DNA of 64,000 bases. It comes from Nitrospiraceae bacterium. Lineage in GTDB: Bacteria > Nitrospirota > Thermodesulfovibrionia > UBA6902. Where the stretch lies: assembly GCA_003599275.1 (NCBI GenBank), contig QZJG01000005.1, forward strand, positions 1-64,000, read 5' to 3'. Positions 1-64,000 of this stretch are shown here, in pieces. Every line of letters starts with the position of its first letter. Position 1 is the stretch's first letter. Position numbers and translations under genes: made by a program. Below the pieces are notes generated by a model that did not search any database, was not told the origin of the DNA, and saw nothing but the letters and a program-made list of their open reading frames with translations.

Positions 1-51
1 GGGCGATCTCAAGGTCACCCAACCTCTGATGCCCCGGGGTTCTTAGTTTAG

Positions 52-537
52 AGCAGCTTTACCACTTATGTCTCTGTCCAGTTTTTCCAGGCCAGCTCTC
101 CCCATATGGATATTTATATCAACGGGACAATAACTGCATGCGGCAGCACATGGAAATACGGATATCAATCAGGCCCGCAGTTTGCGCCCGATGACCTTAA
201 CAAAAGGATATTTATAGGGATGGTGCCGAAAGGACAATATATTTATGATTATAGTTTTATTCTTTATGATACTACAAGGTTCGATGGCGCTATAGACGAA
301 GTAAGGTTCTGGACTGTGGCAAGAAGCCCGCAACAAATAAAGCAGTGCAGCGGGCTGAAGAGCTTGTCTTCACCCAAATGCGCCTTTGACCCTGACACAT
401 TAAAAGGCCATTGGTCCATCAACGAAGGATATGGGACAATTGCCGGTGACAGCTCAGGAAACGGCTATACCGGCAATATAGTCAGTCCATTCGGCACTGC
501 ATGGGACAACGGCTGGGTACCCGGACACCGGAAATAA
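52..537 (+). CDS. LamG/concanavalin-like domain protein, C-terminal part only; 5' end missing or disrupted
   Basis: ORF 106..537 has a LamG-like pattern (MDIYINGT..., GAIDEVRFWTVARSPQQI, GHWSINEGYG...DSSGNG). The in-frame sequence from 52 (SSFTTYVSVQFFQASSPHMDIYING) also looks coding and is preceded by an in-frame TAG at 49-51. Confidence 0.6.
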   Translation, partial: SSFTTYVSVQFFQASSPHMDIYINGTITACGSTWKYGYQSGPQFAPDDLNKRIFIGMVPKGQYIYDYSFILYDTTRFDGAIDEVRFWTVARSPQQIKQCSGLKSLSSPKCAFDPDTLKGHWSINEGYGTIAGDSSGNGYTGNIVSPFGTAWDNGWVPGHRK

Positions 538-613
538 TTAATACAGGGGGGGAATCCGGTAAAGGTTTTTCCACGTCTTACCGATTATATCTGTAGAAGC
601 ACGGTAACGCTCT

Positions 614-1357
614 ATGGATAAAATCAAGGTACTGATAGCGGACAGCACGCCGACTGTAAGACAATTCATCAAATACGCCCTTGAAGACACCTTTCCGAAC
701 GTGGTCATGGAAATGGCGAATACGGGAAAGAACGTCCGGCAGCGGCTTGAGCATTTCAGCTTTGACCTCATTATTTATGACCGGGAAATGCCTTTGCTGG
801 GCGGTGACGAGCTTCTGCAATGGATACGGACGCATACAGCGCTGAAATCTACGCCGGTCCTGATCATGTCTGCAAGTCGCGACGAAGAGAGCCTGAAAAA
901 GGTCGTCCGGCTTGGAGCGGACGACTATCTCATCAAGCCACTGTTCAGGGACCATCTCATCAGCAAGGTCAAAGGGATTTTTTCAAAAATTGGAAGTGCA
1001 GCCGATAGGCGAACATCCCCCAGATACAATCCCGAACGCGCCGGCTTCCTGCTGAAATCCATTTCGTACAGCAGCAGAGGAAGGCTTTCGAATATCAGCA
1101 TGGGCGGGTTGTCGGGTGCGCTGGACGCGCAATCACCCGTCCCTCACATATTGGACAAAGTAGAGGTCAGCATCGAATCGGAGAAGCAGTTTGCCGGAGG
1201 CATAGAGGGAATCGTAATCAGGCTCCAGGTCTCAGACTCGCCGGCCGGTGCGCAGCAAATGCAGTTGTCCGTAAAGTTCAATGATGGTATGAGCGATGAA
1301 AAAAAGAAGGACCTCTTTGAGTTCGTCTCCTCTTTGAAAAATCAGCCCCTGCCGTAA
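614..1357 (+). CDS. Response regulator receiver domain fused to a PilZ-like (c-di-GMP binding) domain
   Basis: REC motifs (KVLIADSTPTVRQ, DLIIYDREMP, ADDYLIKP) followed by RRTSPRY...SNISMGGLSG, PilZ-like. Confidence 0.8.
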   Translation: MDKIKVLIADSTPTVRQFIKYALEDTFPNVVMEMANTGKNVRQRLEHFSFDLIIYDREMPLLGGDELLQWIRTHTALKSTPVLIMSASRDEESLKKVVRLGADDYLIKPLFRDHLISKVKGIFSKIGSAADRRTSPRYNPERAGFLLKSISYSSRGRLSNISMGGLSGALDAQSPVPHILDKVEVSIESEKQFAGGIEGIVIRLQVSDSPAGAQQMQLSVKFNDGMSDEKKKDLFEFVSSLKNQPLP

Positions 1358-2841
1358 ATCCTGGTCATTTCGAGAAGTCTCTTTAAAACGGCGGGAGATA
1401 TCTGCCCGGACGCCAGCCTCCACTCCCAGTTGCCGCTTTCGGTGGCGGGGAGGTTCATCCGGTCCTTTTCCCCGAGACCGAGAAGGTCCTGCATGGGCGT
1501 GATCACCATATCGGCGACAGACATCATGGCGAGTCTCACAATGTCCTTGTGGACCGTCTTGTCCGTCACTTCCCGGCCAACATATTCTGAAAGCCTCTTT
1601 TTCCCTTCGTGGTCCATCTCCCGGCTGAACCAGCCTTTGATCGTATTATTATCGTGCGTCCCTGTATAGACTACGCAGTTGCCGATATGATTGTGAGGCA
1701 CATAAGGGTTGGTCGGGAGGTCTTCCCCGAAAGCAAAGAGAAGCACCTTCATGCCGGGGAAGCCGAACTTCTCCATGACTTCTCTCACGTCCGGCGTTAT
1801 GAATCCGAGGTCCTCGGCGATTATGGATATGTCGGGGAACTTCTTCATGACAATGTTGAAAAAATCCTCCGCAGGGGCGCTCACCCACTTGCCGTTTATG
1901 GCGGTCTTTTCACCGGCCGGCACTTCCCAGTAACCTACAAACCCACGGAAGTGGTCCAGCCTGAAAATATGATAGAGTCTCAGATTGTGCTCTATGCGCT
2001 GCATCCACCAGTGGTAACGGGTCTTTTTAAGGACACCCCAGTTGTAAACCGGATGTCCCCATAACTGTCCCGTGGAGCTGAAATAATCGGGAGGCACGCC
2101 CGCTACAAAGACGGGCCTTTTCTCTTTGTCCAGGCTGAATATCTCCGGATTGGCCCAGACGTCGACGCTGTCGTAATTTACGTAGATCGGGATATCGCCG
2201 AATATTTTGATGCCTATGCTGTCACAGTAGTTTTTGAGCGCAGACCACTGGCTGTAAAAAACGTATTGCAGAAATTTCTCATGCAATATGCCGTCATGCA
2301 GTTTCTCCGTCCATTCTGTTATAGCGCCCTCATTCCTGTCCCTGAGCTCCTCAGGCCACCGGCCCCACTCGGCCCCTTTGAAATGGTCCTTAATGGATAC
2401 GAAAAGGCTGTAGTTGTCGAGCCAGTGCGAGTTTTCAGCGCAGAACTGCTGAAAGTCCCTGTGCTCCCGGAGCTTGTCCCTGTTCTTTTTGAAAGCAAGG
2501 CGGAAAAGCTTGTCCTTGTAACAGGTAACGGCGTGATAGTCAACTCTCTCCGGGGGAAATTCAGGGACTGTGCGGACATCGGCCTCGGACAATAAGCCGT
2601 CCTTGACCATGCGCTCGGGGCTTATCAGAAAATAATTGCCTGCAAAGGCCGAAACGCTGCTGTAGGGGGAGTTCCCGTAGACCGTACTGGTCAGAGACAG
2701 GGGAAGTATCTGCCAGTATCGCTGACGGGTCTCCGCTAAAAAATCGGCAAACCTGTAGGCCTCAGGCCCGAAATCGCCTATTCCGTATGGAGACGGAAGC
2801 GATGTAATGTGAAGGAGTATCCCGCTGCCTCTTTTTTTCAA
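1342..2841 (-). CDS. malQ: 4-alpha-glucanotransferase
   Basis: SGILLHITSLPSPYGIGDFG, RLDHFRGFVGYWEVPA, IAEDLGFITPDV, YTGTHDNNT: GH77 motifs. Confidence 0.95.
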   Translation of the reverse strand: MKKRGSGILLHITSLPSPYGIGDFGPEAYRFADFLAETRQRYWQILPLSLTSTVYGNSPYSSVSAFAGNYFLISPERMVKDGLLSEADVRTVPEFPPERVDYHAVTCYKDKLFRLAFKKNRDKLREHRDFQQFCAENSHWLDNYSLFVSIKDHFKGAEWGRWPEELRDRNEGAITEWTEKLHDGILHEKFLQYVFYSQWSALKNYCDSIGIKIFGDIPIYVNYDSVDVWANPEIFSLDKEKRPVFVAGVPPDYFSSTGQLWGHPVYNWGVLKKTRYHWWMQRIEHNLRLYHIFRLDHFRGFVGYWEVPAGEKTAINGKWVSAPAEDFFNIVMKKFPDISIIAEDLGFITPDVREVMEKFGFPGMKVLLFAFGEDLPTNPYVPHNHIGNCVVYTGTHDNNTIKGWFSREMDHEGKKRLSEYVGREVTDKTVHKDIVRLAMMSVADMVITPMQDLLGLGEKDRMNLPATESGNWEWRLASGQISPAVLKRLLEMTRIYGRG

Positions 2842-2875
2842 ATTTGCTCCTCATTCGCCCCATTGAGGGGTCGGA

Positions 2876-5296
2876 TTAAATCCTCACGTGCAAGTACTGG
2901 CCCAGTCTGTTAAACGCCTCCACCCACTTTTGGGAATGGCCGTCCCCTTTCCCGGCCTTTTCCTTTATCCCGCCCAGATAGTCTTTACCAAGTGAAAAAT
3001 ATATATTCTGCGCCTTCCAGAGATTAAGCGGAAGGGAGAGTGGCTTCAGCGTTTCGAGAATGACGTCGATCTTTTCAAATAATTTTACGTCCTGCCGGTT
3101 CTCTGCGAGCTTTTCCATGACGGAATTGATCCATGTGCTCGCGACAAATCCGATGGTAGTAGTGTCAAGATTGATGGACCATCTCTTTGTCTCTCCCATC
3201 AGCTTTTTCATCTTTTCTATATCGAGGTCTTCCTCTTCGAAAAACCTCTTCATGTCCGTATTGATAATATATTCCGCCGCCGAAAAAAACGGCCTCGGGA
3301 TGCGGTGCTGGAGGTTCTGGTAAAAATTCATTATCGCTGAGTTGTTCTCGTATATCTCACGGTAAGAGGCCTCGATGCTCTCGTATGTCGCTTCGAGTAT
3401 CACATCCAGGACCTTTTTCTGCTCGTCCCTGAAGAGGTGCCAGAGGGAATAAATATTGCCGTCAAAATGCTTGTCCATCAGCCTTATCACTTCAGGAATA
3501 TCTCCCCTTTCAAAGGCGGTCGCCATCTCTTTCTGCATAGTCGCAAAGGCCTCGTCCCCCAGGAAGTCTTTGACGCCTGCGTTGATATTGTGGTCTCCTA
3601 AATGAAGCACGGCAAAAGTAATGGCCTTTTCATCCCAGGTGATGTCGGAGCTTATATTGGCCTTCCCGGTTGCAAGCCTTAACTTGCCGGCCTCTCTCCT
3701 GTCGTATAACCCGCTCTTTGCCGTGTAACAGAATATCTTTATGTCTTCGGGATACTCTTCGAAGACAGAGGATATGCTGTAATGGGAGCCGACGCGGAGG
3801 AGGTCGCTCTTTGCGTTCTTTACAAACATCTCATACGGCTTTACCGCATTTTCGTATACATTGCTCGGCGCCTTCTTCAGGTATTTCAGAAATTCCCCTT
3901 CAAGCGAAGGGCCGCCAAGCTCTTCCACATACTGGATTGCCTTTGATGCATACTGCAGGGTCTGCACCGTCTCGATCCCTGAGACCTCGTCAAAAAACCA
4001 GCCGCAGCTCGTGTACATCAGCATGACGTTCCTCTGTATCTCGAGGAGCTTCAGCGCGGTCATCTTTTCTTCACCCGAAAGCTCCCTGACGGCGTGTCTT
4101 GCAAGAAACCTCCCGATATTGTCCCTTGACCTGTTGAGCACGACCTCGATATAGTCATTCCTGACGTCCCATGGATTATGAAAGTATTTTGAGGCCCCCT
4201 CGTCATAAATCGGGATAAGCTTGTCTCTGAGCCAGTCCAGTGAGTCCCTCAAAGGCTTCCTCCATTCCTGGTTCCATTCGGGACGGCCCCCGGAGTTGCA
4301 TCCACAGTTGCTCCGCCACCTTTCCACTCCATGTACACAGCTCCAGGAAGAGTTCTCAAAAACATCAGCAACATGTGTCGGCGGGTGTTTCTCAAGATAT
4401 TCGCCGTAGTTGGTGATCGTTGCGAGCTTGTTGGACTCAATGTAATGCAGCGCGTAGGAAAGCGCCATGTCTCCAAACCGGTGGTGATGGCCGAAGGTCT
4501 CTCCATCGGTGGCAGTATGCACAATCTGCGGCCGGTTCCGCTGGCTGTTAAACGCCGACAGCATCTTCTTTGCAAAGCCTTCCCCGTTGTTCAGCAACCC
4601 CCCAAAAGATACATCACGCGATATAGGACCGTCATAGAAAAATAGCGTTATGCTCCTGCCCGAGGGGAGCACGCATTGATAGGGCATCGTAGGGTCGATC
4701 CTCTCATCTTTCACGTCCTGCCAGTTGCCTGCCTCCCCTGATTTGCGCATCCTCTGGGCCTGTCTCGGCGCAAGAACAGTAAACTTTATGCCGAGGCTTA
4801 CCAGGACTTCGAGGGTCTCTTTGTCGACTGCGGCTTCGGGAAGCCACATCCCTTCGGGGTATCTCCCGAACCTTTTCTGGAAGTCCTTTATGCCCCATAT
4901 TATCTGGGTGTATTTGTCCCTCCTGTTTGCAAGAGGCAATATGATGTGATTGTATCCGTGGGCCAGTGCCGAGCCGTGTCCTGAGAACCTCTTCATGCTC
5001 AGCCTGTCGGCTTCGAGAATTGATTCATAGACATCCGGTTTGTGCCGCTCCATCCAGGACAGAAGGGTGGGGCCGAAGTCAAAGCTTATCTTGGAGTAAA
5101 TATTTACAATATCGATGATCCTGCCTTCCGCATCGAGTATGCGGGAGGCCGCGTTCGGGGCATAACACTCCGCGGTTATTCTCTCGTTCCAGTCATGGTA
5201 AGGATATGCGCTGTCCTGAAACTCGATCTCCTCGAGCCACGGGTTCTCCCTCGGCGGCTGATAAAAATGTCCGTGAATGCAGATATACTTATCCAT
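2876..5296 (-). CDS. Glycoside hydrolase family 57 protein with DUF3536-type C-terminus
   Basis: CIHGHFYQPPRENPW start, EGMWLPEAAVD, TATDGETFGHHH; about 800 aa. Confidence 0.9.
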   Translation of the reverse strand: MDKYICIHGHFYQPPRENPWLEEIEFQDSAYPYHDWNERITAECYAPNAASRILDAEGRIIDIVNIYSKISFDFGPTLLSWMERHKPDVYESILEADRLSMKRFSGHGSALAHGYNHIILPLANRRDKYTQIIWGIKDFQKRFGRYPEGMWLPEAAVDKETLEVLVSLGIKFTVLAPRQAQRMRKSGEAGNWQDVKDERIDPTMPYQCVLPSGRSITLFFYDGPISRDVSFGGLLNNGEGFAKKMLSAFNSQRNRPQIVHTATDGETFGHHHRFGDMALSYALHYIESNKLATITNYGEYLEKHPPTHVADVFENSSWSCVHGVERWRSNCGCNSGGRPEWNQEWRKPLRDSLDWLRDKLIPIYDEGASKYFHNPWDVRNDYIEVVLNRSRDNIGRFLARHAVRELSGEEKMTALKLLEIQRNVMLMYTSCGWFFDEVSGIETVQTLQYASKAIQYVEELGGPSLEGEFLKYLKKAPSNVYENAVKPYEMFVKNAKSDLLRVGSHYSISSVFEEYPEDIKIFCYTAKSGLYDRREAGKLRLATGKANISSDITWDEKAITFAVLHLGDHNINAGVKDFLGDEAFATMQKEMATAFERGDIPEVIRLMDKHFDGNIYSLWHLFRDEQKKVLDVILEATYESIEASYREIYENNSAIMNFYQNLQHRIPRPFFSAAEYIINTDMKRFFEEEDLDIEKMKKLMGETKRWSINLDTTTIGFVASTWINSVMEKLAENRQDVKLFEKIDVILETLKPLSLPLNLWKAQNIYFSLGKDYLGGIKEKAGKGDGHSQKWVEAFNRLGQYLHVRI

Positions 5297-5630
5297 TAAT
5301 GTGATTCCCCTGGCATGTAAAAGTATTTTTTCAAAGCCACAATTAGTAATTATATTAAAAACCGCTAAAAAATAATATCACACAATACTGTGACATGGCA
5401 CATTATTGCAGTGCCAATGCTAACATGTCACAATTAAAGCATTACCCCTCCCATAAACCATACGCCCCAACACTTTAATAAAACAGTGAAAAAATTGCAT
5501 GTAAAAAGTCCCTGCCCTTGAGCATGTTTTTTGCTTTATTTAAATCTGTGAGCCCTCCGAGGGGCCGCTTCCTTGGTTAGAGAAAAGAAGGAAATAATTA
5601 AAGAACTCTTAAAGGGAGGCAAGGGGAAAA

Positions 5631-6377
5631 ATGCTGAAAAACTTGATCAAAATGTTGTTTGCAGTCATGTCGCTCGTGATTATTTCTTTCTCGTACTCCA
5701 GCGCTTCTACTTCTGTTACCCTTGACGGTATTGCTAATGCAGGATACTGGGCGGACGATCTGACGAGTACGTATCTTTATGTTAAGGACCTGGCAGATGA
5801 CAGCTATTATTATCAATGGAGATACGGAGACCCGGATGCACTTAGATGGAGCAATCTGGATGACGTTGTAGCGGACCTGAATACGCAGGGTTTTTCCTGG
5901 TGGCTGGAATCCGGCGGCGACCCTTTTAATAAACCGTCAAGCCCGATCTGGACCAGCGTTTTTTTAGAAAAGGGGGAGTATGAGATAAATCTGGCTCCCG
6001 ATTCTTCAGCCTACAACTTATCAGATTACTGGGGAGGCAATACCTGGAATGCTTATGTCCAGATATGGGCTGGATATGGAGACAGTTTCAACTTCGGTGA
6101 AGGGTCATATATTTCCGCCAGTGAAAATGATGCCCTTGATTACTACCATGCAACCGTAGATGGGATGACCTTTTCCCTGAAAGAAGACTCTAACCTTTAT
6201 TTTTATATCAATGACACTAATTCCATCGATAATTCCGGCAGTGTAAAGTTGAATGTAAGCGTTGTGCCAGAGCCGGGACAGGTGTTGTTGTTTATTTCAG
6301 GCGCCCTGCCACTCGCTTTCTGGCGGCAAAGAAAAAAAGTGTGGTCAATGCTAAAACAGGCCGTACACAAGCAATAA
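5631..6377 (+). CDS. PEP-CTERM sorting-signal exported protein
   Basis: N-terminal signal peptide. C-terminal VVPEPGQVLLFISGALPLAFWRQRKK (PEP motif, TM stretch, basic tail). Confidence 0.85.
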   Translation: MLKNLIKMLFAVMSLVIISFSYSSASTSVTLDGIANAGYWADDLTSTYLYVKDLADDSYYYQWRYGDPDALRWSNLDDVVADLNTQGFSWWLESGGDPFNKPSSPIWTSVFLEKGEYEINLAPDSSAYNLSDYWGGNTWNAYVQIWAGYGDSFNFGEGSYISASENDALDYYHATVDGMTFSLKEDSNLYFYINDTNSIDNSGSVKLNVSVVPEPGQVLLFISGALPLAFWRQRKKVWSMLKQAVHKQ

Positions 6378-6511
6378 ACGCTCTTCGCGCAAGCTCGGCA
6401 TTCCAATCTGTTCTGCTTTTATCTTTTATATTTAATCCTTATCCAGTATAATATTTTTCCATTACCCATAAAATTTCTTCTGTTATTTTATATGGCAGGC
6501 GCACTGAGGCT

Positions 6512-7516
6512 ATGCGACAGTACAAAATTATTCTGCTCCTGATTACGTTATTATGCATGACAGCCATTGTTCCGGCATTTGCTGCTCCTTCAATTAAAGT
6601 GCAGTCGGATTATTACACCAACTCATCTGAATTTACGCGGAAAAGCATCGGGGCCGGATTTGGATCTTCTCCTTCAGCAGATTTACATTTCGAGACCGGC
6701 TATGCCCTTTCCGGTTTTTCCCAGGACGGCTTTGAAGATATCAGCAGACACAGCCTGTTTATTCAGGGACAAAAGCAGGCCACGGAAGATATCAGCATGT
6801 CAGCCCGGCTGTCCGGGAATTTTTATGATAATGGGAATGAAAACCTGAACGGAGGCCTGTTCATAGGCTACCGTCCTTCAACAAATTTTTTTACTGAATT
6901 CAGCTTCAGGCACTTCGACATCATCGATACGGTGTTGCCGTTCAATAATGTTATTTACAGCCATGTAGTCACCATCGGGTCGGTCAACCGCGACATCAGG
7001 AGTGACGATTACAAGGTTTATCTCCTGTATGACCCTGACTCCAAAGTTTCATTGGCAGGTGAAATTGTGTATGGCGATTATTCCGACGGCAACACGAAGC
7101 GCAGTTTGATGTTAGAAACAGGTTATCAGTTACTCGACATTCCATCCCTTCGGACTGTTTACAACTACTTTTATCTTGATTTTGATGACCCTGCGCCTCT
7201 TGCCCGAAGCGGAGATACTGTCGAATCGGCATACTGGGACCCCATTAATTTTGAAACACATACCCTGAGACTCGAATTTCGCAGGGACTACAATGAGCAT
7301 CTTTCATTGGGCGCAGAGGCTGCGCTTTCATATGCCCCCAAAAGCAGAGGATTTTCAAAGGCGGCCTTCCTTTCCGCTACATACAGGTTCACGGAACAAT
7401 TATCTCTGTTGTTCGATATCAGGTGGTTCGGTCAGAACAGGGGGATTGACAGATCAGGGGAAACGGACCGCTATTGGGCAACAAATTATAATATCGCCTT
7501 TCAATTCGGGTTTTAA
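6512..7516 (+). CDS. Outer-membrane beta-barrel protein, probably exopolysaccharide export-associated
   Basis: Signal peptide (MRQYKIILLLITLLCMTAIVPAFA), alternating amphipathic strands, terminal aromatic FQFGF. Adjacent to a processive GT2. Confidence 0.65.
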   Translation: MRQYKIILLLITLLCMTAIVPAFAAPSIKVQSDYYTNSSEFTRKSIGAGFGSSPSADLHFETGYALSGFSQDGFEDISRHSLFIQGQKQATEDISMSARLSGNFYDNGNENLNGGLFIGYRPSTNFFTEFSFRHFDIIDTVLPFNNVIYSHVVTIGSVNRDIRSDDYKVYLLYDPDSKVSLAGEIVYGDYSDGNTKRSLMLETGYQLLDIPSLRTVYNYFYLDFDDPAPLARSGDTVESAYWDPINFETHTLRLEFRRDYNEHLSLGAEAALSYAPKSRGFSKAAFLSATYRFTEQLSLLFDIRWFGQNRGIDRSGETDRYWATNYNIAFQFGF

Positions 7517-7525
7517 TTATTGCGA

Positions 7526-9064
7526 ATGAAACAGAAGATCAGGAATTTGATAGATGACCTCCGGGGGAAAAGGACTTACCAGAGATATGGAGAAAAGGAA
7601 AGACGAAAGAACAGGATTTCCGGGCAGCTCTTTTCCATTGCCGTGGCCGTGGCTGCCACATTCTATCTTGCATGGTGTTTCTTTAATACCCAATGGCAAT
7701 ACTGGTACATGGCTGTCGCGTTTCTTGTCACAGAGTCCGTGTTCCTGCTGCTTTTTCTCCTATGGGGAAATGTGCTATGGGCAAAAAGGCACCACCGGCC
7801 GGAAGGCCCCCCGCTTGAAAAAAAGAATTTCAGCGTAGACATTCTCATTCCCGTCTACAGGGAGCCGCTTGAGATTATCGAAAAAACTCTGACTGCCGCG
7901 GTTTCCATCGATTACGCCGATAAAAAGATATATGTGCTGGACGACGGAGAGGATGACAAGGTCAGGGCAATATGCGAACAGCATCACGTTGAGTATATAC
8001 GGAGGCCGACCCATGAAAACAGAAAAGCGGGGAACCTGAATTACGCCTTCAAAGTCACCACCGGTGAACTTATTTTGACACTCGATGCCGACCAGGTTGC
8101 AAAGCCCGATATCATTGACGGCATCATCGGCTATTTCAGTCTTCCCAAAATCGGTTTTGTCCAGACCAAACAGATATTCAGGCTTCCTCACGGCGACCCA
8201 TGGGGGAATTCCGACGAGGTGTTTTACAGTGTAATGATGTCCGGAAAGGATCATGACAATGCAGCCTTTTCATGCGGCAGCGGGGTCATGTACAGAAGGA
8301 CGGCGATCGAGTCTGTTGGAGGGTTTTCCGAGTGGAACCTCGTTGAGGACGTACACACCTCGATATTGCTCCACAGTAAAGGCTGGAGATCGGTATACCA
8401 TGACAAGAGCTACACAGAAGGGACCGCTCCGGAAGATGTAGTCAGCCATACGAAGCAGCGGTGGCAATGGGCCGTTGATTCAATGCGCATAATATTGTGG
8501 GACAACCCTCTCTTCAAAAAGGGACTGGATTTTTATCAGCGGCTGCAATATTTCCACATCGGATTTCACTATGTCGCGTTTGGTATTTTCCTGCCCGTCT
8601 TCTTCGTAATTCCGGTATGGGCGCTGTTCACACATAGTTTCATATTACAGGAGCCCTTCTGGCATTATATTGTTGTACGAACGCCTTACTTTTTACTTTA
8701 TTTGCTGTCCAACAGGATTACAACTTACAAGCTGCATACTTTCAAGAGATTTCAGGCGCAGGCAGGGCTCTTTGCTGTTTTCTTCAGCGCTTTCTTTACG
8801 GCATTGTTCAGCAGGAACAGGCTCCCTCAATATACTGTCACTCAAAAAAGCAGCTCGCAATACACGGTCCGGTCACGCATCCCCATGTGCCTTCCGCATA
8901 TCATTCTGGTCCTGTTGTCGGTGGCCGCAATAATCTATGGCATTGTAACGATCAAAAACGATTTCTGGTTCCTGGCCGTCAATGTGTTCTGGGCCTCCTG
9001 GACCATCGCAGCATTGTGGCGTTTTGTTGCTCTGAGCCTTTACCCGAAATATTTTATCAGATGA
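7526..9064 (+). CDS. Cellulose-synthase-like family 2 glycosyltransferase, multi-TM
   Basis: DILIPVYREPLEI, DDGEDD, TLDADQVAKPD, QRWQWAVD (QxxRW); hydrophobic C-terminus. ATG at 7526 preferred over the TTG at 7520. Confidence 0.88.
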   Translation: MKQKIRNLIDDLRGKRTYQRYGEKERRKNRISGQLFSIAVAVAATFYLAWCFFNTQWQYWYMAVAFLVTESVFLLLFLLWGNVLWAKRHHRPEGPPLEKKNFSVDILIPVYREPLEIIEKTLTAAVSIDYADKKIYVLDDGEDDKVRAICEQHHVEYIRRPTHENRKAGNLNYAFKVTTGELILTLDADQVAKPDIIDGIIGYFSLPKIGFVQTKQIFRLPHGDPWGNSDEVFYSVMMSGKDHDNAAFSCGSGVMYRRTAIESVGGFSEWNLVEDVHTSILLHSKGWRSVYHDKSYTEGTAPEDVVSHTKQRWQWAVDSMRIILWDNPLFKKGLDFYQRLQYFHIGFHYVAFGIFLPVFFVIPVWALFTHSFILQEPFWHYIVVRTPYFLLYLLSNRITTYKLHTFKRFQAQAGLFAVFFSAFFTALFSRNRLPQYTVTQKSSSQYTVRSRIPMCLPHIILVLLSVAAIIYGIVTIKNDFWFLAVNVFWASWTIAALWRFVALSLYPKYFIR

Positions 9065-9095
9065 AATCCGGAACTTCGGACCGGTTTGTAAATGC

Positions 9096-9767
9096 TTACG
9101 GCACGACCGGCCCTTTGATAAGCACTTTGAACTTTTTGTCCGGCACGGCGTTTGAGAAGCTGTAGCAGCCCTCTGTATCGGTCTTCTTGCTCCTGTTCAG
9201 TTCATTGTCCTGCTTAATGCCCGTCATGGCTGAACCCTGTAATTCAGCGCAGCCATGTATCACAGGCACAGGCGATGACAGGACAGTGCCATTTATTTGA
9301 ACTGTGAATGCCTTCCCTGATGTTGCGTTTGGAAATACATAACACCCGCTGCTGTCCATAGTCGTGGTCTGGTTTACCTCATCGGTCTGCTTCAATATGA
9401 CTTTCCTGTCTGCAAGAGGCAAACCGCCAAGATCAATACAGCCGGAAATGTCTTCTCCACCGCGCACGCACCGCACGTAGTAGTTATTGCCCTTATAGTA
9501 GTGGTAAACAATGCCATTGATGAAAAACACGCTCCACGCAGTTCTCTCATCACCGACAAAGGTAGTAGACGACCAGTATGTGGACGCATATGCACCTGGG
9601 AAGAATGAGGTATCAATCGCAGGATAAAACCTGGTATCGTCGGTTATTGATTCAAGTTCCTTGATGTTCGGCAGCCGCCAGTCAGTTTTGTTTCCGAGGG
9701 AAAGCCCTTCACAATATGAAAGAGCAGATCCCCATGTCTTATTTCCCGGCTCGCCCTGCTGCCACAT
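9096..9767 (-). pseudogene. DUF1566 (Lcl-like) domain protein with two C-terminal repeat domains; apparently 5'-truncated
   Basis: GLMWQQGEPGNKTWGSALSYCEGLSLGNKTDWRLPNIKELESI...YYVRCVRGG. Coding similarity continues upstream of the listed ATG (QNSSAGLMW) into an in-frame TAG (complement of 9789-9791), so no plausible start or signal peptide is left. Confidence 0.6.
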
Positions 9768-10078
9768 AAGCCCTGCGCTACTGTTCTGCTACGCTGATCT
9801 GATTGATGCCATGCCTGATTTCTCCCTCATATTTATGGAATGCATTTAATATGTTGCAATCCATATGCCCGTTTGTAACTTCCTGAATTTTATAAAAACC
9901 GGATTCCTGAAAACAATAGAAATTGTAAAGTTCTTAAACAAAGTAAGGAGTTCCGACACTGATGAACAGCGCGATAAGTTATTTGCGAGCCATAACGTTT
10001 TCCGTTCTCTTGTTTTTTGACACTAAATTTATTTATATGGTAAAGTTCAGTAAAAGTATTCATTAGACAGGAGACGAC

Positions 10079-10279
10079 ATGAAACTGCATGTAATTATTG
10101 AACAGGATGAGGCTGGTTATTATGTAGCCGAGGTTCCCGCGCTTCCCGGTTGTCTTTCTCAGGGGAAGACTTATAACGAAGCCATCGCCAATATAAAGGA
10201 CGCTATTGAAGGATGGCTTGAAGTAATGGAGTCCAAACAATCTGTGGACCCTTCCAGACTTATTGAAGTTGCCGTCTGA
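10079..10279 (+). CDS. hicB: HicB-family antitoxin
   Basis: MKLHVIIEQDEAGYYVAEVPALPGCLSQGKTYNEAIANIKDAIEGWLE, followed with 1-nt overlap by a HicA-like gene. Confidence 0.9.
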   Translation: MKLHVIIEQDEAGYYVAEVPALPGCLSQGKTYNEAIANIKDAIEGWLEVMESKQSVDPSRLIEVAV

Positions 10280-10500
10280 TGGGCGAGACCCTGAAACTCT
10301 GTTCCGGCCCAGAAGCAGTCCGTAAATTTCAGAAAGCAGGCTGGACCGCTGTCCGTCAAAAAGGCTCCCATGTGATGATGACCAAGACAGGCTATCAGTG
10401 GACATTATCTGTCCCCCAACACAAGGAACTCGGTCCCGGTTTGCTCCGTAAACTGATAAGCCAGGCGGGTATTACAATAGAAACATTTAATGGCCTGTAA
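10279..10500 (+). CDS. hicA: HicA-family mRNA interferase toxin
   Basis: LCSGPEAVRKFQKAGWTAVRQKGSHVMMTK...VPQHKELGPGLLRKLISQAGIT. Confidence 0.88.
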   Translation: MGETLKLCSGPEAVRKFQKAGWTAVRQKGSHVMMTKTGYQWTLSVPQHKELGPGLLRKLISQAGITIETFNGL

Positions 10501-10509
10501 AGATTTAAA

Positions 10510-10563
<54 letters not shown>

Positions 10564-10670
10564 GCAGGTCGGTACGATCGGAGATTCGTGCCGAACTCGA
10601 TTCCGAGAATGATGCCATGCCGATTACTCCCTCAATTTTTTAAATAGACTTCTTTTAAACAAAGCGCAAA

Positions 10671-11357
10671 TTATATGCCTTGTACGACACTGATCGACCC
10701 GTTGTCCATTTTGAGCTGCCTTCCGGTATCCCGCGCAAGCCCGGAGTTGTGGGTCACCATAATGAATGTTGTCCCCGCTTCTTCATTCATCCTCTTAAAA
10801 AAACGCATGATCTCCGCCTCTGTTGCCTCGTCCAGGTCGCCTGTGGGTTCGTCAGCCAGAACAACCTCGGGGTCATTGATAAAGGCCCGCGCTATGGCGA
10901 CCCGTCTTTGCTGGCCTCCCGACAGTTGGGACGGATATGCGTTTAGCTTGTCCCCTACTCCCGCCATATGGAGCAATTCAGCCGCCTTCTTTTCGGCTGC
11001 CGCGATTGCCCTGTTTCCGGTCTTGAAGAGCACGGGCAGCAAAACGTTTTCTTCCGAAGTCAGATTCGGCAGAAGGCTCGCAAACTGAAATATAAAACCC
11101 GTCTTTTCGCACCTGTATTCCGAAAGCCTGTCTTTGTCGAGAGAATAAATATCTTTGCCTTCATACAGGACCGTTCCAGAGGTCGGTCTTGCAATGCCGC
11201 CGATAATGGAGAGAAGGGTGGTCTTGCCCGAACCTGAATGCCCCACTATGGAGATAAACTCCCTGCTGTCTATCTCAAGCGATACATTCCGGACAGCATC
11301 GAATCTGTCTTTGCCGATAAAATAACTTTTGGTGACATCACTAAGAACTATATGCAT
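10671..11357 (-). CDS. ABC transporter ATP-binding protein (LolD/MacB-like)
   Basis: Walker A GHSGSGKTT, signature LSGGQQRRVAIARA, DEPTGDLD. Start ATG at 11357 overlaps the permease stop. Confidence 0.9.
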   Translation of the reverse strand: MHIVLSDVTKSYFIGKDRFDAVRNVSLEIDSREFISIVGHSGSGKTTLLSIIGGIARPTSGTVLYEGKDIYSLDKDRLSEYRCEKTGFIFQFASLLPNLTSEENVLLPVLFKTGNRAIAAAEKKAAELLHMAGVGDKLNAYPSQLSGGQQRRVAIARAFINDPEVVLADEPTGDLDEATEAEIMRFFKRMNEEAGTTFIMVTHNSGLARDTGRQLKMDNGSISVVQGI

Positions 11358-12550
11358 CAGGCCAGCTCCCCTTTTATCACGGCAAGCGGCTCCAGTTTTT
11401 TTATTCGCTGGACCGGCGAAAAAGCGCCCAAAATACAAATCCCTGTCCCAATGACAAAACCGGCTGCGCCTATTACGGCCCTGTCAACTGCGTTCAATCC
11501 TCCCGGAAGATTTTTCAGGATCGTGAAGCTCTTCGCAAGCAGCAAGGACAGCGCGGTCCCGAAAACAACCCCGCAAACGCTGCCCATGAGCCCGATAAAG
11601 AAGACTTCGATAAAGAAAAGCTTCGCGACATGGGACTCCTTTGCTCCGAGAGCAAGCATTACGCCGACCTCGCGCAGCCGTTCATTGACCGTAGCAGAGA
11701 AGATCGCCCACGCCAGAAGGACGGAGAGTATAGAGGCCATGAAAACCGTGATCGAGAAAATCATGTTTATATCTCCGAGGGCGCCCGTAATATCTTTGCC
11801 TATATCGCTCCTCGTTACTACATCCGCCTCGATAATATCACCTTCGATAATCCTTCCGACTATATAGGGATCATACCCTTCTTTTACCTTTACAAAAATA
11901 ATGGATATCTCATCGGGCTTCAACTGAGATCTGCCCTTTTGAAGGATCTCTTCAACATTTTCATCGCTTGTAAATATTGCGTTATCCAGTCCCGTGCCGG
12001 TTTTATCGAGAGCGCCCATGATTTTAAATCTTGTCCCGAACAGCATCGCATCCATAAGTCCGAGCCCGATATTAAGGAAGGACTCGTGTCCGACTATGGC
12101 TTCGTTCTTTTCCAGTTTGCGCCCGATGGCCTTTTCCAGCCAGGGCATAATAATAAAATCGCTCTCCTGGTTGAACGCCACCACAGTTGCCTCAGGCACG
12201 TCGCAGCAGACACCCTGTATTGTTGTAAGGTAGGTATGGAATGTTATTACATCTACGCCTTCGATCTTCTTTACTCTGTTAATTATATTTTTATTCATGT
12301 AGAAGGACTTGGACTTTGACTCAAGCAACACTTCTTCGGCATAGCTTCTTGCGCCTACCGGGACCACGATCAGGTCTGCGCCGAGACGGGCCGAGGCCCT
12401 CTCAATGCCGGAGCTTACATTTATTATGAAAGAAAGCCCGAAGACCAGAACGGATACAATGAGCGAGATGGAGAAAACAAGTATACCGGTCCTGAATTTC
12501 TTCCGCCGTATGTTCTTTGTTGCAAGCGTAACGAGGTTGAATTTTTTCAT
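11357..12550 (-). CDS. ABC transporter permease, FtsX/MacB-type
   Basis: N-terminal TM, large periplasmic part, ...VNERLREVGVMLALGAKESHVAKLFFIEVFFIGLMG, three C-terminal TMs. Confidence 0.88.
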   Translation of the reverse strand: MKKFNLVTLATKNIRRKKFRTGILVFSISLIVSVLVFGLSFIINVSSGIERASARLGADLIVVPVGARSYAEEVLLESKSKSFYMNKNIINRVKKIEGVDVITFHTYLTTIQGVCCDVPEATVVAFNQESDFIIMPWLEKAIGRKLEKNEAIVGHESFLNIGLGLMDAMLFGTRFKIMGALDKTGTGLDNAIFTSDENVEEILQKGRSQLKPDEISIIFVKVKEGYDPYIVGRIIEGDIIEADVVTRSDIGKDITGALGDINMIFSITVFMASILSVLLAWAIFSATVNERLREVGVMLALGAKESHVAKLFFIEVFFIGLMGSVCGVVFGTALSLLLAKSFTILKNLPGGLNAVDRAVIGAAGFVIGTGICILGAFSPVQRIKKLEPLAVIKGELA

Positions 12551-12554
12551 GGGC

Positions 12555-12594
12555 TAAAAAACAAGCGGGCAACCTTTCAAAGGAATGCCCGCTT
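12555..12594 (-). terminator. Rho-independent terminator downstream of the 12617..13705 gene
   Basis: Minus strand AAGCGGGCA-TTCCTTTGAAAGGT-TGCCCGCTT then GTTTTTT; 9-bp stem. Confidence 0.85.
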
Positions 12595-12616
12595 TATTAA
12601 AAGTGTTTTTGCCTTG

Positions 12617-13705
12617 TTACTTTAAGTTGCCGTCCAGGCCGCAAAGGATTGCGCTCGCCGAGATACCCATTTTCTCATGACATGCGTTGCATGCGGACAC
12701 GGATTTACCCACAAGCTTTTTTGCCTCCATGTCATAGACCTGCAATGTGCCGTCCGTTATGGTCTTGGTGCCTTCCTCTATTTTGACGTTTAAAGGCTGC
12801 CTTAACGTAAGCACTGCATATTTGCCGTCCGGCGTCGGCATGACATCGTGGTTTTCACCACCTGTTATCATTTCTTCATCTACGAGCTTAAGGGTCTTTG
12901 CATCCAGGAGAAACATCCTGTCTCCGCCTGACTGCAGGAGGTATTTGCCGTCATTTGTGAAAAACTGCCTGAAGGTTATGGTCTTGCCGGGCTCTCCGGT
13001 TATGGTGTTTTTTGTAATTACCTTTACCTTGCCGTTTTCAAGCTCCTTGAGGTCCAGCATTACGAGATCGATTTTCCCATTCGGTTTCCCCTCTTCAACA
13101 AGATTTACGGCGATTACAAAGCCCTTCATGTCAGGCGTATTTATCCCATGGAAAAACTTGTATCCGCCGGCCTTATAGCCAAGCTCGTCAAAAAATACCC
13201 GGTGCTTGTGATTGAGGTCCTTTTTGTCAAATACGTCGACATACGCCTCGGTAGTCATCATCACCGGCATATAGGATGTTTTGGTCTGTCCGGAGGCGCA
13301 ATAAAGAGGCATCGGGCCTTTTGCCCTTGCGTCCAGATCGAGCGCTACGTCTTTTATAACGTTGCCGGTCTTCAGGTCGCTCTTTCCAACATGGACCTTG
13401 TTGTTGGGATCAAGCTTATAGGTGGACCAGAACATTGTATTCCTGTCGTTTACATCGATCCTCGGATCGTGAGTTGCGTGAGTATTCTTGTCCCCTATTA
13501 CTATCCTGTCCAGGTTGTTGACCTTTATCGGGTTTTCCGCGTCATTGGGGTCGATTATCACCTCTGCCTTGGCAAAATGCCCTCCCATTCCCGAGACATA
13601 AATGGCCCCGGAATATATTTTCTTTGCTGCTGTGGCAAATGTAACGGCAAATACAGCCGCCATTATTACCATCGAAACAATAAAAAATCTTTTTTTCATT
13701 GCCAT
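12617..13705 (-). CDS. Secreted beta-propeller-like protein with a C-terminal CxxCH c-type heme motif
   Basis: Signal peptide; repeated DGKYLLQ/DGKYAVL blades; SACNACHEKMG near the C-terminus. Confidence 0.7.
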   Translation of the reverse strand: MAMKKRFFIVSMVIMAAVFAVTFATAAKKIYSGAIYVSGMGGHFAKAEVIIDPNDAENPIKVNNLDRIVIGDKNTHATHDPRIDVNDRNTMFWSTYKLDPNNKVHVGKSDLKTGNVIKDVALDLDARAKGPMPLYCASGQTKTSYMPVMMTTEAYVDVFDKKDLNHKHRVFFDELGYKAGGYKFFHGINTPDMKGFVIAVNLVEEGKPNGKIDLVMLDLKELENGKVKVITKNTITGEPGKTITFRQFFTNDGKYLLQSGGDRMFLLDAKTLKLVDEEMITGGENHDVMPTPDGKYAVLTLRQPLNVKIEEGTKTITDGTLQVYDMEAKKLVGKSVSACNACHEKMGISASAILCGLDGNLK

Positions 13706-13815
13706 TCCTCCTTTTTATTTTTAAGTTTTATATAGTCTGTCAACCAGTTGTCCCGCTTTGTCCCTCACCTCCATTCCTGTAAATAATTTTTCAGACATTC
13801 ATTAATTGAAATACT

Positions 13816-14331
13816 CTAATGATGGTGCATTAAATGGTCATCAATCCCCTTGCCGAGCCTGACCTTCACCTCTTTCTTCCCTGACCTCTCAAATTTTAAA
13901 TATAAAATGAACTCATTGCCCTCTTTCATGTCCTCCGGAATTCTGAACATCATTATGTGAAGGCCGCCGGGTTTCAGCTCCACAGTGGTTTTTGCCGGAA
14001 CATGTATCTTTTCAGCCCTTACCATCTTTCCATTTTTCACATTATGGAGCTCCGTGAGCGTTCCGCCTATATTCACCTCTGCTCCTGTCAGGTTATCATC
14101 TCCTTCGCCCTCGTTTACAATCTTCAGAAACACGGAGCCGCTTCCTATTATCACTGAAGACAGGATTGCCTCCTGCGCTTCAATGCGTATAAGCGGGACC
14201 GCAGGAGATGTACCCATACCTGTTGCTGTGCCGTTTAAATAAAGAAATAACAGCGCCGGAACCAATAAAGTAATAAAATAAAATCTGATCTTTCCCATAA
14301 AACCTGTCTTCAAATACAGCAACCGGTTCAA
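13816..14331 (-). CDS. PCu(A)C-family periplasmic copper chaperone-like protein
   Basis: ELHNVKNGKMVRAEKIHVPAKTTVELKPGGLHIMMFR; His-rich C-terminus DDHLMHHH. Confidence 0.85.
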   Translation of the reverse strand: MNRLLYLKTGFMGKIRFYFITLLVPALLFLYLNGTATGMGTSPAVPLIRIEAQEAILSSVIIGSGSVFLKIVNEGEGDDNLTGAEVNIGGTLTELHNVKNGKMVRAEKIHVPAKTTVELKPGGLHIMMFRIPEDMKEGNEFILYLKFERSGKKEVKVRLGKGIDDHLMHHH

Positions 14332-14542
14332 AAATTAATCATGGAAATCAAGTGACATGAAAACTATAATCAATACATTCCAGGTTGGCAAGTAAATTTT
14401 TTTTATATTTTTATGACCTTCACCATCGCTCAAACATCCGTCACGGACCATCCTGTGCAAAACGTGAACGTCCTGTTCGGATTTCATACAATGTTTTGTT
14501 TATATTTTTATTATTTTTCAAGTAAGATTAGTTAGTTGATAT

Positions 14543-14558
14543 TGGCATACATATTGCA
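14543..14558 (+). promoter_or_regulatory. Candidate sigma-54 promoter (-24/-12) for 14628..15497
   Basis: TGGCATACATATTGCA: GG-N10-GC spacing; close to TGGCACGNNNNTTGCA. Confidence 0.7.
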
Positions 14559-14627
14559 AAATAAAATTCCAGGTGAACATAAGGCTTAATCTAAGCCTCA
14601 CGCACAAAAAGAAAGGAGAACTTTAAA

Positions 14628-15497
14628 ATGAATGGAAGAAGCGCAGCAACGCTGGCAGTATTGTTCTTTCTCTTATCGCTGGTTTCTTATGCCTCAGCAG
14701 AGAGCATACTCGACAATGTAAAAAAGGAAGGCATCGTGCGCATAGGCACAGCCAATACAAATCCGCCGCTGAACTATCTCGATGAGCAGGGGAACTGGGT
14801 AGGATTTGACGTGGAGATAGGAGATGCCATCGCTCAAAAACTCGGGGTCAAGGTGGAAAGGATCCTCGTCAATGACAAGACAAGAATTGCCTTTCTTGCA
14901 AACGGGAGGGTGGACCTTTCCATATCAAACATCAGCCATACGAGAAGCCGCGAAGAACAGATTGATTATGCAGAGCCGCCTTATTTATGGTCGGGCAAAA
15001 TCTTCTATGCCAGGAAAGGGAAGTTCAAATCGTTTAAAGACCTCGGCGGTAAAAGGATAGCCGTCACCCAGGGGTCCAATGCTTATACCGCAGCGCCGCT
15101 GGAGATTAAAAAACATACGGCCAAGGAGCCGGTCATGGTGGCGTATCAGTCAAACGCAGAATGTTTTCTGGCCCTTAAACAGAACAAGGTGGATGCATAT
15201 TCACAGGACACGCCGATCATAGCGGGGGTCGCCGGGAAGGAAGGAGTGGAGTACGAAGCAGTGGGGCCAATATACAGCGCCGGGCTTTACGGCATTGCCG
15301 TTCCGCCGAATGACAGCAAGTGGAGGGACGCCGTAAGCTTCATTCTTCAGGACTTGATCAAGAACGGCACATACGAGAATATCTACCAGAAATGGTTTGG
15401 GGCCAAAGGTAAATTTCCGCTTCCCATTAACGCCAGACCCCGACTTCCGGAAGATATATTCGGAAAAGAGTACAGCGCCTTTGTCTGGCCTGACTAA
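14628..15497 (+). CDS. Extracellular solute-binding protein family 3 (amino-acid ABC transporter SBP-like), orphan in this window
   Basis: Signal peptide; VRIGTANTNPPLNYLDEQGNWVGFDVEIGDAIAQKLGVKVE; ...KRIAVTQGSNAY. Confidence 0.9.
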   Translation: MNGRSAATLAVLFFLLSLVSYASAESILDNVKKEGIVRIGTANTNPPLNYLDEQGNWVGFDVEIGDAIAQKLGVKVERILVNDKTRIAFLANGRVDLSISNISHTRSREEQIDYAEPPYLWSGKIFYARKGKFKSFKDLGGKRIAVTQGSNAYTAAPLEIKKHTAKEPVMVAYQSNAECFLALKQNKVDAYSQDTPIIAGVAGKEGVEYEAVGPIYSAGLYGIAVPPNDSKWRDAVSFILQDLIKNGTYENIYQKWFGAKGKFPLPINARPRLPEDIFGKEYSAFVWPD

Positions 15498-15563
15498 CCG
15501 GCCGTTGCTCAAATCGCAAAATGAAGGTAATCAGGTTATTGATCATCGAAGATATCGAAAACA

Positions 15564-15588
15564 CCGGGGGAAGTCTGCCTTCCCCCGG
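15564..15588 (+). other. Strong hairpin, terminator-like but with no following U-tract
   Basis: CCGGGGGAAG-TCTGC-CTTCCCCCGG: perfect 10-bp stem. Confidence 0.55.
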
Positions 15589-15847
15589 CGCCTCTGTGTC
15601 TATTCAACCATCGGAACGGAGTTCATCATGTCATTAATCATTAAATATTTAAGACCCGTTATCAGACATGGCAGCCTGTTTCAGAATTTCTATAACCGAC
15701 AAACGGCATATCACATTTTTGCTTCAGGCCGTTTTTGTCTTTTCTTATTTACTCCCTACTCCCTGCCAACTACTCCCTTTTTAAAGGTGTCGTATATAAA
15801 TTCTTCAACAGCCTTCCATATCTGCAGCCTTCGCAACGGAGTTCATA

Positions 15848-16375
15848 ATGAATAAGGGTCTGATACACGTTTACACAGGCGAAGGGAAAGGCAAAACCAC
15901 CGCTGCCTTCGGACTTGCAAAAAGGGCAGTGGGGCACGGCAAAAAGGTACTGATTCTGCAATTTCTCAAGAGCAGGTCAAAGGATTCCGGCGAGGTTGTT
16001 ACAGCGAGAAAATCCGGGATCAATGTAGTCAGATTTGAGGGACAGACTACTCCTCTCTTTGACCCAAATGCAGATGTGAAAAAGTTGAAAGCCACTATCA
16101 GGAAGGCGATAAGTTTTTCCATCAAAGAGATAAAGAGCAATACGTATGACCTTGTTGTCCTGGATGAATTCAACACCGTTCTGAGCTGCGGCTTTGCGAC
16201 GATGAAAGGCACCAGGAAGGTTATAGAAGCAAAACCGGCAAGGCTCGAACTCATATTCACGGGAAGAGGCGCTCCGGAAGAATTAATCGGGATGGCCAAC
16301 TACGTGACGGAGATGAGGATGATAAAACATCCGTTTACCAAAGGGGTCAGGGCAAGAAAGGGAATAGAGTTTTAG
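15848..16375 (+). CDS. cobO: Cob(I)alamin adenosyltransferase (CobO/BtuR type)
   Basis: GLIHVYTGEGKGKTTAAFGLAKRAVGHGKKVLILQFLKS...LVVLDEFN...ELIFTGRGAPEELI. Confidence 0.93.
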   Translation: MNKGLIHVYTGEGKGKTTAAFGLAKRAVGHGKKVLILQFLKSRSKDSGEVVTARKSGINVVRFEGQTTPLFDPNADVKKLKATIRKAISFSIKEIKSNTYDLVVLDEFNTVLSCGFATMKGTRKVIEAKPARLELIFTGRGAPEELIGMANYVTEMRMIKHPFTKGVRARKGIEF

Positions 16376-17229
16376 GCAAACTTAAGACTCAAAAGTTTAT
16401 AGATAAGCTTTGCTGCCAGAAAGTCGGGGGCAGGGTTGTTTTTAATCGGGCATAGCTCAACGACATCGAATCCTGCTACTTTTTTATTTCTCATAACGCT
16501 CTCCATTAAATCCAGCACTTCATACCACCCCAGCCCTCCGGGTTCCGGCGTGCCTGTAGAAGGCATTATGGAAGGGTCGAACACGTCAAGGTCAATGGAG
16601 ATGTAGACGCTTCCTGAAAGCCTTTTAACGACTTTTTTAATCCAGTCTTTTGACTTGCGGATGTCCGACGCATAGAATGTATTCCTCTTATTGATATTCT
16701 TCAATTCCGATGAATCGCTGCTTCTTATTCCCACGGAGACGATGTTCCTTGTAACTTCCTTTGCCCTCGCCATTATGCAGGCATGGCTGTATTTATCGCC
16801 TTCGTAAGAACCCCTCATGTCGGAATGAGCGTCAAGATGGAGGATGCTGATATTTTTAAAAGCCTCTGCGTGGGCCTGGATCGTCCCCAGGGACACGGAG
16901 TGCTCTCCGCCCATTACAACAACAAACTTTTTGTCCGCTAACAGCCCGCGGACTTTCTTCCTCACCTTGTCCGACAATGCACGTGCATTACCGGCAGTAA
17001 TTGCCTTTGCAGTATGTATCCCCTCCCTGTAAACCTCTGAAGCCGTTTCAATGTCATAGAGCTCCATATTACGCGAGGCATTGATAATAGCACGGGGGCC
17101 TTTGTCGGAGCCTTTGATCCAGGAGCTTGTTTTATCAAAGGGAACAGGAAGTATGACTATGTTTGAATTCCCGTACGAAGAATTTTCAACTGACAAGCCG
17201 CCGAAATTATATGGAAGACCGTTTGCCAA
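16372..17229 (-). CDS. speB: Agmatinase / ureohydrolase
   Basis: GGEHSVSLG, LHLDAHSDMR, SIDLDVFDPSIMPSTGTPEPGG: arginase-family motifs. Confidence 0.93.
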   Translation of the reverse strand: MANGLPYNFGGLSVENSSYGNSNIVILPVPFDKTSSWIKGSDKGPRAIINASRNMELYDIETASEVYREGIHTAKAITAGNARALSDKVRKKVRGLLADKKFVVVMGGEHSVSLGTIQAHAEAFKNISILHLDAHSDMRGSYEGDKYSHACIMARAKEVTRNIVSVGIRSSDSSELKNINKRNTFYASDIRKSKDWIKKVVKRLSGSVYISIDLDVFDPSIMPSTGTPEPGGLGWYEVLDLMESVMRNKKVAGFDVVELCPIKNNPAPDFLAAKLIYKLLSLKFA

Positions 17230-17781
17230 TTATTCCAGCAGCATCATGGCGGCGGCAACCACTGTGGTCCAGAGTCCGTCCTTATGACCTTCCGCAGATT
17301 GACAGATCTGGGTTGATTTAAAAATGTACCTGCTTGCCTTGTAAACCTGTTTTCTTGCGTCCCAGGCGAGGTCGGGATCAAAGGGTATGCCCAGGGTTGT
17401 AGCCAACATTGTTGCAGCAAGGTCTTCCGCGTATTCCCCTGATTTTTTTGCCGTCTCGCCGAAGGTGTGATGTTCGGATATGTATCCGTAATTTTTCCTG
17501 TCCGAAGGCACAGCCAGGCCGATTGCGGCAGAAACAAGCCTGTTGGGCTCATTGGTCTCGTTTCGCGCCATAACGCAAAAAGTCACCTGACCGGGCTTGA
17601 TTAAAGTGAGCCCTTTTTCTTTGCTTACGATCTTGCAGTTGGGAGGGAAAATGCTTGAGACATAGACAAGGTTGCATTTTTCAATTCCCGCCTGTCTGAG
17701 TGCAAGCTCAAAAGAAGCAAGCTTGTCTTTGTGAATCCCCACGCCCTTTGTAAAAAAGATTTTCCTGGGTATCATATCCAT
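17230..17781 (-). CDS. pdaD: Pyruvoyl-dependent arginine decarboxylase
   Basis: [27 protein letters not shown]...[14 protein letters not shown] (S-S processing site), [17 protein letters not shown] at 17781 preferred. Confidence 0.9.
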
Positions 17782-17945
17782 GTTCCTTTTTACTCCAACG
17801 ATTTTTTTTTGCGCAGCCAATATAACGCAAATGGACACTTTATTTCAAGTGCCTGTCAAATTTGCCGTCATGCGGACGCGCTCCGGACCGGCGTGGAAAA
17901 TGGGATTTGTGGAATATCAATCCCTTGAAATGCTAATATTCCCAT

Positions 17946-18962
17946 ATGGAAAAAGTCGTTTTATTACTGGCCCTCCTTTTCCTGCCGCCGGTAATCTCAA
18001 ATGCGGAAGACTATCCCGTAAAATTGAGAACAAGCCACAATCCCGGTCATCTCAGGATCGTGTTAGAGGGACGTGAAGACTTAATCAGCAAAGCGATAGT
18101 AAACCAGAAGGCGCAAAATATTCTCGTCACTTTTCCCGATACAAATTTCACAATAGAGGCGGAGAAGGCAGCGGTCACCTACAAAAAGACAGATAAAAAT
18201 GCAGTCATGTTTTCTCCCGGCGAATTCAGGGGGATGAAGGTATTGACACTTAATAATCCGGACAGGCTTGTCATAGATGTCTTTAAGGATGACAGGGAAG
18301 AAAGTCCCCCCTTGAAAAAGGACGGTACGACTCGATTCCGAGGAGATGAAGGGGGATTTTTTCAACAGAATGAGAAATCGGGGGCATCCAAAACAAAAAC
18401 GCTCGTGATCGATCCGGGACACGGCGGTTTTGAGAGCGGCATCGTCAGCGGAGATTACGCTGAGAAGACCGTGGCCCTGGATATTGCCGGGAAGCTCGGA
18501 ATACTTGCGGATAAAGGGGCTTTCAGGAGTTTCCTGACCAGAGACGGCGATTTCTTCAAAACAGACGCCGAAAGGGCAAGATATGCCAATGACAGGAACG
18601 CGGACGTCTTTCTCGGCCTGCATGTCGGCAACCACAGTGACGTGGTAATCTACATCCCTGTCATTACGGAGTCTGCTGCGGGAACGGCAGACCGGTATCT
18701 ATACGGCCAGGGGCAGAAGGCGCACATTAAAAAAACAGTCTCCCTGCTGAATGCCATGAAAGAGGCCTTCTCCGGGGAATTCGGCAACGATATGGTAAAA
18801 GTAAAGCCGCTGCCTTACAGCATTCTTGCCAAAATAGAGGCTGCGGCCCTGCTGATAGAGCTGCCTTCATTCGAGACAGCCTATACGGAAGAATTCAGGA
18901 TGAGGACAACAAATGCCCTGAACAGGGGGCTTTATTTATATGAGGAAAACGAAGCGAAATAA
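17946..18962 (+). CDS. N-acetylmuramoyl-L-alanine amidase (Amidase_3) with AMIN-like N-terminus
   Basis: LVIDPGHGGFESGIV, ARYANDRNADVFLGLHVGNH, LLIELPSFE. Confidence 0.85.
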   Translation: MEKVVLLLALLFLPPVISNAEDYPVKLRTSHNPGHLRIVLEGREDLISKAIVNQKAQNILVTFPDTNFTIEAEKAAVTYKKTDKNAVMFSPGEFRGMKVLTLNNPDRLVIDVFKDDREESPPLKKDGTTRFRGDEGGFFQQNEKSGASKTKTLVIDPGHGGFESGIVSGDYAEKTVALDIAGKLGILADKGAFRSFLTRDGDFFKTDAERARYANDRNADVFLGLHVGNHSDVVIYIPVITESAAGTADRYLYGQGQKAHIKKTVSLLNAMKEAFSGEFGNDMVKVKPLPYSILAKIEAAALLIELPSFETAYTEEFRMRTTNALNRGLYLYEENEAK

Positions 18963-19488
18963 CAGGGTGAGCAGGCTTTATGTCCTTGCTCTGGTCGCTG
19001 CCTTTGCGACAAGCATGGGCGCCAGTTATTTTCTCCTTAAGGGAAAGTTTGTCTTTGATACATCCTTTATTACGGAGATAGCGTCAAGACAGGCCAAAAC
19101 CGCGGCAAAAACGCGGGGGCCGGAGGCGCCCCGGCTTTATGAATCTGCCGGACGGAATGACGCAGAATCCGCCAGGACAGCGTCGCTTGCAGCGACGGAA
19201 GACATAATAAAAAAATATCTGAAGCCTTACGGGGTACGGCTGCTGGATTTATACGTAGACAGGGACGGAGTAGTTTATATCGACCTGGGGGACGAGCTGA
19301 AGAAGAATTTCAGGGGAGACGCCTCCGAAGAATTGGGGCTTATAGCCGGATTATACAGGAGTGTCGGACCGGCAATCCCGGGTTTTACAGCCCTGAAGAT
19401 TTTGATGGAAGGCCATGAGGCCGACACCCTCGGCGGCCACATTGATATATCCAAACCGATAGGAAAAGAAATTGCTGAAGATATCTGA
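18940..19488 (+). CDS. GerMN-domain membrane-anchored protein
   Basis: Single N-terminal TM; VRLLDLYVDRDGVVYIDLGDELKKNF...ELGLIAGLYRSV...LKILMEGHEADTLGGHIDIS. Confidence 0.75.
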   Translation: MRKTKRNNRVSRLYVLALVAAFATSMGASYFLLKGKFVFDTSFITEIASRQAKTAAKTRGPEAPRLYESAGRNDAESARTASLAATEDIIKKYLKPYGVRLLDLYVDRDGVVYIDLGDELKKNFRGDASEELGLIAGLYRSVGPAIPGFTALKILMEGHEADTLGGHIDISKPIGKEIAEDI

Positions 19489-19489
19489 C

Positions 19490-20278
19490 ATGCCCATAGG
19501 GGTCTTCGACTCAGGGGTCGGCGGGCTGACCGTTATGAAAGAGATAACGAGGCTCCTGCCCGAAGAGAATATACTGTATTTAGGCGATACGGCGCGCGTC
19601 CCATACGGAACGAGGTCGCCCGGGACGGTAATCAGGTATTCCATTGAAAACACCCTGTTCCTGACATCAAAACGGATCAAGCTCCTCGTTGTTGCCTGCA
19701 ACACATCGTCATCAGTCAGCCTCAAACAACTGAGAGAGAAATTCCCTATTCCTGTGATAGGCGTAGTCGGGCCGGGCGCAAGGGCCGCGGTTGCCGTCAC
19801 GAAGGTAAAAAAAGTTGCGGTGATAGGTACGGAGACCACCATTAACAGCGGTTCTTATGAAAAGGCCATAAAGGAAATCGACGCTTCAGTAAAAATCACC
19901 GGCGTTGCCTGTCCGCTTTTTGTGCCGCTGATTGAAGAAGGATGGCTCGATGGAGACGTTGTCAGGCTCACCGCAGAAAAATATCTCTCGCAAATAAAAG
20001 GCAACGGCGCCGATACCCTCGTCCTGGGCTGCACCCATTATCCCATGATAAAGGATATTATCGCAGACGCAGTAGGGATCGGCCTGATAGATTCCGCGGT
20101 AGAAACCGCCAAAGAAGTAAAACATGTGCTCGGTGACGGGAACATGCTTCGACAGAGTAAAAAAGAGGGATCCAGAAAATTTTTTGTGACCGATGCCCCT
20201 GAAAAATTTGCGCGTACCGGCGAAAGGTTTCTGGGAGAAAAGATTTCAAATATTTCAAAAATATACCTGGGAGGATAA
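19490..20278 (+). CDS. murI: Glutamate racemase
   Basis: [40 protein letters not shown]. Confidence 0.96.
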
Positions 20279-20279
20279 A

Positions 20280-20999
20280 ATGCGTCCTGACGGAAGAAAT
20301 GCCGATGAACTTAGGAGTATCAACATTACGGGCAATTTTTTAAACACCGCCGAAGGCTCCGTGCTGATAGAGATGGGGGCCACAAAAGTAATCTGTACGG
20401 CTTCAATAGAAAACAGGGTCCCCCCTTTTTTAAAGGACCAGAACAGGGGATGGGTCACTGCCGAATATTCCATGCTCCCCCGCGCCACGTCCATCAGGAC
20501 CGTAAGGGAGGCTTCAACCGGAAGGGTCGGGGGCAGGACCCACGAAATACAGAGACTCATAGGCAGGGCAATGCGCTCCGTTGTCAACCTCAACGCACTG
20601 GGTGAGAGGACCATCTGGCTTGACTGCGATGTTATTCAGGCAGACGGAGGCACAAGGACTGCCGCCATAACGGGCGCGTTTGTGGCCCTTAAGCTGGCGG
20701 TCAAATATGCGCTGCAAAAAAAGATCATCGAGATACAACCTGTAAGAGATTATGTGGCTGCCGTGAGTGTAGGTATAGTCAACGGAGAGCCGAGGCTGGA
20801 CCTTTCCTATATCGAAGACTCTAACGCCGAGGTTGATATGAACATCGTAATGACAGGCTCCGGAAAGTTCATTGAGGTCCAGGGCACTGCGGAGACAGAG
20901 CCTTTTGACAGGACGCACCTGCAGAAGATGCTTGATCTCGCGGAGTCGGGGACCAGGAAGATCATCACCAGACAGAAGGCTGCGCTTGGAGAAGAATAA
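20280..20999 (+). CDS. rph: Ribonuclease PH
   Basis: [50 protein letters not shown]. Confidence 0.97.
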
Positions 21000-21056
21000 A
21001 AAAAGAGTAAAGAGTTAAGAGGTAAGACGGCGAAGCTCTACCAACAATTCTAAACT

Positions 21057-21195
21057 CCGAAAAATAGACATAGAACTATAAACGCTTGAATTACCTGTCA
21101 TTGCGAGAACCCGAAGGGTTCGTGGCAATCTCATCTCAAAAGGCGAGATTGCTTCGTTGCACTCGCAATGACAACGTTTTATGTCTATTTTTCGG
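21057..21195. mobile_element. MITE-like inverted-repeat element, family A copy 1
   Basis: Termini CCGAAAAATAGACATA / TATGTCTATTTTTCGG are perfect 16-bp inverted repeats; internal TCATTGCGAG...CTCGCAATGA palindrome. Confidence 0.8.
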
Positions 21196-21270
21196 TAACC
21201 TCTAACCTCCTAACTCCAGACTCTAATCTTGCATCCTTCATCCCGAATCTTGTATTCTTTAACGGGGACA

Positions 21271-21963
21271 ATGGAATACAAAAGCATTAGAGAATGGCCT
21301 GAGGATGAAAGGCCGAGGGAAAGACTCCTCAGATTTGGGGCCGCAGGGCTCGGCAATGCCGAATTACTGGCAATAATATTGCGGACAGGCGGCAAAGAAA
21401 AGAGCGCTATTGAGCTGGCAAGAGAGTTGATTGTGAACTTTGACAACCTGAAAGAAATGGAAGACGCCTCTGTCGCGGAATTTACGAAAACCAAAGGCAT
21501 AGGCAGCGCAAAGGCTGCCCAGTTGAAGGCCGCATTCGAGCTTGGCAGAAGGCTGCTGCAGACAAAGGCTGATGACGCGCCCCGGATACCGTCTTTCAAA
21601 AACAGCCGGGAAGTTTATGAATATTACAGGCCCAGGTTTTACGGGCTGAAGAAGGAGAGATTTCTCTGCGCGCTGCTGGATGCGAAGAACAGGGTTTTCA
21701 GGGAAAACATCGTATCGGACGGCACTCTCACATCTTCTCTTGTACATCCGAGAGAGGTGTTCAGGTATGCGATCAAGGAAGCGGCCGCATCAGTGCTGTT
21801 CGTCCACAACCACCCGAGCGGAGACCCGTGCCCCAGCAGGGACGACATCGACATAACAAAAAGGCTTGTGGAGACGGGCAATATAATCGGCATTCAGGTT
21901 TTGGACCATGTGGTAGTTTCCGACGAAAGATATGTGAGTATTATGGAGAAGGGATATTTATAA
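21271..21963 (+). CDS. radC: RadC-family JAB-domain protein
   Basis: IREWPEDERPRERLLRFGAAGLGNAELLAIILRTG, VHNHPSGDPCPSRDDI. Confidence 0.95.
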   Translation: MEYKSIREWPEDERPRERLLRFGAAGLGNAELLAIILRTGGKEKSAIELARELIVNFDNLKEMEDASVAEFTKTKGIGSAKAAQLKAAFELGRRLLQTKADDAPRIPSFKNSREVYEYYRPRFYGLKKERFLCALLDAKNRVFRENIVSDGTLTSSLVHPREVFRYAIKEAAASVLFVHNHPSGDPCPSRDDIDITKRLVETGNIIGIQVLDHVVVSDERYVSIMEKGYL

Positions 21964-21979
21964 TCTAAAAAATACAGTA

Positions 21980-22130
21980 ACCACAGAGAGCGCAGAGAAG
22001 AAACTTAAACTTCCTGGCCGCAGATTTACACGGATTTTCACTGCTTCATTATTTACATGCCCTTAAACATCTGTGTTTATCCGTGGCTGAATACTTTTAT
22101 TATTTCTGTGATCTCTGTGTCCTCTGTGGT
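21980..22130. repeat. Imperfect inverted repeat, CCACAGAG-type dispersed repeat
   Basis: Left ACCACAGAGAGCGCAGAG; right CTCTGTGTCCTCTGTGGT; nested CCGCAGATTTACACGGAT / ATCTGTGTTTATCCGTGG. Confidence 0.75.
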
Positions 22131-22154
22131 AAAAAAAAGTAAAAGGGAGGAAAT

Positions 22155-23708
22155 ATGGCGAAGGTTGAAAGGGCGCTTATAAGCGTTTCCGATAAGACAG
22201 GCATAGCGGAATTTGCAAAGGAGTTAGGCAAACTCGGGATAGAGATAATTTCCACGGGAGGCACCGCAACAACGCTGAGCGCCGAAAAAATAAAGATAAC
22301 AGAGGTATCAAAATACACGGGGTTCCCGGAAATGTTGGGCGGCAGGCTGAAGACACTTCATCCGAAGATCCACGGCGGACTGCTCTGGAGGAGGGACAAC
22401 CCCCAGGATGAAAGGGAGATAAAGGCAAACCAGATTAAATCGATCGATATGGTAGTCGTCAATCTCTACCCTTTTGAGCAGACGGTTTCAAAACCTGACG
22501 TTGCATTTGACGAGGCCATTGAAAATATAGACATAGGCGGGCCGACCATGCTCAGGGCGGCGTCAAAAAATTTCAGGGACGTCGTTGTCATCGTCGATCC
22601 TGCGGATTACGAAAAAATCATCCGGGAGCTCAAGACGCAGGACGGGGAAGTCGGTTATGATACAAAATTCTATCTTGCGCAAAAGGTATTTACGCACACC
22701 GCGCGGTATGACACGCTGATCTCAAACTATCTCGCCAGATACGCAAAGACAGAAGGAGCGTTCCCGCAGTATTTTACCCAGAGCTTCAGGAAGGTGGCTG
22801 ATTTGCGCTACGGAGAAAACCCCCACCAGAGGGCGGCCATTTACAAAGAGCCGCTTTACAACGGCCTTTCCCTTGTTGACGCCAGGATCCTTCAGGGCAA
22901 GGAGATGTCCTACAATAATTATCTTGATTCAGGCTCGGCACTGGATCTTGTAAGAGAATTTAAAGACCAGCCGGCCGCAGTCATTATCAAGCACAACAAC
23001 CCCTGCGGCGTTGCAACCGCAGACAGGATTGAAGAGGCCTATGTAAAAGCCTATGAGATCGATCCCCTGTCCGCATTCGGAGGGGTCATTGCCTTGAACA
23101 GGGACGTCAATTCAGCGACGGCAAAAGAGATACTGAAGCTCTTTGTCGAGATAATCATCGCCCCCGGGTTTGATCCTGAAGCATTGGCCCTCTTAAGCGC
23201 CAAGCCGAATATAAGACTGCTTGCACTGGATATCGCACAGGCGCCCTCCGGTTTTGAAATAAGAAAGATCCAGGGCGGACTGCTCGTACAGGAAAGAGAT
23301 ACGGGCATGATAACCGATATCAACTCACTGAAAGTGGCGACAAAAAGAAAACCCACGGACGATGAATATGCCGCGCTTTCATTCGCGTGGAAGGTATGCA
23401 AGCACATGAAGTCCAATGCAATTATATACACCACCCGTGACCGGGCGGTCGGCATCGGCGTCGGACAGACAAGCAGGGTTGACTCCGCAAAGCTCGGTGC
23501 AATGAAGGCGCTCAACTCGCTGAAAGGCTCGGTCGTCGGCTCAGATGCATTTTTCCCGAACCGGGACGGAATAGACTATATTTCGTCAGTAGGGGTCACG
23601 GCAGTAATCCAGCCCGGCGGGTCTATAAAGGACAACGACGTCATAGCGGCGGCGGATGAGCACAATATGGCGATGGTCTTTACGGGCATGAGGCATTTCA
23701 AACATTAA
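22155..23708 (+). CDS. purH: Bifunctional AICAR formyltransferase / IMP cyclohydrolase
   Basis: [49 protein letters not shown]. Confidence 0.97.
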
Positions 23709-23870
23709 TTTTGTGATCTGTCATTGTTACGGGATTTAATAATATTTCCCTCCCCTTAACGGGGGAGGGTTAGGGTGGGGGTGACAAGCCGGGTTCACCC
23801 TCCCCTTAATCCCCTCTCGGTACGAGTCGTTTCCGACCCGTCAAGGGAGTGGAGATTAACGGAGGTCAAT

Positions 23871-25151
23871 TTGAAAGTTCTTGTTATCGGAAGCGGGGGC
23901 AGGGAGCACGCGCTTGTGTGGAAGCTGAGCCAGAGTCCCAGAGTAGACAAAATTTACTGCGCTCCCGGTAACGCCGGTATTGCAGAGATTGCGGAATGTC
24001 TCGACATTAAAGCGGACGATGTCGATTCTCTGCTGAATTTCGCCAGGTACGAGTGGATCGATATGACCGTTGTCGGGCCTGAGGCCGCCCTTACCGCAGG
24101 GATTGTAGATGCCTTTGTGAAAGAGGGGCGCAGGATTTTCGGCCCTGATAAATCAGGCGCGCGGCTTGAAGGAAGCAAGGTCTTTGCTAAAGACTTCATG
24201 CTTAAGTACGGGATCCCTACGGCAGAATACAGGATGTTCTCGTCTTATCTGCACGCTGAGGAATATATCAGACTGAAAGGCGCGCCCGTTGTTATAAAGG
24301 CGGACGGTCTTGCGGCGGGAAAGGGCGTGTTCGTTTGCGAAACCGTGGATGAGGCATTGGAAGCGCTGAAATCCATCATGAAGGAAAAGGCATTCGGCGA
24401 CGCCGGCAACAGGGTCGTGGTCGAACAATGCCTGAAGGGTGAAGAGGCCTCGTTTATGATACTGACCGACGGCAAGACCGTGGTCCCCCTCGTCTCTTCC
24501 CAGGACCACAAGACGATTTTTGACGGCGACAAAGGGCCGAATACCGGGGGAATGGGCGCATACAGCCCCGCGCCGGTAATAACAAAGAGTTTAGAGACAA
24601 CCATCATGAAGACCGTTATCGACCCTATGATGAAAGGACTGTCGCGGGAGAGGATCAATTACAGGGGCGTAATATATGCCGGTCTCATGATCAGCGATGG
24701 AAAGCCCTATGTGCTTGAGTTCAACTGCCGGTTTGGAGACCCGGAGGCGCAGCCGATCTTAATGCGACTTGAAAGTGATCTCTTCGATATGTTGAAAGCA
24801 ACGGCGGAAGGAAAATTGAATGAGGCAAGGGTTTCATGGAAAGACGATGCTGCCGTCTGTGTAGTCATTTCCGCAAAGGGATATCCGGGTAATTATGAAA
24901 AAGGCAAGATCATTACAGGACTTGATGAATTAACGGACGAGAAAGATACAATGGTTTTCCATGCCGGAACGAGCGCAAAAGAAGGAAAGCTCGTTTCCTC
25001 GGGCGGCAGGGTGCTGGGAGTGACAGCGCTCGGCAGCGATATCAGCGCAGCCAGGGACAATGCTTACAAGGCGCTGGGGAAGATACATTTCGAGGGGATG
25101 CATTACAGGAAGGATATCGGAGATAAGGCGATAAAAAGAGTTAAGAGTTAA
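23871..25151 (+). CDS. purD: Phosphoribosylamine-glycine ligase
   Basis: KVLVIGSGGREHALVWKL. TTG start at 23871 preceded by GGAGG. The longer ORF from 23775 reads through a repeat. Confidence 0.95.
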   Translation: MKVLVIGSGGREHALVWKLSQSPRVDKIYCAPGNAGIAEIAECLDIKADDVDSLLNFARYEWIDMTVVGPEAALTAGIVDAFVKEGRRIFGPDKSGARLEGSKVFAKDFMLKYGIPTAEYRMFSSYLHAEEYIRLKGAPVVIKADGLAAGKGVFVCETVDEALEALKSIMKEKAFGDAGNRVVVEQCLKGEEASFMILTDGKTVVPLVSSQDHKTIFDGDKGPNTGGMGAYSPAPVITKSLETTIMKTVIDPMMKGLSRERINYRGVIYAGLMISDGKPYVLEFNCRFGDPEAQPILMRLESDLFDMLKATAEGKLNEARVSWKDDAAVCVVISAKGYPGNYEKGKIITGLDELTDEKDTMVFHAGTSAKEGKLVSSGGRVLGVTALGSDISAARDNAYKALGKIHFEGMHYRKDIGDKAIKRVKS

Positions 25152-25169
25152 GAAGGAGAAATCACAGCG

Positions 25170-25664
25170 ATGAAACCGAAAGTTCTGATAATAATGGGCA
25201 GTGATTCGGATTTGCCTGTAATGGAGGAGACGGTAAAGGTGTTGAAGGAGTTCAGGATCCCTTATGATATTACCGTTGCCTCGGCGCACAGGACCCCGGA
25301 ACGTACTGTAAAGCTCACCAGGAATGCGGTGAGGAAGGGGATCGACGTCATCATCGCCGGAGCCGGAAGCGCCGCTCATCTTGCAGGCGTCATAGCCTCT
25401 CACACGACCCTTCCTGTCATAGGGGTCCCCATAGATTCGTCCCCTCTCAAAGGCGTCGATGCCCTTTATTCCACTGTCCAGATGCCGCCGGGCGTTCCAG
25501 TTGCTGCAATGGCTATAGGCAAAGCAGGCGCTAAGAACGCCGGCATATTCGCGGCACAGATTTTAAGTGTCAGGGACAAAAAAATAGTCGTGGCGCTAAA
25601 GGAATATAAGAAGAAGCTGGCAAAGGACGTGCAGAAAAAGGCCCGGAAAGTTGAGAAGGCTTGA
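25170..25664 (+). CDS. purE: N5-carboxyaminoimidazole ribonucleotide mutase
   Basis: VLIIMGSDSDLPVMEETVKVLKEF, SAHRTPERT, GAGSAAHLAGVIASHT. Confidence 0.97.
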   Translation: MKPKVLIIMGSDSDLPVMEETVKVLKEFRIPYDITVASAHRTPERTVKLTRNAVRKGIDVIIAGAGSAAHLAGVIASHTTLPVIGVPIDSSPLKGVDALYSTVQMPPGVPVAAMAIGKAGAKNAGIFAAQILSVRDKKIVVALKEYKKKLAKDVQKKARKVEKA

Positions 25665-26145
25665 TGTTATGTTCCATTCTCCTGACAGACTAAAGGACTT
25701 CGGGGAAAGACTGCGGGGGGAGTTTAAATTCTTCAAGACATTATCTGACGATGAGCTCTCGTCTTTTTTAGGCTTCTGCGAAAACAAAAAGGTGGCCGCA
25801 GGCGATACCCTCTGGCAGGAAGGAGACAGTGACAATTACGCCGCCTTTATCCTCTCCGGAAAACTCGGAATCAAAAAGAAGACCGCATTCGAAGGGAAAT
25901 ACATGATCGTAGGGACCTTTGACAACGGCACTGTTGTCGGTGAGCTATGCCTTCTTACCGACCAGCCGCGTTCCGTTACCGCGATTGTAATTGAGAGTGT
26001 AGACCTCGTGATGCTTTCAAGCGTAAACTTCGAGAAGCTTATTATAGAGCAGCCCCTGTTAGGACTGAAACTCCTGAAGCACATATTTATGGTGACATCG
26101 AGGCGCCTCAAAGGGTCTTATGATCGCATCGCCTCAATTTTCTGA
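25651..26145 (+). CDS. Cyclic-nucleotide-binding (cNMP) domain protein without an obvious HTH
   Basis: VAAGDTLWQEGDSDNYAAFILSGKLGIKKK...VVGELCLLTDQPRSVTAI. Confidence 0.85.
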   Translation: MRRLDVMFHSPDRLKDFGERLRGEFKFFKTLSDDELSSFLGFCENKKVAAGDTLWQEGDSDNYAAFILSGKLGIKKKTAFEGKYMIVGTFDNGTVVGELCLLTDQPRSVTAIVIESVDLVMLSSVNFEKLIIEQPLLGLKLLKHIFMVTSRRLKGSYDRIASIF

Positions 26146-26165
26146 CCACAGGCCTTTATTGCTCC

Positions 26166-26642
26166 CTATTTTCTCCCCTTCCCTCTCCCGTGCGGTGGGC
26201 CGCCGTGTGAAGGGCCGCCCTCCCAATGTCTTTCCTGCTCCCAACCCCTCCAGTTTTTTTTGAGTTGTCCATAAGGAATGCGTTGATGCCCGGGAGGCAC
26301 GTGACGGTAATCCGGCGGCAGATTCAGTATGGCAACAGGGACGCTCTGGCGAACAATATATTTCCACGGACCGTTATAATGACCGGCCCGGTACCAGTAT
26401 TCATTATAGGGACGATACCAGTAGCCCTGGTAAAAGATGATATCAACGGTAATGCCGGGGATAAAATAAGCGTATGTTCCCGGTATCACAACGACTTCAG
26501 GCGGCGCCGGGACCACATATACCGGAGGCGGACCGATATGTATGTCAACACTCACATCTGCATTGACCCCGCATGGATGTGCAAGCCCTAAAGACACAAA
26601 CAGCGCTATTGCAACTACCGGTTTAATTATTATCCTCATCAT
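26166..26642 (-). CDS. Secreted Tyr/Pro/Gly-rich protein of unknown function
   Basis: Signal peptide followed by IHIGPPPVYVVPAPPEVVVIPGTYAYFIPG...GYWYRPYNEYWYRAGHY; basic Gly-rich tail. Confidence 0.6.
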   Translation of the reverse strand: MMRIIIKPVVAIALFVSLGLAHPCGVNADVSVDIHIGPPPVYVVPAPPEVVVIPGTYAYFIPGITVDIIFYQGYWYRPYNEYWYRAGHYNGPWKYIVRQSVPVAILNLPPDYRHVPPGHQRIPYGQLKKNWRGWEQERHWEGGPSHGGPPHGRGKGRK

Positions 26643-26805
26643 AAGACTGGCCTCCTCTGTTACAATTTATATTTTATCTACATTTTATCACACAAATAAG
26701 CTATGGCAAAATACTCTTCACCGGCCGGAAGGGCGGATGAAACAATGGGCGGCCCCGCAATGTTGAAATGAATTTATACGGCCGCTTTCCTGTAAAATAA
26801 ATCCC

Positions 26806-27987
26806 GTGACAAATACTACGATTAGAAAAGATGTTGTTATCATAGGCGCGGGGGCTGCGGGACTGATGTGCGCCATTGAGGCCGGAAAACGCGGACGTAA
26901 GGTCGCAGTACTGGACCATGCCGGAAAAACAGGTCGGAAGGTCCGCGTTTCAGGCGGGGGCAACTGCAATTTTACAAATATGAATACGGGACCGGAGCAT
27001 TATATATCGCTGAACCCCCACTTCTGCAAATCGGCCTTGGGCCGTTTTACCCCTGATGATTTTGTTTCGCTGCTCAACAGGCACGGCATCGGACATCATG
27101 AAAAAGAAGACGGGCAGTTATTTTGCAACGAGGGGGCCGGAGCAGTCATCGGTATGCTCGTGAAGGAATGCCGCGAGGCCGGCGTTGATATACATTTGAA
27201 TTGCCGGATTTCAGATATCGACAAAAAGAAGTCTTTTAAAGTGATGACCGGCAGCGGCTCTTTCCTGTCCGAATCGCTTGTAGTGGCGACCGGCGGGCTT
27301 TCATACCCGAAACTCGGGGCAACCGGGTTCGGCCACAAGATCGCTGAAAAGTTCGGTCTCGGTGTGACCGCGTTAAAACCGGCCCTTGTGCCCCTGACTT
27401 TCAGTGGTAATGAGCTCAGCCTCTTTAATTCGCTGAGCGGCGTTTCGGTCAAAGCCGGGGTGGGCTGCAATAACAGGGAATTCTGCGGAAATATATTATT
27501 CACTCACAAAGGGCTGAGCGGACCGGCAATACTCCAGGTTTCATCATACTGGAACAGCGGCGATGTCATTCTCATCGACCTGCTGCCCGGCATCGATATC
27601 CGGAAGATTTTTATTGAAAAACATCAAAGCAGGATGGAAATAAAAAATTTCCTGGCCATGTATCTGCCCAAAAGATTCATTCAGGAGTGGTGCGAAGTGT
27701 ACATCCGTTCCAAACCACTTTACCTGTATACGGACGCGGACCTGAGAGAAATCTCCGGACGTCTCAAAGACTGGCGGATAAAGCCGACCGGCACTGAGGG
27801 TTACAACATGGCCGAGGTCACCCTCGGAGGGGTCGATACAAACGGGCTCTCGTCCAAAACCATGGAGGCCGGAAATGTCCGGGGATTATATTTTATCGGC
27901 GAAGTCATCGATGTAACGGGGCAACTCGGGGGATATAACCTGCAATGGGCCTGGTCATCAGGTCATGCGGCTGGGCAGTTTGTATAA
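26806..27987 (+). CDS. NAD(P)/FAD-dependent oxidoreductase, HI0933/BaiN-like flavoprotein
   Basis: DVVIIGAGAAGLMCAIEAGKRGRKVAVLDHAGKTGRKVRVSGGGNCNFTN; GEVIDVTGQLGGYNLQWAWSSGHAAG. GTG start. Confidence 0.92.
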   Translation: MTNTTIRKDVVIIGAGAAGLMCAIEAGKRGRKVAVLDHAGKTGRKVRVSGGGNCNFTNMNTGPEHYISLNPHFCKSALGRFTPDDFVSLLNRHGIGHHEKEDGQLFCNEGAGAVIGMLVKECREAGVDIHLNCRISDIDKKKSFKVMTGSGSFLSESLVVATGGLSYPKLGATGFGHKIAEKFGLGVTALKPALVPLTFSGNELSLFNSLSGVSVKAGVGCNNREFCGNILFTHKGLSGPAILQVSSYWNSGDVILIDLLPGIDIRKIFIEKHQSRMEIKNFLAMYLPKRFIQEWCEVYIRSKPLYLYTDADLREISGRLKDWRIKPTGTEGYNMAEVTLGGVDTNGLSSKTMEAGNVRGLYFIGEVIDVTGQLGGYNLQWAWSSGHAAGQFV

Positions 27988-28012
27988 ATTCGGGACCGGC
28001 CCTTTTTTGTTT

Positions 28013-28041
28013 TTGACAAGTGACAGGGCTTTTGCTATCTT
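28013..28041 (+). promoter_or_regulatory. Candidate sigma-70 promoter for 28050..29879
   Basis: TTGACA - 17 nt - TATCTT; the ATG at 28050 is 8 nt after the -10. Confidence 0.5.
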
Positions 28042-28049
28042 AAGATACA

Positions 28050-29879
28050 ATGAAACCAATACCCACTGCACGCTACACGCTACACGCTACACGCTACTCC
28101 CTACCCCCTACTCCCTACACCCTACTCCCTACTCCCTACACGCTACTCCCTACCCCCTACCCCCTACTCCCTACACGCTCCCCCCTACTCCCTGCTCCCT
28201 GCACCCTATCTACCAATAAAGGCTTCACTCTCGTAGAAATTGCAATAGTCCTTGTGATAGTGGGACTGCTGATCGGTATGGGGGCATCGTTGATTGGTCC
28301 GTTGACAAAGAGGGCAAAACTGTATGCAACGAGAGAGACTATCAAAACTGCATATGAATCCATCCAGGGCTATGCAGCAAAGAATAAAAGTCTTCCTGCC
28401 AGCCTGACCTCATTAGGCATTAAAACAACTGACGCCTACAACCGTAATCTGGTATACAGCGCTGTCAACTTTACCAACCTGTGCACATCAACCGGCACAT
28501 ACATAACCGTCAACGACAGCAGCTCCGGGACCCTCTCGACAAAAACCAATGTCGCATTTGTCATATTAGGCGAAGGGGAGAACTTATGTAATCAAACAGG
28601 CACGGCTTCTCCTTTTGCCATAGCCGTTCAGGATGCAGTGATTGCCTGTCCGCAGGACGCTAATGCAGGTTATGACGACATTGTCATGTATCAGGACATA
28701 GACGCCCTCAGGGACAGGATATGCAATTCTTTCAATATAGTGACGGACAGCCTGCCGTCAGGCACGGAAGAAGCCGCTTATCCATCGACTACTCTGGAGG
28801 CCACTGACGGCACCACGCCATATGCATGGAGTGTATCATCAGGTGCATTGCCGGCAGGATTGACTCTAAATTCAAACGGCACAATAACAGGCACGCCCGC
28901 AGCAGACGGCAGCTATAATTTTACCGTGCAGGCAATAGACAGCGATAGCCCTCAGAGGACCACAACAAAGAGCCTGGCAATAACAGTAAATCCCAATAAA
29001 CCAAAGATAACCACCGAATTCATAAGTTACGGTACGCAGGACGCGGCGTTTCCAGGCACGACATTGAGCGCCACAGGCGGCAAAGCATCTTATACATGGA
29101 GCCTTGTATCGGGCAGTTTGCCGACCGGTTTAAGTCTTTCAAGCGCTGGGAGCATTTCAGGGACGCCTGCAACAGCAGGGACATATTCTTTTACTGTGAG
29201 GGTTACAGACAGCGGCTCGCCTGCAAGGACCGCGGACAAGACGCTTTCCATTGCCATAAACCCTGCGAGCAGCAGTTCGAGCTCAAGCAGCTCGTCAAGC
29301 TCAAGTTCTTCAAGCTCAAGCACCTCATCAAGCACGAGCAGCGGCGGTAGCGCTCCGACATGCAGTCTGTCCGCGAGTCCCGGCAACGTACCGTATAATA
29401 CTACGGCTGCCCTTACGTGGTCCATTACAAACGGTCCGGCGCTCGCGTCTTTTTCTCCCACGAGCGGCACCTGTACGAGTTTTACAAACTCAACAGGCGG
29501 TTCCTGTACCACTGCAGCAATCACTAACGAGGCCTCGACAACATTTACACTTACCATATCCAATGCGTACGGCAGCGATACGTGCAGTACCACTATTTAT
29601 GGAGGATGTGAGGAATACAGGGTTTGGAACAATTCGGGCAACGAGTATGATTTCCATGCCGACGGAACAGTCTGCATGGACGACGTCGATAACGGCAACG
29701 AGATTACCAACAGCAACAGACGGTTGAATGTCGGCGAGACCATAGACAGACTGCCGGATACTAACCCTGATTGCACCGGAAGCATGATAGATCAGATTAC
29801 ATATACACAGGCCATGAATGCGGACGTCACGCCGGGAGATTACGACTGCCGCGTCAATTTCACAGGGACAGACAGGTAG
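28050..29879 (+). CDS. Type IV pilin-like (prepilin N-methylation motif) protein with He_PIG/Ig-like domains and poly-Ser linker
   Basis: TNKGFTLVEIAIVLVIVGLLIGMGAS; two AYPSTTLEATDGTTPYAWSVSSGALPAGLTLNSNGTITGTPA-type repeats; Ser-rich tract. Confidence 0.85.
   Translation: MKPIPTARYTLHATRYSLPPTPYTLLPTPYTLLPTPYPLLPTRSPLLPAPCTLSTNKGFTLVEIAIVLVIVGLLIGMGASLIGPLTKRAKLYATRETIKTAYESIQGYAAKNKSLPASLTSLGIKTTDAYNRNLVYSAVNFTNLCTSTGTYITVNDSSSGTLSTKTNVAFVILGEGENLCNQTGTASPFAIAVQDAVIACPQDANAGYDDIVMYQDIDALRDRICNSFNIVTDSLPSGTEEAAYPSTTLEATDGTTPYAWSVSSGALPAGLTLNSNGTITGTPAADGSYNFTVQAIDSDSPQRTTTKSLAITVNPNKPKITTEFISYGTQDAAFPGTTLSATGGKASYTWSLVSGSLPTGLSLSSAGSISGTPATAGTYSFTVRVTDSGSPARTADKTLSIAINPASSSSSSSSSSSSSSSSSSTSSSTSSGGSAPTCSLSASPGNVPYNTTAALTWSITNGPALASFSPTSGTCTSFTNSTGGSCTTAAITNEASTTFTLTISNAYGSDTCSTTIYGGCEEYRVWNNSGNEYDFHADGTVCMDDVDNGNEITNSNRRLNVGETIDRLPDTNPDCTGSMIDQITYTQAMNADVTPGDYDCRVNFTGTDR
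28070..28209. repeat. Tandem heptanucleotide repeat, 20 units of NNNCTAC type, inside the leader of 28050..29879
   Basis: Units acgctac x4, tccctac, cccctac, tccctac, accctac, tccctac x2, acgctac, tccctac, cccctac x2, tccctac, acgctcc, cccctac, tccctgc x2, accctat. Confidence 0.95.
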
Positions 29880-29909
29880 CAGCCTGACAATACCGTCCCC
29901 GGAATTAAT

Positions 29910-31706
29910 ATGGCAGCCAGAATACGTTATATTTTTCTTCCTCTCGTAATGGTCCTTCTGCTGTCAATCCCGGCCGTTGCAGCAGACATCGACCTCACAC
30001 TTCACCAGCAAAGCATTGACGACAATATAACCATTACTGTTGAAAACAGCTCCGCAGTGAGTGTTGTTATTGATTCAGTTTATACGGAACTTGACGGCAG
30101 GCGATATGATTACGCCGTCTCCGGCGGTATCCCGCCTTATGATAAAAAGGTCTTTCATTTCAGGGTAGAGCTGCCTTCACTCGATGGAACATATCCGGTA
30201 ATTGTCACTGTCCGTTATCTGAATGACGGAAAGATATTAAGCCTCAGGCATGCAGGGCTTTTTCATTTCAGGGACCCCGCTCAGCTTAATGCTTCCTGCA
30301 TTGCAGAGAATGCGACATTAGACGGAAACGGAAGCATTGTTATAAGGTCAGATAATCAGGCGCCGTGGACATTGGTTTTACCGGAGGAGATAGAGATACT
30401 TTCTCAGGAGGCTTTTCCTGACCGGAAGGAATTCCGCATAAAAAACAGGGTGTCAGGTTTCAGAAATACATATCCCTTTTTTGCCGTTGCGGAAGAAGAG
30501 ACCGGCAACAGACATTTTACATCCATGTGCGCAGGCACTCTTTCCGTAAATGCAGGCAGCCCGATGCAAAGCAGCAGGGGACATTTACCATCCGGTTTGC
30601 TGCTACTGCTGTCAGCAACATTCTTTCTAACGATGGCCGCCTTCATCATTAATCGTTCAACGACAACTTTTACGTCTGCGTTTCAAAAATATCTGACAAG
30701 GATGTTTTTTATCACAGCGGCATACTTCATTTTAAAAAATGCCGCAGCATGGCCCAATTATTCAATGGAGCATATTGATTGGCTGCCTTACCGCTATATA
30801 ACAGGCTTCTTTCTGACAAGCCTGAACAGCGGAAATTATCAGTATTTCTTCGATTACTTTATTGACGTATATCTGATGGCCTGCCTGTTTCTGACATTCC
30901 CTTATCTTTATTATTTTGACAGGGACAGGTCTGTCGGGGAAGATAAGTATGTCTCGTTTTTCAGGACAATTTTATCTGTCTTCAATGTATTTCGCGGTCA
31001 AAGGATATACTGGAACAAACTGAGCAGGCTCGGGATGCTGACGATCTTTGTAAAGTTCTTTTTTGCTCCGCTCCTGGTCTCGTGGTCCATCAATAATATG
31101 CTGCATATCGGGAATGCGCCAAGTATGCTGCAATGGGAGTTTCAGACGATCAATGCCTTTATGGTCGACCTCCTCATCCTGACAGACACCGCCATCTTTG
31201 CGTTCGGCTATATCATTGAATCAAGGTCCCTCAGGAGTGAGATTAAATCAGTTGAGCCGACTTTCTTTGGCTGGCTTGTCTGCCTCTGGTGTTATCCGCC
31301 TTTTAATGCATTTTCCTTTAGGCCCTTTGATTATCCGATTATCAATATCTCAATCAGCTCTCCCCAATGGGTACATATTGTAATGACCTGTGTACTGACT
31401 TTTCTCTGGGGAATATTTACATGGGCGTCGGTTGCGCTTGGCTTCAAGGCGTCCAATCTTACAAACAGAGGGATTGTCAAGACAGGCCCTTACCGTTATG
31501 TGAGACACCCCGCATACACTGTAAAGATATTGATCTGGCTTATTCAGGGTATTTTCTTCTCGCAGTTCGGCTTGGGAATATTGCTTGCCTTCACTGTCAT
31601 TTACATCCTCAGGGCATGGACGGAAGAGAGACATTTATCGATGGATACGGACTATGAAGAATACAGGAAAATGGTGAAATGGAGGTTTGTGCCGGGACTT
31701 ATATAA
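29910..31706 (+). CDS. Membrane protein with C-terminal isoprenylcysteine/phospholipid methyltransferase-like domain
   Basis: Signal peptide and periplasmic N-domain, several TMs, then IVKTGPYRYVRHPAYTVKILIWL...RAWTEERHLSMDTDYEEYRKMVKWRFVPG. Confidence 0.75.
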   Translation: MAARIRYIFLPLVMVLLLSIPAVAADIDLTLHQQSIDDNITITVENSSAVSVVIDSVYTELDGRRYDYAVSGGIPPYDKKVFHFRVELPSLDGTYPVIVTVRYLNDGKILSLRHAGLFHFRDPAQLNASCIAENATLDGNGSIVIRSDNQAPWTLVLPEEIEILSQEAFPDRKEFRIKNRVSGFRNTYPFFAVAEEETGNRHFTSMCAGTLSVNAGSPMQSSRGHLPSGLLLLLSATFFLTMAAFIINRSTTTFTSAFQKYLTRMFFITAAYFILKNAAAWPNYSMEHIDWLPYRYITGFFLTSLNSGNYQYFFDYFIDVYLMACLFLTFPYLYYFDRDRSVGEDKYVSFFRTILSVFNVFRGQRIYWNKLSRLGMLTIFVKFFFAPLLVSWSINNMLHIGNAPSMLQWEFQTINAFMVDLLILTDTAIFAFGYIIESRSLRSEIKSVEPTFFGWLVCLWCYPPFNAFSFRPFDYPIINISISSPQWVHIVMTCVLTFLWGIFTWASVALGFKASNLTNRGIVKTGPYRYVRHPAYTVKILIWLIQGIFFSQFGLGILLAFTVIYILRAWTEERHLSMDTDYEEYRKMVKWRFVPGLI

Positions 31707-31810
31707 AAAGGGTCCAGGGTCCAATTCTGTTAAGTGAAAAGAAATGCAAACAATCCGTCGATCATAGAAATCCGGAGACGGGATACCCTTTGTGCTTATA
31801 TGCCTGATAG

Positions 31811-33910
31811 TCAAACAAGGCCCAGCACAATCTCCCTGGCCTCGATATCGACACGCTCTATCCGCACATTGACTTCTTTGCCGACGGAGAATGTCTTTTT
31901 CCTGCGCCTGCCGATCAGACGATAACTTTGTTCGTCAAACCTGTAATAATCATCCGGCATCGACGAGACATGAAGGGACCCTTCGACAAAGAAGTCTTTC
32001 AACTGTATCCTCATGCCTTTGGATGAGATGTTGGATATGATGCCTGTATATTCATCGCCCAGTTTGTCTTTCATAAACCACACCCTCATTGCATTAACAA
32101 TCTCCCTCTCGGCTTCGTCGGCAATACGCTCGGTCTTTGAGGACTGCGCAGCTATCTCAGGCAGCAGCTTCTCAAAATGCGCGCGCGTCTCCTTTGAGAT
32201 CTTTTTCCTGCTCAGGGCTTCCTTGAGTATCCTGTGGACGACAAGGTCCGGATAACGCCTGATCGGAGAAGTAAAGTGAGTGTAGCTTTCAGAGGCAAGA
32301 CCGAAGTGCCCGGTGTTTTCAGTGGAATATTTTGCCTGTTTCAAAGAGCGCAGCAACATGACATTCAAAAGATTCTCCTCGATGGTCCCTTTGATTTTTT
32401 TAAGGAGCGATTGGAAAGTCCCGGCATCCGGCTTTTTAAAATGCAGGCCGAAAGATTGGAAAATGGGCCTTAACTCCTCAAGCTTGTGAGGGTCGGGCTT
32501 TTCATGTATCCGGTAAATGGACGGCAGCTCCAGACCTTCAAGGTGAGAAGCTACGGCCTCATTCGCCGCTATCATGAATTCTTCGATCATCATATGAGCA
32601 AGGTTGCGCTCCGCACGGACAATCGCCTCAGGCCTTCCCTGTATGTCAAGCATGACCTCGGGCTCAGGCAGGTCAAAATCAAGACTGCCCCGCTTCATCC
32701 TCTGCGTCCTCAGAATATCGCAAAGCTCTTCCATCATCACGAAGCTTTCAAGCAGATACCCGTATTTCTCGCGTTCAGCTCGGTCATGATCAACGAGTAT
32801 CTTTTTTACAGACGTATAAGTCATCCTTTCGTTGCTGTGAATGACGCTCGGATAAAAGTCCTTTTTCAGCATCCGGCCTTTCGTGTCGAAGTGCATCTCG
32901 GCAGTGAACGTCGGCCTGTCCTGATGCGGCACGAGGCTGCATAAATTGTTTGAAAGTTTTTCCGGGAGCATCGGTATTACGCTACCGGGAAAATAAACGC
33001 TTGTGCCCCTGCGTCTCGCCTCCAGATCAATCGCCGAATCCCACGGCACGTAATGGCCGACATCGGCGATATGCACAAGGAGCGTATAGCCTTCGCCTGT
33101 TTTACTGATTGACACCGCGTCATCAAAATCCTTTGCCGTCTCACCGTCGATTGTTACGGTCAAAAGGTCGCGGCAATCTACCCTCTTCCGCATCTCAATT
33201 TCTCCTGACAGCTCTTTTACTTCGGATAGCACAGCGGCAGGGAATTTCTGGGGAAGGGAGAACTCTTCTATAATCATTTCTATTTCATGTACCGGTTCAA
33301 CAATGTCGGGGAGGACCTTTAATATCTTCCCCTCCGGGGGCTTTATCGCGCTCGGATACGAAGTGAGCTCCACGACTACATTGTCCCCGCTCTTTGCTCC
33401 CGCCCTGTTGGCAGGGCTGATTAAGATGCCGACCGGTATCTTCCTGCTCTTCGGTTTTACATAGAACATATCTCCGTCGCGGGTAAAAGTGCCCACCACT
33501 TTCTTCCGGGCGCGCTCAAGGATTTTTATAATGCAGCCTTCCCTCCTCGCAGGACTGTCTACACGGGCGACAACCTTGTCCCCCGACATTGCGCCGGAAG
33601 TTTTTCTCGGCGGGACAAAGAGGTCCCGTTCACCGGGCTTGTCGGGGACCACAAAACCAAACCCGTCCCTGTGGGCCTCAAAAAATCCCGTAGTGAGATT
33701 CAATTGTTCTACAGGGCCGTAAAGACCGTAGCGGGTCTTAAAGATTTCTCCTGAGTGGGTCAATGTTTGCAATATCCGCTTTAAAGTCCTCGATTCCCTT
33801 TTGGGAAATCTCAGCGCCCCGGCAATCTCCCTGAGGCTGACAGGCCTTTCAGTCTTTGTCCTGATGAAATTGAGGACAGCTTCTTTATTTTCGATGTCTT
33901 TGGGGACCAT
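31811..33910 (-). CDS. rnr: Ribonuclease R
   Basis: DGETAKDFDDAVSI, YFPGSVIPMLPEKLSNNLCSL, YTHFTSPIRRYPDLVVHR, C-terminal S1 domain. Confidence 0.96.
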   Translation of the reverse strand: MVPKDIENKEAVLNFIRTKTERPVSLREIAGALRFPKRESRTLKRILQTLTHSGEIFKTRYGLYGPVEQLNLTTGFFEAHRDGFGFVVPDKPGERDLFVPPRKTSGAMSGDKVVARVDSPARREGCIIKILERARKKVVGTFTRDGDMFYVKPKSRKIPVGILISPANRAGAKSGDNVVVELTSYPSAIKPPEGKILKVLPDIVEPVHEIEMIIEEFSLPQKFPAAVLSEVKELSGEIEMRKRVDCRDLLTVTIDGETAKDFDDAVSISKTGEGYTLLVHIADVGHYVPWDSAIDLEARRRGTSVYFPGSVIPMLPEKLSNNLCSLVPHQDRPTFTAEMHFDTKGRMLKKDFYPSVIHSNERMTYTSVKKILVDHDRAEREKYGYLLESFVMMEELCDILRTQRMKRGSLDFDLPEPEVMLDIQGRPEAIVRAERNLAHMMIEEFMIAANEAVASHLEGLELPSIYRIHEKPDPHKLEELRPIFQSFGLHFKKPDAGTFQSLLKKIKGTIEENLLNVMLLRSLKQAKYSTENTGHFGLASESYTHFTSPIRRYPDLVVHRILKEALSRKKISKETRAHFEKLLPEIAAQSSKTERIADEAEREIVNAMRVWFMKDKLGDEYTGIISNISSKGMRIQLKDFFVEGSLHVSSMPDDYYRFDEQSYRLIGRRRKKTFSVGKEVNVRIERVDIEAREIVLGLV

Positions 33911-33933
33911 TTGGAAATTACCGGTAAATATTA

Positions 33934-35406
33934 TTATACTTCAACCCTGAACTCTGCTCCGCCGTCTGTATTATTTACTGTCAGCTCGCCGTCCATATTT
34001 TTCTCGATTATCATCTTCGACATGTAAAGCCCTACGCCGGCGCCTTTCTTGTGGTTTTTTGTCGTAAAGTAAGGATCGAATATTCTGTCTATAATATCTT
34101 TCTGTATCCCTCCGCCGTTGTCTTTAACAGTGACCACTGCCTTACCGTTCTCCCTGAATGCCTTTATTCCAATATACGGGCTGCCGGTTTTGCTGTCAAT
34201 TAAAGCTTCTTTTGCATTGTTGAGTATGTTTAAAAGCGCCTGGGTATAATCGTTGCGGTATCCGAAAACCGTTATATCTTCTTTCAGGTCGAGTTCCACC
34301 TTTATACCGTCATTCTCAAAACCTGAATCAATAAAGGACAAAGCCCTCAGAACAATTACATCAAGATTAAATTGCTGTTTCTCCCCATCAGGCTTAAAAA
34401 AACTTCTGAAATCGTCTATGGTGTGTGACATCTTGTAAATTATGTCCATTCCCGTCTTGATGCTGCTGTCAATATATTCCTTATTCAGTTCTCCGGAATC
34501 ATAAGTCTCCTTGATGTCCTGAATTATAAGGCCGACAATGCTTATCGGCTGCCTCCACTGGTCTGCTATTGCACTGACCATTTCACCCATTGCCGCAAAA
34601 CGGCTCTGCTGTATCAGCATATGGTCCTTCATCCGGCTCTTCTCGACCTCCTCAACCACCCTCTGGTCAAGAATGGATTTTGAGACCGTTATATCTTTCA
34701 GGTTTTCGACCATCATATTGAAGGCATGCGCCAGTTTACCGATCTCGTCCTTTGTCTCAATGATCACTTTTTTGTTTAAATCACCCTGGCCGATTTTCTC
34801 GGCTGTCATTGAGAGGTCCACGAGCGGTCTGGTTATGGTCCTGGAAAATATTGCGAACCCGAATATGCCGATCAGCATAATGGAGAAGGTGACCATGATT
34901 ATAAGGAAGATAATGCGGGAGATTGTTTTTGAAATTACATCCATGGAGAAGCCGATCCTGAAGAAGCCCACCTGACCTTTCAGGATCGGCATGGCAATAT
35001 CGTAGATCCCCTGTTCATCGCCGGTGACAAGCAACTGGATTTTATATGCGTCTTCCGGCAAAACTCTGTTGACCCCGATCAAGTCCGTGGGGAAATTCTT
35101 GCCGAATGTATGCGCTAATATCTTGTGTTTATGATCAGTAATGAAAACGTATTCCACGTCCTTTTCCGTGATCTTTATGCCGTCAATAGTCGCCTGGAGA
35201 GAAACAGCGTCTTCAAGTATGATCATGTCGCCGACTTCCCATACAGCGTGTTTGGCAATGGAGATGGCCCGCTCCCGGAGCTCGGCTTCGAACTTCTGTT
35301 TAACGACAATCTGCACCAGCATGATTATCGCCACGGAAAGGAGGAGCGTCAATACGGTATATCCGATCAGAAATTTTGTCTTCAGACTTATAAATTTCAT
35401 TGTCAA
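33934..35406 (-). CDS. Membrane sensor histidine kinase with HAMP domain
   Basis: Two TMs, HAMP (SRTITRPLVDLSMTAEKIGQGDLNKKV), AIADQWRQPISIVGLIIQD, DNGGGIQKDIIDRIFDPYFTTK. Confidence 0.92.
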   Translation of the reverse strand: MTMKFISLKTKFLIGYTVLTLLLSVAIIMLVQIVVKQKFEAELRERAISIAKHAVWEVGDMIILEDAVSLQATIDGIKITEKDVEYVFITDHKHKILAHTFGKNFPTDLIGVNRVLPEDAYKIQLLVTGDEQGIYDIAMPILKGQVGFFRIGFSMDVISKTISRIIFLIIMVTFSIMLIGIFGFAIFSRTITRPLVDLSMTAEKIGQGDLNKKVIIETKDEIGKLAHAFNMMVENLKDITVSKSILDQRVVEEVEKSRMKDHMLIQQSRFAAMGEMVSAIADQWRQPISIVGLIIQDIKETYDSGELNKEYIDSSIKTGMDIIYKMSHTIDDFRSFFKPDGEKQQFNLDVIVLRALSFIDSGFENDGIKVELDLKEDITVFGYRNDYTQALLNILNNAKEALIDSKTGSPYIGIKAFRENGKAVVTVKDNGGGIQKDIIDRIFDPYFTTKNHKKGAGVGLYMSKMIIEKNMDGELTVNNTDGGAEFRVEV

Positions 35407-36344
35407 TGCAGTTTCTGATTTTCTCTAACGCTTGTTATCATATTCCGCGCAGACTCGAAATCGGCATCATCTCCCCGGACAAACCTGTCGATCATCATGC
35501 CCTTTAAAATTTCCCTGCCCTTATTATTGTCGTGCATCCCGATAAGTATTTTTGATATATTCTCCTTCAGCTCCGGTGACAGATTCTTCCTTGCAATAAT
35601 CGGCGGGGATGCAAACGGCCGTGACTTCAGAATGATCTTCGTCTGCGAAGTATATTGGGGGTTTGTTTTATCGAGATAGTCCCATATGAGCCCGTCCACA
35701 GCTGCTCCGTCGACAAAACCCTGGGCAACGGCCGCTATGGATTTATCATGCCTGTTAGTAAAAATGTATTTACTGAAAAAAGTGTCGGGTGTCTCATTCA
35801 TTTGTATGAGCAGATAAGTCGGAAATGTCTTCCCCGTATTGGAAAGAGGGTCTGTAAAAGCAAAGCTCCTGCCTTTTAATTCCGTAAAGTTTTTAATGCC
35901 GCTGTCCTTGTGCACAATTATATATGAATGATATGCGGCCCTGCCGTTGATCTGGGGCATTGCTATCAATTCCGCCCCTGCTTCATCATGGACCGACACA
36001 TAGGCACCGGTGCAGACAAAGGCTATATCCACATTGCCGGTCTTTATCAGGTCGTTTGTCTCCGAATATGTCCTCCGGTCAATTAATTTGATGTGCATAT
36101 CCAGTTTGTCTTCCATGTAATTAAATATGCCTTTATAATATGCAAAGCCCTCCTCGGGAGTAATCATGGCGCCGATGGCCACGCGCAACACTTTGTCCGA
36201 ATGGTTTTCTTTTTCGTTAATGGGAGACCTTTTTTCGATATTGACCTTCTTGGGATTTTCGTTCCCGGTGCATCCGGTCATAAAAAAGGGCAGCAAAAAA
36301 ATCAGCGCCAAACAAAAAAGATATTTTAACTTTTCAGCAAACAT
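35403..36344 (-). CDS. PhnD-like phosphate/phosphonate-type periplasmic binding lipoprotein
   Basis: Lipobox MTGC; VLRVAIGAMITPEEGFAYYKGIFNYMEDKL...TGNVDIAFVCTGAY...GRSFAFTDPLSNTGKTFP. Overlaps the HK gene. Confidence 0.88.
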   Translation of the reverse strand: MFAEKLKYLFCLALIFLLPFFMTGCTGNENPKKVNIEKRSPINEKENHSDKVLRVAIGAMITPEEGFAYYKGIFNYMEDKLDMHIKLIDRRTYSETNDLIKTGNVDIAFVCTGAYVSVHDEAGAELIAMPQINGRAAYHSYIIVHKDSGIKNFTELKGRSFAFTDPLSNTGKTFPTYLLIQMNETPDTFFSKYIFTNRHDKSIAAVAQGFVDGAAVDGLIWDYLDKTNPQYTSQTKIILKSRPFASPPIIARKNLSPELKENISKILIGMHDNNKGREILKGMMIDRFVRGDDADFESARNMITSVRENQKLH

Positions 36345-36503
36345 ATTACCTCCTCATAATCAAGATGGGTCTTCCTGAGACTTATTATATATGATGCAGG
36401 CATGTCATATAAATAAAGGTTGCTTCATGAAAAGAGGGCATTATTGACAGAATTGATCGCTATCCATTTAATGGCAGGCTCGGAGCGATATTGTTTCCAG
36501 TAG

Positions 36504-38081
36504 TTATGAGCGGTCCTTCGCCGTCCACAGGATTATTTCATTGACCATCGCTTCAATGGTCGCTTCTTCCGGCATGATGCTGACTTTCAGCCCTGCCTTT
36601 TCGACAGCCTTTGCAGTGACGGGACCGATTGCTGCTATTGCGACGTCTTTCAAAAGACCGTCCGCGTCCTCTCCGGCTATCTCCATGAAGTTGTTAAAAG
36701 TGGCCGCGCTTGTGAATGTCGCCATGGTGATTTTCCCTTCTTTTAAAAACCGCTTCATTCTCTTGCCGTGGATCTCGGGTTTCACTGCCCTGTACGCTGT
36801 GACAACATCGATCTCCCCACCGAGTTCTTTTATCTTCTCAGGCAGTATCTCTCGTGCCGTCTCAGCCCTCGGAAGAAGGAACCTTACGCCCTGCAGTGCG
36901 GAAGTCTCATCGTTTTTTTCTGTTGCGCTTTTGCTCTGCTGCTCTGCTGCTCTGCTGCTCTGTTGCACTATTGCACTGATAAGCCCCTCAGCGTTAAACT
37001 CCTCCGGCACCAGGTCGACCTTTATCCCGTAACTGTTAATTGCAGCCGCGGTCTTTGTGCCGACTGCGCAAATTTTTATTCCTTTCAAGTCCCTGATGTC
37101 AGTCCCTCTTTCAAACAATCTCCGGAAAAAAAACTTTACTCCGTTAGCGCTTGTCAGCACAAGCCAGTTGTATGAATCAATCGTGTCAATGGCTTTATCC
37201 ATTTCAGTCCAGTCATCGGGAGGGACGATCCTGATTGTGTGGAATTCGATTATTTCAGCGCCTAATTCTTCCAATTGTTCAAAACTTGCGGTATGTTCTC
37301 TCGTAATAAGAATGCGCTGGCCGAAGAGGGGTTTCTTTTCATACCATTTCAATGAGTCCCTCAACTTCACCACATCGCCGACCACCATTACCGCAGGCGG
37401 TCTGATATCATTTTCTTTTACCAATGAAGGGATGGTCCCAAGATTGCCTATTAGTGTTGTCTGGTCGGCCCTTGTCCCCCAGCGTATCACGGCAACCGGG
37501 GTTTCAGGGCTTCTGCCGTTATCAATAAGTTTCCGGATGACGTGAGAGATGTTTTTCACTGCCATGAGAAATACAATCGTCCCCACGCCTGTTGCAAGCT
37601 TCGCCCAGTCGATTGAGCTTTCCTTTTTGGTTTCATCTTCATAGCCCGGAACTATCGCAAGGGATGAAGAATACAATCTGTGGGTAAGAGGGATCCCCGC
37701 GTAGGCAGGCGCGGCAATCGCCGAGCTGACACCAGGGACAATTTCAAATTCAATGCCTTCCTTCGCCAGTGTCTCTGCCTCTTCCCCCCCCCTGCCGAAT
37801 ACAAAAGGGTCCCCACCTTTCAGACGGCAGATTATTTTCCCTTCCTTTGCTTTTTCAACAAGGGTCCTGTTTATCTCATCCTGCGTCATCGTGTGATGAC
37901 CGCCGCGCTTGCCCGCGTAGATAAATTCAGCGTCGTGGCTGATGTAATTAAGGATCTGCGCATTCAGATGGAAGTCATAAACCACGACCTCCGCCTTTTG
38001 AAGGCACTTCAGCCCTTTTATTGTCAGAAGACTTATGTCCCCCGGTCCCGCGCCGACTATGTAGACTTTGCCTGGTTTCAT
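36504..38081 (-). CDS. Uroporphyrinogen-III C-methyltransferase / uroporphyrinogen-III synthase fusion (CobA-HemD)
   Basis: GKVYIVGAGPGDISLLTIKGL, GGDPFVFGRGGEEAE, followed by a HemD-like region (LVLTSANGVKFFF...ATFTSAATFNNFME). Confidence 0.93.
   Translation of the reverse strand: MKPGKVYIVGAGPGDISLLTIKGLKCLQKAEVVVYDFHLNAQILNYISHDAEFIYAGKRGGHHTMTQDEINRTLVEKAKEGKIICRLKGGDPFVFGRGGEEAETLAKEGIEFEIVPGVSSAIAAPAYAGIPLTHRLYSSSLAIVPGYEDETKKESSIDWAKLATGVGTIVFLMAVKNISHVIRKLIDNGRSPETPVAVIRWGTRADQTTLIGNLGTIPSLVKENDIRPPAVMVVGDVVKLRDSLKWYEKKPLFGQRILITREHTASFEQLEELGAEIIEFHTIRIVPPDDWTEMDKAIDTIDSYNWLVLTSANGVKFFFRRLFERGTDIRDLKGIKICAVGTKTAAAINSYGIKVDLVPEEFNAEGLISAIVQQSSRAAEQQSKSATEKNDETSALQGVRFLLPRAETAREILPEKIKELGGEIDVVTAYRAVKPEIHGKRMKRFLKEGKITMATFTSAATFNNFMEIAGEDADGLLKDVAIAAIGPVTAKAVEKAGLKVSIMPEEATIEAMVNEIILWTAKDRS
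36919..36974. repeat. Tandem octamer repeat TCTGCTGC-like (about 7 units, 3 identical) within the HemD coding region
   Basis: tctgttgc gcttttgc tctgctgc tctgctgc tctgctgc tctgttgc actattgc. Confidence 0.85.
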
Positions 38082-38206
38082 TGGTTTTTGATTGCTTTGT
38101 CGCTAACGCTCCCCGCAATGACACTCGCAATTACGCAGTGAAAAATTCCCCTTGCAAGTGCCATTGATGATACCATAATCTAAAATATTGGGTTTAAAAC
38201 GAAGAA

Positions 38207-38234
38207 GAAAAAATCCCCCTGTGGAAAAGGGGGA
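38207..38234 (-). terminator. Rho-independent terminator of the IHF/HU gene
   Basis: Minus strand CCCCC-TTTTCCACA-GGGGG followed by ATTTTTTC. Confidence 0.85.
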
Positions 38235-38271
38235 CATGGTCTTATATCCTTCATCAGGAAGACGGTCCTCA

Positions 38272-38553
38272 CTAAACCTTGTTCACCATCTCCCGGAGCT
38301 CTTTGCCTACTTTAAAGAAAGGCACCTTCTTGGGCGGCACAGAGACGGAGTCGCCTGTCTTGGGATTCCTCGCTTTTCTCGCGTTTCTGGCGCGAAGTCT
38401 GAAATTTCCGAAACCCCTTATTTCAACCTTCCCGCCTTTTACAAGAGACTCCTTGATGCTTTCAAAGATGGTTTCCATAACAACTTCTACCTGCTTTTTT
38501 GAGAGACCTTCGACTTTCTCCGCGATTTTTTCGATAAGGACCGATTTTGTCAT
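38272..38553 (-). CDS. IHF/HU-family DNA-binding protein
   Basis: MTKSVLIEKIAEKVEGLSKKQVEVVMETIFESIKESLVKGGKVEIRGFGNFRLRARNARKARNPKTG. Confidence 0.96.
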   Translation of the reverse strand: MTKSVLIEKIAEKVEGLSKKQVEVVMETIFESIKESLVKGGKVEIRGFGNFRLRARNARKARNPKTGDSVSVPPKKVPFFKVGKELREMVNKV

Positions 38554-38663
38554 GATTGCCTCCTGTTTAAAAATATCAACTTTTATTTAGCGGTCATTTC
38601 CGGGAAAGCGGGAACCAGGGAAAAAGACCGGATTCCGTGTGCGACCCGGAATGACAACGACCA

Positions 38664-39512
38664 TTACGGTGTCATCAGATACTTTAAACTAATGCCCTGG
38701 AAAACGTTGCCGATCAATCTTTGGGGAAGCTCGCTTTTCAGCATATCGACAAAACTGAATTTCTCCTTTTTCTCAACGACCTGCGGTTCCCCCTTGATTC
38801 CTGTCAGCTCGCCTGCAAGCAGGATGGCATCCTGAAGATTTCCCAGCTCATCGACAAGCCCCAATTCCTTTGCCATTCTCCCGGTAAAGATACGTCCGTC
38901 AGCAAGTTTCCTGATCTCTTCCAATTTCTTGCCCCTGCCCTCGGAGACCGCACTGATAAACTGGTCGTGCACGTCGTCGAGTACTGTCTGAAGGATTTGT
39001 TTTTCTTCAGGGGTCAAAGATTTAAAGACTGATGCGATGTCTTTGTGCGCCCCGCTCTTTACTACCTGTGTCTCTACTCCGATTTTCTTCATCAGCCCGG
39101 ACACATTGGGGATCTCCATAATGACGCCGATCGACCCTGTAAGTGTTCCGGCGTTTGCCACTATCCTGTCAGCAGGGGCAGAGATATAATAACCTCCCGA
39201 TGCCGCCACCGTGCCCATAGAAACGACAACCTTTTTCTTCTCCTTTATCTTTACAATCTCTTCGTATATCTCCTGGGAAGGGGCCACTGCGCCGCCGGGA
39301 CTGTCGACCCTGAGGATAACGGCCTTTATGGAATTGTCTTTCGAGTATTCCTTCAGCTCGTCGACGATTTCAGTCGAATCAAGAATTACACCGCTTACCC
39401 TTATAAGAGCCACCTTGTCCCCCAGGGAAACCTTATGCGTAAATGTCAGCATAAGGCTCAGTACTACTACGAGGACAAAAACAACAATGAAAAAAATCAG
39501 GACCCTCTTCAA
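38664..39512 (-). CDS. sppA: Signal peptide peptidase
   Basis: VILRVDSPGGAVAPSQEIYEEI, VVSMGTVAASGGYYISAPADRIVANAGTLTGSIGV. Confidence 0.95.
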   Translation of the reverse strand: MKRVLIFFIVVFVLVVVLSLMLTFTHKVSLGDKVALIRVSGVILDSTEIVDELKEYSKDNSIKAVILRVDSPGGAVAPSQEIYEEIVKIKEKKKVVVSMGTVAASGGYYISAPADRIVANAGTLTGSIGVIMEIPNVSGLMKKIGVETQVVKSGAHKDIASVFKSLTPEEKQILQTVLDDVHDQFISAVSEGRGKKLEEIRKLADGRIFTGRMAKELGLVDELGNLQDAILLAGELTGIKGEPQVVEKKEKFSFVDMLKSELPQRLIGNVFQGISLKYLMTP

Positions 39513-39517
39513 TGCCC

Positions 39518-41095
39518 CTATCCTATTATTGCTTTCATGCTGAGGTCTATCTTGTGTTCGGCAGGATTGACGTTAATCACCCTTACCGACAGTTCAGTCC
39601 CTGTCCTGAAGATATCTTCCATCTTTTCATCGGGTCTTTTTTCGATCTCGGATTTATGCATCAAACCCTCAACGCCGTCTTCAAGTTCAATAAACATTCC
39701 AAATTCGGCAATGCTTACGACCTTCCCCTTTACGGTATCGCCCAATTTATATTTGTCCGGAATTTCATTAAGCCAGGGGTCCGGCGTCAACTCCTTAAGC
39801 CCCACCGAAATACGTTCTTTTTCCAGCTCGATGTTCAACACCACAACATCAATCTGCTGTCCTTTTCTGAGTACGTCCGATGGATGTTTTATGCGTTTTA
39901 CCCATGATATGTCGGATATGTGGAGCAGTGCATCGACCCCCTCATCAAGGGCGATAAAGGCCCCAAAGTCAGCGAAGCTTTTCACCTTACCGGAGATCTT
40001 CTGCCCGGCAGTGTATTTGTCCCTGACAATTTCCCATGGGTTGGGTTTGAGCTGCTTTATGCTGAGAGATATCTTCTTTTCTTCCCTGCTTACTCTTAAT
40101 ATGACCGCTTCGACCTTGTCCCCGACGGAAAAAAACTTGGAAGGTTTTATGGATTTCTCCACCCAGTCGATTTCAGATACATGTATAAGTCCTTCCACCC
40201 CTTCTTCAAGTTCCACGAACAACCCGTAATCCGCAGTCGTGATGACCTTGCCGAGGATCTTTTGTCCCTGAGGATATTTTTCGTCCACCAGGTTCCATGG
40301 GTCCGATTTTTTCTGTTTATACCCGAGTGTCACTTTTTCGGTCTCGGGGTTAAATGAAAGGACCACCACATCGACCGTATCGCCGACGGTGAATAATTCA
40401 CCGGGATGACTTATCCTCCCCCATGACATATCAGATATATGCAACAGCCCATCGATGCCGCCGAGATCTATGAATGCCCCGTAATCCGTAAGGTTTTTGA
40501 CCATGCCCTTTATTACGGCCCCTTCTTTTAACAGGTTCAGGGTCTGTCCCTTGAGTATGTTCCTCTCTTCTTCAAGCAGTGCGCGCCTGGAGACGATTAC
40601 ATTGGCCCCCTTGTGATTGAGATTAAGCACCTTAAAGGCACAGCTCTGACCAATGAGGCAGTCGGTATTTTTTGTGGCCTTTATATCTATCTGTGAACCG
40701 GGAAGGAATGCGTTTACTCCGCAAATGCTTACAGTCATTCCGCCTTTTACCTTTCCGGTGATCTTGCCATCTACTGGAAGGCCTTTATTAAAGGCGTTCT
40801 CGAGCATGTCCCACGCCCTTATCCCTTCCGCCTTCAGCCTCGATAGTTTTACAAAGCCGTCCGAATCATGGAGATTTTCAACAAAAACGTCGATATCATC
40901 TCCAGGCTTCAGAAAACTGATATCATCTTCGAGCAACTCGCTCTGAGGTATAAAGCCTTCACATTTGGTGCCTACATCGACAATAACGCCGTCCGGCTTG
41001 ACCTTCAGGACATTACCCTTGACGATTGCCCTTTCCTTCAACCCCCTGAAGGTGTTGGCATAAAGTTTTTCCAAGTCATTTAATTGCGGTTCCAT
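39518..41095 (-). CDS. rpsA: 30S ribosomal protein S1
   Basis: Multiple S1 repeats (GAFIDLGGIDGLLHISDMSWGRISHP; GLFVELEEGVEGLIHVSEIDW...). Confidence 0.97.
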   Translation of the reverse strand: MEPQLNDLEKLYANTFRGLKERAIVKGNVLKVKPDGVIVDVGTKCEGFIPQSELLEDDISFLKPGDDIDVFVENLHDSDGFVKLSRLKAEGIRAWDMLENAFNKGLPVDGKITGKVKGGMTVSICGVNAFLPGSQIDIKATKNTDCLIGQSCAFKVLNLNHKGANVIVSRRALLEEERNILKGQTLNLLKEGAVIKGMVKNLTDYGAFIDLGGIDGLLHISDMSWGRISHPGELFTVGDTVDVVVLSFNPETEKVTLGYKQKKSDPWNLVDEKYPQGQKILGKVITTADYGLFVELEEGVEGLIHVSEIDWVEKSIKPSKFFSVGDKVEAVILRVSREEKKISLSIKQLKPNPWEIVRDKYTAGQKISGKVKSFADFGAFIALDEGVDALLHISDISWVKRIKHPSDVLRKGQQIDVVVLNIELEKERISVGLKELTPDPWLNEIPDKYKLGDTVKGKVVSIAEFGMFIELEDGVEGLMHKSEIEKRPDEKMEDIFRTGTELSVRVINVNPAEHKIDLSMKAIIG

Positions 41096-41108
41096 GGTGT
41101 ATATTATA

Positions 41109-41948
41109 TTACCTCCTGACAGAAATTTCCCTGATTTTCTTTACAACTCCGTCTATTATGCTCTGAGGCGTCGATGCGCCCCCTGATATTCCCACCGTCT
41201 CAATTCCATTAAACCAGTCCTCTACTATCTCCTGGCCGGTTTCAATATGGTATACTTTATCACAAACTTCCCCTGAAAGCTTGACAAGCTGATTTGTATT
41301 TGCACTGTTTTTGCCCCCGACGATAATCAGAAGGCCTACCTTTTTTGCGAGCTCTTTGGTCTCCCGGACCCTCTGGATAGTGGAATCACATATCGTATTA
41401 TAAATTTTCACTTCCCGCGCCTTTCCTATTACATAGGAAATGATACCCTTGAAGGTTACAAACGACTGGGTCGTCTGGACGATTATCCCGACCCTCTTTT
41501 TCAGTACGGGCATGTTTTCCACATCATTTGCCACTACTACATCCTCCCCCGCAAAGCCGATCAAACCGTGCACTTCGGGGTGCTCTTTGTCTCCGATTAT
41601 GAGCACCTGATAACCCTCATCTTTCAGTATCTTGGTATAGTCCTGGGCTTTTTTGACAAAAGGGCAGGTCGCGTCAATGACGTTATATCCCATCTTCGAC
41701 GTCTCGGTATAAACTTCAGGCGATACTCCGTGCGTTCGTATAATCAGGGTCTCAATGTCGGGAGCATACAGGTTGTCGGTCGTATTGACTCCCACGCCTT
41801 TCAGCTCTTCCACCACCTGAGGGTTATGAATCAACGGGCCATATGTAAAAACTCCCCGCTTTGATTTTTTTGCAAAATCAAAAGTAATGTCAATCGCGCG
41901 TTTGACGCCGAAACAAAATCCGGCTTTTTTAGCGATAATTATCTGCAT
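41109..41948 (-). CDS. ispH: 4-hydroxy-3-methylbut-2-enyl diphosphate reductase
   Basis: IIIAKKAGFCFGVKRAID, VIDATCPFVKKAQ, GISGGASTPQSII. Confidence 0.97.
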   Translation of the reverse strand: MQIIIAKKAGFCFGVKRAIDITFDFAKKSKRGVFTYGPLIHNPQVVEELKGVGVNTTDNLYAPDIETLIIRTHGVSPEVYTETSKMGYNVIDATCPFVKKAQDYTKILKDEGYQVLIIGDKEHPEVHGLIGFAGEDVVVANDVENMPVLKKRVGIIVQTTQSFVTFKGIISYVIGKAREVKIYNTICDSTIQRVRETKELAKKVGLLIIVGGKNSANTNQLVKLSGEVCDKVYHIETGQEIVEDWFNGIETVGISGGASTPQSIIDGVVKKIREISVRR

Positions 41949-42561
41949 ACTGTTCTCTCATCTCCTTGATGGCAGCCATGATCCTTTCGCTTGTTTCTTC
42001 GTGAAGGACATGGCCTTCTTCCTTTACAGAGGGAGTATAATATATCGGCCTGCCAAATACTACCGATATCCTTCCCCTTCTCAGCCACTTAGCGTCAACA
42101 GGCAACACCTTGTCGGAACCGACGATCAATGCCGGTATGACAGGGACCTTGCTCAGGCCGACTATCATCCCCACGCCGCGCTTGGCCTTAAGCATCTCCC
42201 CGGTTTCACTCCTCCTGCCTTCAGGGAAGATAACTATAAGCTCGCCGCCCTTTAGTCTGGCAACCGTCTCTTTTATTGTTGAGGGTTGGGTCCTTTCCCT
42301 GTTTACCGGAATTGCGGCATACTTTATCGCCTGGCCCAGGACCGGTATACTGAAAAGACCTTTCCTCGCCATAAAAGTGGCCTTTCTCGAAATCACTGCG
42401 CCTAACAAAGGGGGATCAAGGTAACTTATATGATTTGCAGCTACAATCGCCCCTCCCTCAACCGGGACATTCTCCATCCCTCTGACCTCCACCCCTCCAT
42501 TGATGCGCAGGATGGACCGTATAAGGATCTGAGTAAATTTATATAAGAGTTTTATCAACAC
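41929..42561 (-). CDS. plsC: 1-acyl-sn-glycerol-3-phosphate acyltransferase
   Basis: IVAANHISYLDPPLLG, VIFPEGRRSETGEM. Confidence 0.93.
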   Translation of the reverse strand: MLIKLLYKFTQILIRSILRINGGVEVRGMENVPVEGGAIVAANHISYLDPPLLGAVISRKATFMARKGLFSIPVLGQAIKYAAIPVNRERTQPSTIKETVARLKGGELIVIFPEGRRSETGEMLKAKRGVGMIVGLSKVPVIPALIVGSDKVLPVDAKWLRRGRISVVFGRPIYYTPSVKEEGHVLHEETSERIMAAIKEMREQYADNYR

Positions 42562-42580
42562 ACCGGCTCCTTACATTAGA

Positions 42581-43234
42581 TCAAAAACTACTCCTGACCC
42601 TCTCAAATATCTTCTCAACTACTTCATCAATGCTCAACCCGGTTGAATCAATATAAATCATATCACCTGTTTTTGTGAGCGGTGAGTTTTGTCTCGTTGA
42701 GTCTCTCTCATCCCTCTTTTTGATATCTTCGAGTGTCTTCTCGAGGGTAATGCCCGGATCTTTCAATTTTAATTCCTCATATCTTCTTCTTGCCCGTTCG
42801 CCGACCCCGGCATCGAGATAGAACTTGTTTTTTGCCTCCGGAAAGATAGTGGTCCCCGTATCTCTCCCCTCTATCACCACCCTGCCCTGAAGACAGATGT
42901 CTCTTTGCAGGGAAAAAAGACCCGCCCGTACGATGGGAATGGCAGAGACCCGGGAGCTTAATTCTCCGATCTCAGCCGTCCTTATTTCCGAAGTGACATC
43001 AACACCGTCTACGGCAATCCTGCCGTCAGTCAGGGTAATTTGTATGTTTCCCACGAGATGTTTGAGGGCCGTCTCGTCGTCAAGACTTACCTCCTCTTCC
43101 CTTGCCTTCCACGCAACCGCCCTGTAAAGCGCACCCGTGTCAAGATACTCATATCCCAGCTTTTCGGCAAGGATTCTTGCAGCCGTGCCCTTTCCGGAGC
43201 CGGAAGGACCATCTATGGTAATTACGTCTTTCAT
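42581..43234 (-). CDS. cmk: Cytidylate kinase
   Basis: VITIDGPSGSGKGTAARILAEKLGYEYLDTGALYRAVAW, VIEGRDTGTTIFPEA. Confidence 0.97.
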   Translation of the reverse strand: MKDVITIDGPSGSGKGTAARILAEKLGYEYLDTGALYRAVAWKAREEEVSLDDETALKHLVGNIQITLTDGRIAVDGVDVTSEIRTAEIGELSSRVSAIPIVRAGLFSLQRDICLQGRVVIEGRDTGTTIFPEAKNKFYLDAGVGERARRRYEELKLKDPGITLEKTLEDIKKRDERDSTRQNSPLTKTGDMIYIDSTGLSIDEVVEKIFERVRSSF

Positions 43235-43356
43235 TATAAGTGTAAATGCCGGTTTGCGTCCGTTAATGTCCCTGGTACAATCCGGCTGGTCCCCTGCAAG
43301 GGTAGCTTAAGACGGAGAATATAATAACAAAATCCGGAATTCTAATCCATGAGTCC

Positions 43357-43553
43357 CCGAAAAATAGAGATAGAATTATAACACCGTTGATTTATCTGTC
43401 ATTGCGAGAACCCTAAGGGTTCGTGGCAATCTTCCTTGAGATTGCGGAGTTTATCCCCAGCGATAAAAAGAGATTGCTTCGGTCGTATCGACCTCGCAAT
43501 GACGAAGCGAGGGACCTGCTCGCAATGACAACTTCCTATCTCTATTCTTCAGT
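43357..43553. mobile_element. MITE-like inverted-repeat element, family A copy 2
   Basis: Left CCGAAAAATAGAGATA; right TATCTCTATTCTTCAG (14/16 complementary). Internal TGTCATTGCGAGAACCCTAAGGGTTCGTGGCAATC and CTCGCAATGACAAC as in copy 1. Confidence 0.75.
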
Positions 43554-44241
43554 CCGGCAGATGCTTAAATACTGCGGACAAGATCCTGTAACCCACTACC
43601 GCAATACCTTTAAGGTTCCCCGTAAGTTTTGATTTCCCGGTCCCTTTGCGGTAACTGACCGGCACTTCGGTTATCCTGAATTTCTTCTTGACAGCCTTGA
43701 TCTGCATCTCGACTGTCCATCCGAGGTTGTCCTGCATATCAAGCTCCAGCAGCCTGCTGAATTTAATGGCCCTGAACGGGCCTACGTCCGTGTACTTGAA
43801 TCCGTATAATAATCTTATTAATGTCGCAGCCAGCCAGTTACCAAAACGGACCGGAGCACGAAGCGCGCCCTTTTCCGCCTTTCCCAAAACACGCGAGCCT
43901 AAAACAAGGTCGTAATCTTCATTTATTATCGGCGTGACAAGCCTGGTGATTTCATCCGGATGGTCACTGTAATTCCCGTCCGCAAAAACCACGATGTCCG
44001 GATTCCGTGTCTTCAGGTATTCAATCCCCTTAAGACATGGATAGCCATAGCCCCTTTTGGACTCGGACAGGAGGGTCGCCCCCCGCTCCCTGGCTATATC
44101 GGGCGTCCTGTCACTGCTGCCGTTGTCTATTACGACAACCTCGCTTACCACATCCATCGGCATGTCCTCAAGGACAAGAGGCAACGTCTTCTCCTCGTTC
44201 AGCGCCGGTATTATCACGGCTATTTTTTTGTCGATCGGCAT
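43549..44241 (-). CDS. Family 2 glycosyltransferase (dolichyl-phosphate mannosyltransferase-like)
   Basis: IAVIIPALNEEKTLPLVLEDMP, VIDNGSSDRT, DIVVFADGNYSDHPDEI, RYRKGTGKSKLTGNLKG-like end. Confidence 0.9.
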   Translation of the reverse strand: MPIDKKIAVIIPALNEEKTLPLVLEDMPMDVVSEVVVIDNGSSDRTPDIARERGATLLSESKRGYGYPCLKGIEYLKTRNPDIVVFADGNYSDHPDEITRLVTPIINEDYDLVLGSRVLGKAEKGALRAPVRFGNWLAATLIRLLYGFKYTDVGPFRAIKFSRLLELDMQDNLGWTVEMQIKAVKKKFRITEVPVSYRKGTGKSKLTGNLKGIAVVGYRILSAVFKHLPD

Positions 44242-44248
44242 TTTTCCC

Positions 44249-44398
44249 TCACCTGAACAAATCCGGAAACTCTCTCCACCACTTTATCTGGTTTTCAAAA
44301 AACAATGTTCTTTCCGGTACCGTGAAATACAGCGCCGCCATCAGAAATACGATTACCATAAACAATATAAAAAATATTTTTTCTCTGTCAGCCTTCAT
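44249..44398 (-). CDS. Small single-TM protein (49 aa) between GT2 and a large membrane protein
   Basis: Manual translation MKADREKIFFILFMVIVFLMAALYFTVPERTLFFENQIKWWREFPDLFR*. Overlaps the 3' end of 44388..46352; fills the operon gap. Confidence 0.55.
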   Translation of the reverse strand: MKADREKIFFILFMVIVFLMAALYFTVPERTLFFENQIKWWREFPDLFR

Positions 44399-46352
44399 CT
44401 TTGTTGAATTTCAGGACCTTGTAGTTTTCATCGGCGTAGACCGTCCTGAATCTCTCTTTAAGCCTGCCCAGCCATCCAAGAGATGAACGTGCCTTTTCTT
44501 CCCTGTCAATCCATTTATCTTCTTCCGAATTCCGCCTGATTAATACATGTGTCGTATTGCTGTGTCTCAACATTTTCAGCCATTCATTATAATGGTCGGC
44601 CTTGATATAAGCCACCTTGTTTGAAAAAGCGCTGTTCCATAAAGGGGTCAGAAACAGGGGTTCAAAGGTATGAGCAAGGACGTCGCCGCCTGATATGTTT
44701 CTGCCAAGCCATATCCAGTATCCATATTCCTGGCGCGCGTGCAGATCGATACTGAATGCGTTGTGCTGCGCAAGGGTGCGTTCATTTGCAGGCAGATGCA
44801 TGAACTTCTTGATCTGCAACGGCATAACGCAAGGCGAGTTCGCTGTAAAGGCTGTATAACCGGCAAGCGCCAGGGCGATGATCTTCAACACGTTTCCTCT
44901 TTTACCAAAATAATCGAGCATAAGTCCGAAGGACAATACCCCTGATCCAAAGAGGAAGATAACATATCTCGAATTCCAGTTTCTGGTATGAATAAGGAAT
45001 GTAACAAAAAGTACGGCGCTTACCGAAAGAAAACCGTATCGCCTTTTAACCAGGGCATATACGATGGAAAACAGCAAACCCGGCAGGAACAGGACAAACC
45101 ACAGGGGGCCGAAACCGCTTACCCGCGAGTCATAGAAATAATATTCGACCCGTTCCATCCAGACATACAGTATCCTTTTAACGGGCGACAGGCCTTCAAA
45201 GACCGGCGGAAGCGGTTCGATGAATTCCTTGTATAATCCCTTGAAGATTGTAACATTGAATACGGAAACCTCCATGGGATATACAGGGCTGCCGTAAAGT
45301 ATCCAGTTTTTGATGTACCAGTAGCCTCCTATTAAAATCGCCGGGACCGCAAAATACAGGAGATAGGGTTTAATGCCCAGGACCGGCCTCCCCTTTACCA
45401 TCTCCTGCGCCCAGAAAAAGGCCGACAGCACAATAACAAATAAAGGGCCCGATCCTTTTGCTCCGAGCAATATCCCCGTTGCCAGCCCGGCCAATAAAAC
45501 AGGGAGGGAAGAGGGGACCCGGGACTGGCGGGAAGAAGGATTGCTGTGCAAAAGAAAATTGATCGCGGCAAGAAACAGCGCAGACACCGTGACATCGATA
45601 TAGTTTGTCGTGACCTGAAGAATTGTTATGGGCGCGAAGAAGAAAAGCAGGGCCGAATAAATCGCGTTCCTCCCGCTGATATTTATTTTTACGGCAATGC
45701 CGTAGACTGCAAAGATGCCGATTATGACAAAAAGGAGCTGGCCCAGGTCCGCTATGACGTCAGACCGCAGGAATATTATGTTCCATATAAAAAGCAGTTC
45801 AGCATTCTTCGGAAAAATATTCATAAACTGGGTGATCATCGAGAAGACAGGATTTTCCTGTATGGCGCCGCTCTGGATGATATAGCCCGCCATCGGCAGA
45901 TGATACCAGATCGCGTCCCATGCATAAGAGGGGAAAAGGTATCCCAAAAAGATTGCCCAGCACATAGTTATTGAAAACAGGACGATCAGCAAAAGCAGTA
46001 TGAAGTCCTTTTTAATTATGCCGGCAAGGCGTATTGTCCTGTCATTAAGTTCATTCAGGATGCCGCTGACAAATGGTTTGATATTCTCTTCATGGCCCAT
46101 TTTGCCGTGGAATAAAGCGCCGGCCAGGACAACCGATGATATGGAAAGGTTAAGCAGAAACAGGGGAACTGCGTAAAGACTCCTGAACAATACACCAAGC
46201 AGAAGCTCTGTCAGAATTATCTGCGTTAAACAGAGTACCAGGGCGCCTGTTACTCTGTCGATGAAAGGTAAAATGTCTCTCTTCCTGAAAAGGAATATGT
46301 GCCAGGAGGAAAACAGGAGAAGATTGATACTTATATATGCTGCGGTGTTCAA
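44388..46352 (-). CDS. Multi-TM glycosyltransferase-like membrane protein (ArnT/PMT-like topology)
   Basis: About 12 TM segments; YLFPSYAWDAIWYHLPMAGYIIQSGAI; soluble C-terminal region. Confidence 0.6.
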   Translation of the reverse strand: MNTAAYISINLLLFSSWHIFLFRKRDILPFIDRVTGALVLCLTQIILTELLLGVLFRSLYAVPLFLLNLSISSVVLAGALFHGKMGHEENIKPFVSGILNELNDRTIRLAGIIKKDFILLLLIVLFSITMCWAIFLGYLFPSYAWDAIWYHLPMAGYIIQSGAIQENPVFSMITQFMNIFPKNAELLFIWNIIFLRSDVIADLGQLLFVIIGIFAVYGIAVKINISGRNAIYSALLFFFAPITILQVTTNYIDVTVSALFLAAINFLLHSNPSSRQSRVPSSLPVLLAGLATGILLGAKGSGPLFVIVLSAFFWAQEMVKGRPVLGIKPYLLYFAVPAILIGGYWYIKNWILYGSPVYPMEVSVFNVTIFKGLYKEFIEPLPPVFEGLSPVKRILYVWMERVEYYFYDSRVSGFGPLWFVLFLPGLLFSIVYALVKRRYGFLSVSAVLFVTFLIHTRNWNSRYVIFLFGSGVLSFGLMLDYFGKRGNVLKIIALALAGYTAFTANSPCVMPLQIKKFMHLPANERTLAQHNAFSIDLHARQEYGYWIWLGRNISGGDVLAHTFEPLFLTPLWNSAFSNKVAYIKADHYNEWLKMLRHSNTTHVLIRRNSEEDKWIDREEKARSSLGWLGRLKERFRTVYADENYKVLKFNKDEG

Positions 46353-46847
46353 TCAGTCAAAACAGTTCCAGAACCTTCTGAAACTGCAGTCCGTCATTTC
46401 ATGATAGCGCCTTAACCGGGCTTCAGCCTCGTCCTTCATCCCCATTTTTCCGTAGACTGCCGCGATGTCCCACAACGCATAACGGTGTGAGGGGTCTTCT
46501 TCAAGGACCTTTTGGTATTGTGCCAGGGCTTCTTCATATTGGCCGCTTTCCACGTAAATGGAAGCCATATCATATAATGCATGAACATTTCCCGGATTTA
46601 TCTCCAATGCCTTTTTATAGCGGGCCATGGCTTTTTCGTAATCGCGTTTTTCCTTGTAAACATATCCCAGGTCATAATTGGCAAAAGGATGACCGGGGAA
46701 AATATCGAGGAGTTTTTTGTACGCAACCTCCGCTTTATCGTAATCTTTCCTTTCTTTGTAGGTCAATCCGATCTGGTAATAAGCATATGCGTCATCCGGA
46801 TTTGACTTAACGGCCTCTGTGAACTCTTCGACGGCCTTGTCCTGCAA
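46353..46847 (-). CDS. TPR-repeat protein; coding signal extends upstream with an apparent frameshift
   Basis: DAYAYYQIGLTYKERKDYDKAEVAYKKLLDIFPGHPFANYDLGYVYKEKRDYEKAMARYKKALEINPGN: consecutive TPRs. Confidence 0.85.
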   Translation of the reverse strand: MQDKAVEEFTEAVKSNPDDAYAYYQIGLTYKERKDYDKAEVAYKKLLDIFPGHPFANYDLGYVYKEKRDYEKAMARYKKALEINPGNVHALYDMASIYVESGQYEEALAQYQKVLEEDPSHRYALWDIAAVYGKMGMKDEAEARLRRYHEMTDCSFRRFWNCFD

Positions 46848-47070
46848 ATTTAAGGTCTGATAAAAGATTGCGAGGAGGGTATGCCTGTTATCGACAACAT
46901 AAAAAGATAATATTGCTAAGAGGGAACCCGCTATCAGGGTATAGATAATTTTTTTTTATTCTTCATCTCTGAAAATCTTCAATCTTGTCAGCCTGAACAG
47001 AAATTCCCCAACACATTTCCTGAATAGTCAATTCCTCGCAAACTGTGAAACCATCGCTTGCCCGGTTTGT

Positions 47071-48054
47071 TTAGTGCACGTAGACCACGGCCAAACCGAA
47101 GGTTTCTCCCAGGGCGCTGTTTTTTGTCTTGAACTCGCCAACACCCGACAGGTCCCTGTTGTATGAAACTACCGTCTGCCATTTAGGAGTTATGTTAAAC
47201 TGAAGCCCTGCGTAGGCATTCAAACTGGACGACTCAAGCGCAAGGGTATCCTGGATAAGCGCCCCCTCGGCATGATTGTTGGCTGCTGTTCCTGTTTCGA
47301 AGCTTTTCGTTATAAGCTCATTTGAAACCTCTGCGTTTCCAAGTGCCTTTGTCCATGCCACATACGCCACTGCTGATAACCAGGACGTGAGGGGATAACC
47401 GCCACCGAAGGAAACCTTGAGCTGATCGGATGGCTTAAATGTGACCGGGTCAAACTTTTCGTTTTCAAATCTGTACTTATATCCTGTATTAAGCCATGCA
47501 TATCCTTTGCCGAAACCCCTTCCTAACAGGATCGCCAAAGTCGCGTCGTACTGGCCGTCCCCCAAACTTAAATCCTCAAGCGGGTGGCCGTAGTGATATG
47601 CTTCAGGGATCTTTACTTCCCCCTGTAGAGACATCAGTGCCCCGGAACCTAACAGGTTTTGAACAAGATTATATCTCAGGCCCAGGTTAATATCGCCTAT
47701 TCCGTTTGGTCCGTCTTCTCCTGCAAACTTCATGGTATCATTGGAACGCTGCCGGTCATACGGCACCGACCCATAGACAGTGAGTGTATCGATAATCCCA
47801 TATTCTCCGTAATACGTCACCTTGCTCGATGTAAACTCTTCTTCTTCGTTCCTGAAGACCCTTGAATGTGTATTGACTATCTCATCGCTCGCGTTCCTCT
47901 CGATAGTCGTGAATTTCTTTGTCGTCTTGTAATAACTCAAAGTAAGCTGATTGTAAGAATGGCCCTTTGCCTGCGTCCATGCAGAAAAAGCCTCGCCGGA
48001 AAGAAAAATGCATACCGCCAACATCAGAAACATCGTAAAGATATTTTTCCTCAT
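47071..48054 (-). CDS. Outer-membrane beta-barrel protein (phenol-degradation MetA/transporter-like)
   Basis: Signal peptide; alternating beta-strands; NGIGDINLGLRYNLVQNLLGSGALMSLQGEVKIPEAYHYG; short polar/aromatic C-terminus. Confidence 0.65.
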   Translation of the reverse strand: MRKNIFTMFLMLAVCIFLSGEAFSAWTQAKGHSYNQLTLSYYKTTKKFTTIERNASDEIVNTHSRVFRNEEEEFTSSKVTYYGEYGIIDTLTVYGSVPYDRQRSNDTMKFAGEDGPNGIGDINLGLRYNLVQNLLGSGALMSLQGEVKIPEAYHYGHPLEDLSLGDGQYDATLAILLGRGFGKGYAWLNTGYKYRFENEKFDPVTFKPSDQLKVSFGGGYPLTSWLSAVAYVAWTKALGNAEVSNELITKSFETGTAANNHAEGALIQDTLALESSSLNAYAGLQFNITPKWQTVVSYNRDLSGVGEFKTKNSALGETFGLAVVYVH

Positions 48055-48116
48055 AACATTTTGCTCCTTTGAAGTGGAATTTATTTACTAAGGTACAACA
48101 ACCCTTCACCAACAGA

Positions 48117-49706
48117 CTAAGCAGCAATTACATCTTCAGTATTTCGCCTGGAAATCAGATGGCGTACAAGACGGTTTGAAATCAACCGTCCTAATATTAC
48201 TTGATAAAGCGACAAAAAAGCAACATAGAAATAACCTACCTGGAAAATCATAAGGAAAGGAATAGACACGTAAACTCTGTTTATAAAAGCAAAGTAAATA
48301 TTGAATGTAAAATATATCCCCAGGAGCAATTCAAGAATTACCAGCAAGTTGATCTCTCCCCTGTATTTCTTGCCGAACCACCGGTCCCTCTTCTTTTCAA
48401 TCATGTATTTCGGCGTCCGTTTGAATTCGGTCTTTTTGTTGAACAGCGCCTCAAGCACCGCCTTTGAATTATTTACGGTGAGACCTATCCCGAGAGACAT
48501 CAGCATGGGCATATAAACCAGTCTTGATTTCCAGTCTTTATAAGCTTCTTTCTGGGAGCACAGATAAAAAAATGATATGCCGGTCGTCGCCACAAGCAAA
48601 AAAGGCACGTCTGCCACAAGCATCTGGAACCATCCGATGTTTATCCTCGCAACCATGGACGGATACATCAATACCGAGAGCAGCAACATGAGCAGATACG
48701 ACATATTGTTTGTCAAATGGAAAAAAGCCTCCACTTTCACCTTTAGCGGGAGGTCGCTCTTTATGATCTGCGGGAGCAATTTCTTTGCCGTCTGTATCGA
48801 GCCCTTGGCCCACCTGTTCTGCTGGCTCTTGAACGCGTTGACATCAACGGGGATTTCCGAGGGAGAAGTTTCATCCTTCAGAAAAATAAATTTCCATCCT
48901 TTAAGCTGCGATCTGTAGCTCAGATCGAGGTCTTCCGTAAGGGTGTCATGCTGCCAGCCTCCTGCCGATTCTATGGCTTCCCTTCTCCAGACGCCTGCTG
49001 TCCCGTTGAAGTTGAAAAACCGCCCGGACCAGTTCCTCGCGGTGTGCTCTATGACGAAATGTCCGTCAAGCATAATGGCCTGAATTTTGGTCAGGAATGA
49101 ATAGTCCCTGTTCAGATACGACCATCTCGTCTGTACCATGCCGACGGATTTGTCGGCAAAATAATGAATGGTCTTTTGCAACACGGCAGCCTGGGGCACG
49201 AAATCAGCGTCAAACACCGCAACCAGTTCGCCTTTGGCAGTCCTGAGTCCATGCTCAAGAGCGCCGCTTTTAAATCCTTCCCTGCTGCCGCGATGGATGT
49301 AATGAATATCGTGTCCTTTCTTCCGGAACTCATCTACGCATTCCCTGGCGACGACCGTTGTTTCATCCGTAGAATCGTCAAGCACCTGTATATCAAGAAG
49401 CTCCCCGGGATATTCAATTTCACAGGAAGCGGCAATCAGTCGCCTGACAACATACATCTCGTTATATATGGGGAGCTGAATGGTAACGCGGGGGAGCTTG
49501 TCCAGCTTTCCCTTGAGCTGAGGTCTGTCTTTCCGGTGCCTGTAATAAAGATATACCATGTAATAGCGGTGGGATGCGTAAATAAAAACCGTTATCAGGA
49601 CGAGAAAATATATTATTAAAAATAAATAAAGCAGCATATGAGCAACCCCTGTAAAATGATAGAAAAATTTATGAAGAGCCATTATAACACACAGCAAATC
49701 CTGCAA
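48117..49706 (-). CDS. Processive family 2 glycosyltransferase, multi-TM (CslA/cellulose-synthase-like)
   Basis: VTIQLPIYNEMYVVRRLI, DDSTDET, AVFDADFVPQ, TEDLDLSYR, QQNRWAKGS (QxxRW). Confidence 0.9.
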   Translation of the reverse strand: MQDLLCVIMALHKFFYHFTGVAHMLLYLFLIIYFLVLITVFIYASHRYYMVYLYYRHRKDRPQLKGKLDKLPRVTIQLPIYNEMYVVRRLIAASCEIEYPGELLDIQVLDDSTDETTVVARECVDEFRKKGHDIHYIHRGSREGFKSGALEHGLRTAKGELVAVFDADFVPQAAVLQKTIHYFADKSVGMVQTRWSYLNRDYSFLTKIQAIMLDGHFVIEHTARNWSGRFFNFNGTAGVWRREAIESAGGWQHDTLTEDLDLSYRSQLKGWKFIFLKDETSPSEIPVDVNAFKSQQNRWAKGSIQTAKKLLPQIIKSDLPLKVKVEAFFHLTNNMSYLLMLLLSVLMYPSMVARINIGWFQMLVADVPFLLVATTGISFFYLCSQKEAYKDWKSRLVYMPMLMSLGIGLTVNNSKAVLEALFNKKTEFKRTPKYMIEKKRDRWFGKKYRGEINLLVILELLLGIYFTFNIYFAFINRVYVSIPFLMIFQVGYFYVAFLSLYQVILGRLISNRLVRHLISRRNTEDVIAA

Positions 49707-49791
49707 GCAAACAAAATTTCATGAGAATTGTAACCCCTCAGTTACGGGTGCAATGCTGCCGAAGTTGTCATTCCCGCAAGCCCCTCGCTTC

Positions 49792-49916
49792 GTCATTGCG
49801 AAGCAATCTCTTTTTATCGCTCGGATAAACTCCGCAATCTCAAAGAAGATTGCCTCGGTCGTATCGACCTCGCAATGACAGGGAATTCAAGCGTTACAGC
49901 TCCATGTCTATTTCAG
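49792..49916. mobile_element. Degenerate MITE-like element, family A copy 3
   Basis: CAATGACAGGGAATTCAAGCGTTACAGCTCCATGTCTATTTCAG matches the reverse complement of the copy 1 left arm (CAATGACAGGTAATTCAAGCGTTTATAGTTCTATGTCTATTTTTCGG). The middle matches copy 2 inverted. Confidence 0.65.
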
Positions 49917-49969
49917 TGTCTTGTAATCAACTACTTGCTTTTAAAACATATGTGACCATATATTAATAC

Positions 49970-50305
49970 ATGGAACAATGGTCGGGCGAATACCCTGCTG
50001 ATATGTCTCCTTTAAACTGGACCGTAATACTGAAGGCCCTCGCCGATAAAAACCGTTTACAGATCATCCACGAGCTCTTAAAGCATGAAGCTACCGTCAA
50101 TGAATTATCAGATGCCCTCAATCTGAAGGTATACAATATGTCCAAACATCTTAAAGTCCTCGAGGCAAGCGGATTGCTTCAGAAAAGGAAAAACGGCAGC
50201 CGAAGAATATACAATATTACAGAGCAGCTCATGTCCCGCCTGTCCGAAGACAGGCAGGTCCTGGATCTGGGTTGCTGCAAATTCATATTCGTTTCGGAGA
50301 AGTAA
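49970..50305 (+). CDS. ArsR-family transcriptional regulator with C-terminal vicinal Cys pair
   Basis: ILKALADKNRLQIIHELLKHEATVNELSDALNLKVYNMSKHLKVLEASGLLQKRKNGSRRIYNI; ...LDLGCCKFIFVSEK. Confidence 0.88.
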   Translation: MEQWSGEYPADMSPLNWTVILKALADKNRLQIIHELLKHEATVNELSDALNLKVYNMSKHLKVLEASGLLQKRKNGSRRIYNITEQLMSRLSEDRQVLDLGCCKFIFVSEK

Positions 50306-50323
50306 CCTTATTTCCGGGGAATC

Positions 50324-53300
50324 ATGGCAAGGCATCAAAAACGATACGGAATGCTGGTCAACCTTGACAGGTGCGTAGGATGCTATGCATGTCAGGTGAC
50401 GTGCAAGGCAGAGTATGACATCCCCTTCGGCGCTTTCCGCTGCAAGGTCGAAACATACCGGTCCGGCTGCTATCCGGATATTACAAAAATTTTCATCCCA
50501 AGGTTTTGCAACCACTGCGACAATGCCCCATGCATCGAGGAATGCAAAGAAGACGCCCTCTTCAAGAATGAGGACGGCGTCGTCATTTTAAAAAGTGATA
50601 AATGCGTGGGCTGCCGGATGTGCCGGGACAAATGTCCCTATAAGGCAATCGATATAAGTCCGGTCACAGGGCAGGCGGAGAAATGCGACTTTTGCCATGG
50701 AAGGACAATAAATGGTCTCTTGCCTGTCTGTGTCCAAAGTTGCATGGGGAAGGCGCTTTTGTTCGGCGATATCAATGACCCGAAAAGCGATATCTCCCTT
50801 GAAATGGCAAAATCCGGCCTGAAGATTTTAAATCCCGAATACGGCACTAATCCATCTATTTTTTATGCATACAAGGGAGATGCCGGCAGCACGCCGTTAA
50901 AGGATTATGCACCCGTGGCCGGACGTTCAACGCGCCGCATAAAGGTCAAACACGACGGACAGGAGGGGGTGGCGGGAAAATTAATATATACGTCCGACGT
51001 CATGTGCCCTTCCGAATGCGGCATAGCCGTACTTGTGCAAGACGGCGTCGCAAAAAAAATTTACGGTAATCCCCACACCCTTGTGAATAACGGCGCATTT
51101 TGCGCAAAGGGCGCTGCGGGGCTGCAACTTACCTATTCCCCTCACAGGATCAAGACCCCTCTCATGAGGACAGGAGAAAGAGGGGAAGATAAATGGAAAG
51201 AGATAACATGGGAGGAGGCATCCGACCATATAGCAAAAAAACTGATCGGGATAAAAAACAGATACGGGCCGGAATCGGTATTCCTCGACTGCGGCGATGT
51301 TACGGACAGAGAGGCATACTACAGGCTCTTTCACGCCTTCGGCACGCCGAATACATACAATCACGGAAGCGTGTGCGACACAAACCGCAAATGGGGACAA
51401 TTCATCATGACGGGAGACGAAAGGCCCCTTCCCGATGTCCAGAGACCTCTCCTGACAAGGGACGACAACAATGAGCTTCATCTTCATAACAGGCATGACG
51501 CCAGACTTATTTTAAACATCGGCGTCAACCCCTTTGTGGCGACGAGATTCAATTACATGTCGAAAGGGATAACGGCCGCCAGGCAGGAGAACGGGTGCAT
51601 CTACATTGTCATTGACCCTGCATACACAAATTCAGCCGCTCACGCCGACATATGGCTCCCAATATTGCCGGGGACGGACACCGCGCTTCTCGCGGGGATG
51701 CTTTATTACATTGTTCAGAATGACGCGGAACACAAATATATCGACCATGATTTCATAAAAAATTACACAGCCGGATGGGAGGAATTCAAAGAAGCGTTTT
51801 TCTCACACACGGAAGCAACGGACCCGTCGAACGGCCTGCATTTTTTCACTCTCGAATGGACCGCGGAGAAGACCGGCATTTCAATAGAGAACATCATGAA
51901 GATATCTCACATGTTCGGCGCCACAAAACCGGCGTCGATCGAGATAGGGATGCACGGCACGGCGCACCACACAAACGGCGACGTGGCCTCCATCCTCATG
52001 ACCGCACTGTGCCTTATAACAGGCAACATGGACGTCCCCGGCGGACTTGTATTCACAGATTCGCAAAAACCCAAAAAAGGCGACAGGACAATCGGGAAAG
52101 ATTTTCTTGAGAAAATGGCCGATAGAAATATAAACGGCAGCAGCGTCAACGGCAGACTGACGGAGCTCAACAAGGACCTTTCCGGAGATTATCCCGCTGC
52201 ATGGAAAGGGGTGTTAGCAGACCTGCCTCAAAAAATAAGGGACGGGATAAAGCTTAAACACGGTGCGTTCAAAGATTATTCCTATCCGGTAAAGGCCTTT
52301 ATAACGAGGGCAGGCAATCCGGTAATCACGGCGGGCAGCACCCCCGACTGGATTGATGCATTGACATTGAAAGCCAACCCCCTTTTGCCGGCTTTCAACA
52401 ATGAAGAGGCAGGAGGGCTTTTAAATGAATACCAGCTTGAGCTGATGGTGTTCATCGACACGCACATCACCGAGACCGGGAAGTATGCGGACATAATCCT
52501 TCCGGAAGCGGGCTTTCTCGAAAGGATGGGAACGAGCGATGTCTATACCATGAGTCCCGAAATTGCGATCAGGGACCAGGTCATCAGGCCGCTTTATGCG
52601 TCCAGGACACCTTTTGATATTATGCTGGCCCTTTCCGACGCATTAACAAAAAACGGCGACCCTGATATAAGGACGGAAGATTTCAGGGGAAGGTATGAAA
52701 ACGAAGAGGCCTTCATAAACGAGATATTAGCCGAAGCCCCTGGATTCAGCAATATCGGCGGACCGCTTCCATATCCCGATCTCCCTGAAGGATGTTTGAT
52801 AATCGGGACGCCCGACAATCCATCGGCTGTATGGGGGAAAAAGGTCATAAAGCAGGGCGAAGCCCTTACCGTCGACTGGCTGAGAAGGCATAACGGCGTC
52901 GCGGTCTGGCCTGCAAGTTATTTCAGATACAAAAAATCCGATGGCTCTCCGTCCGGCATATATCCGAAAACAGCTTCAAGAAAATTCGAGTTTAAATTCG
53001 GCCGCCTCGAAGCCCTGAATAAAAAGTCAGGGACGGATTTCCCGTCCACCTTTTACTGGACGGACTGCAAATGGGACCCGAAAAACCCTTTATACAGGGA
53101 CGCGAACAAAGAATACCCTTTTCAGTTGATAACCGGCAGGGTACATCATGCAATGACAATGACTGTGGTATGTCCTTACCTTGCAGAAACAGAGACCGAA
53201 TGCATGCAAAGACTCAACGAAGAATTCAGGTCCGGCGAAACTCATTTTGCCGCAGGCTCGGTCTCGGTCCCGGTTTTCGCAATTAACAAATCCGACGGCG

Positions 53301-53581
53301 AAAAACTCGGCGTCAATACCGGCGACATTGTAATTCTCGAAACCCCGTTGAAGAAACGGGTCAGAGGCAAGGTATATCTTACGGAAGAAATCATGCCGGG
53401 CGTCATTAAAACCGCCTTTGGACCCGGGGGACAAAAAGCGTCGGGGATCGGCTTTATGAATTGCGTTGCCGGATACACCCCGAATATAAATGAATGCTTT
53501 GACCCTGAAAACATTTCCCGTTTCACCGGGATGCCGGGATTCGGGGATGTAATGGTCAGAGTCATCAAAGAGACCCCGTAA
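50324..53581 (+). CDS. Fused four-cluster ferredoxin (PsrB/DmsB-like) and molybdopterin oxidoreductase catalytic subunit (DMSO-reductase superfamily)
   Basis: N-terminus with 16 Cys in 4 clusters (CVGCYACQVTC, CNHCDNAPCIEEC, CVGCRMCRDKC, CDFCHG...CVQSC). Then MCPSECGIAVLVQDGVAKKIYGNP..., HGSVCDTNRKWG, INVGVNPF-like, molydopterin-binding C-terminal domain. Confidence 0.92.
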   Translation: MARHQKRYGMLVNLDRCVGCYACQVTCKAEYDIPFGAFRCKVETYRSGCYPDITKIFIPRFCNHCDNAPCIEECKEDALFKNEDGVVILKSDKCVGCRMCRDKCPYKAIDISPVTGQAEKCDFCHGRTINGLLPVCVQSCMGKALLFGDINDPKSDISLEMAKSGLKILNPEYGTNPSIFYAYKGDAGSTPLKDYAPVAGRSTRRIKVKHDGQEGVAGKLIYTSDVMCPSECGIAVLVQDGVAKKIYGNPHTLVNNGAFCAKGAAGLQLTYSPHRIKTPLMRTGERGEDKWKEITWEEASDHIAKKLIGIKNRYGPESVFLDCGDVTDREAYYRLFHAFGTPNTYNHGSVCDTNRKWGQFIMTGDERPLPDVQRPLLTRDDNNELHLHNRHDARLILNIGVNPFVATRFNYMSKGITAARQENGCIYIVIDPAYTNSAAHADIWLPILPGTDTALLAGMLYYIVQNDAEHKYIDHDFIKNYTAGWEEFKEAFFSHTEATDPSNGLHFFTLEWTAEKTGISIENIMKISHMFGATKPASIEIGMHGTAHHTNGDVASILMTALCLITGNMDVPGGLVFTDSQKPKKGDRTIGKDFLEKMADRNINGSSVNGRLTELNKDLSGDYPAAWKGVLADLPQKIRDGIKLKHGAFKDYSYPVKAFITRAGNPVITAGSTPDWIDALTLKANPLLPAFNNEEAGGLLNEYQLELMVFIDTHITETGKYADIILPEAGFLERMGTSDVYTMSPEIAIRDQVIRPLYASRTPFDIMLALSDALTKNGDPDIRTEDFRGRYENEEAFINEILAEAPGFSNIGGPLPYPDLPEGCLIIGTPDNPSAVWGKKVIKQGEALTVDWLRRHNGVAVWPASYFRYKKSDGSPSGIYPKTASRKFEFKFGRLEALNKKSGTDFPSTFYWTDCKWDPKNPLYRDANKEYPFQLITGRVHHAMTMTVVCPYLAETETECMQRLNEEFRSGETHFAAGSVSVPVFAINKSDGEKLGVNTGDIVILETPLKKRVRGKVYLTEEIMPGVIKTAFGPGGQKASGIGFMNCVAGYTPNINECFDPENISRFTGMPGFGDVMVRVIKETP

Positions 53582-53623
53582 CCCTTGAAAAAACCGGATA
53601 CAATTGCTAAATTAACTTCCACC

Positions 53624-54691
53624 ATGTCAGAACTCGACGAACTGAGAAAAAAAATTGACGAGCTCGACCTCCGGATTGTCGGGCTGCTCAACGAAAGGGC
53701 CGGGGTCGCCATTGAAATAGGCAAGGCCAAGCAGAATAAAAACCTGAACATGCATTCTCCCGCAAGGGAGAAGGAAATCCTGCGAAGGCTTGCCGAAATA
53801 AATCCGGGGCCCTTCCCCGATAACGCCCTCAAATTAATTTATGATGAGATACTTTCCGCATCGCTTTCATTGCAGCAGCCGTTAAAGGTCGCATACCTCG
53901 GTCCTTCCGCCACCTTTACACACCTTGCCGCAAGCAGGAAGTTCGGCTCGTCAACAGAATATCTGCCTGAAAGCACAATAAGGGGAGTTTTCGAGGCCGT
54001 CAACCGGGAGAAGGCGCAGTATGGCGTAGTGCCGATTGAAAATTCAACAGAGGGCGTAGTGAACTCCACACTCGACATGTTTATCGATTCGGACCTGAAA
54101 ATCGCCTTTGAGATAATGCTTGAGGTGAGGCATAACCTGCTTTCGAAAACCGGCAACAGGGAAGACGTCAAGAAGATATTTTCCCACCCGCAGGCCAGGG
54201 CGCAATGCAGGGAATGGCTCGAAAAGAACTTCCCCGGTCTGCCGGTCATTGAGGAATCGAGCACCGCTGCAGCGGCCGAGCGCGTTTCGAAAGATCCGTC
54301 TGCCGCCGCGGTCGCGAGCGAGCTTGCCGCTTCCGTTTACAACCTGGAGTTTATCGAAAAGGGCATAGAGGATTACAAAAATAATTACACAAGGTTCCTC
54401 GTAATCGCAAAAGAGTCGCCCCCGAGGACGGGCAGGGACAAGACCTCGGTCATGCTGTCGATTAAAGACAGGGCCGGCGCTCTTTATTCAATATTGAGGC
54501 CTTTTGAAAAGCACAAGATCAATCTCTCAAAGATTGAATCGAGGCCGTCAAGGAGAAAGGCCTGGGAATACATATTTTTCATCGATATGGAAGGCCACAT
54601 AGAAGACAAGGGAGTCAGGAAGGCGGTCAACGATCTGAAAAAAGAATGTCTCTTCCTGAAAGTGTTAGGCTCCTACCCTTCGGCGGAATGA
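53624..54691 (+). CDS. pheA: Chorismate mutase / prephenate dehydratase (P-protein)
   Basis: ELDELRKKIDELDLRIVGLLNERAGVAIEIGKAK; VAYLGPSATFTHLAA; GVVPIENSTEGVVNSTLD; C-terminal ACT domain. Confidence 0.96.
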   Translation: MSELDELRKKIDELDLRIVGLLNERAGVAIEIGKAKQNKNLNMHSPAREKEILRRLAEINPGPFPDNALKLIYDEILSASLSLQQPLKVAYLGPSATFTHLAASRKFGSSTEYLPESTIRGVFEAVNREKAQYGVVPIENSTEGVVNSTLDMFIDSDLKIAFEIMLEVRHNLLSKTGNREDVKKIFSHPQARAQCREWLEKNFPGLPVIEESSTAAAAERVSKDPSAAAVASELAASVYNLEFIEKGIEDYKNNYTRFLVIAKESPPRTGRDKTSVMLSIKDRAGALYSILRPFEKHKINLSKIESRPSRRKAWEYIFFIDMEGHIEDKGVRKAVNDLKKECLFLKVLGSYPSAE

Positions 54692-54739
54692 ATAATTAAA
54701 TATTTGGAAACATGTTCCTGTAACTTGAGCCGCTACGAT

Positions 54740-54766
54740 GTCATTCCGCACTTGATGCGGAATGAC
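54740..54766. repeat. Short palindromic repeat, family B
   Basis: GTCATTCCGCA-CTTGA-TGCGGAATGAC: perfect 11-bp stem. Confidence 0.85.
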
Positions 54767-54778
54767 GAATAAACTGCA

Positions 54779-55855
54779 ATGTTAAACGCTCCTGAACACA
54801 TAAAAACCATCAAGCCGTATGTTCCCGGCAAGCCCGTCGAAGAACTCGAGAGGGAGCTTGGGATAACCGGCTCCATCAAGCTCGCATCAAATGAAAACCC
54901 GCTGGGGCCTTCGCCTCTTGCGGTCAGGGCGATGCGCAAAGGGGCAAGGGATTTAAACAGATATCCTGACGGCAGTTGTTTTTATTTAAAAGAGGCGTTG
55001 GCCGGAAAATTAAAGATCACTCCCGATGGGATAATGTTCGGCAATGGATCGAACGAGCTCATAGAGCTGGCGGTCAGGACGTTCCTCAATCCCGGAGATG
55101 AGGCGATAATGGCGCACCCCTCTTTTGTGGTTTATTCAATGATTGTTCAGGCGGCAAACGGCAAAAACATAATAGTGCCTCTGAAAGAATGGCGGCATGA
55201 CCTCGAAGAAATGGCGGCGCGGACCACCGGGAAGACAAAGCTTGTCTTTATAGCAAACCCAAATAACCCGACCGGGACCATGAATACAAAAGCCGAAATG
55301 GAAGCATTCATGAAAAAAGTCCCTGCCGGGGTGCTCGTTGTCGTCGATGAAGCGTATTATGAGTATGTCGCTTCACCGGATTATGCGGACACCATGAAAT
55401 ATCTGGGGGAAGGCAGGGAGATACTTGTCCTCAGGACCTTTTCCAAAATATACGGGCTTGCGGGACTCAGGATAGGATACGGGATTGCAAGTCCCCGGCT
55501 GATCACCGAGATGAACAAAGTAAGGCAGCCTTTTAATGTGAATTGCCTTGCGCAAAAGGCGGCGGTCGCCGCACTGGAAGATAAAAAACACATTGAAAAG
55601 ACCAGGAGAATTAACGCGCAGGGAAAGAGGCTCCTTTATAAACAGCTTGACGCATTGAAAATCAATTACGTGCCGACTGAGGCAAATTTTATTTATATAC
55701 CCGTTGAAAGCGGCGCCTCGGTCCGTTTATACACAAATCTTCTTCAAAAGGGAGTCATCGTCAGGCCTGTAGGGCCTGACGCTATACGTGTTACAATAGG
55801 GCTCCCTGAGGAGAACAGGAGATTTATAGAGGCGCTGAAGCAAGAGAAAATTTAA
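54779..55855 (+). CDS. hisC: Histidinol-phosphate/aromatic aminotransferase
   Basis: [54 protein letters not shown]. Confidence 0.94.
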
Positions 55856-55878
55856 GGACAAATCTGGATGGAGGCGGC

Positions 55879-56904
55879 ATGGACATCATAGTATTGAAAA
55901 AGAGCATCACGGCCAAAGAGCTTCGTCATATTGTCAAAAAACTCGAAGGCAAAGGATTCAGAGCGAACGTCTCGAAAGGGACTGAACGGACAGTCATCGG
56001 CGTGATAGGCGACACATCAAAGATCACCGAAGACGAAGCAAATGCCTTTGCAACCATGCCGGGGGTTGATAAAATCCACAGGATCATTCAGCCGTTCCGC
56101 CTTGCAAGCAGGGACTTTAAAAGTAATGACACGGTCATCCGGATCGGGAAAACCGCCATCGGCGGCAAAAAAATTCCGGTCATAGCCGGGCCCTGTGCCG
56201 TGGAAAACCTGCCTGCCCTTCTCGACATAGCAAAGGAAGTCAAAAAGGCGGGCGCCACATTCATAAGAGGAGGCGCGTTCAAACCGAGGACCTCGCCTTA
56301 CACTTTTCAGGGGCTTGGAGAGGAAGGCCTGGAGATCCTTGCAGAGGTCCGTAAGAAGACAGGTCTGCCCGTTGTGACTGAGATCATGGACCCGAGGGAC
56401 ATTGACGTCATTCTCAAATACGCGGACGTCATCCAGGTGGGCGCAAGGAACATGCAGAACTTCCGCCTCCTTCAGGAGGTCGGCTCTCATGACAAACCGA
56501 TAGTCCTGAAGAGAGGGCTGTCGGCAACAATAAAGGAGCTCCTTATGGCCGCCGAATACATAATGGCGCAGGGCAACAACAAGGTCATATTGTGTGAAAG
56601 AGGCATCAGGACTTTTGAGACTGCGACAAGAAACACCCTCGACCTGAACGCCGTGCCCGTTTTAAAAAGGCTCTCGCATCTGCCGGTCATTGTCGATCCG
56701 AGTCACGGCGCGGGACAGTGGAAGCTCGTGGCCCCCATGTCGAAGGCGGCCATCGCGGCAGGCGCCGACGGGTTGATGATTGAAGTGCATACAAATCCTG
56801 AAGAGGCCCTGTCTGACGGAGAGCAGTCATTAAAGCCCGTTAAATTCAGGGCGCTCATGAAAGAGCTGAAAGCAGTGGCAAAGGCAGTAGGAAGGGAGAT
56901 TTAG
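55879..56904 (+). CDS. aroF: 3-deoxy-7-phosphoheptulonate synthase (type with N-terminal ACT-like/FLD domain)
   Basis: [66 protein letters not shown]. Confidence 0.95.
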
Positions 56905-57044
56905 CAGGTTGCTGAAAAAGTCGGTTTTCAGTGTCATTGCGAGAAACGTTAGTGACGAAGCAATCTTAAACATCCTGATTAATATAGAAGCGGATTGCTT
57001 CACTTCGTTCGCAATGACAGCCCAAATACTTTTTCAGCTGCCTG
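56905..57044. mobile_element. MITE-like element with CAGG(T/C)(T/A)GCTGAAAAAGT termini and 4-bp flanking duplication
   Basis: Left CAGGTTGCTGAAAAAGT, right ACTTTTTCAGCTGCCTG; flanked on both sides by TTAG; internal TGTCATTGCGAG...CGCAATGACA. Confidence 0.75.
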
Positions 57045-57083
57045 TTAGGGTTAAGGGTCAAGAGTTAAGAGTCAAGAGTAGGC

Positions 57084-57944
57084 ATGAAGATAACTTTTAA
57101 TAACATCACGATCATCGGCGTCGGTCTTATGGGCGGCTCGTTCGCACTTGCCCTGAAGGCGAAGGGCTTTAAGGGTAAAATAACCGGCGCAGGCAGAAAC
57201 AGGAAAAACCTGATCAAGGCAAAAAGACTCGGCATAATTGACGACTATACAACTGAATATGCCGACAGTGTCAGGGATGCCGATCTGGTCCTGTTTGCCG
57301 TGCCTGTAGGCCGTGTTGAAACTATTGTAAAAAGTATAAGGAAGGACATAAAAAAAGGCGCAATAGTAACTGATGTAGGAAGCGTAAAGGCACAGATTGT
57401 CAGAAAGATCGGACCGTTGATGCCGGACAAGGTCGGTTTTGTGGGGGCGCATCCCATTGCAGGCCGGGAATGCTCCGGCATAGATTGCGCCACAGCCGAT
57501 CTCTATCAGAATGCAAGGTGCATAATCACCCCCGCTACAGATACAAATAAACCCGCGCTGAAAAAAGTCATCGGCCTGTGGAAGTCCCTCGGGGCAAAGC
57601 CTGTGCTGATGGACCCCGTAGAGCATGACCTGATATTCGGCGCAGTGAGCCACCTCCCGCACGTGGTCGCCTATGCGCTGGTAAACAGCATCATGAAAGT
57701 CGACAGCGGCATCATCCGTCATGGAGGCCGGGGACTGAGAGATATGACAAGGATCGCCCTGAGCCCGCCGGAGCTCTGGCGTGACATATGCGCTTATAAC
57801 AGGCAAAACCTCTTGCGCACCATGAAAAAGTTTTCATCCTCCGTGTCGCACCTGACCGGACTTATCGAAAGATCAGACTGGGCCGCCCTCGAAAAAGAAT
57901 TCAGGAAGGCCAAAGAGGCAAGGCAGCTCCTTGAGTCAGATTAG
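57084..57944 (+). CDS. tyrA: Prephenate dehydrogenase
   Basis: ITIIGVGLMGGSFALALKAKG, DVGSVKAQIV, GFVGAHPIAGRECSG. Confidence 0.95.
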   Translation: MKITFNNITIIGVGLMGGSFALALKAKGFKGKITGAGRNRKNLIKAKRLGIIDDYTTEYADSVRDADLVLFAVPVGRVETIVKSIRKDIKKGAIVTDVGSVKAQIVRKIGPLMPDKVGFVGAHPIAGRECSGIDCATADLYQNARCIITPATDTNKPALKKVIGLWKSLGAKPVLMDPVEHDLIFGAVSHLPHVVAYALVNSIMKVDSGIIRHGGRGLRDMTRIALSPPELWRDICAYNRQNLLRTMKKFSSSVSHLTGLIERSDWAALEKEFRKAKEARQLLESD

Positions 57945-59247
57945 CATCAAACACAAAAACCCCTTGCGCGGCGAACTTACACCTCCGCCGGACAAATCCA
58001 TCTCCCACCGCGCAGTAATCCTCGCGTCTCTTGCAGAGGGCAGGAGCGTCATCAGGAATTTCCTTTATGCAGAAGACCCACTCAGCACCGTCGGCGCGTT
58101 CAGGCAAATGGGAGTGGAAATTGAAGTCAGAAGACAGAACTCAGAGCATAAAGAAGAGATGTCCCCCACAGAAATATTAATCAACGGGAACGGCCTTTCC
58201 GGGCTAAAAAACCCTGAAGGTCCTATTGACTGCGGGAACTCGGGAACGACCATGAGGCTCCTCTGCGGCGTCCTTGCAGGGCAGCCGTTTTCAGCGACCC
58301 TGAAGGGAGACGCGTCACTGTCACGCAGGCCCATGAAAAGGGTGATCGGTCCCCTTGCGCAAATGGGCGCTGTCTTTAAATCGGACAACGGCAACCCGCC
58401 ATTGACTGTTACCGGAGGACAACTGAAACCGATCAGCTATAAATCCCCGGTTGCGAGCGCACAGGTAAAATCCGCGATACTTCTCGCGGGGCTTTATTGT
58501 GACGGCATTACATCCGTGCTCGAGCCTGAAAAATCCAGGGACCATTCGGAACGCATGCTCAGGGCTTCCGGGGCCGACATAAAAATAGACGGCTTATCGG
58601 TAAGCATCAAAGGCAGGGCCGTATTGCGACCCTTTGATTTGACCGTCCCGGCAGACTTTTCATCCGCCGCTTTTTTCATTGTGGCAGGCCTGATCGTTCC
58701 CGGCTCGGAGATACTTTTAAAAAACGTCGGCATTAATCCGACCCGGACGGGATTGCTGGAGGTCCTTCAGTCAATGGGCGCTGATATCAGACTCGAAAAT
58801 ACAAGGGAAGTCTCCGGCGAGCCGGTGGCCGACATATTCGTCAGACATTCTTCTCTTACCGGAATAGAAATCGGCGGCGACATGGTCCCAAAATCCATTG
58901 ATGAATTTCCGATACTCTGCGTTGCCTCGGCAGTGGCTGAGGGAAAAACAAAGATAACCGGCGCAAAAGAATTGAGGGTCAAGGAGTCGGACAGGATAGC
59001 TGCAATGGCCGCGGAATTAAGCAAAATGGGCGTCAGGACCGAAGAGCTCGAAGACGGTCTGATAATCGGAGGAAAAGAAAAATTGGGGCCCGCTGCCATT
59101 AAGAGTTACGGAGACCACAGGATAGCAATGTCCATGGCGATCGCGGGGCTTATGACGGACGGAGAGACGATAATCTCGGACACGGACTGCATCAATACGT
59201 CTTTCCCCGGGTTTATTGAGATATTGGACAGGCTGCAGAAGAGCTGA
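57931..59247 (+). CDS. aroA: 5-enolpyruvylshikimate-3-phosphate synthase
   Basis: GELTPPPDKSISHRAVILASLAEG, DCGNSGTTMRLLCG, KESDRIAAMA, YGDHRIAMSMAIAGL. Confidence 0.97.
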   Translation: MSQISIKHKNPLRGELTPPPDKSISHRAVILASLAEGRSVIRNFLYAEDPLSTVGAFRQMGVEIEVRRQNSEHKEEMSPTEILINGNGLSGLKNPEGPIDCGNSGTTMRLLCGVLAGQPFSATLKGDASLSRRPMKRVIGPLAQMGAVFKSDNGNPPLTVTGGQLKPISYKSPVASAQVKSAILLAGLYCDGITSVLEPEKSRDHSERMLRASGADIKIDGLSVSIKGRAVLRPFDLTVPADFSSAAFFIVAGLIVPGSEILLKNVGINPTRTGLLEVLQSMGADIRLENTREVSGEPVADIFVRHSSLTGIEIGGDMVPKSIDEFPILCVASAVAEGKTKITGAKELRVKESDRIAAMAAELSKMGVRTEELEDGLIIGGKEKLGPAAIKSYGDHRIAMSMAIAGLMTDGETIISDTDCINTSFPGFIEILDRLQKS

Positions 59248-59288
59248 TCCTAATTCCACTTTGCAATCAAGATGTCACCTTTGTCATT

Positions 59289-59362
59289 GTCATTCCGGCT
59301 TGTCCGGAATCTTTTTGTTTTACGCAGGACAAGCCATTGGATTCCCGACAAGCGGGAATGAC
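59289..59362. repeat. Dispersed inverted repeat, family B
   Basis: GTCATTCCGGCTTGTCCGGAATC...GGATTCCCGACAAGCGGGAATGAC. Confidence 0.75.
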
Positions 59363-59394
59363 GGACTGTAGTATTTGATTGCCGGTTTAATAGG

Positions 59395-59423
59395 TTGCAA
59401 TTGCTGAGGAGTAAGCTTATATT
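59395..59423 (+). promoter_or_regulatory. Candidate sigma-70 promoter of the HK/RR operon
   Basis: TTGCAA - 17 nt - TATATT. Confidence 0.5.
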
Positions 59424-59481
59424 AGAAAGTATCAAAGGAGCATATCTCCCTGTATATGACAGCAGCAATGCGGAATCTGTC

Positions 59482-60792
59482 ATGAAAAAATCAACACGAC
59501 ACAGGCAGACCCCAAAAGGCCCGCCCCGCCAAAAACCGGCCCCGGAAAACCCTATCGTCTTGACCGGAGAGCAGGAGGTGCAAAAATGGCACCATGAAAA
59601 GCTCATGGAAATGGTTACGGAACGTACAAATGAGCTGCGCCTGCTGAACGAAGAATTCAGGACAATCTTCCAGGGCCTGCCTCTTGGGATCGTATATCTC
59701 GACCGCGAATTCAACATAATAAGGGCCAACAGGTTTTTCTGCGACCTCATCAGTGTCAGTGAAGAAGAAATCCTGGGGAAGCCCTGCTATGATACCGTGG
59801 GAGAACATGCCGCCGATACAACAAAGAAAGACCTTGAAAAGATCTGCACCTTTTGTAAAAAAAGCATATGCTTTACAGATAAAAAACCTGCGATAATAGA
59901 AAGACCTCTCGGCGTCAGGTTTATCAGGGTGACTACAATCCCCGAATTGAATGAAAGCGGGGACATCGTCCGTTTCCTCGAAATAGTAGAAGACATCACC
60001 AACCGCAAGCAGGCTGAGGCCGAGGTCATCAGGATGGGCCACCTTGCGGCCATCGGGGAGCTTGCGGCCGGAGTGGCGCATGAGATCAACAATCCGGTCA
60101 ACGGCATTATCAATTACGCGCAGATACTGGCAAACAAAAGCACGGCAGGCAGCAAAGAGCACGAGATTTCCGGCCGCATCATAAAAGAGAGCGACCGTAT
60201 CGTCCATATTGTCGACAATCTCCTCTCTTTTGCAAAGGGCAGCAGCGAGGAAAGGCGCATGGTCTGCATTGACGACATACTCCACGAGTCACTTTCCCTG
60301 ACCGGGGCGATGATGAGAAAAGACGGCATAAAACTCACCGTGAACATTCCCCCCGGCCTCCCGCGCGTCATTGCGCATCCGCAGCAGATTGAACAGGTCT
60401 TTCTTAACGTCCTGAGCAATGCACGTTATGCATTAAGCCAGAGATATCCGGCAGCACATAATGACAAGGTCATCGAGATCACGGCTGGAGAAATAAAAGC
60501 CGACAATGCATCTTTTGTTCAAATAATTTTTCATGACCGGGGCACCGGCATTCCTCCGAAGGTGCTGGACCGGATAATGAACCCGTTTTTTTCGACCAAG
60601 CCTCCCAGTGCAGGGACCGGGCTGGGACTGAGCATAAGCCACGGGATTATCAGCAGCCATCATGGTAGAATTAAAATCGAAAGCTCTGAAGGGGCTTTCA
60701 CAAATGTCGTGGTCGAGCTTCCGTCTGCGGACGGGGCAAATTCGGAAGTCTGCGGCTTTGACAATGAGGAGATGCAAAACGGAAAAACATGA
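59482..60792 (+). CDS. PAS-domain histidine kinase (soluble, NtrB-like, Cys-rich PAS)
   Basis: PAS (TIFQGLPLGIVYLDREFNIIRANRFFCDLI...GKPCYDT...ICTFCKKSIC); MGHLAAIGELAAGVAHEINNPVNGIINYAQIL; DRGTGIPPKVLDRIMNPFFSTKPPSAGTGLGLSI. ATG at 59482 preferred. Confidence 0.92.
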   Translation: MKKSTRHRQTPKGPPRQKPAPENPIVLTGEQEVQKWHHEKLMEMVTERTNELRLLNEEFRTIFQGLPLGIVYLDREFNIIRANRFFCDLISVSEEEILGKPCYDTVGEHAADTTKKDLEKICTFCKKSICFTDKKPAIIERPLGVRFIRVTTIPELNESGDIVRFLEIVEDITNRKQAEAEVIRMGHLAAIGELAAGVAHEINNPVNGIINYAQILANKSTAGSKEHEISGRIIKESDRIVHIVDNLLSFAKGSSEERRMVCIDDILHESLSLTGAMMRKDGIKLTVNIPPGLPRVIAHPQQIEQVFLNVLSNARYALSQRYPAAHNDKVIEITAGEIKADNASFVQIIFHDRGTGIPPKVLDRIMNPFFSTKPPSAGTGLGLSISHGIISSHHGRIKIESSEGAFTNVVVELPSADGANSEVCGFDNEEMQNGKT

Positions 60793-62516
60793 AATCTAAA
60801 ATACTTGTAATAGATGATGAAGAGAGTTTAAGGTTTACATTCGAGAACTTCCTCTCGGATGAAGGATACTCCGTTGCTACCGCCAAAAACTTCGACGAGG
60901 CACTGTCGGAAATGAGCGGAATGAACCCGGACGTTATATTTACGGACATTATTCTTGGCGACAAATCAGGTCTCGATATCCTGAAAGAGGCGAAGACCAG
61001 AAAAATCAACTGTCCCGTAATCATGATTACCGGATACCCCAATGTCGAGACGGCGTCCGAGGCGGTCCGGATGGGGGCCTTCGATTATATGTCCAAGCCC
61101 ATCCGGCAGGCGACCCTCCTGCATCTTGCAAGGACGGCAGTACGCCACAAAATGCTCCAGGACAAAAACGAGCAGTACCGCGCAAACCTCGAGGCTATCT
61201 TCAGGAGCGTCAAAGACGCCATAGTTACCGTAGACAAAGATCTTGTGATTATGGAAGTCAACGATTCGGCACAGAAAGTCTGCGATATCAGCCGCGAATG
61301 GAGAGGCAAACCCTTTGATGCCCTGCAGTCCGCGTGCAATGGCAAATGCCTCGACGCGCTGAAAAGGTGCATCGGCACAAAAGAGGCACTCGAAATGCAA
61401 CGCACCGAATGTCTGAATAACGCAGGTCTCAGAAAGGTCGTCACTATAACGACCGCTCCCCTTTTAGACTTCCGGGGTGAATTCTCCGGGGCGGTCATGG
61501 TCGTGAGGGACGAAACCGTGCTGAACGATCTCGAAAGGAACCTGAGGGAGCGCCGGCAGTTCCACAATATCATAGGGCAGAACAAGAAAATGCAGAAGAT
61601 ATTTTCCCTTATCGAAGACCTGGCCGACGTACCATCCACCGTCCTCATTACCGGAGAAAGCGGCACGGGCAAGGAGCTGGTCGCAGACGCCATCCATTAT
61701 ACCGGCAGCCGGAGCAGCGGCCCTCTTGTAAAGGTAAACTGCTCGGCGCTCTCGGAGAACCTTCTCGAGAGCGAGCTCTTCGGGCACGTAAAGGGCGCAT
61801 TTACAGGGGCCGACAGGGACAGGACAGGGCGTTTTCAGAATGCGGACGGAGGCACCATTTTTCTTGACGAGATCGGGGACATCTCCCAGAGGATGCAGGT
61901 GCGTCTCCTGAGAGTACTCCAGGAAAAGGTGATAGACCGGGTAGGCGATTCCACCCCGATAAAAGTAGACGTCCGTATAATCGCCGCGACCAACCAGGAC
62001 CTCGCAAAAAAGGTCAGGCTGGGCGAATTCAGGGAAGACCTTTACTACCGCCTGAAAGTCATGGGGCTGTCGCTGCCCGCACTGAAGGACAGAAAAGACG
62101 ATATCCCCATGCTCATAGACTATTTCCTCAAAAATTTAAATGTCAGGCTGAATAAGAGGGTCGAGGCGCTGTCGGAAGACGTAAAGAAGGCCTTTCTGGA
62201 TTATACCTGGCCGGGCAACATCAGGGAGCTTGAGAACACCCTTGAGCACGCCCTTATAGTCTGCAAACAGGACACCGTCACACTCGAACATCTCCCGCAG
62301 GGCCTGAAAGATTTCCTCAAAGAAAAAGATTATTTCCTCACTGACCAGGACGGGCTGTCCCGGCAGGCCATAATAAAAGCGCTTGAGACATCGGGCTGGA
62401 ACAAGTCCAGGGCCGCGCGGCTTTTAGGTGTAAACGTCAGGACCATTTACCGCAAGCTGGAGAAATTCGATGTCAGCCATGAACAAACTCCACGGGAAAA
62501 TCATGACATGTCATGA
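60789..62516 (+). CDS. Sigma-54-dependent response regulator REC-PAS-AAA-Fis (NtrC family)
   Basis: ILVIDDEESLRFTFENFL; PAS with several Cys; LITGESGTGKELVADAIH; GHVKGAFTGA (GAFTGA sigma-54 loop); C-terminal Fis HTH (GWNKSRAARLLGVNVRTIYRKL). Confidence 0.96.
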   Translation: MKSKILVIDDEESLRFTFENFLSDEGYSVATAKNFDEALSEMSGMNPDVIFTDIILGDKSGLDILKEAKTRKINCPVIMITGYPNVETASEAVRMGAFDYMSKPIRQATLLHLARTAVRHKMLQDKNEQYRANLEAIFRSVKDAIVTVDKDLVIMEVNDSAQKVCDISREWRGKPFDALQSACNGKCLDALKRCIGTKEALEMQRTECLNNAGLRKVVTITTAPLLDFRGEFSGAVMVVRDETVLNDLERNLRERRQFHNIIGQNKKMQKIFSLIEDLADVPSTVLITGESGTGKELVADAIHYTGSRSSGPLVKVNCSALSENLLESELFGHVKGAFTGADRDRTGRFQNADGGTIFLDEIGDISQRMQVRLLRVLQEKVIDRVGDSTPIKVDVRIIAATNQDLAKKVRLGEFREDLYYRLKVMGLSLPALKDRKDDIPMLIDYFLKNLNVRLNKRVEALSEDVKKAFLDYTWPGNIRELENTLEHALIVCKQDTVTLEHLPQGLKDFLKEKDYFLTDQDGLSRQAIIKALETSGWNKSRAARLLGVNVRTIYRKLEKFDVSHEQTPRENHDMS

Positions 62517-62550
62517 TTTCAGGCATGTCATGAAAGTGCGACATGTCATG
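62498..62550. promoter_or_regulatory. Three phased CATGTCATG sites including a 22-bp perfect palindrome; candidate enhancer (UAS)
   Basis: AAATCATGACATGTCATGATTT at 62498-62519; CATGTCATG at 62507, 62524 and 62542 (17- and 18-nt spacing). Confidence 0.75.
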
Positions 62551-62591
62551 GTCTTCAAGCTGCTATAAGATATTCTCCTGGAATAATGATT

Positions 62592-62661
62592 GTCATGCCC
62601 GCGAATGCGGGCATCCAGTAACAGATTAAAAAAACTGGATTCCCACTTTCATGGGAATGAC
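62592..62661. repeat. Dispersed inverted repeat, family B
   Basis: GTCATGCCCGCGAATGCGGGCATCCAG...CTGGATTCCCACTTTCATGGGAATGAC. Confidence 0.8.
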
Positions 62662-62704
62662 GACAATAGACGCAGAAAATAGTTTTTCAGCTCTTCCTGC
62701 CCTC

Positions 62705-62720
62705 TGGCACACTTTCTGCA
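62705..62720 (+). promoter_or_regulatory. Candidate sigma-54 promoter (-24/-12)
   Basis: TGGCACACTTTCTGCA: GG-N10-GC spacing, strong match to TGGCACGNNNNTTGCA; about 160-200 bp downstream of the CATGTCATG sites. Confidence 0.75.
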
Positions 62721-62845
62721 ATGCATCTCCTTACCTGATTCCGGAAGTCATCACTGCTTTGATGCGGACTGGAAGGGACACTCAGGGAAAACCGTCTGTA
62801 CAAATCATAACTCTGGTTTACTTTTTAGTTTTACAGGAGGCTTCA

Positions 62846-63070
62846 ATGGAGGAAGTAAAATGCCCTAATCTGGCGGAATGGCAAAACTGGATCATACTGC
62901 TCTGCAAAAAAGGAAGCAGGCCGTATGTCCCGAAAATGTCCGACCTCCAGACGTACTGCAAGACAAAAAATTTCAGCAAATGTCCTTACTCTGCAAAGGT
63001 GGACAGCAAGGCAGCTTTTGCAACACATTACAGGAAGGGGGAAGAAGGCAAAAATGATATGCGAGTTTGA
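62846..63070 (+). CDS. Small Cys-containing protein (74 aa), unknown function
   Basis: ATG preceded by AGGAGG. MEEVKCPNLAEWQNWIILLCKKGSRPYVPKMSDLQTYCKTKNFSKCPYSAKV... Confidence 0.75.
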   Translation: MEEVKCPNLAEWQNWIILLCKKGSRPYVPKMSDLQTYCKTKNFSKCPYSAKVDSKAAFATHYRKGEEGKNDMRV

Positions 63071-63407
63071 ACAGTTCGACAGCGTGGGGGTGTTTACCTT
63101 CTGCGGCGAATTGACGAGGGAATATGAAGACGAGCTGAAACTGGTCCTGATGAGGGCAATCCACGGCATTGACCGCTCGGTCCTGAAATTCAACAACGTA
63201 AGACGGATAGACCGGAAGTGCACACGTCTTCTTAAACAGGCCTATCGCACTTCAATCCGCCTGAAAAGCCCGTTCATTATAACGGGCCTGTCCGGGACAT
63301 TACTGGCAAAACTGACACACGGCATAACCACTGATAAGGAGAGGGATAACCATGATTACTCATTCGTCGGCGGGTTTTACGGCAGCAGGAAAGCGGCCTT
63401 CAATTAA
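63054..63407 (+). CDS. STAS-like (anti-anti-sigma/SpoIIAA-type fold) protein
   Basis: MICEFEQFDSVGVFTFCGELTREYEDELKLVLMRAIHGIDRSVLKFNNVRRIDRKCTRLLKQAYRTSIRLKSPFIITGLSG. Confidence 0.65.
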   Translation: MICEFEQFDSVGVFTFCGELTREYEDELKLVLMRAIHGIDRSVLKFNNVRRIDRKCTRLLKQAYRTSIRLKSPFIITGLSGTLLAKLTHGITTDKERDNHDYSFVGGFYGSRKAAFN

Positions 63408-63642
63408 CGCCGGGCCGGTCTGCGGAAAATCCAGTGGAGTGAAGGGCCTTGCCGAGGCCATTATACTTCAGTCGCTGGAAGACCTCTGCACACAGCCCCA
63501 CAGGAAAGAAAGCAGGAAATTTTTCGGAAAGAACGGCTTCAGGACCTGCGCGGAGATCGCGGGCATCGATACCGTTGAACAATTCAAAATATTGCATCTT
63601 TTGGGAGGCAGGAAAAATGGAAGAAACAGCAGAGTACACTGA
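63352..63642 (+). CDS. Small protein of unknown function
   Basis: GLAEAIILQSLEDLCTQPHRKESRKFFGKNGFRTCAEIAGIDTVEQFKILHLLGG; overlaps both neighbouring genes, consistent with translational coupling. Confidence 0.65.
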   Translation: MITHSSAGFTAAGKRPSINAGPVCGKSSGVKGLAEAIILQSLEDLCTQPHRKESRKFFGKNGFRTCAEIAGIDTVEQFKILHLLGGRKNGRNSRVH

Positions 63643-64000
63643 GATCAGGGACAACGGCTTAAAAGAGATAATGCCGGAGCCGGACGGACTGGACCATCCC
63701 GCTTTTGAAAGCAGGAACGTTTTTCATTCGCCGAATTACACGTGGGACGACCCGATAAAAATATACCTGCGTGAAATGGAATCGATCCCGATGCTCACAA
63801 AAGACGGAGAGGTCGAGACCGCAAAGAAGATGGAGGAGGCAAGGAACGCCGTCTCGGGGACCATATTTGCCTCACCTTTCATTGTAAGGCAGATATTGCA
63901 CCTGCCCTTTCTTCTGAAGCAGAAGAAGGTTGCCCTGAAAAATTTCTGCTCTATCGAGAAAGACCTGACGGACGCCGAAAAGACGGAGTTCCTGGAAAAT
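63617..64000 (+). CDS. RpoD-family (sigma-70) RNA polymerase sigma factor, N-terminal part, truncated by window end
   Basis: ATG at 63617, open to 64000. WDDPIKIYLREMESIPMLTKDGEVETAKKMEEARNAV matches sigma region 1.2. Confidence 0.85.
   Translation, partial: MEETAEYTEIRDNGLKEIMPEPDGLDHPAFESRNVFHSPNYTWDDPIKIYLREMESIPMLTKDGEVETAKKMEEARNAVSGTIFASPFIVRQILHLPFLLKQKKVALKNFCSIEKDLTDAEKTEFLEN

Follow-up and report, generated by a model that had tools for sequence, protein, structure and literature searches.

The window analysed here is a stretch of 64,000 nucleotides, in which an arsR gene lies 18 bp upstream of, and on the same strand as, a gene for a large molybdopterin oxidoreductase. The features that concern us are as follows.

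49970..50305, + strand: ArsR/SmtB regulator, 111 aa, with vicinal Cys102-Cys103 at the C-terminus in a conserved LDLGCC motif
50324..53581, + strand: fused ferredoxin-molybdopterin oxidoreductase, ATG start, 1085 aa, an intact open reading frame with orthologues
50324..50878, + strand: PsrB/TtrB-like module, residues 1-185, with 16 Cys for four [4Fe-4S] clusters (Pfam, PDB match)
50981..53578, + strand: molybdopterin catalytic module, residues 220-1085 (Pfam domains, tree)
50996..51103, + strand: FS0-type cluster motif D225-x2-C228-x3-C232-x27-C260, whose first ligand is Asp, not Cys
51374..51376, + strand: codon of Cys351, the presumed Mo/W ligand, in an HGS[IV]CD motif (alignment invariance)
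14628..15497, + strand: substrate-binding protein (SBP) of a polar-amino-acid ABC importer, an orthologue with 66% identity

As the original prediction had it, the ferredoxin module lies ahead of the molybdopterin module in a single 1085-aa chain, which the open reading frame, the Pfam domains and the Cys pattern all bear out. Specifically, Fer4_11 and Fer4_2 cover residues 9-149, Molybdop_Fe4S4 residues 227-272 and Molybdopterin residues 275-772, while Molydop_binding is found at residues 981-1074 with a score slightly below its cut-off. The best FeS match of the ferredoxin module in the PDB is Thermus PsrB (2vpw_B, 135.9 bits, residues 6-182), and the best match of the catalytic module is ArrA (6cz7_A, 136-138 bits). 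Residues 1-190 contain 18 Cys, of which 16 are cluster ligands arranged in four groups (17, 20, 23, 27; 62, 65, 70, 74; 94, 97, 100, 104; and 121, 124, 136, 140), and these are kept across all 39 fused orthologues, except for C17 in one. The molybdopterin domains, the Mo/W ligand residue and the PsrB-like module together place the enzyme in the CISM / DMSO reductase superfamily. A structure predicted for the whole protein from 11 sequences had a mean pLDDT of 35.7, and so offers no active-site model for the explanation that we favour below.

The catalytic module shows two conserved features. Position 225, the first ligand of its FeS cluster, is occupied by Asp in 38 of the 39 fused sequences and in four of the five sequences of a sister clade described below; the remaining fused and sister sequences have Cys there, as do PsrA and ArrA, which confirms the register of the alignment. 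Asp is able to ligate a [4Fe-4S] cluster; alternatively, a [3Fe-4S] cluster may form. Cys351 is the same in all 44 sequences aligned and is presumed to be the Mo/W ligand.

Mo/W enzymes of this type normally act outside the cell membrane. The stop-to-stop frame of the enzyme comprises 1091 codons, only six of which (PYFRGI) precede the ATG, so an upstream in-frame start adding a Tat signal is impossible, and the predicted lack of such a signal holds. The catalytic subunits (MopB) of the sister clade carry RRxFLK-type Tat signals. Additionally, the ABC permease to which the enzyme is fused in some genera (see below) carries few charges at the N-terminus, whereas its C-terminal tail is strongly positive; by the positive-inside rule, this puts the fused enzyme on the cytoplasmic side. 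These observations support the cytoplasmic location that had been proposed.

The gene that follows the enzyme is pheA-like (an aromatic amino acid gene), and nrfD is absent nearby, in agreement with the reported lack of an NrfD-like anchor; at the loci read, no TorD gene was found beside the fused enzyme gene. In many genomes of the family, pheA, hisC, aroF, tyrA and aroA come after the enzyme. This gene order, together with the occurrence of acetylene hydratase and the transhydroxylase small subunit among the PDB matches, would fit chemistry on an organic acid or an aromatic compound (a dehydrogenation, a hydration or a hydroxyl transfer), possibly tied to the downstream aromatic genes; acetylene hydratase and transhydroxylase are precedents for hydration and hydroxyl transfer. 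We consider such chemistry highly improbable, however, with the aromatic operon not at the enzyme locus in many genomes of family f1 and at the loci of the two other families, and acetylene hydratase (a partial sequence) outside the enzyme's group in the tree. The operon was also rejected as a functional partner, its link being one of position only and missing from many relatives, and ribosomal-protein and frr genes downstream at some loci were set aside as housekeeping neighbours. Several further genes were observed near the enzyme. At five loci (L012, L014, L015, L062 and L066) a glycoside-hydrolase-like gene of ~435 aa lies on the opposite strand between arsR and the enzyme, and at two loci of family f5 (L041, L044) the enzyme gene has fdhD in its vicinity, the gene for the protein that sulfurates the formate dehydrogenase cofactor. 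The window also holds a PhnD-like binding protein and histidine kinase pair at 33934-36344 on the minus strand, with no regulator or oxidoreductase adjacent; it broadly resembles the sensor sets located beside the importer and the sister enzyme.

The fused enzyme occurs in 44 of 61 related Nitrospirota (Thermodesulfovibrionia) genomes, and 48 of 61 have a match when the distant sister clade is counted; some of the genomes contain fragments only. Full-length orthologues share 63-77% identity over the window's family and two further families of the order, which excludes chance, and the fused state was found at all 39 loci read. The enzyme was not found in two families of the same order (G037, G039). 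Among 296 genomes sampled more widely across the phylum, all matches with E up to 1e-60 came from the same class. A scan of ~85,000 species genomes with short peptide patterns, which detects close relatives only and may miss distant ones elsewhere, found the enzyme only in Nitrospirota; the sister MopB gave no match to plasmids at E 1e-30. A literature search found neither a permease-molybdoenzyme fusion nor a comparable single-chain enzyme. Two genomes present other arrangements. One has a separate 197-aa FeS frame (G016:C95:7630-8190), 58% identical to the ferredoxin module, and a partial MopB on another contig (C62), which may be a split or duplicated form. In the other (L051 of G045), the FeS subunit of a sister-like enzyme bears a Tat signal, while its MopB is in fragments; the importer is present in this genome and the fused enzyme was not found.

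In a maximum-likelihood tree of 34 catalytic domains, including 10 fused enzymes and five of the second (sister) clade, these two sets form one group with support 100/100. This group is sister to the one with PhsA, Thermus PsrA and ArrA, and falls inside none of these three; the rows for PsrA, ArrA and acetylene hydratase are partial, and ArxA, SrrA and TtrA are not in the tree. The possibility raised beforehand, that the catalytic domain nests within a characterised fused family, is not borne out, as it falls in no characterised family of the tree; to our knowledge, its branch has no characterised members. The family models agree with this placement. Although ArrA is the top PDB match of the catalytic module, the enzyme reaches only 142 bits with the ArrA model NF041714 (cut-off 1600) and lies on another branch, outside the 100/100 group formed by the ArrA sequences. 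It scores 232 bits with the PhsA model (cut-off 694) and 96 bits with the TtrA model NF011567 (cut-off 1750). Both modules of PsrAB/PhsAB are recognisable in the enzyme, but in those systems the catalytic subunit is separate, exported and associated with an NrfD-type or cytochrome b anchor; the enzyme has neither the Tat signal nor the membrane anchor subunit of PhsA/PsrA, and PhsA and Thermus PsrA group together apart from it (the PsrA sequence being partial). ActB of alternative complex III resembles the enzyme in that MopB-like and ferredoxin modules share one chain, but the order is opposite, its ferredoxin being C-terminal (residues 795-911 of 6f0k_B). ArrA-like proteins of relatives, with ~990-1164 bits to NF041714, are separate from the enzyme and on their own branch; no sampled Nitrospirota genome passes the 1600 cut-off, the best reaching 1164 bits. 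The window's genome has a separate ArrA-like protein (G000:C9:2849-4756), which scores 433 bits with this model in a frame of 1026 aa.

Enzymes of the second clade are encoded by three genes, one for a FeS subunit (221 aa), one for a MopB with a Tat signal (~950 aa) and one for a chaperone like TorD; NrfD is lacking. Most of these loci have a PhnD-like sensor protein as a neighbour, together with a histidine kinase and an NtrC-type regulator. In gene layout these clusters match the published MOLY cluster, a proposed marker of sulfur disproportionation with separate MolyA, MolyB and the TorD/DmsD chaperone MolyC (PMC12998232). The fused enzyme shares with the MOLY-like clusters read here the catalytic clade (100/100, 45-49% identity), mostly the Asp first ligand, a PsrB-like partner, the lack of NrfD and a related sensor-kinase-regulator set. 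It differs from them in being one chain that is linked to an importer and has neither Tat signal nor TorD, and thus lacks the separate subunits, TorD/DmsD chaperone and export that define a MOLY cluster.

The importer in question belongs to the polar-amino-acid (PAAT) family. Alignment of its SBP with AncQR shows that the Arg and Asp by which members of this family bind the alpha-carboxyl and alpha-amino groups of an amino acid are both in place; the permease carries the TIGR01726 3-TM signature (86.6 bits, cut-off 42.2), and the ATPase is of the GlnQ type. As in GlnHPQ and the cystine and Lys/Arg/Orn systems, an ATPase, two permeases and an SBP of the same family are present, but all importer scores fall below the cut-offs of the named PAAT transporters. 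In the window's genome, the two permeases and the ATPase lie on another contig (G000:C16, ~27.7-30.1 kb), and in most genomes of family f1 the importer is located elsewhere than the enzyme. At four loci (L040, L042, L044 and L045; four genomes, two families), ATPase, permease, permease and enzyme follow one another in this order on one strand. In three genomes of three genera (G023, G030 and G035), one reading frame runs without a stop from the second permease into the N-terminus of the enzyme and encodes chains of 1359-1363 aa; G021 has the same permease-enzyme order, but with one in-frame TAA. In genus g11, the importer ATPase gene lies directly downstream of the enzyme gene (gaps 77-133 bp), and these genomes hold an SBP-permease cluster without an ATPase; the g11 ATPase is 73-77% identical to the importer ATPases elsewhere versus 38-54% to unrelated GlnQ-type ATPases. 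Moreover, a permease orthologue is found in 39 of 44 enzyme carriers versus 1 of 17 non-carriers, a comparison that is not corrected for kinship, all carriers belonging to one order. The five carriers without a clear permease orthologue comprise two that match the second permease only (G016, G025) and three with no match (G004, G007, G026). Together, neighbourhood, fusion and co-occurrence make the proposed coupling of enzyme and importer well supported at the level of sequence, and we know of no other PAAT-family importer that is fused to or clustered with a molybdoenzyme.

The permease might instead be a mere membrane anchor or regulatory platform that replaces NrfD, or the two might only share regulation, the importer's cargo not being the substrate of the enzyme. 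This explanation is favoured by the usual placement of CISM enzymes on a membrane anchor, which is not encoded here, and by the location of the importer elsewhere in most f1 genomes. We nevertheless think it unlikely, since an anchor role leaves unexplained both why in genus g11 an ATPase gene adjoins that of the enzyme and the ATPase-permease-permease-enzyme order of the two other families. In several relatives, a PhnD-like sensor, a kinase and an NtrC-type regulator precede the importer cluster, and their importer-side and sister-side versions are 45-56% (sensor), 40-48% (kinase) and up to 60% (regulator) identical; we infer that one signal could govern import in certain lineages and, in others, a route through the periplasm.

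The ArsR protein scores 73 bits with NCBIfam HTH_metalloreg (cut-off 55). Its pairing with the enzyme, which had been pointed out beforehand, is real within one family, where arsR lies upstream on the same strand at all 24 f1 loci that hold both genes (gaps -20 bp to 5.8 kb), but at the loci of the two remaining families ArsR is missing; the defining partner is therefore not ArsR but the ABC importer. AfArsR uses Cys95-Cys96-Cys102, and three C-terminal Cys are needed for As(III), whereas SpArsR, without the third Cys, responds to methylarsenite (PMC11868830). The ArsR family of the present loci has the vicinal Cys pair only, and so lacks the three-Cys set of AfArsR; the pair may correspond to that of SpArsR. 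Such a pair fits a putative sensor of soft metalloids or persulfides. A palindromic operator was sought upstream of arsR, and none is conserved. In the same region (window 49880-49970 and orthologues), a recurrent CTTGATTTT is followed after about 17 bases by ATATATTA, which in many relatives sits a few bases before the arsR ATG; a position so near the start suggests a leaderless arsR transcript in the family.

An arsenic system, that is, the cytoplasmic reduction or oxidation of a perhaps methylated arsenical with ArsR sensing the trivalent product, would accord with the Cys pair of the regulator when set beside the methylarsenite-responsive SpArsR (PMC11868830), with the distant relation of the catalytic domain to ArrA, and with ArsS (TIGR04167, above cut-off) close to the importer cluster in five genomes (G009, G015, G019, G027 and G032). 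This reading appears decidedly unlikely, as ArsS is missing from the window's genome and from most carriers yet present in non-carriers, the ArrA model yields 142 of 1600 bits, no conserved ars operon genes lie beside the enzyme, and the SBP appears made for an amino acid. As a general partner ArsS was rejected for its patchy distribution and its presence in non-carriers. ArsS-like radical SAM proteins (TIGR04167) are unusually expanded in genus g2, with 5 copies in G010 and 8 in G030.

For the substrate, arsenic, selenium or sulfur oxyanions had been suggested. All three elements are candidates, but the scores with the ArrA, PhsA and TtrA models lie far below their cut-offs, and no family model names a substrate for the enzyme. 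Rhodanese is found in 35 of 44 enzyme carriers and in no non-carriers, often between arsR and the enzyme gene; it was not found in the window's own genome. DsrA is present in 55 of 61 genomes, including that of the window, and non-carriers have it too. The carrier-only rhodanese, DsrA and the MOLY-like sister favour a sulfur substrate, and the reacting group would most likely be oxidised sulfur, with lower odds for selenium or arsenic. A sulfur compound resembling an amino acid would unite the lines of evidence, which support no single compound.

Our preferred reading, for which we see the balance as even, is a cytoplasmic oxidoreductase that is fed by a dedicated importer and acts on an imported, probably amino-acid-like solute. 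It builds on what is read from the sequence, namely the domain order, the missing Tat signal, the cofactor ligands, the sister relation and the importer neighbourhood, fusion and co-occurrence, and from these we infer the following course. The importer would carry a small, probably amino-acid-like solute into the cell, where the molybdopterin module would reduce it (oxidation being possible), with electrons running along the four N-terminal clusters and the one in the catalytic module from or to a partner that is presumably a soluble cytoplasmic carrier. ArsR would keep the gene pair repressed, with release once its two vicinal Cys bind a soft metalloid or a sulfane compound. As to origin, we suggest more tentatively that a periplasmic CISM enzyme may have moved to the cytoplasm, with its subunits fused and joined to an amino-acid-type ABC importer, and that in some genera it may be borne on the cytoplasmic end of the permease, so placed that the pore would deliver the substrate to the active site.

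For respiratory molybdoenzymes of this group, contact with the substrate usually takes place outside the membrane, or else the enzyme is a small reductase of the cytoplasm that no dedicated importer serves. Here, the fused enzyme is near-universal and single-copy in an order of Nitrospirota that is uncultured and bears dsrA, and it is physically joined to an importer; this would be a new mode of placing such an enzyme in the cell. The binding protein of the importer offers a direct handle on the substrate, so that the question is testable with one purified protein. An enzyme joined to an importer in this way points to an unrecognised step of energy metabolism or assimilation in subsurface sulfur (or metalloid) cycling.
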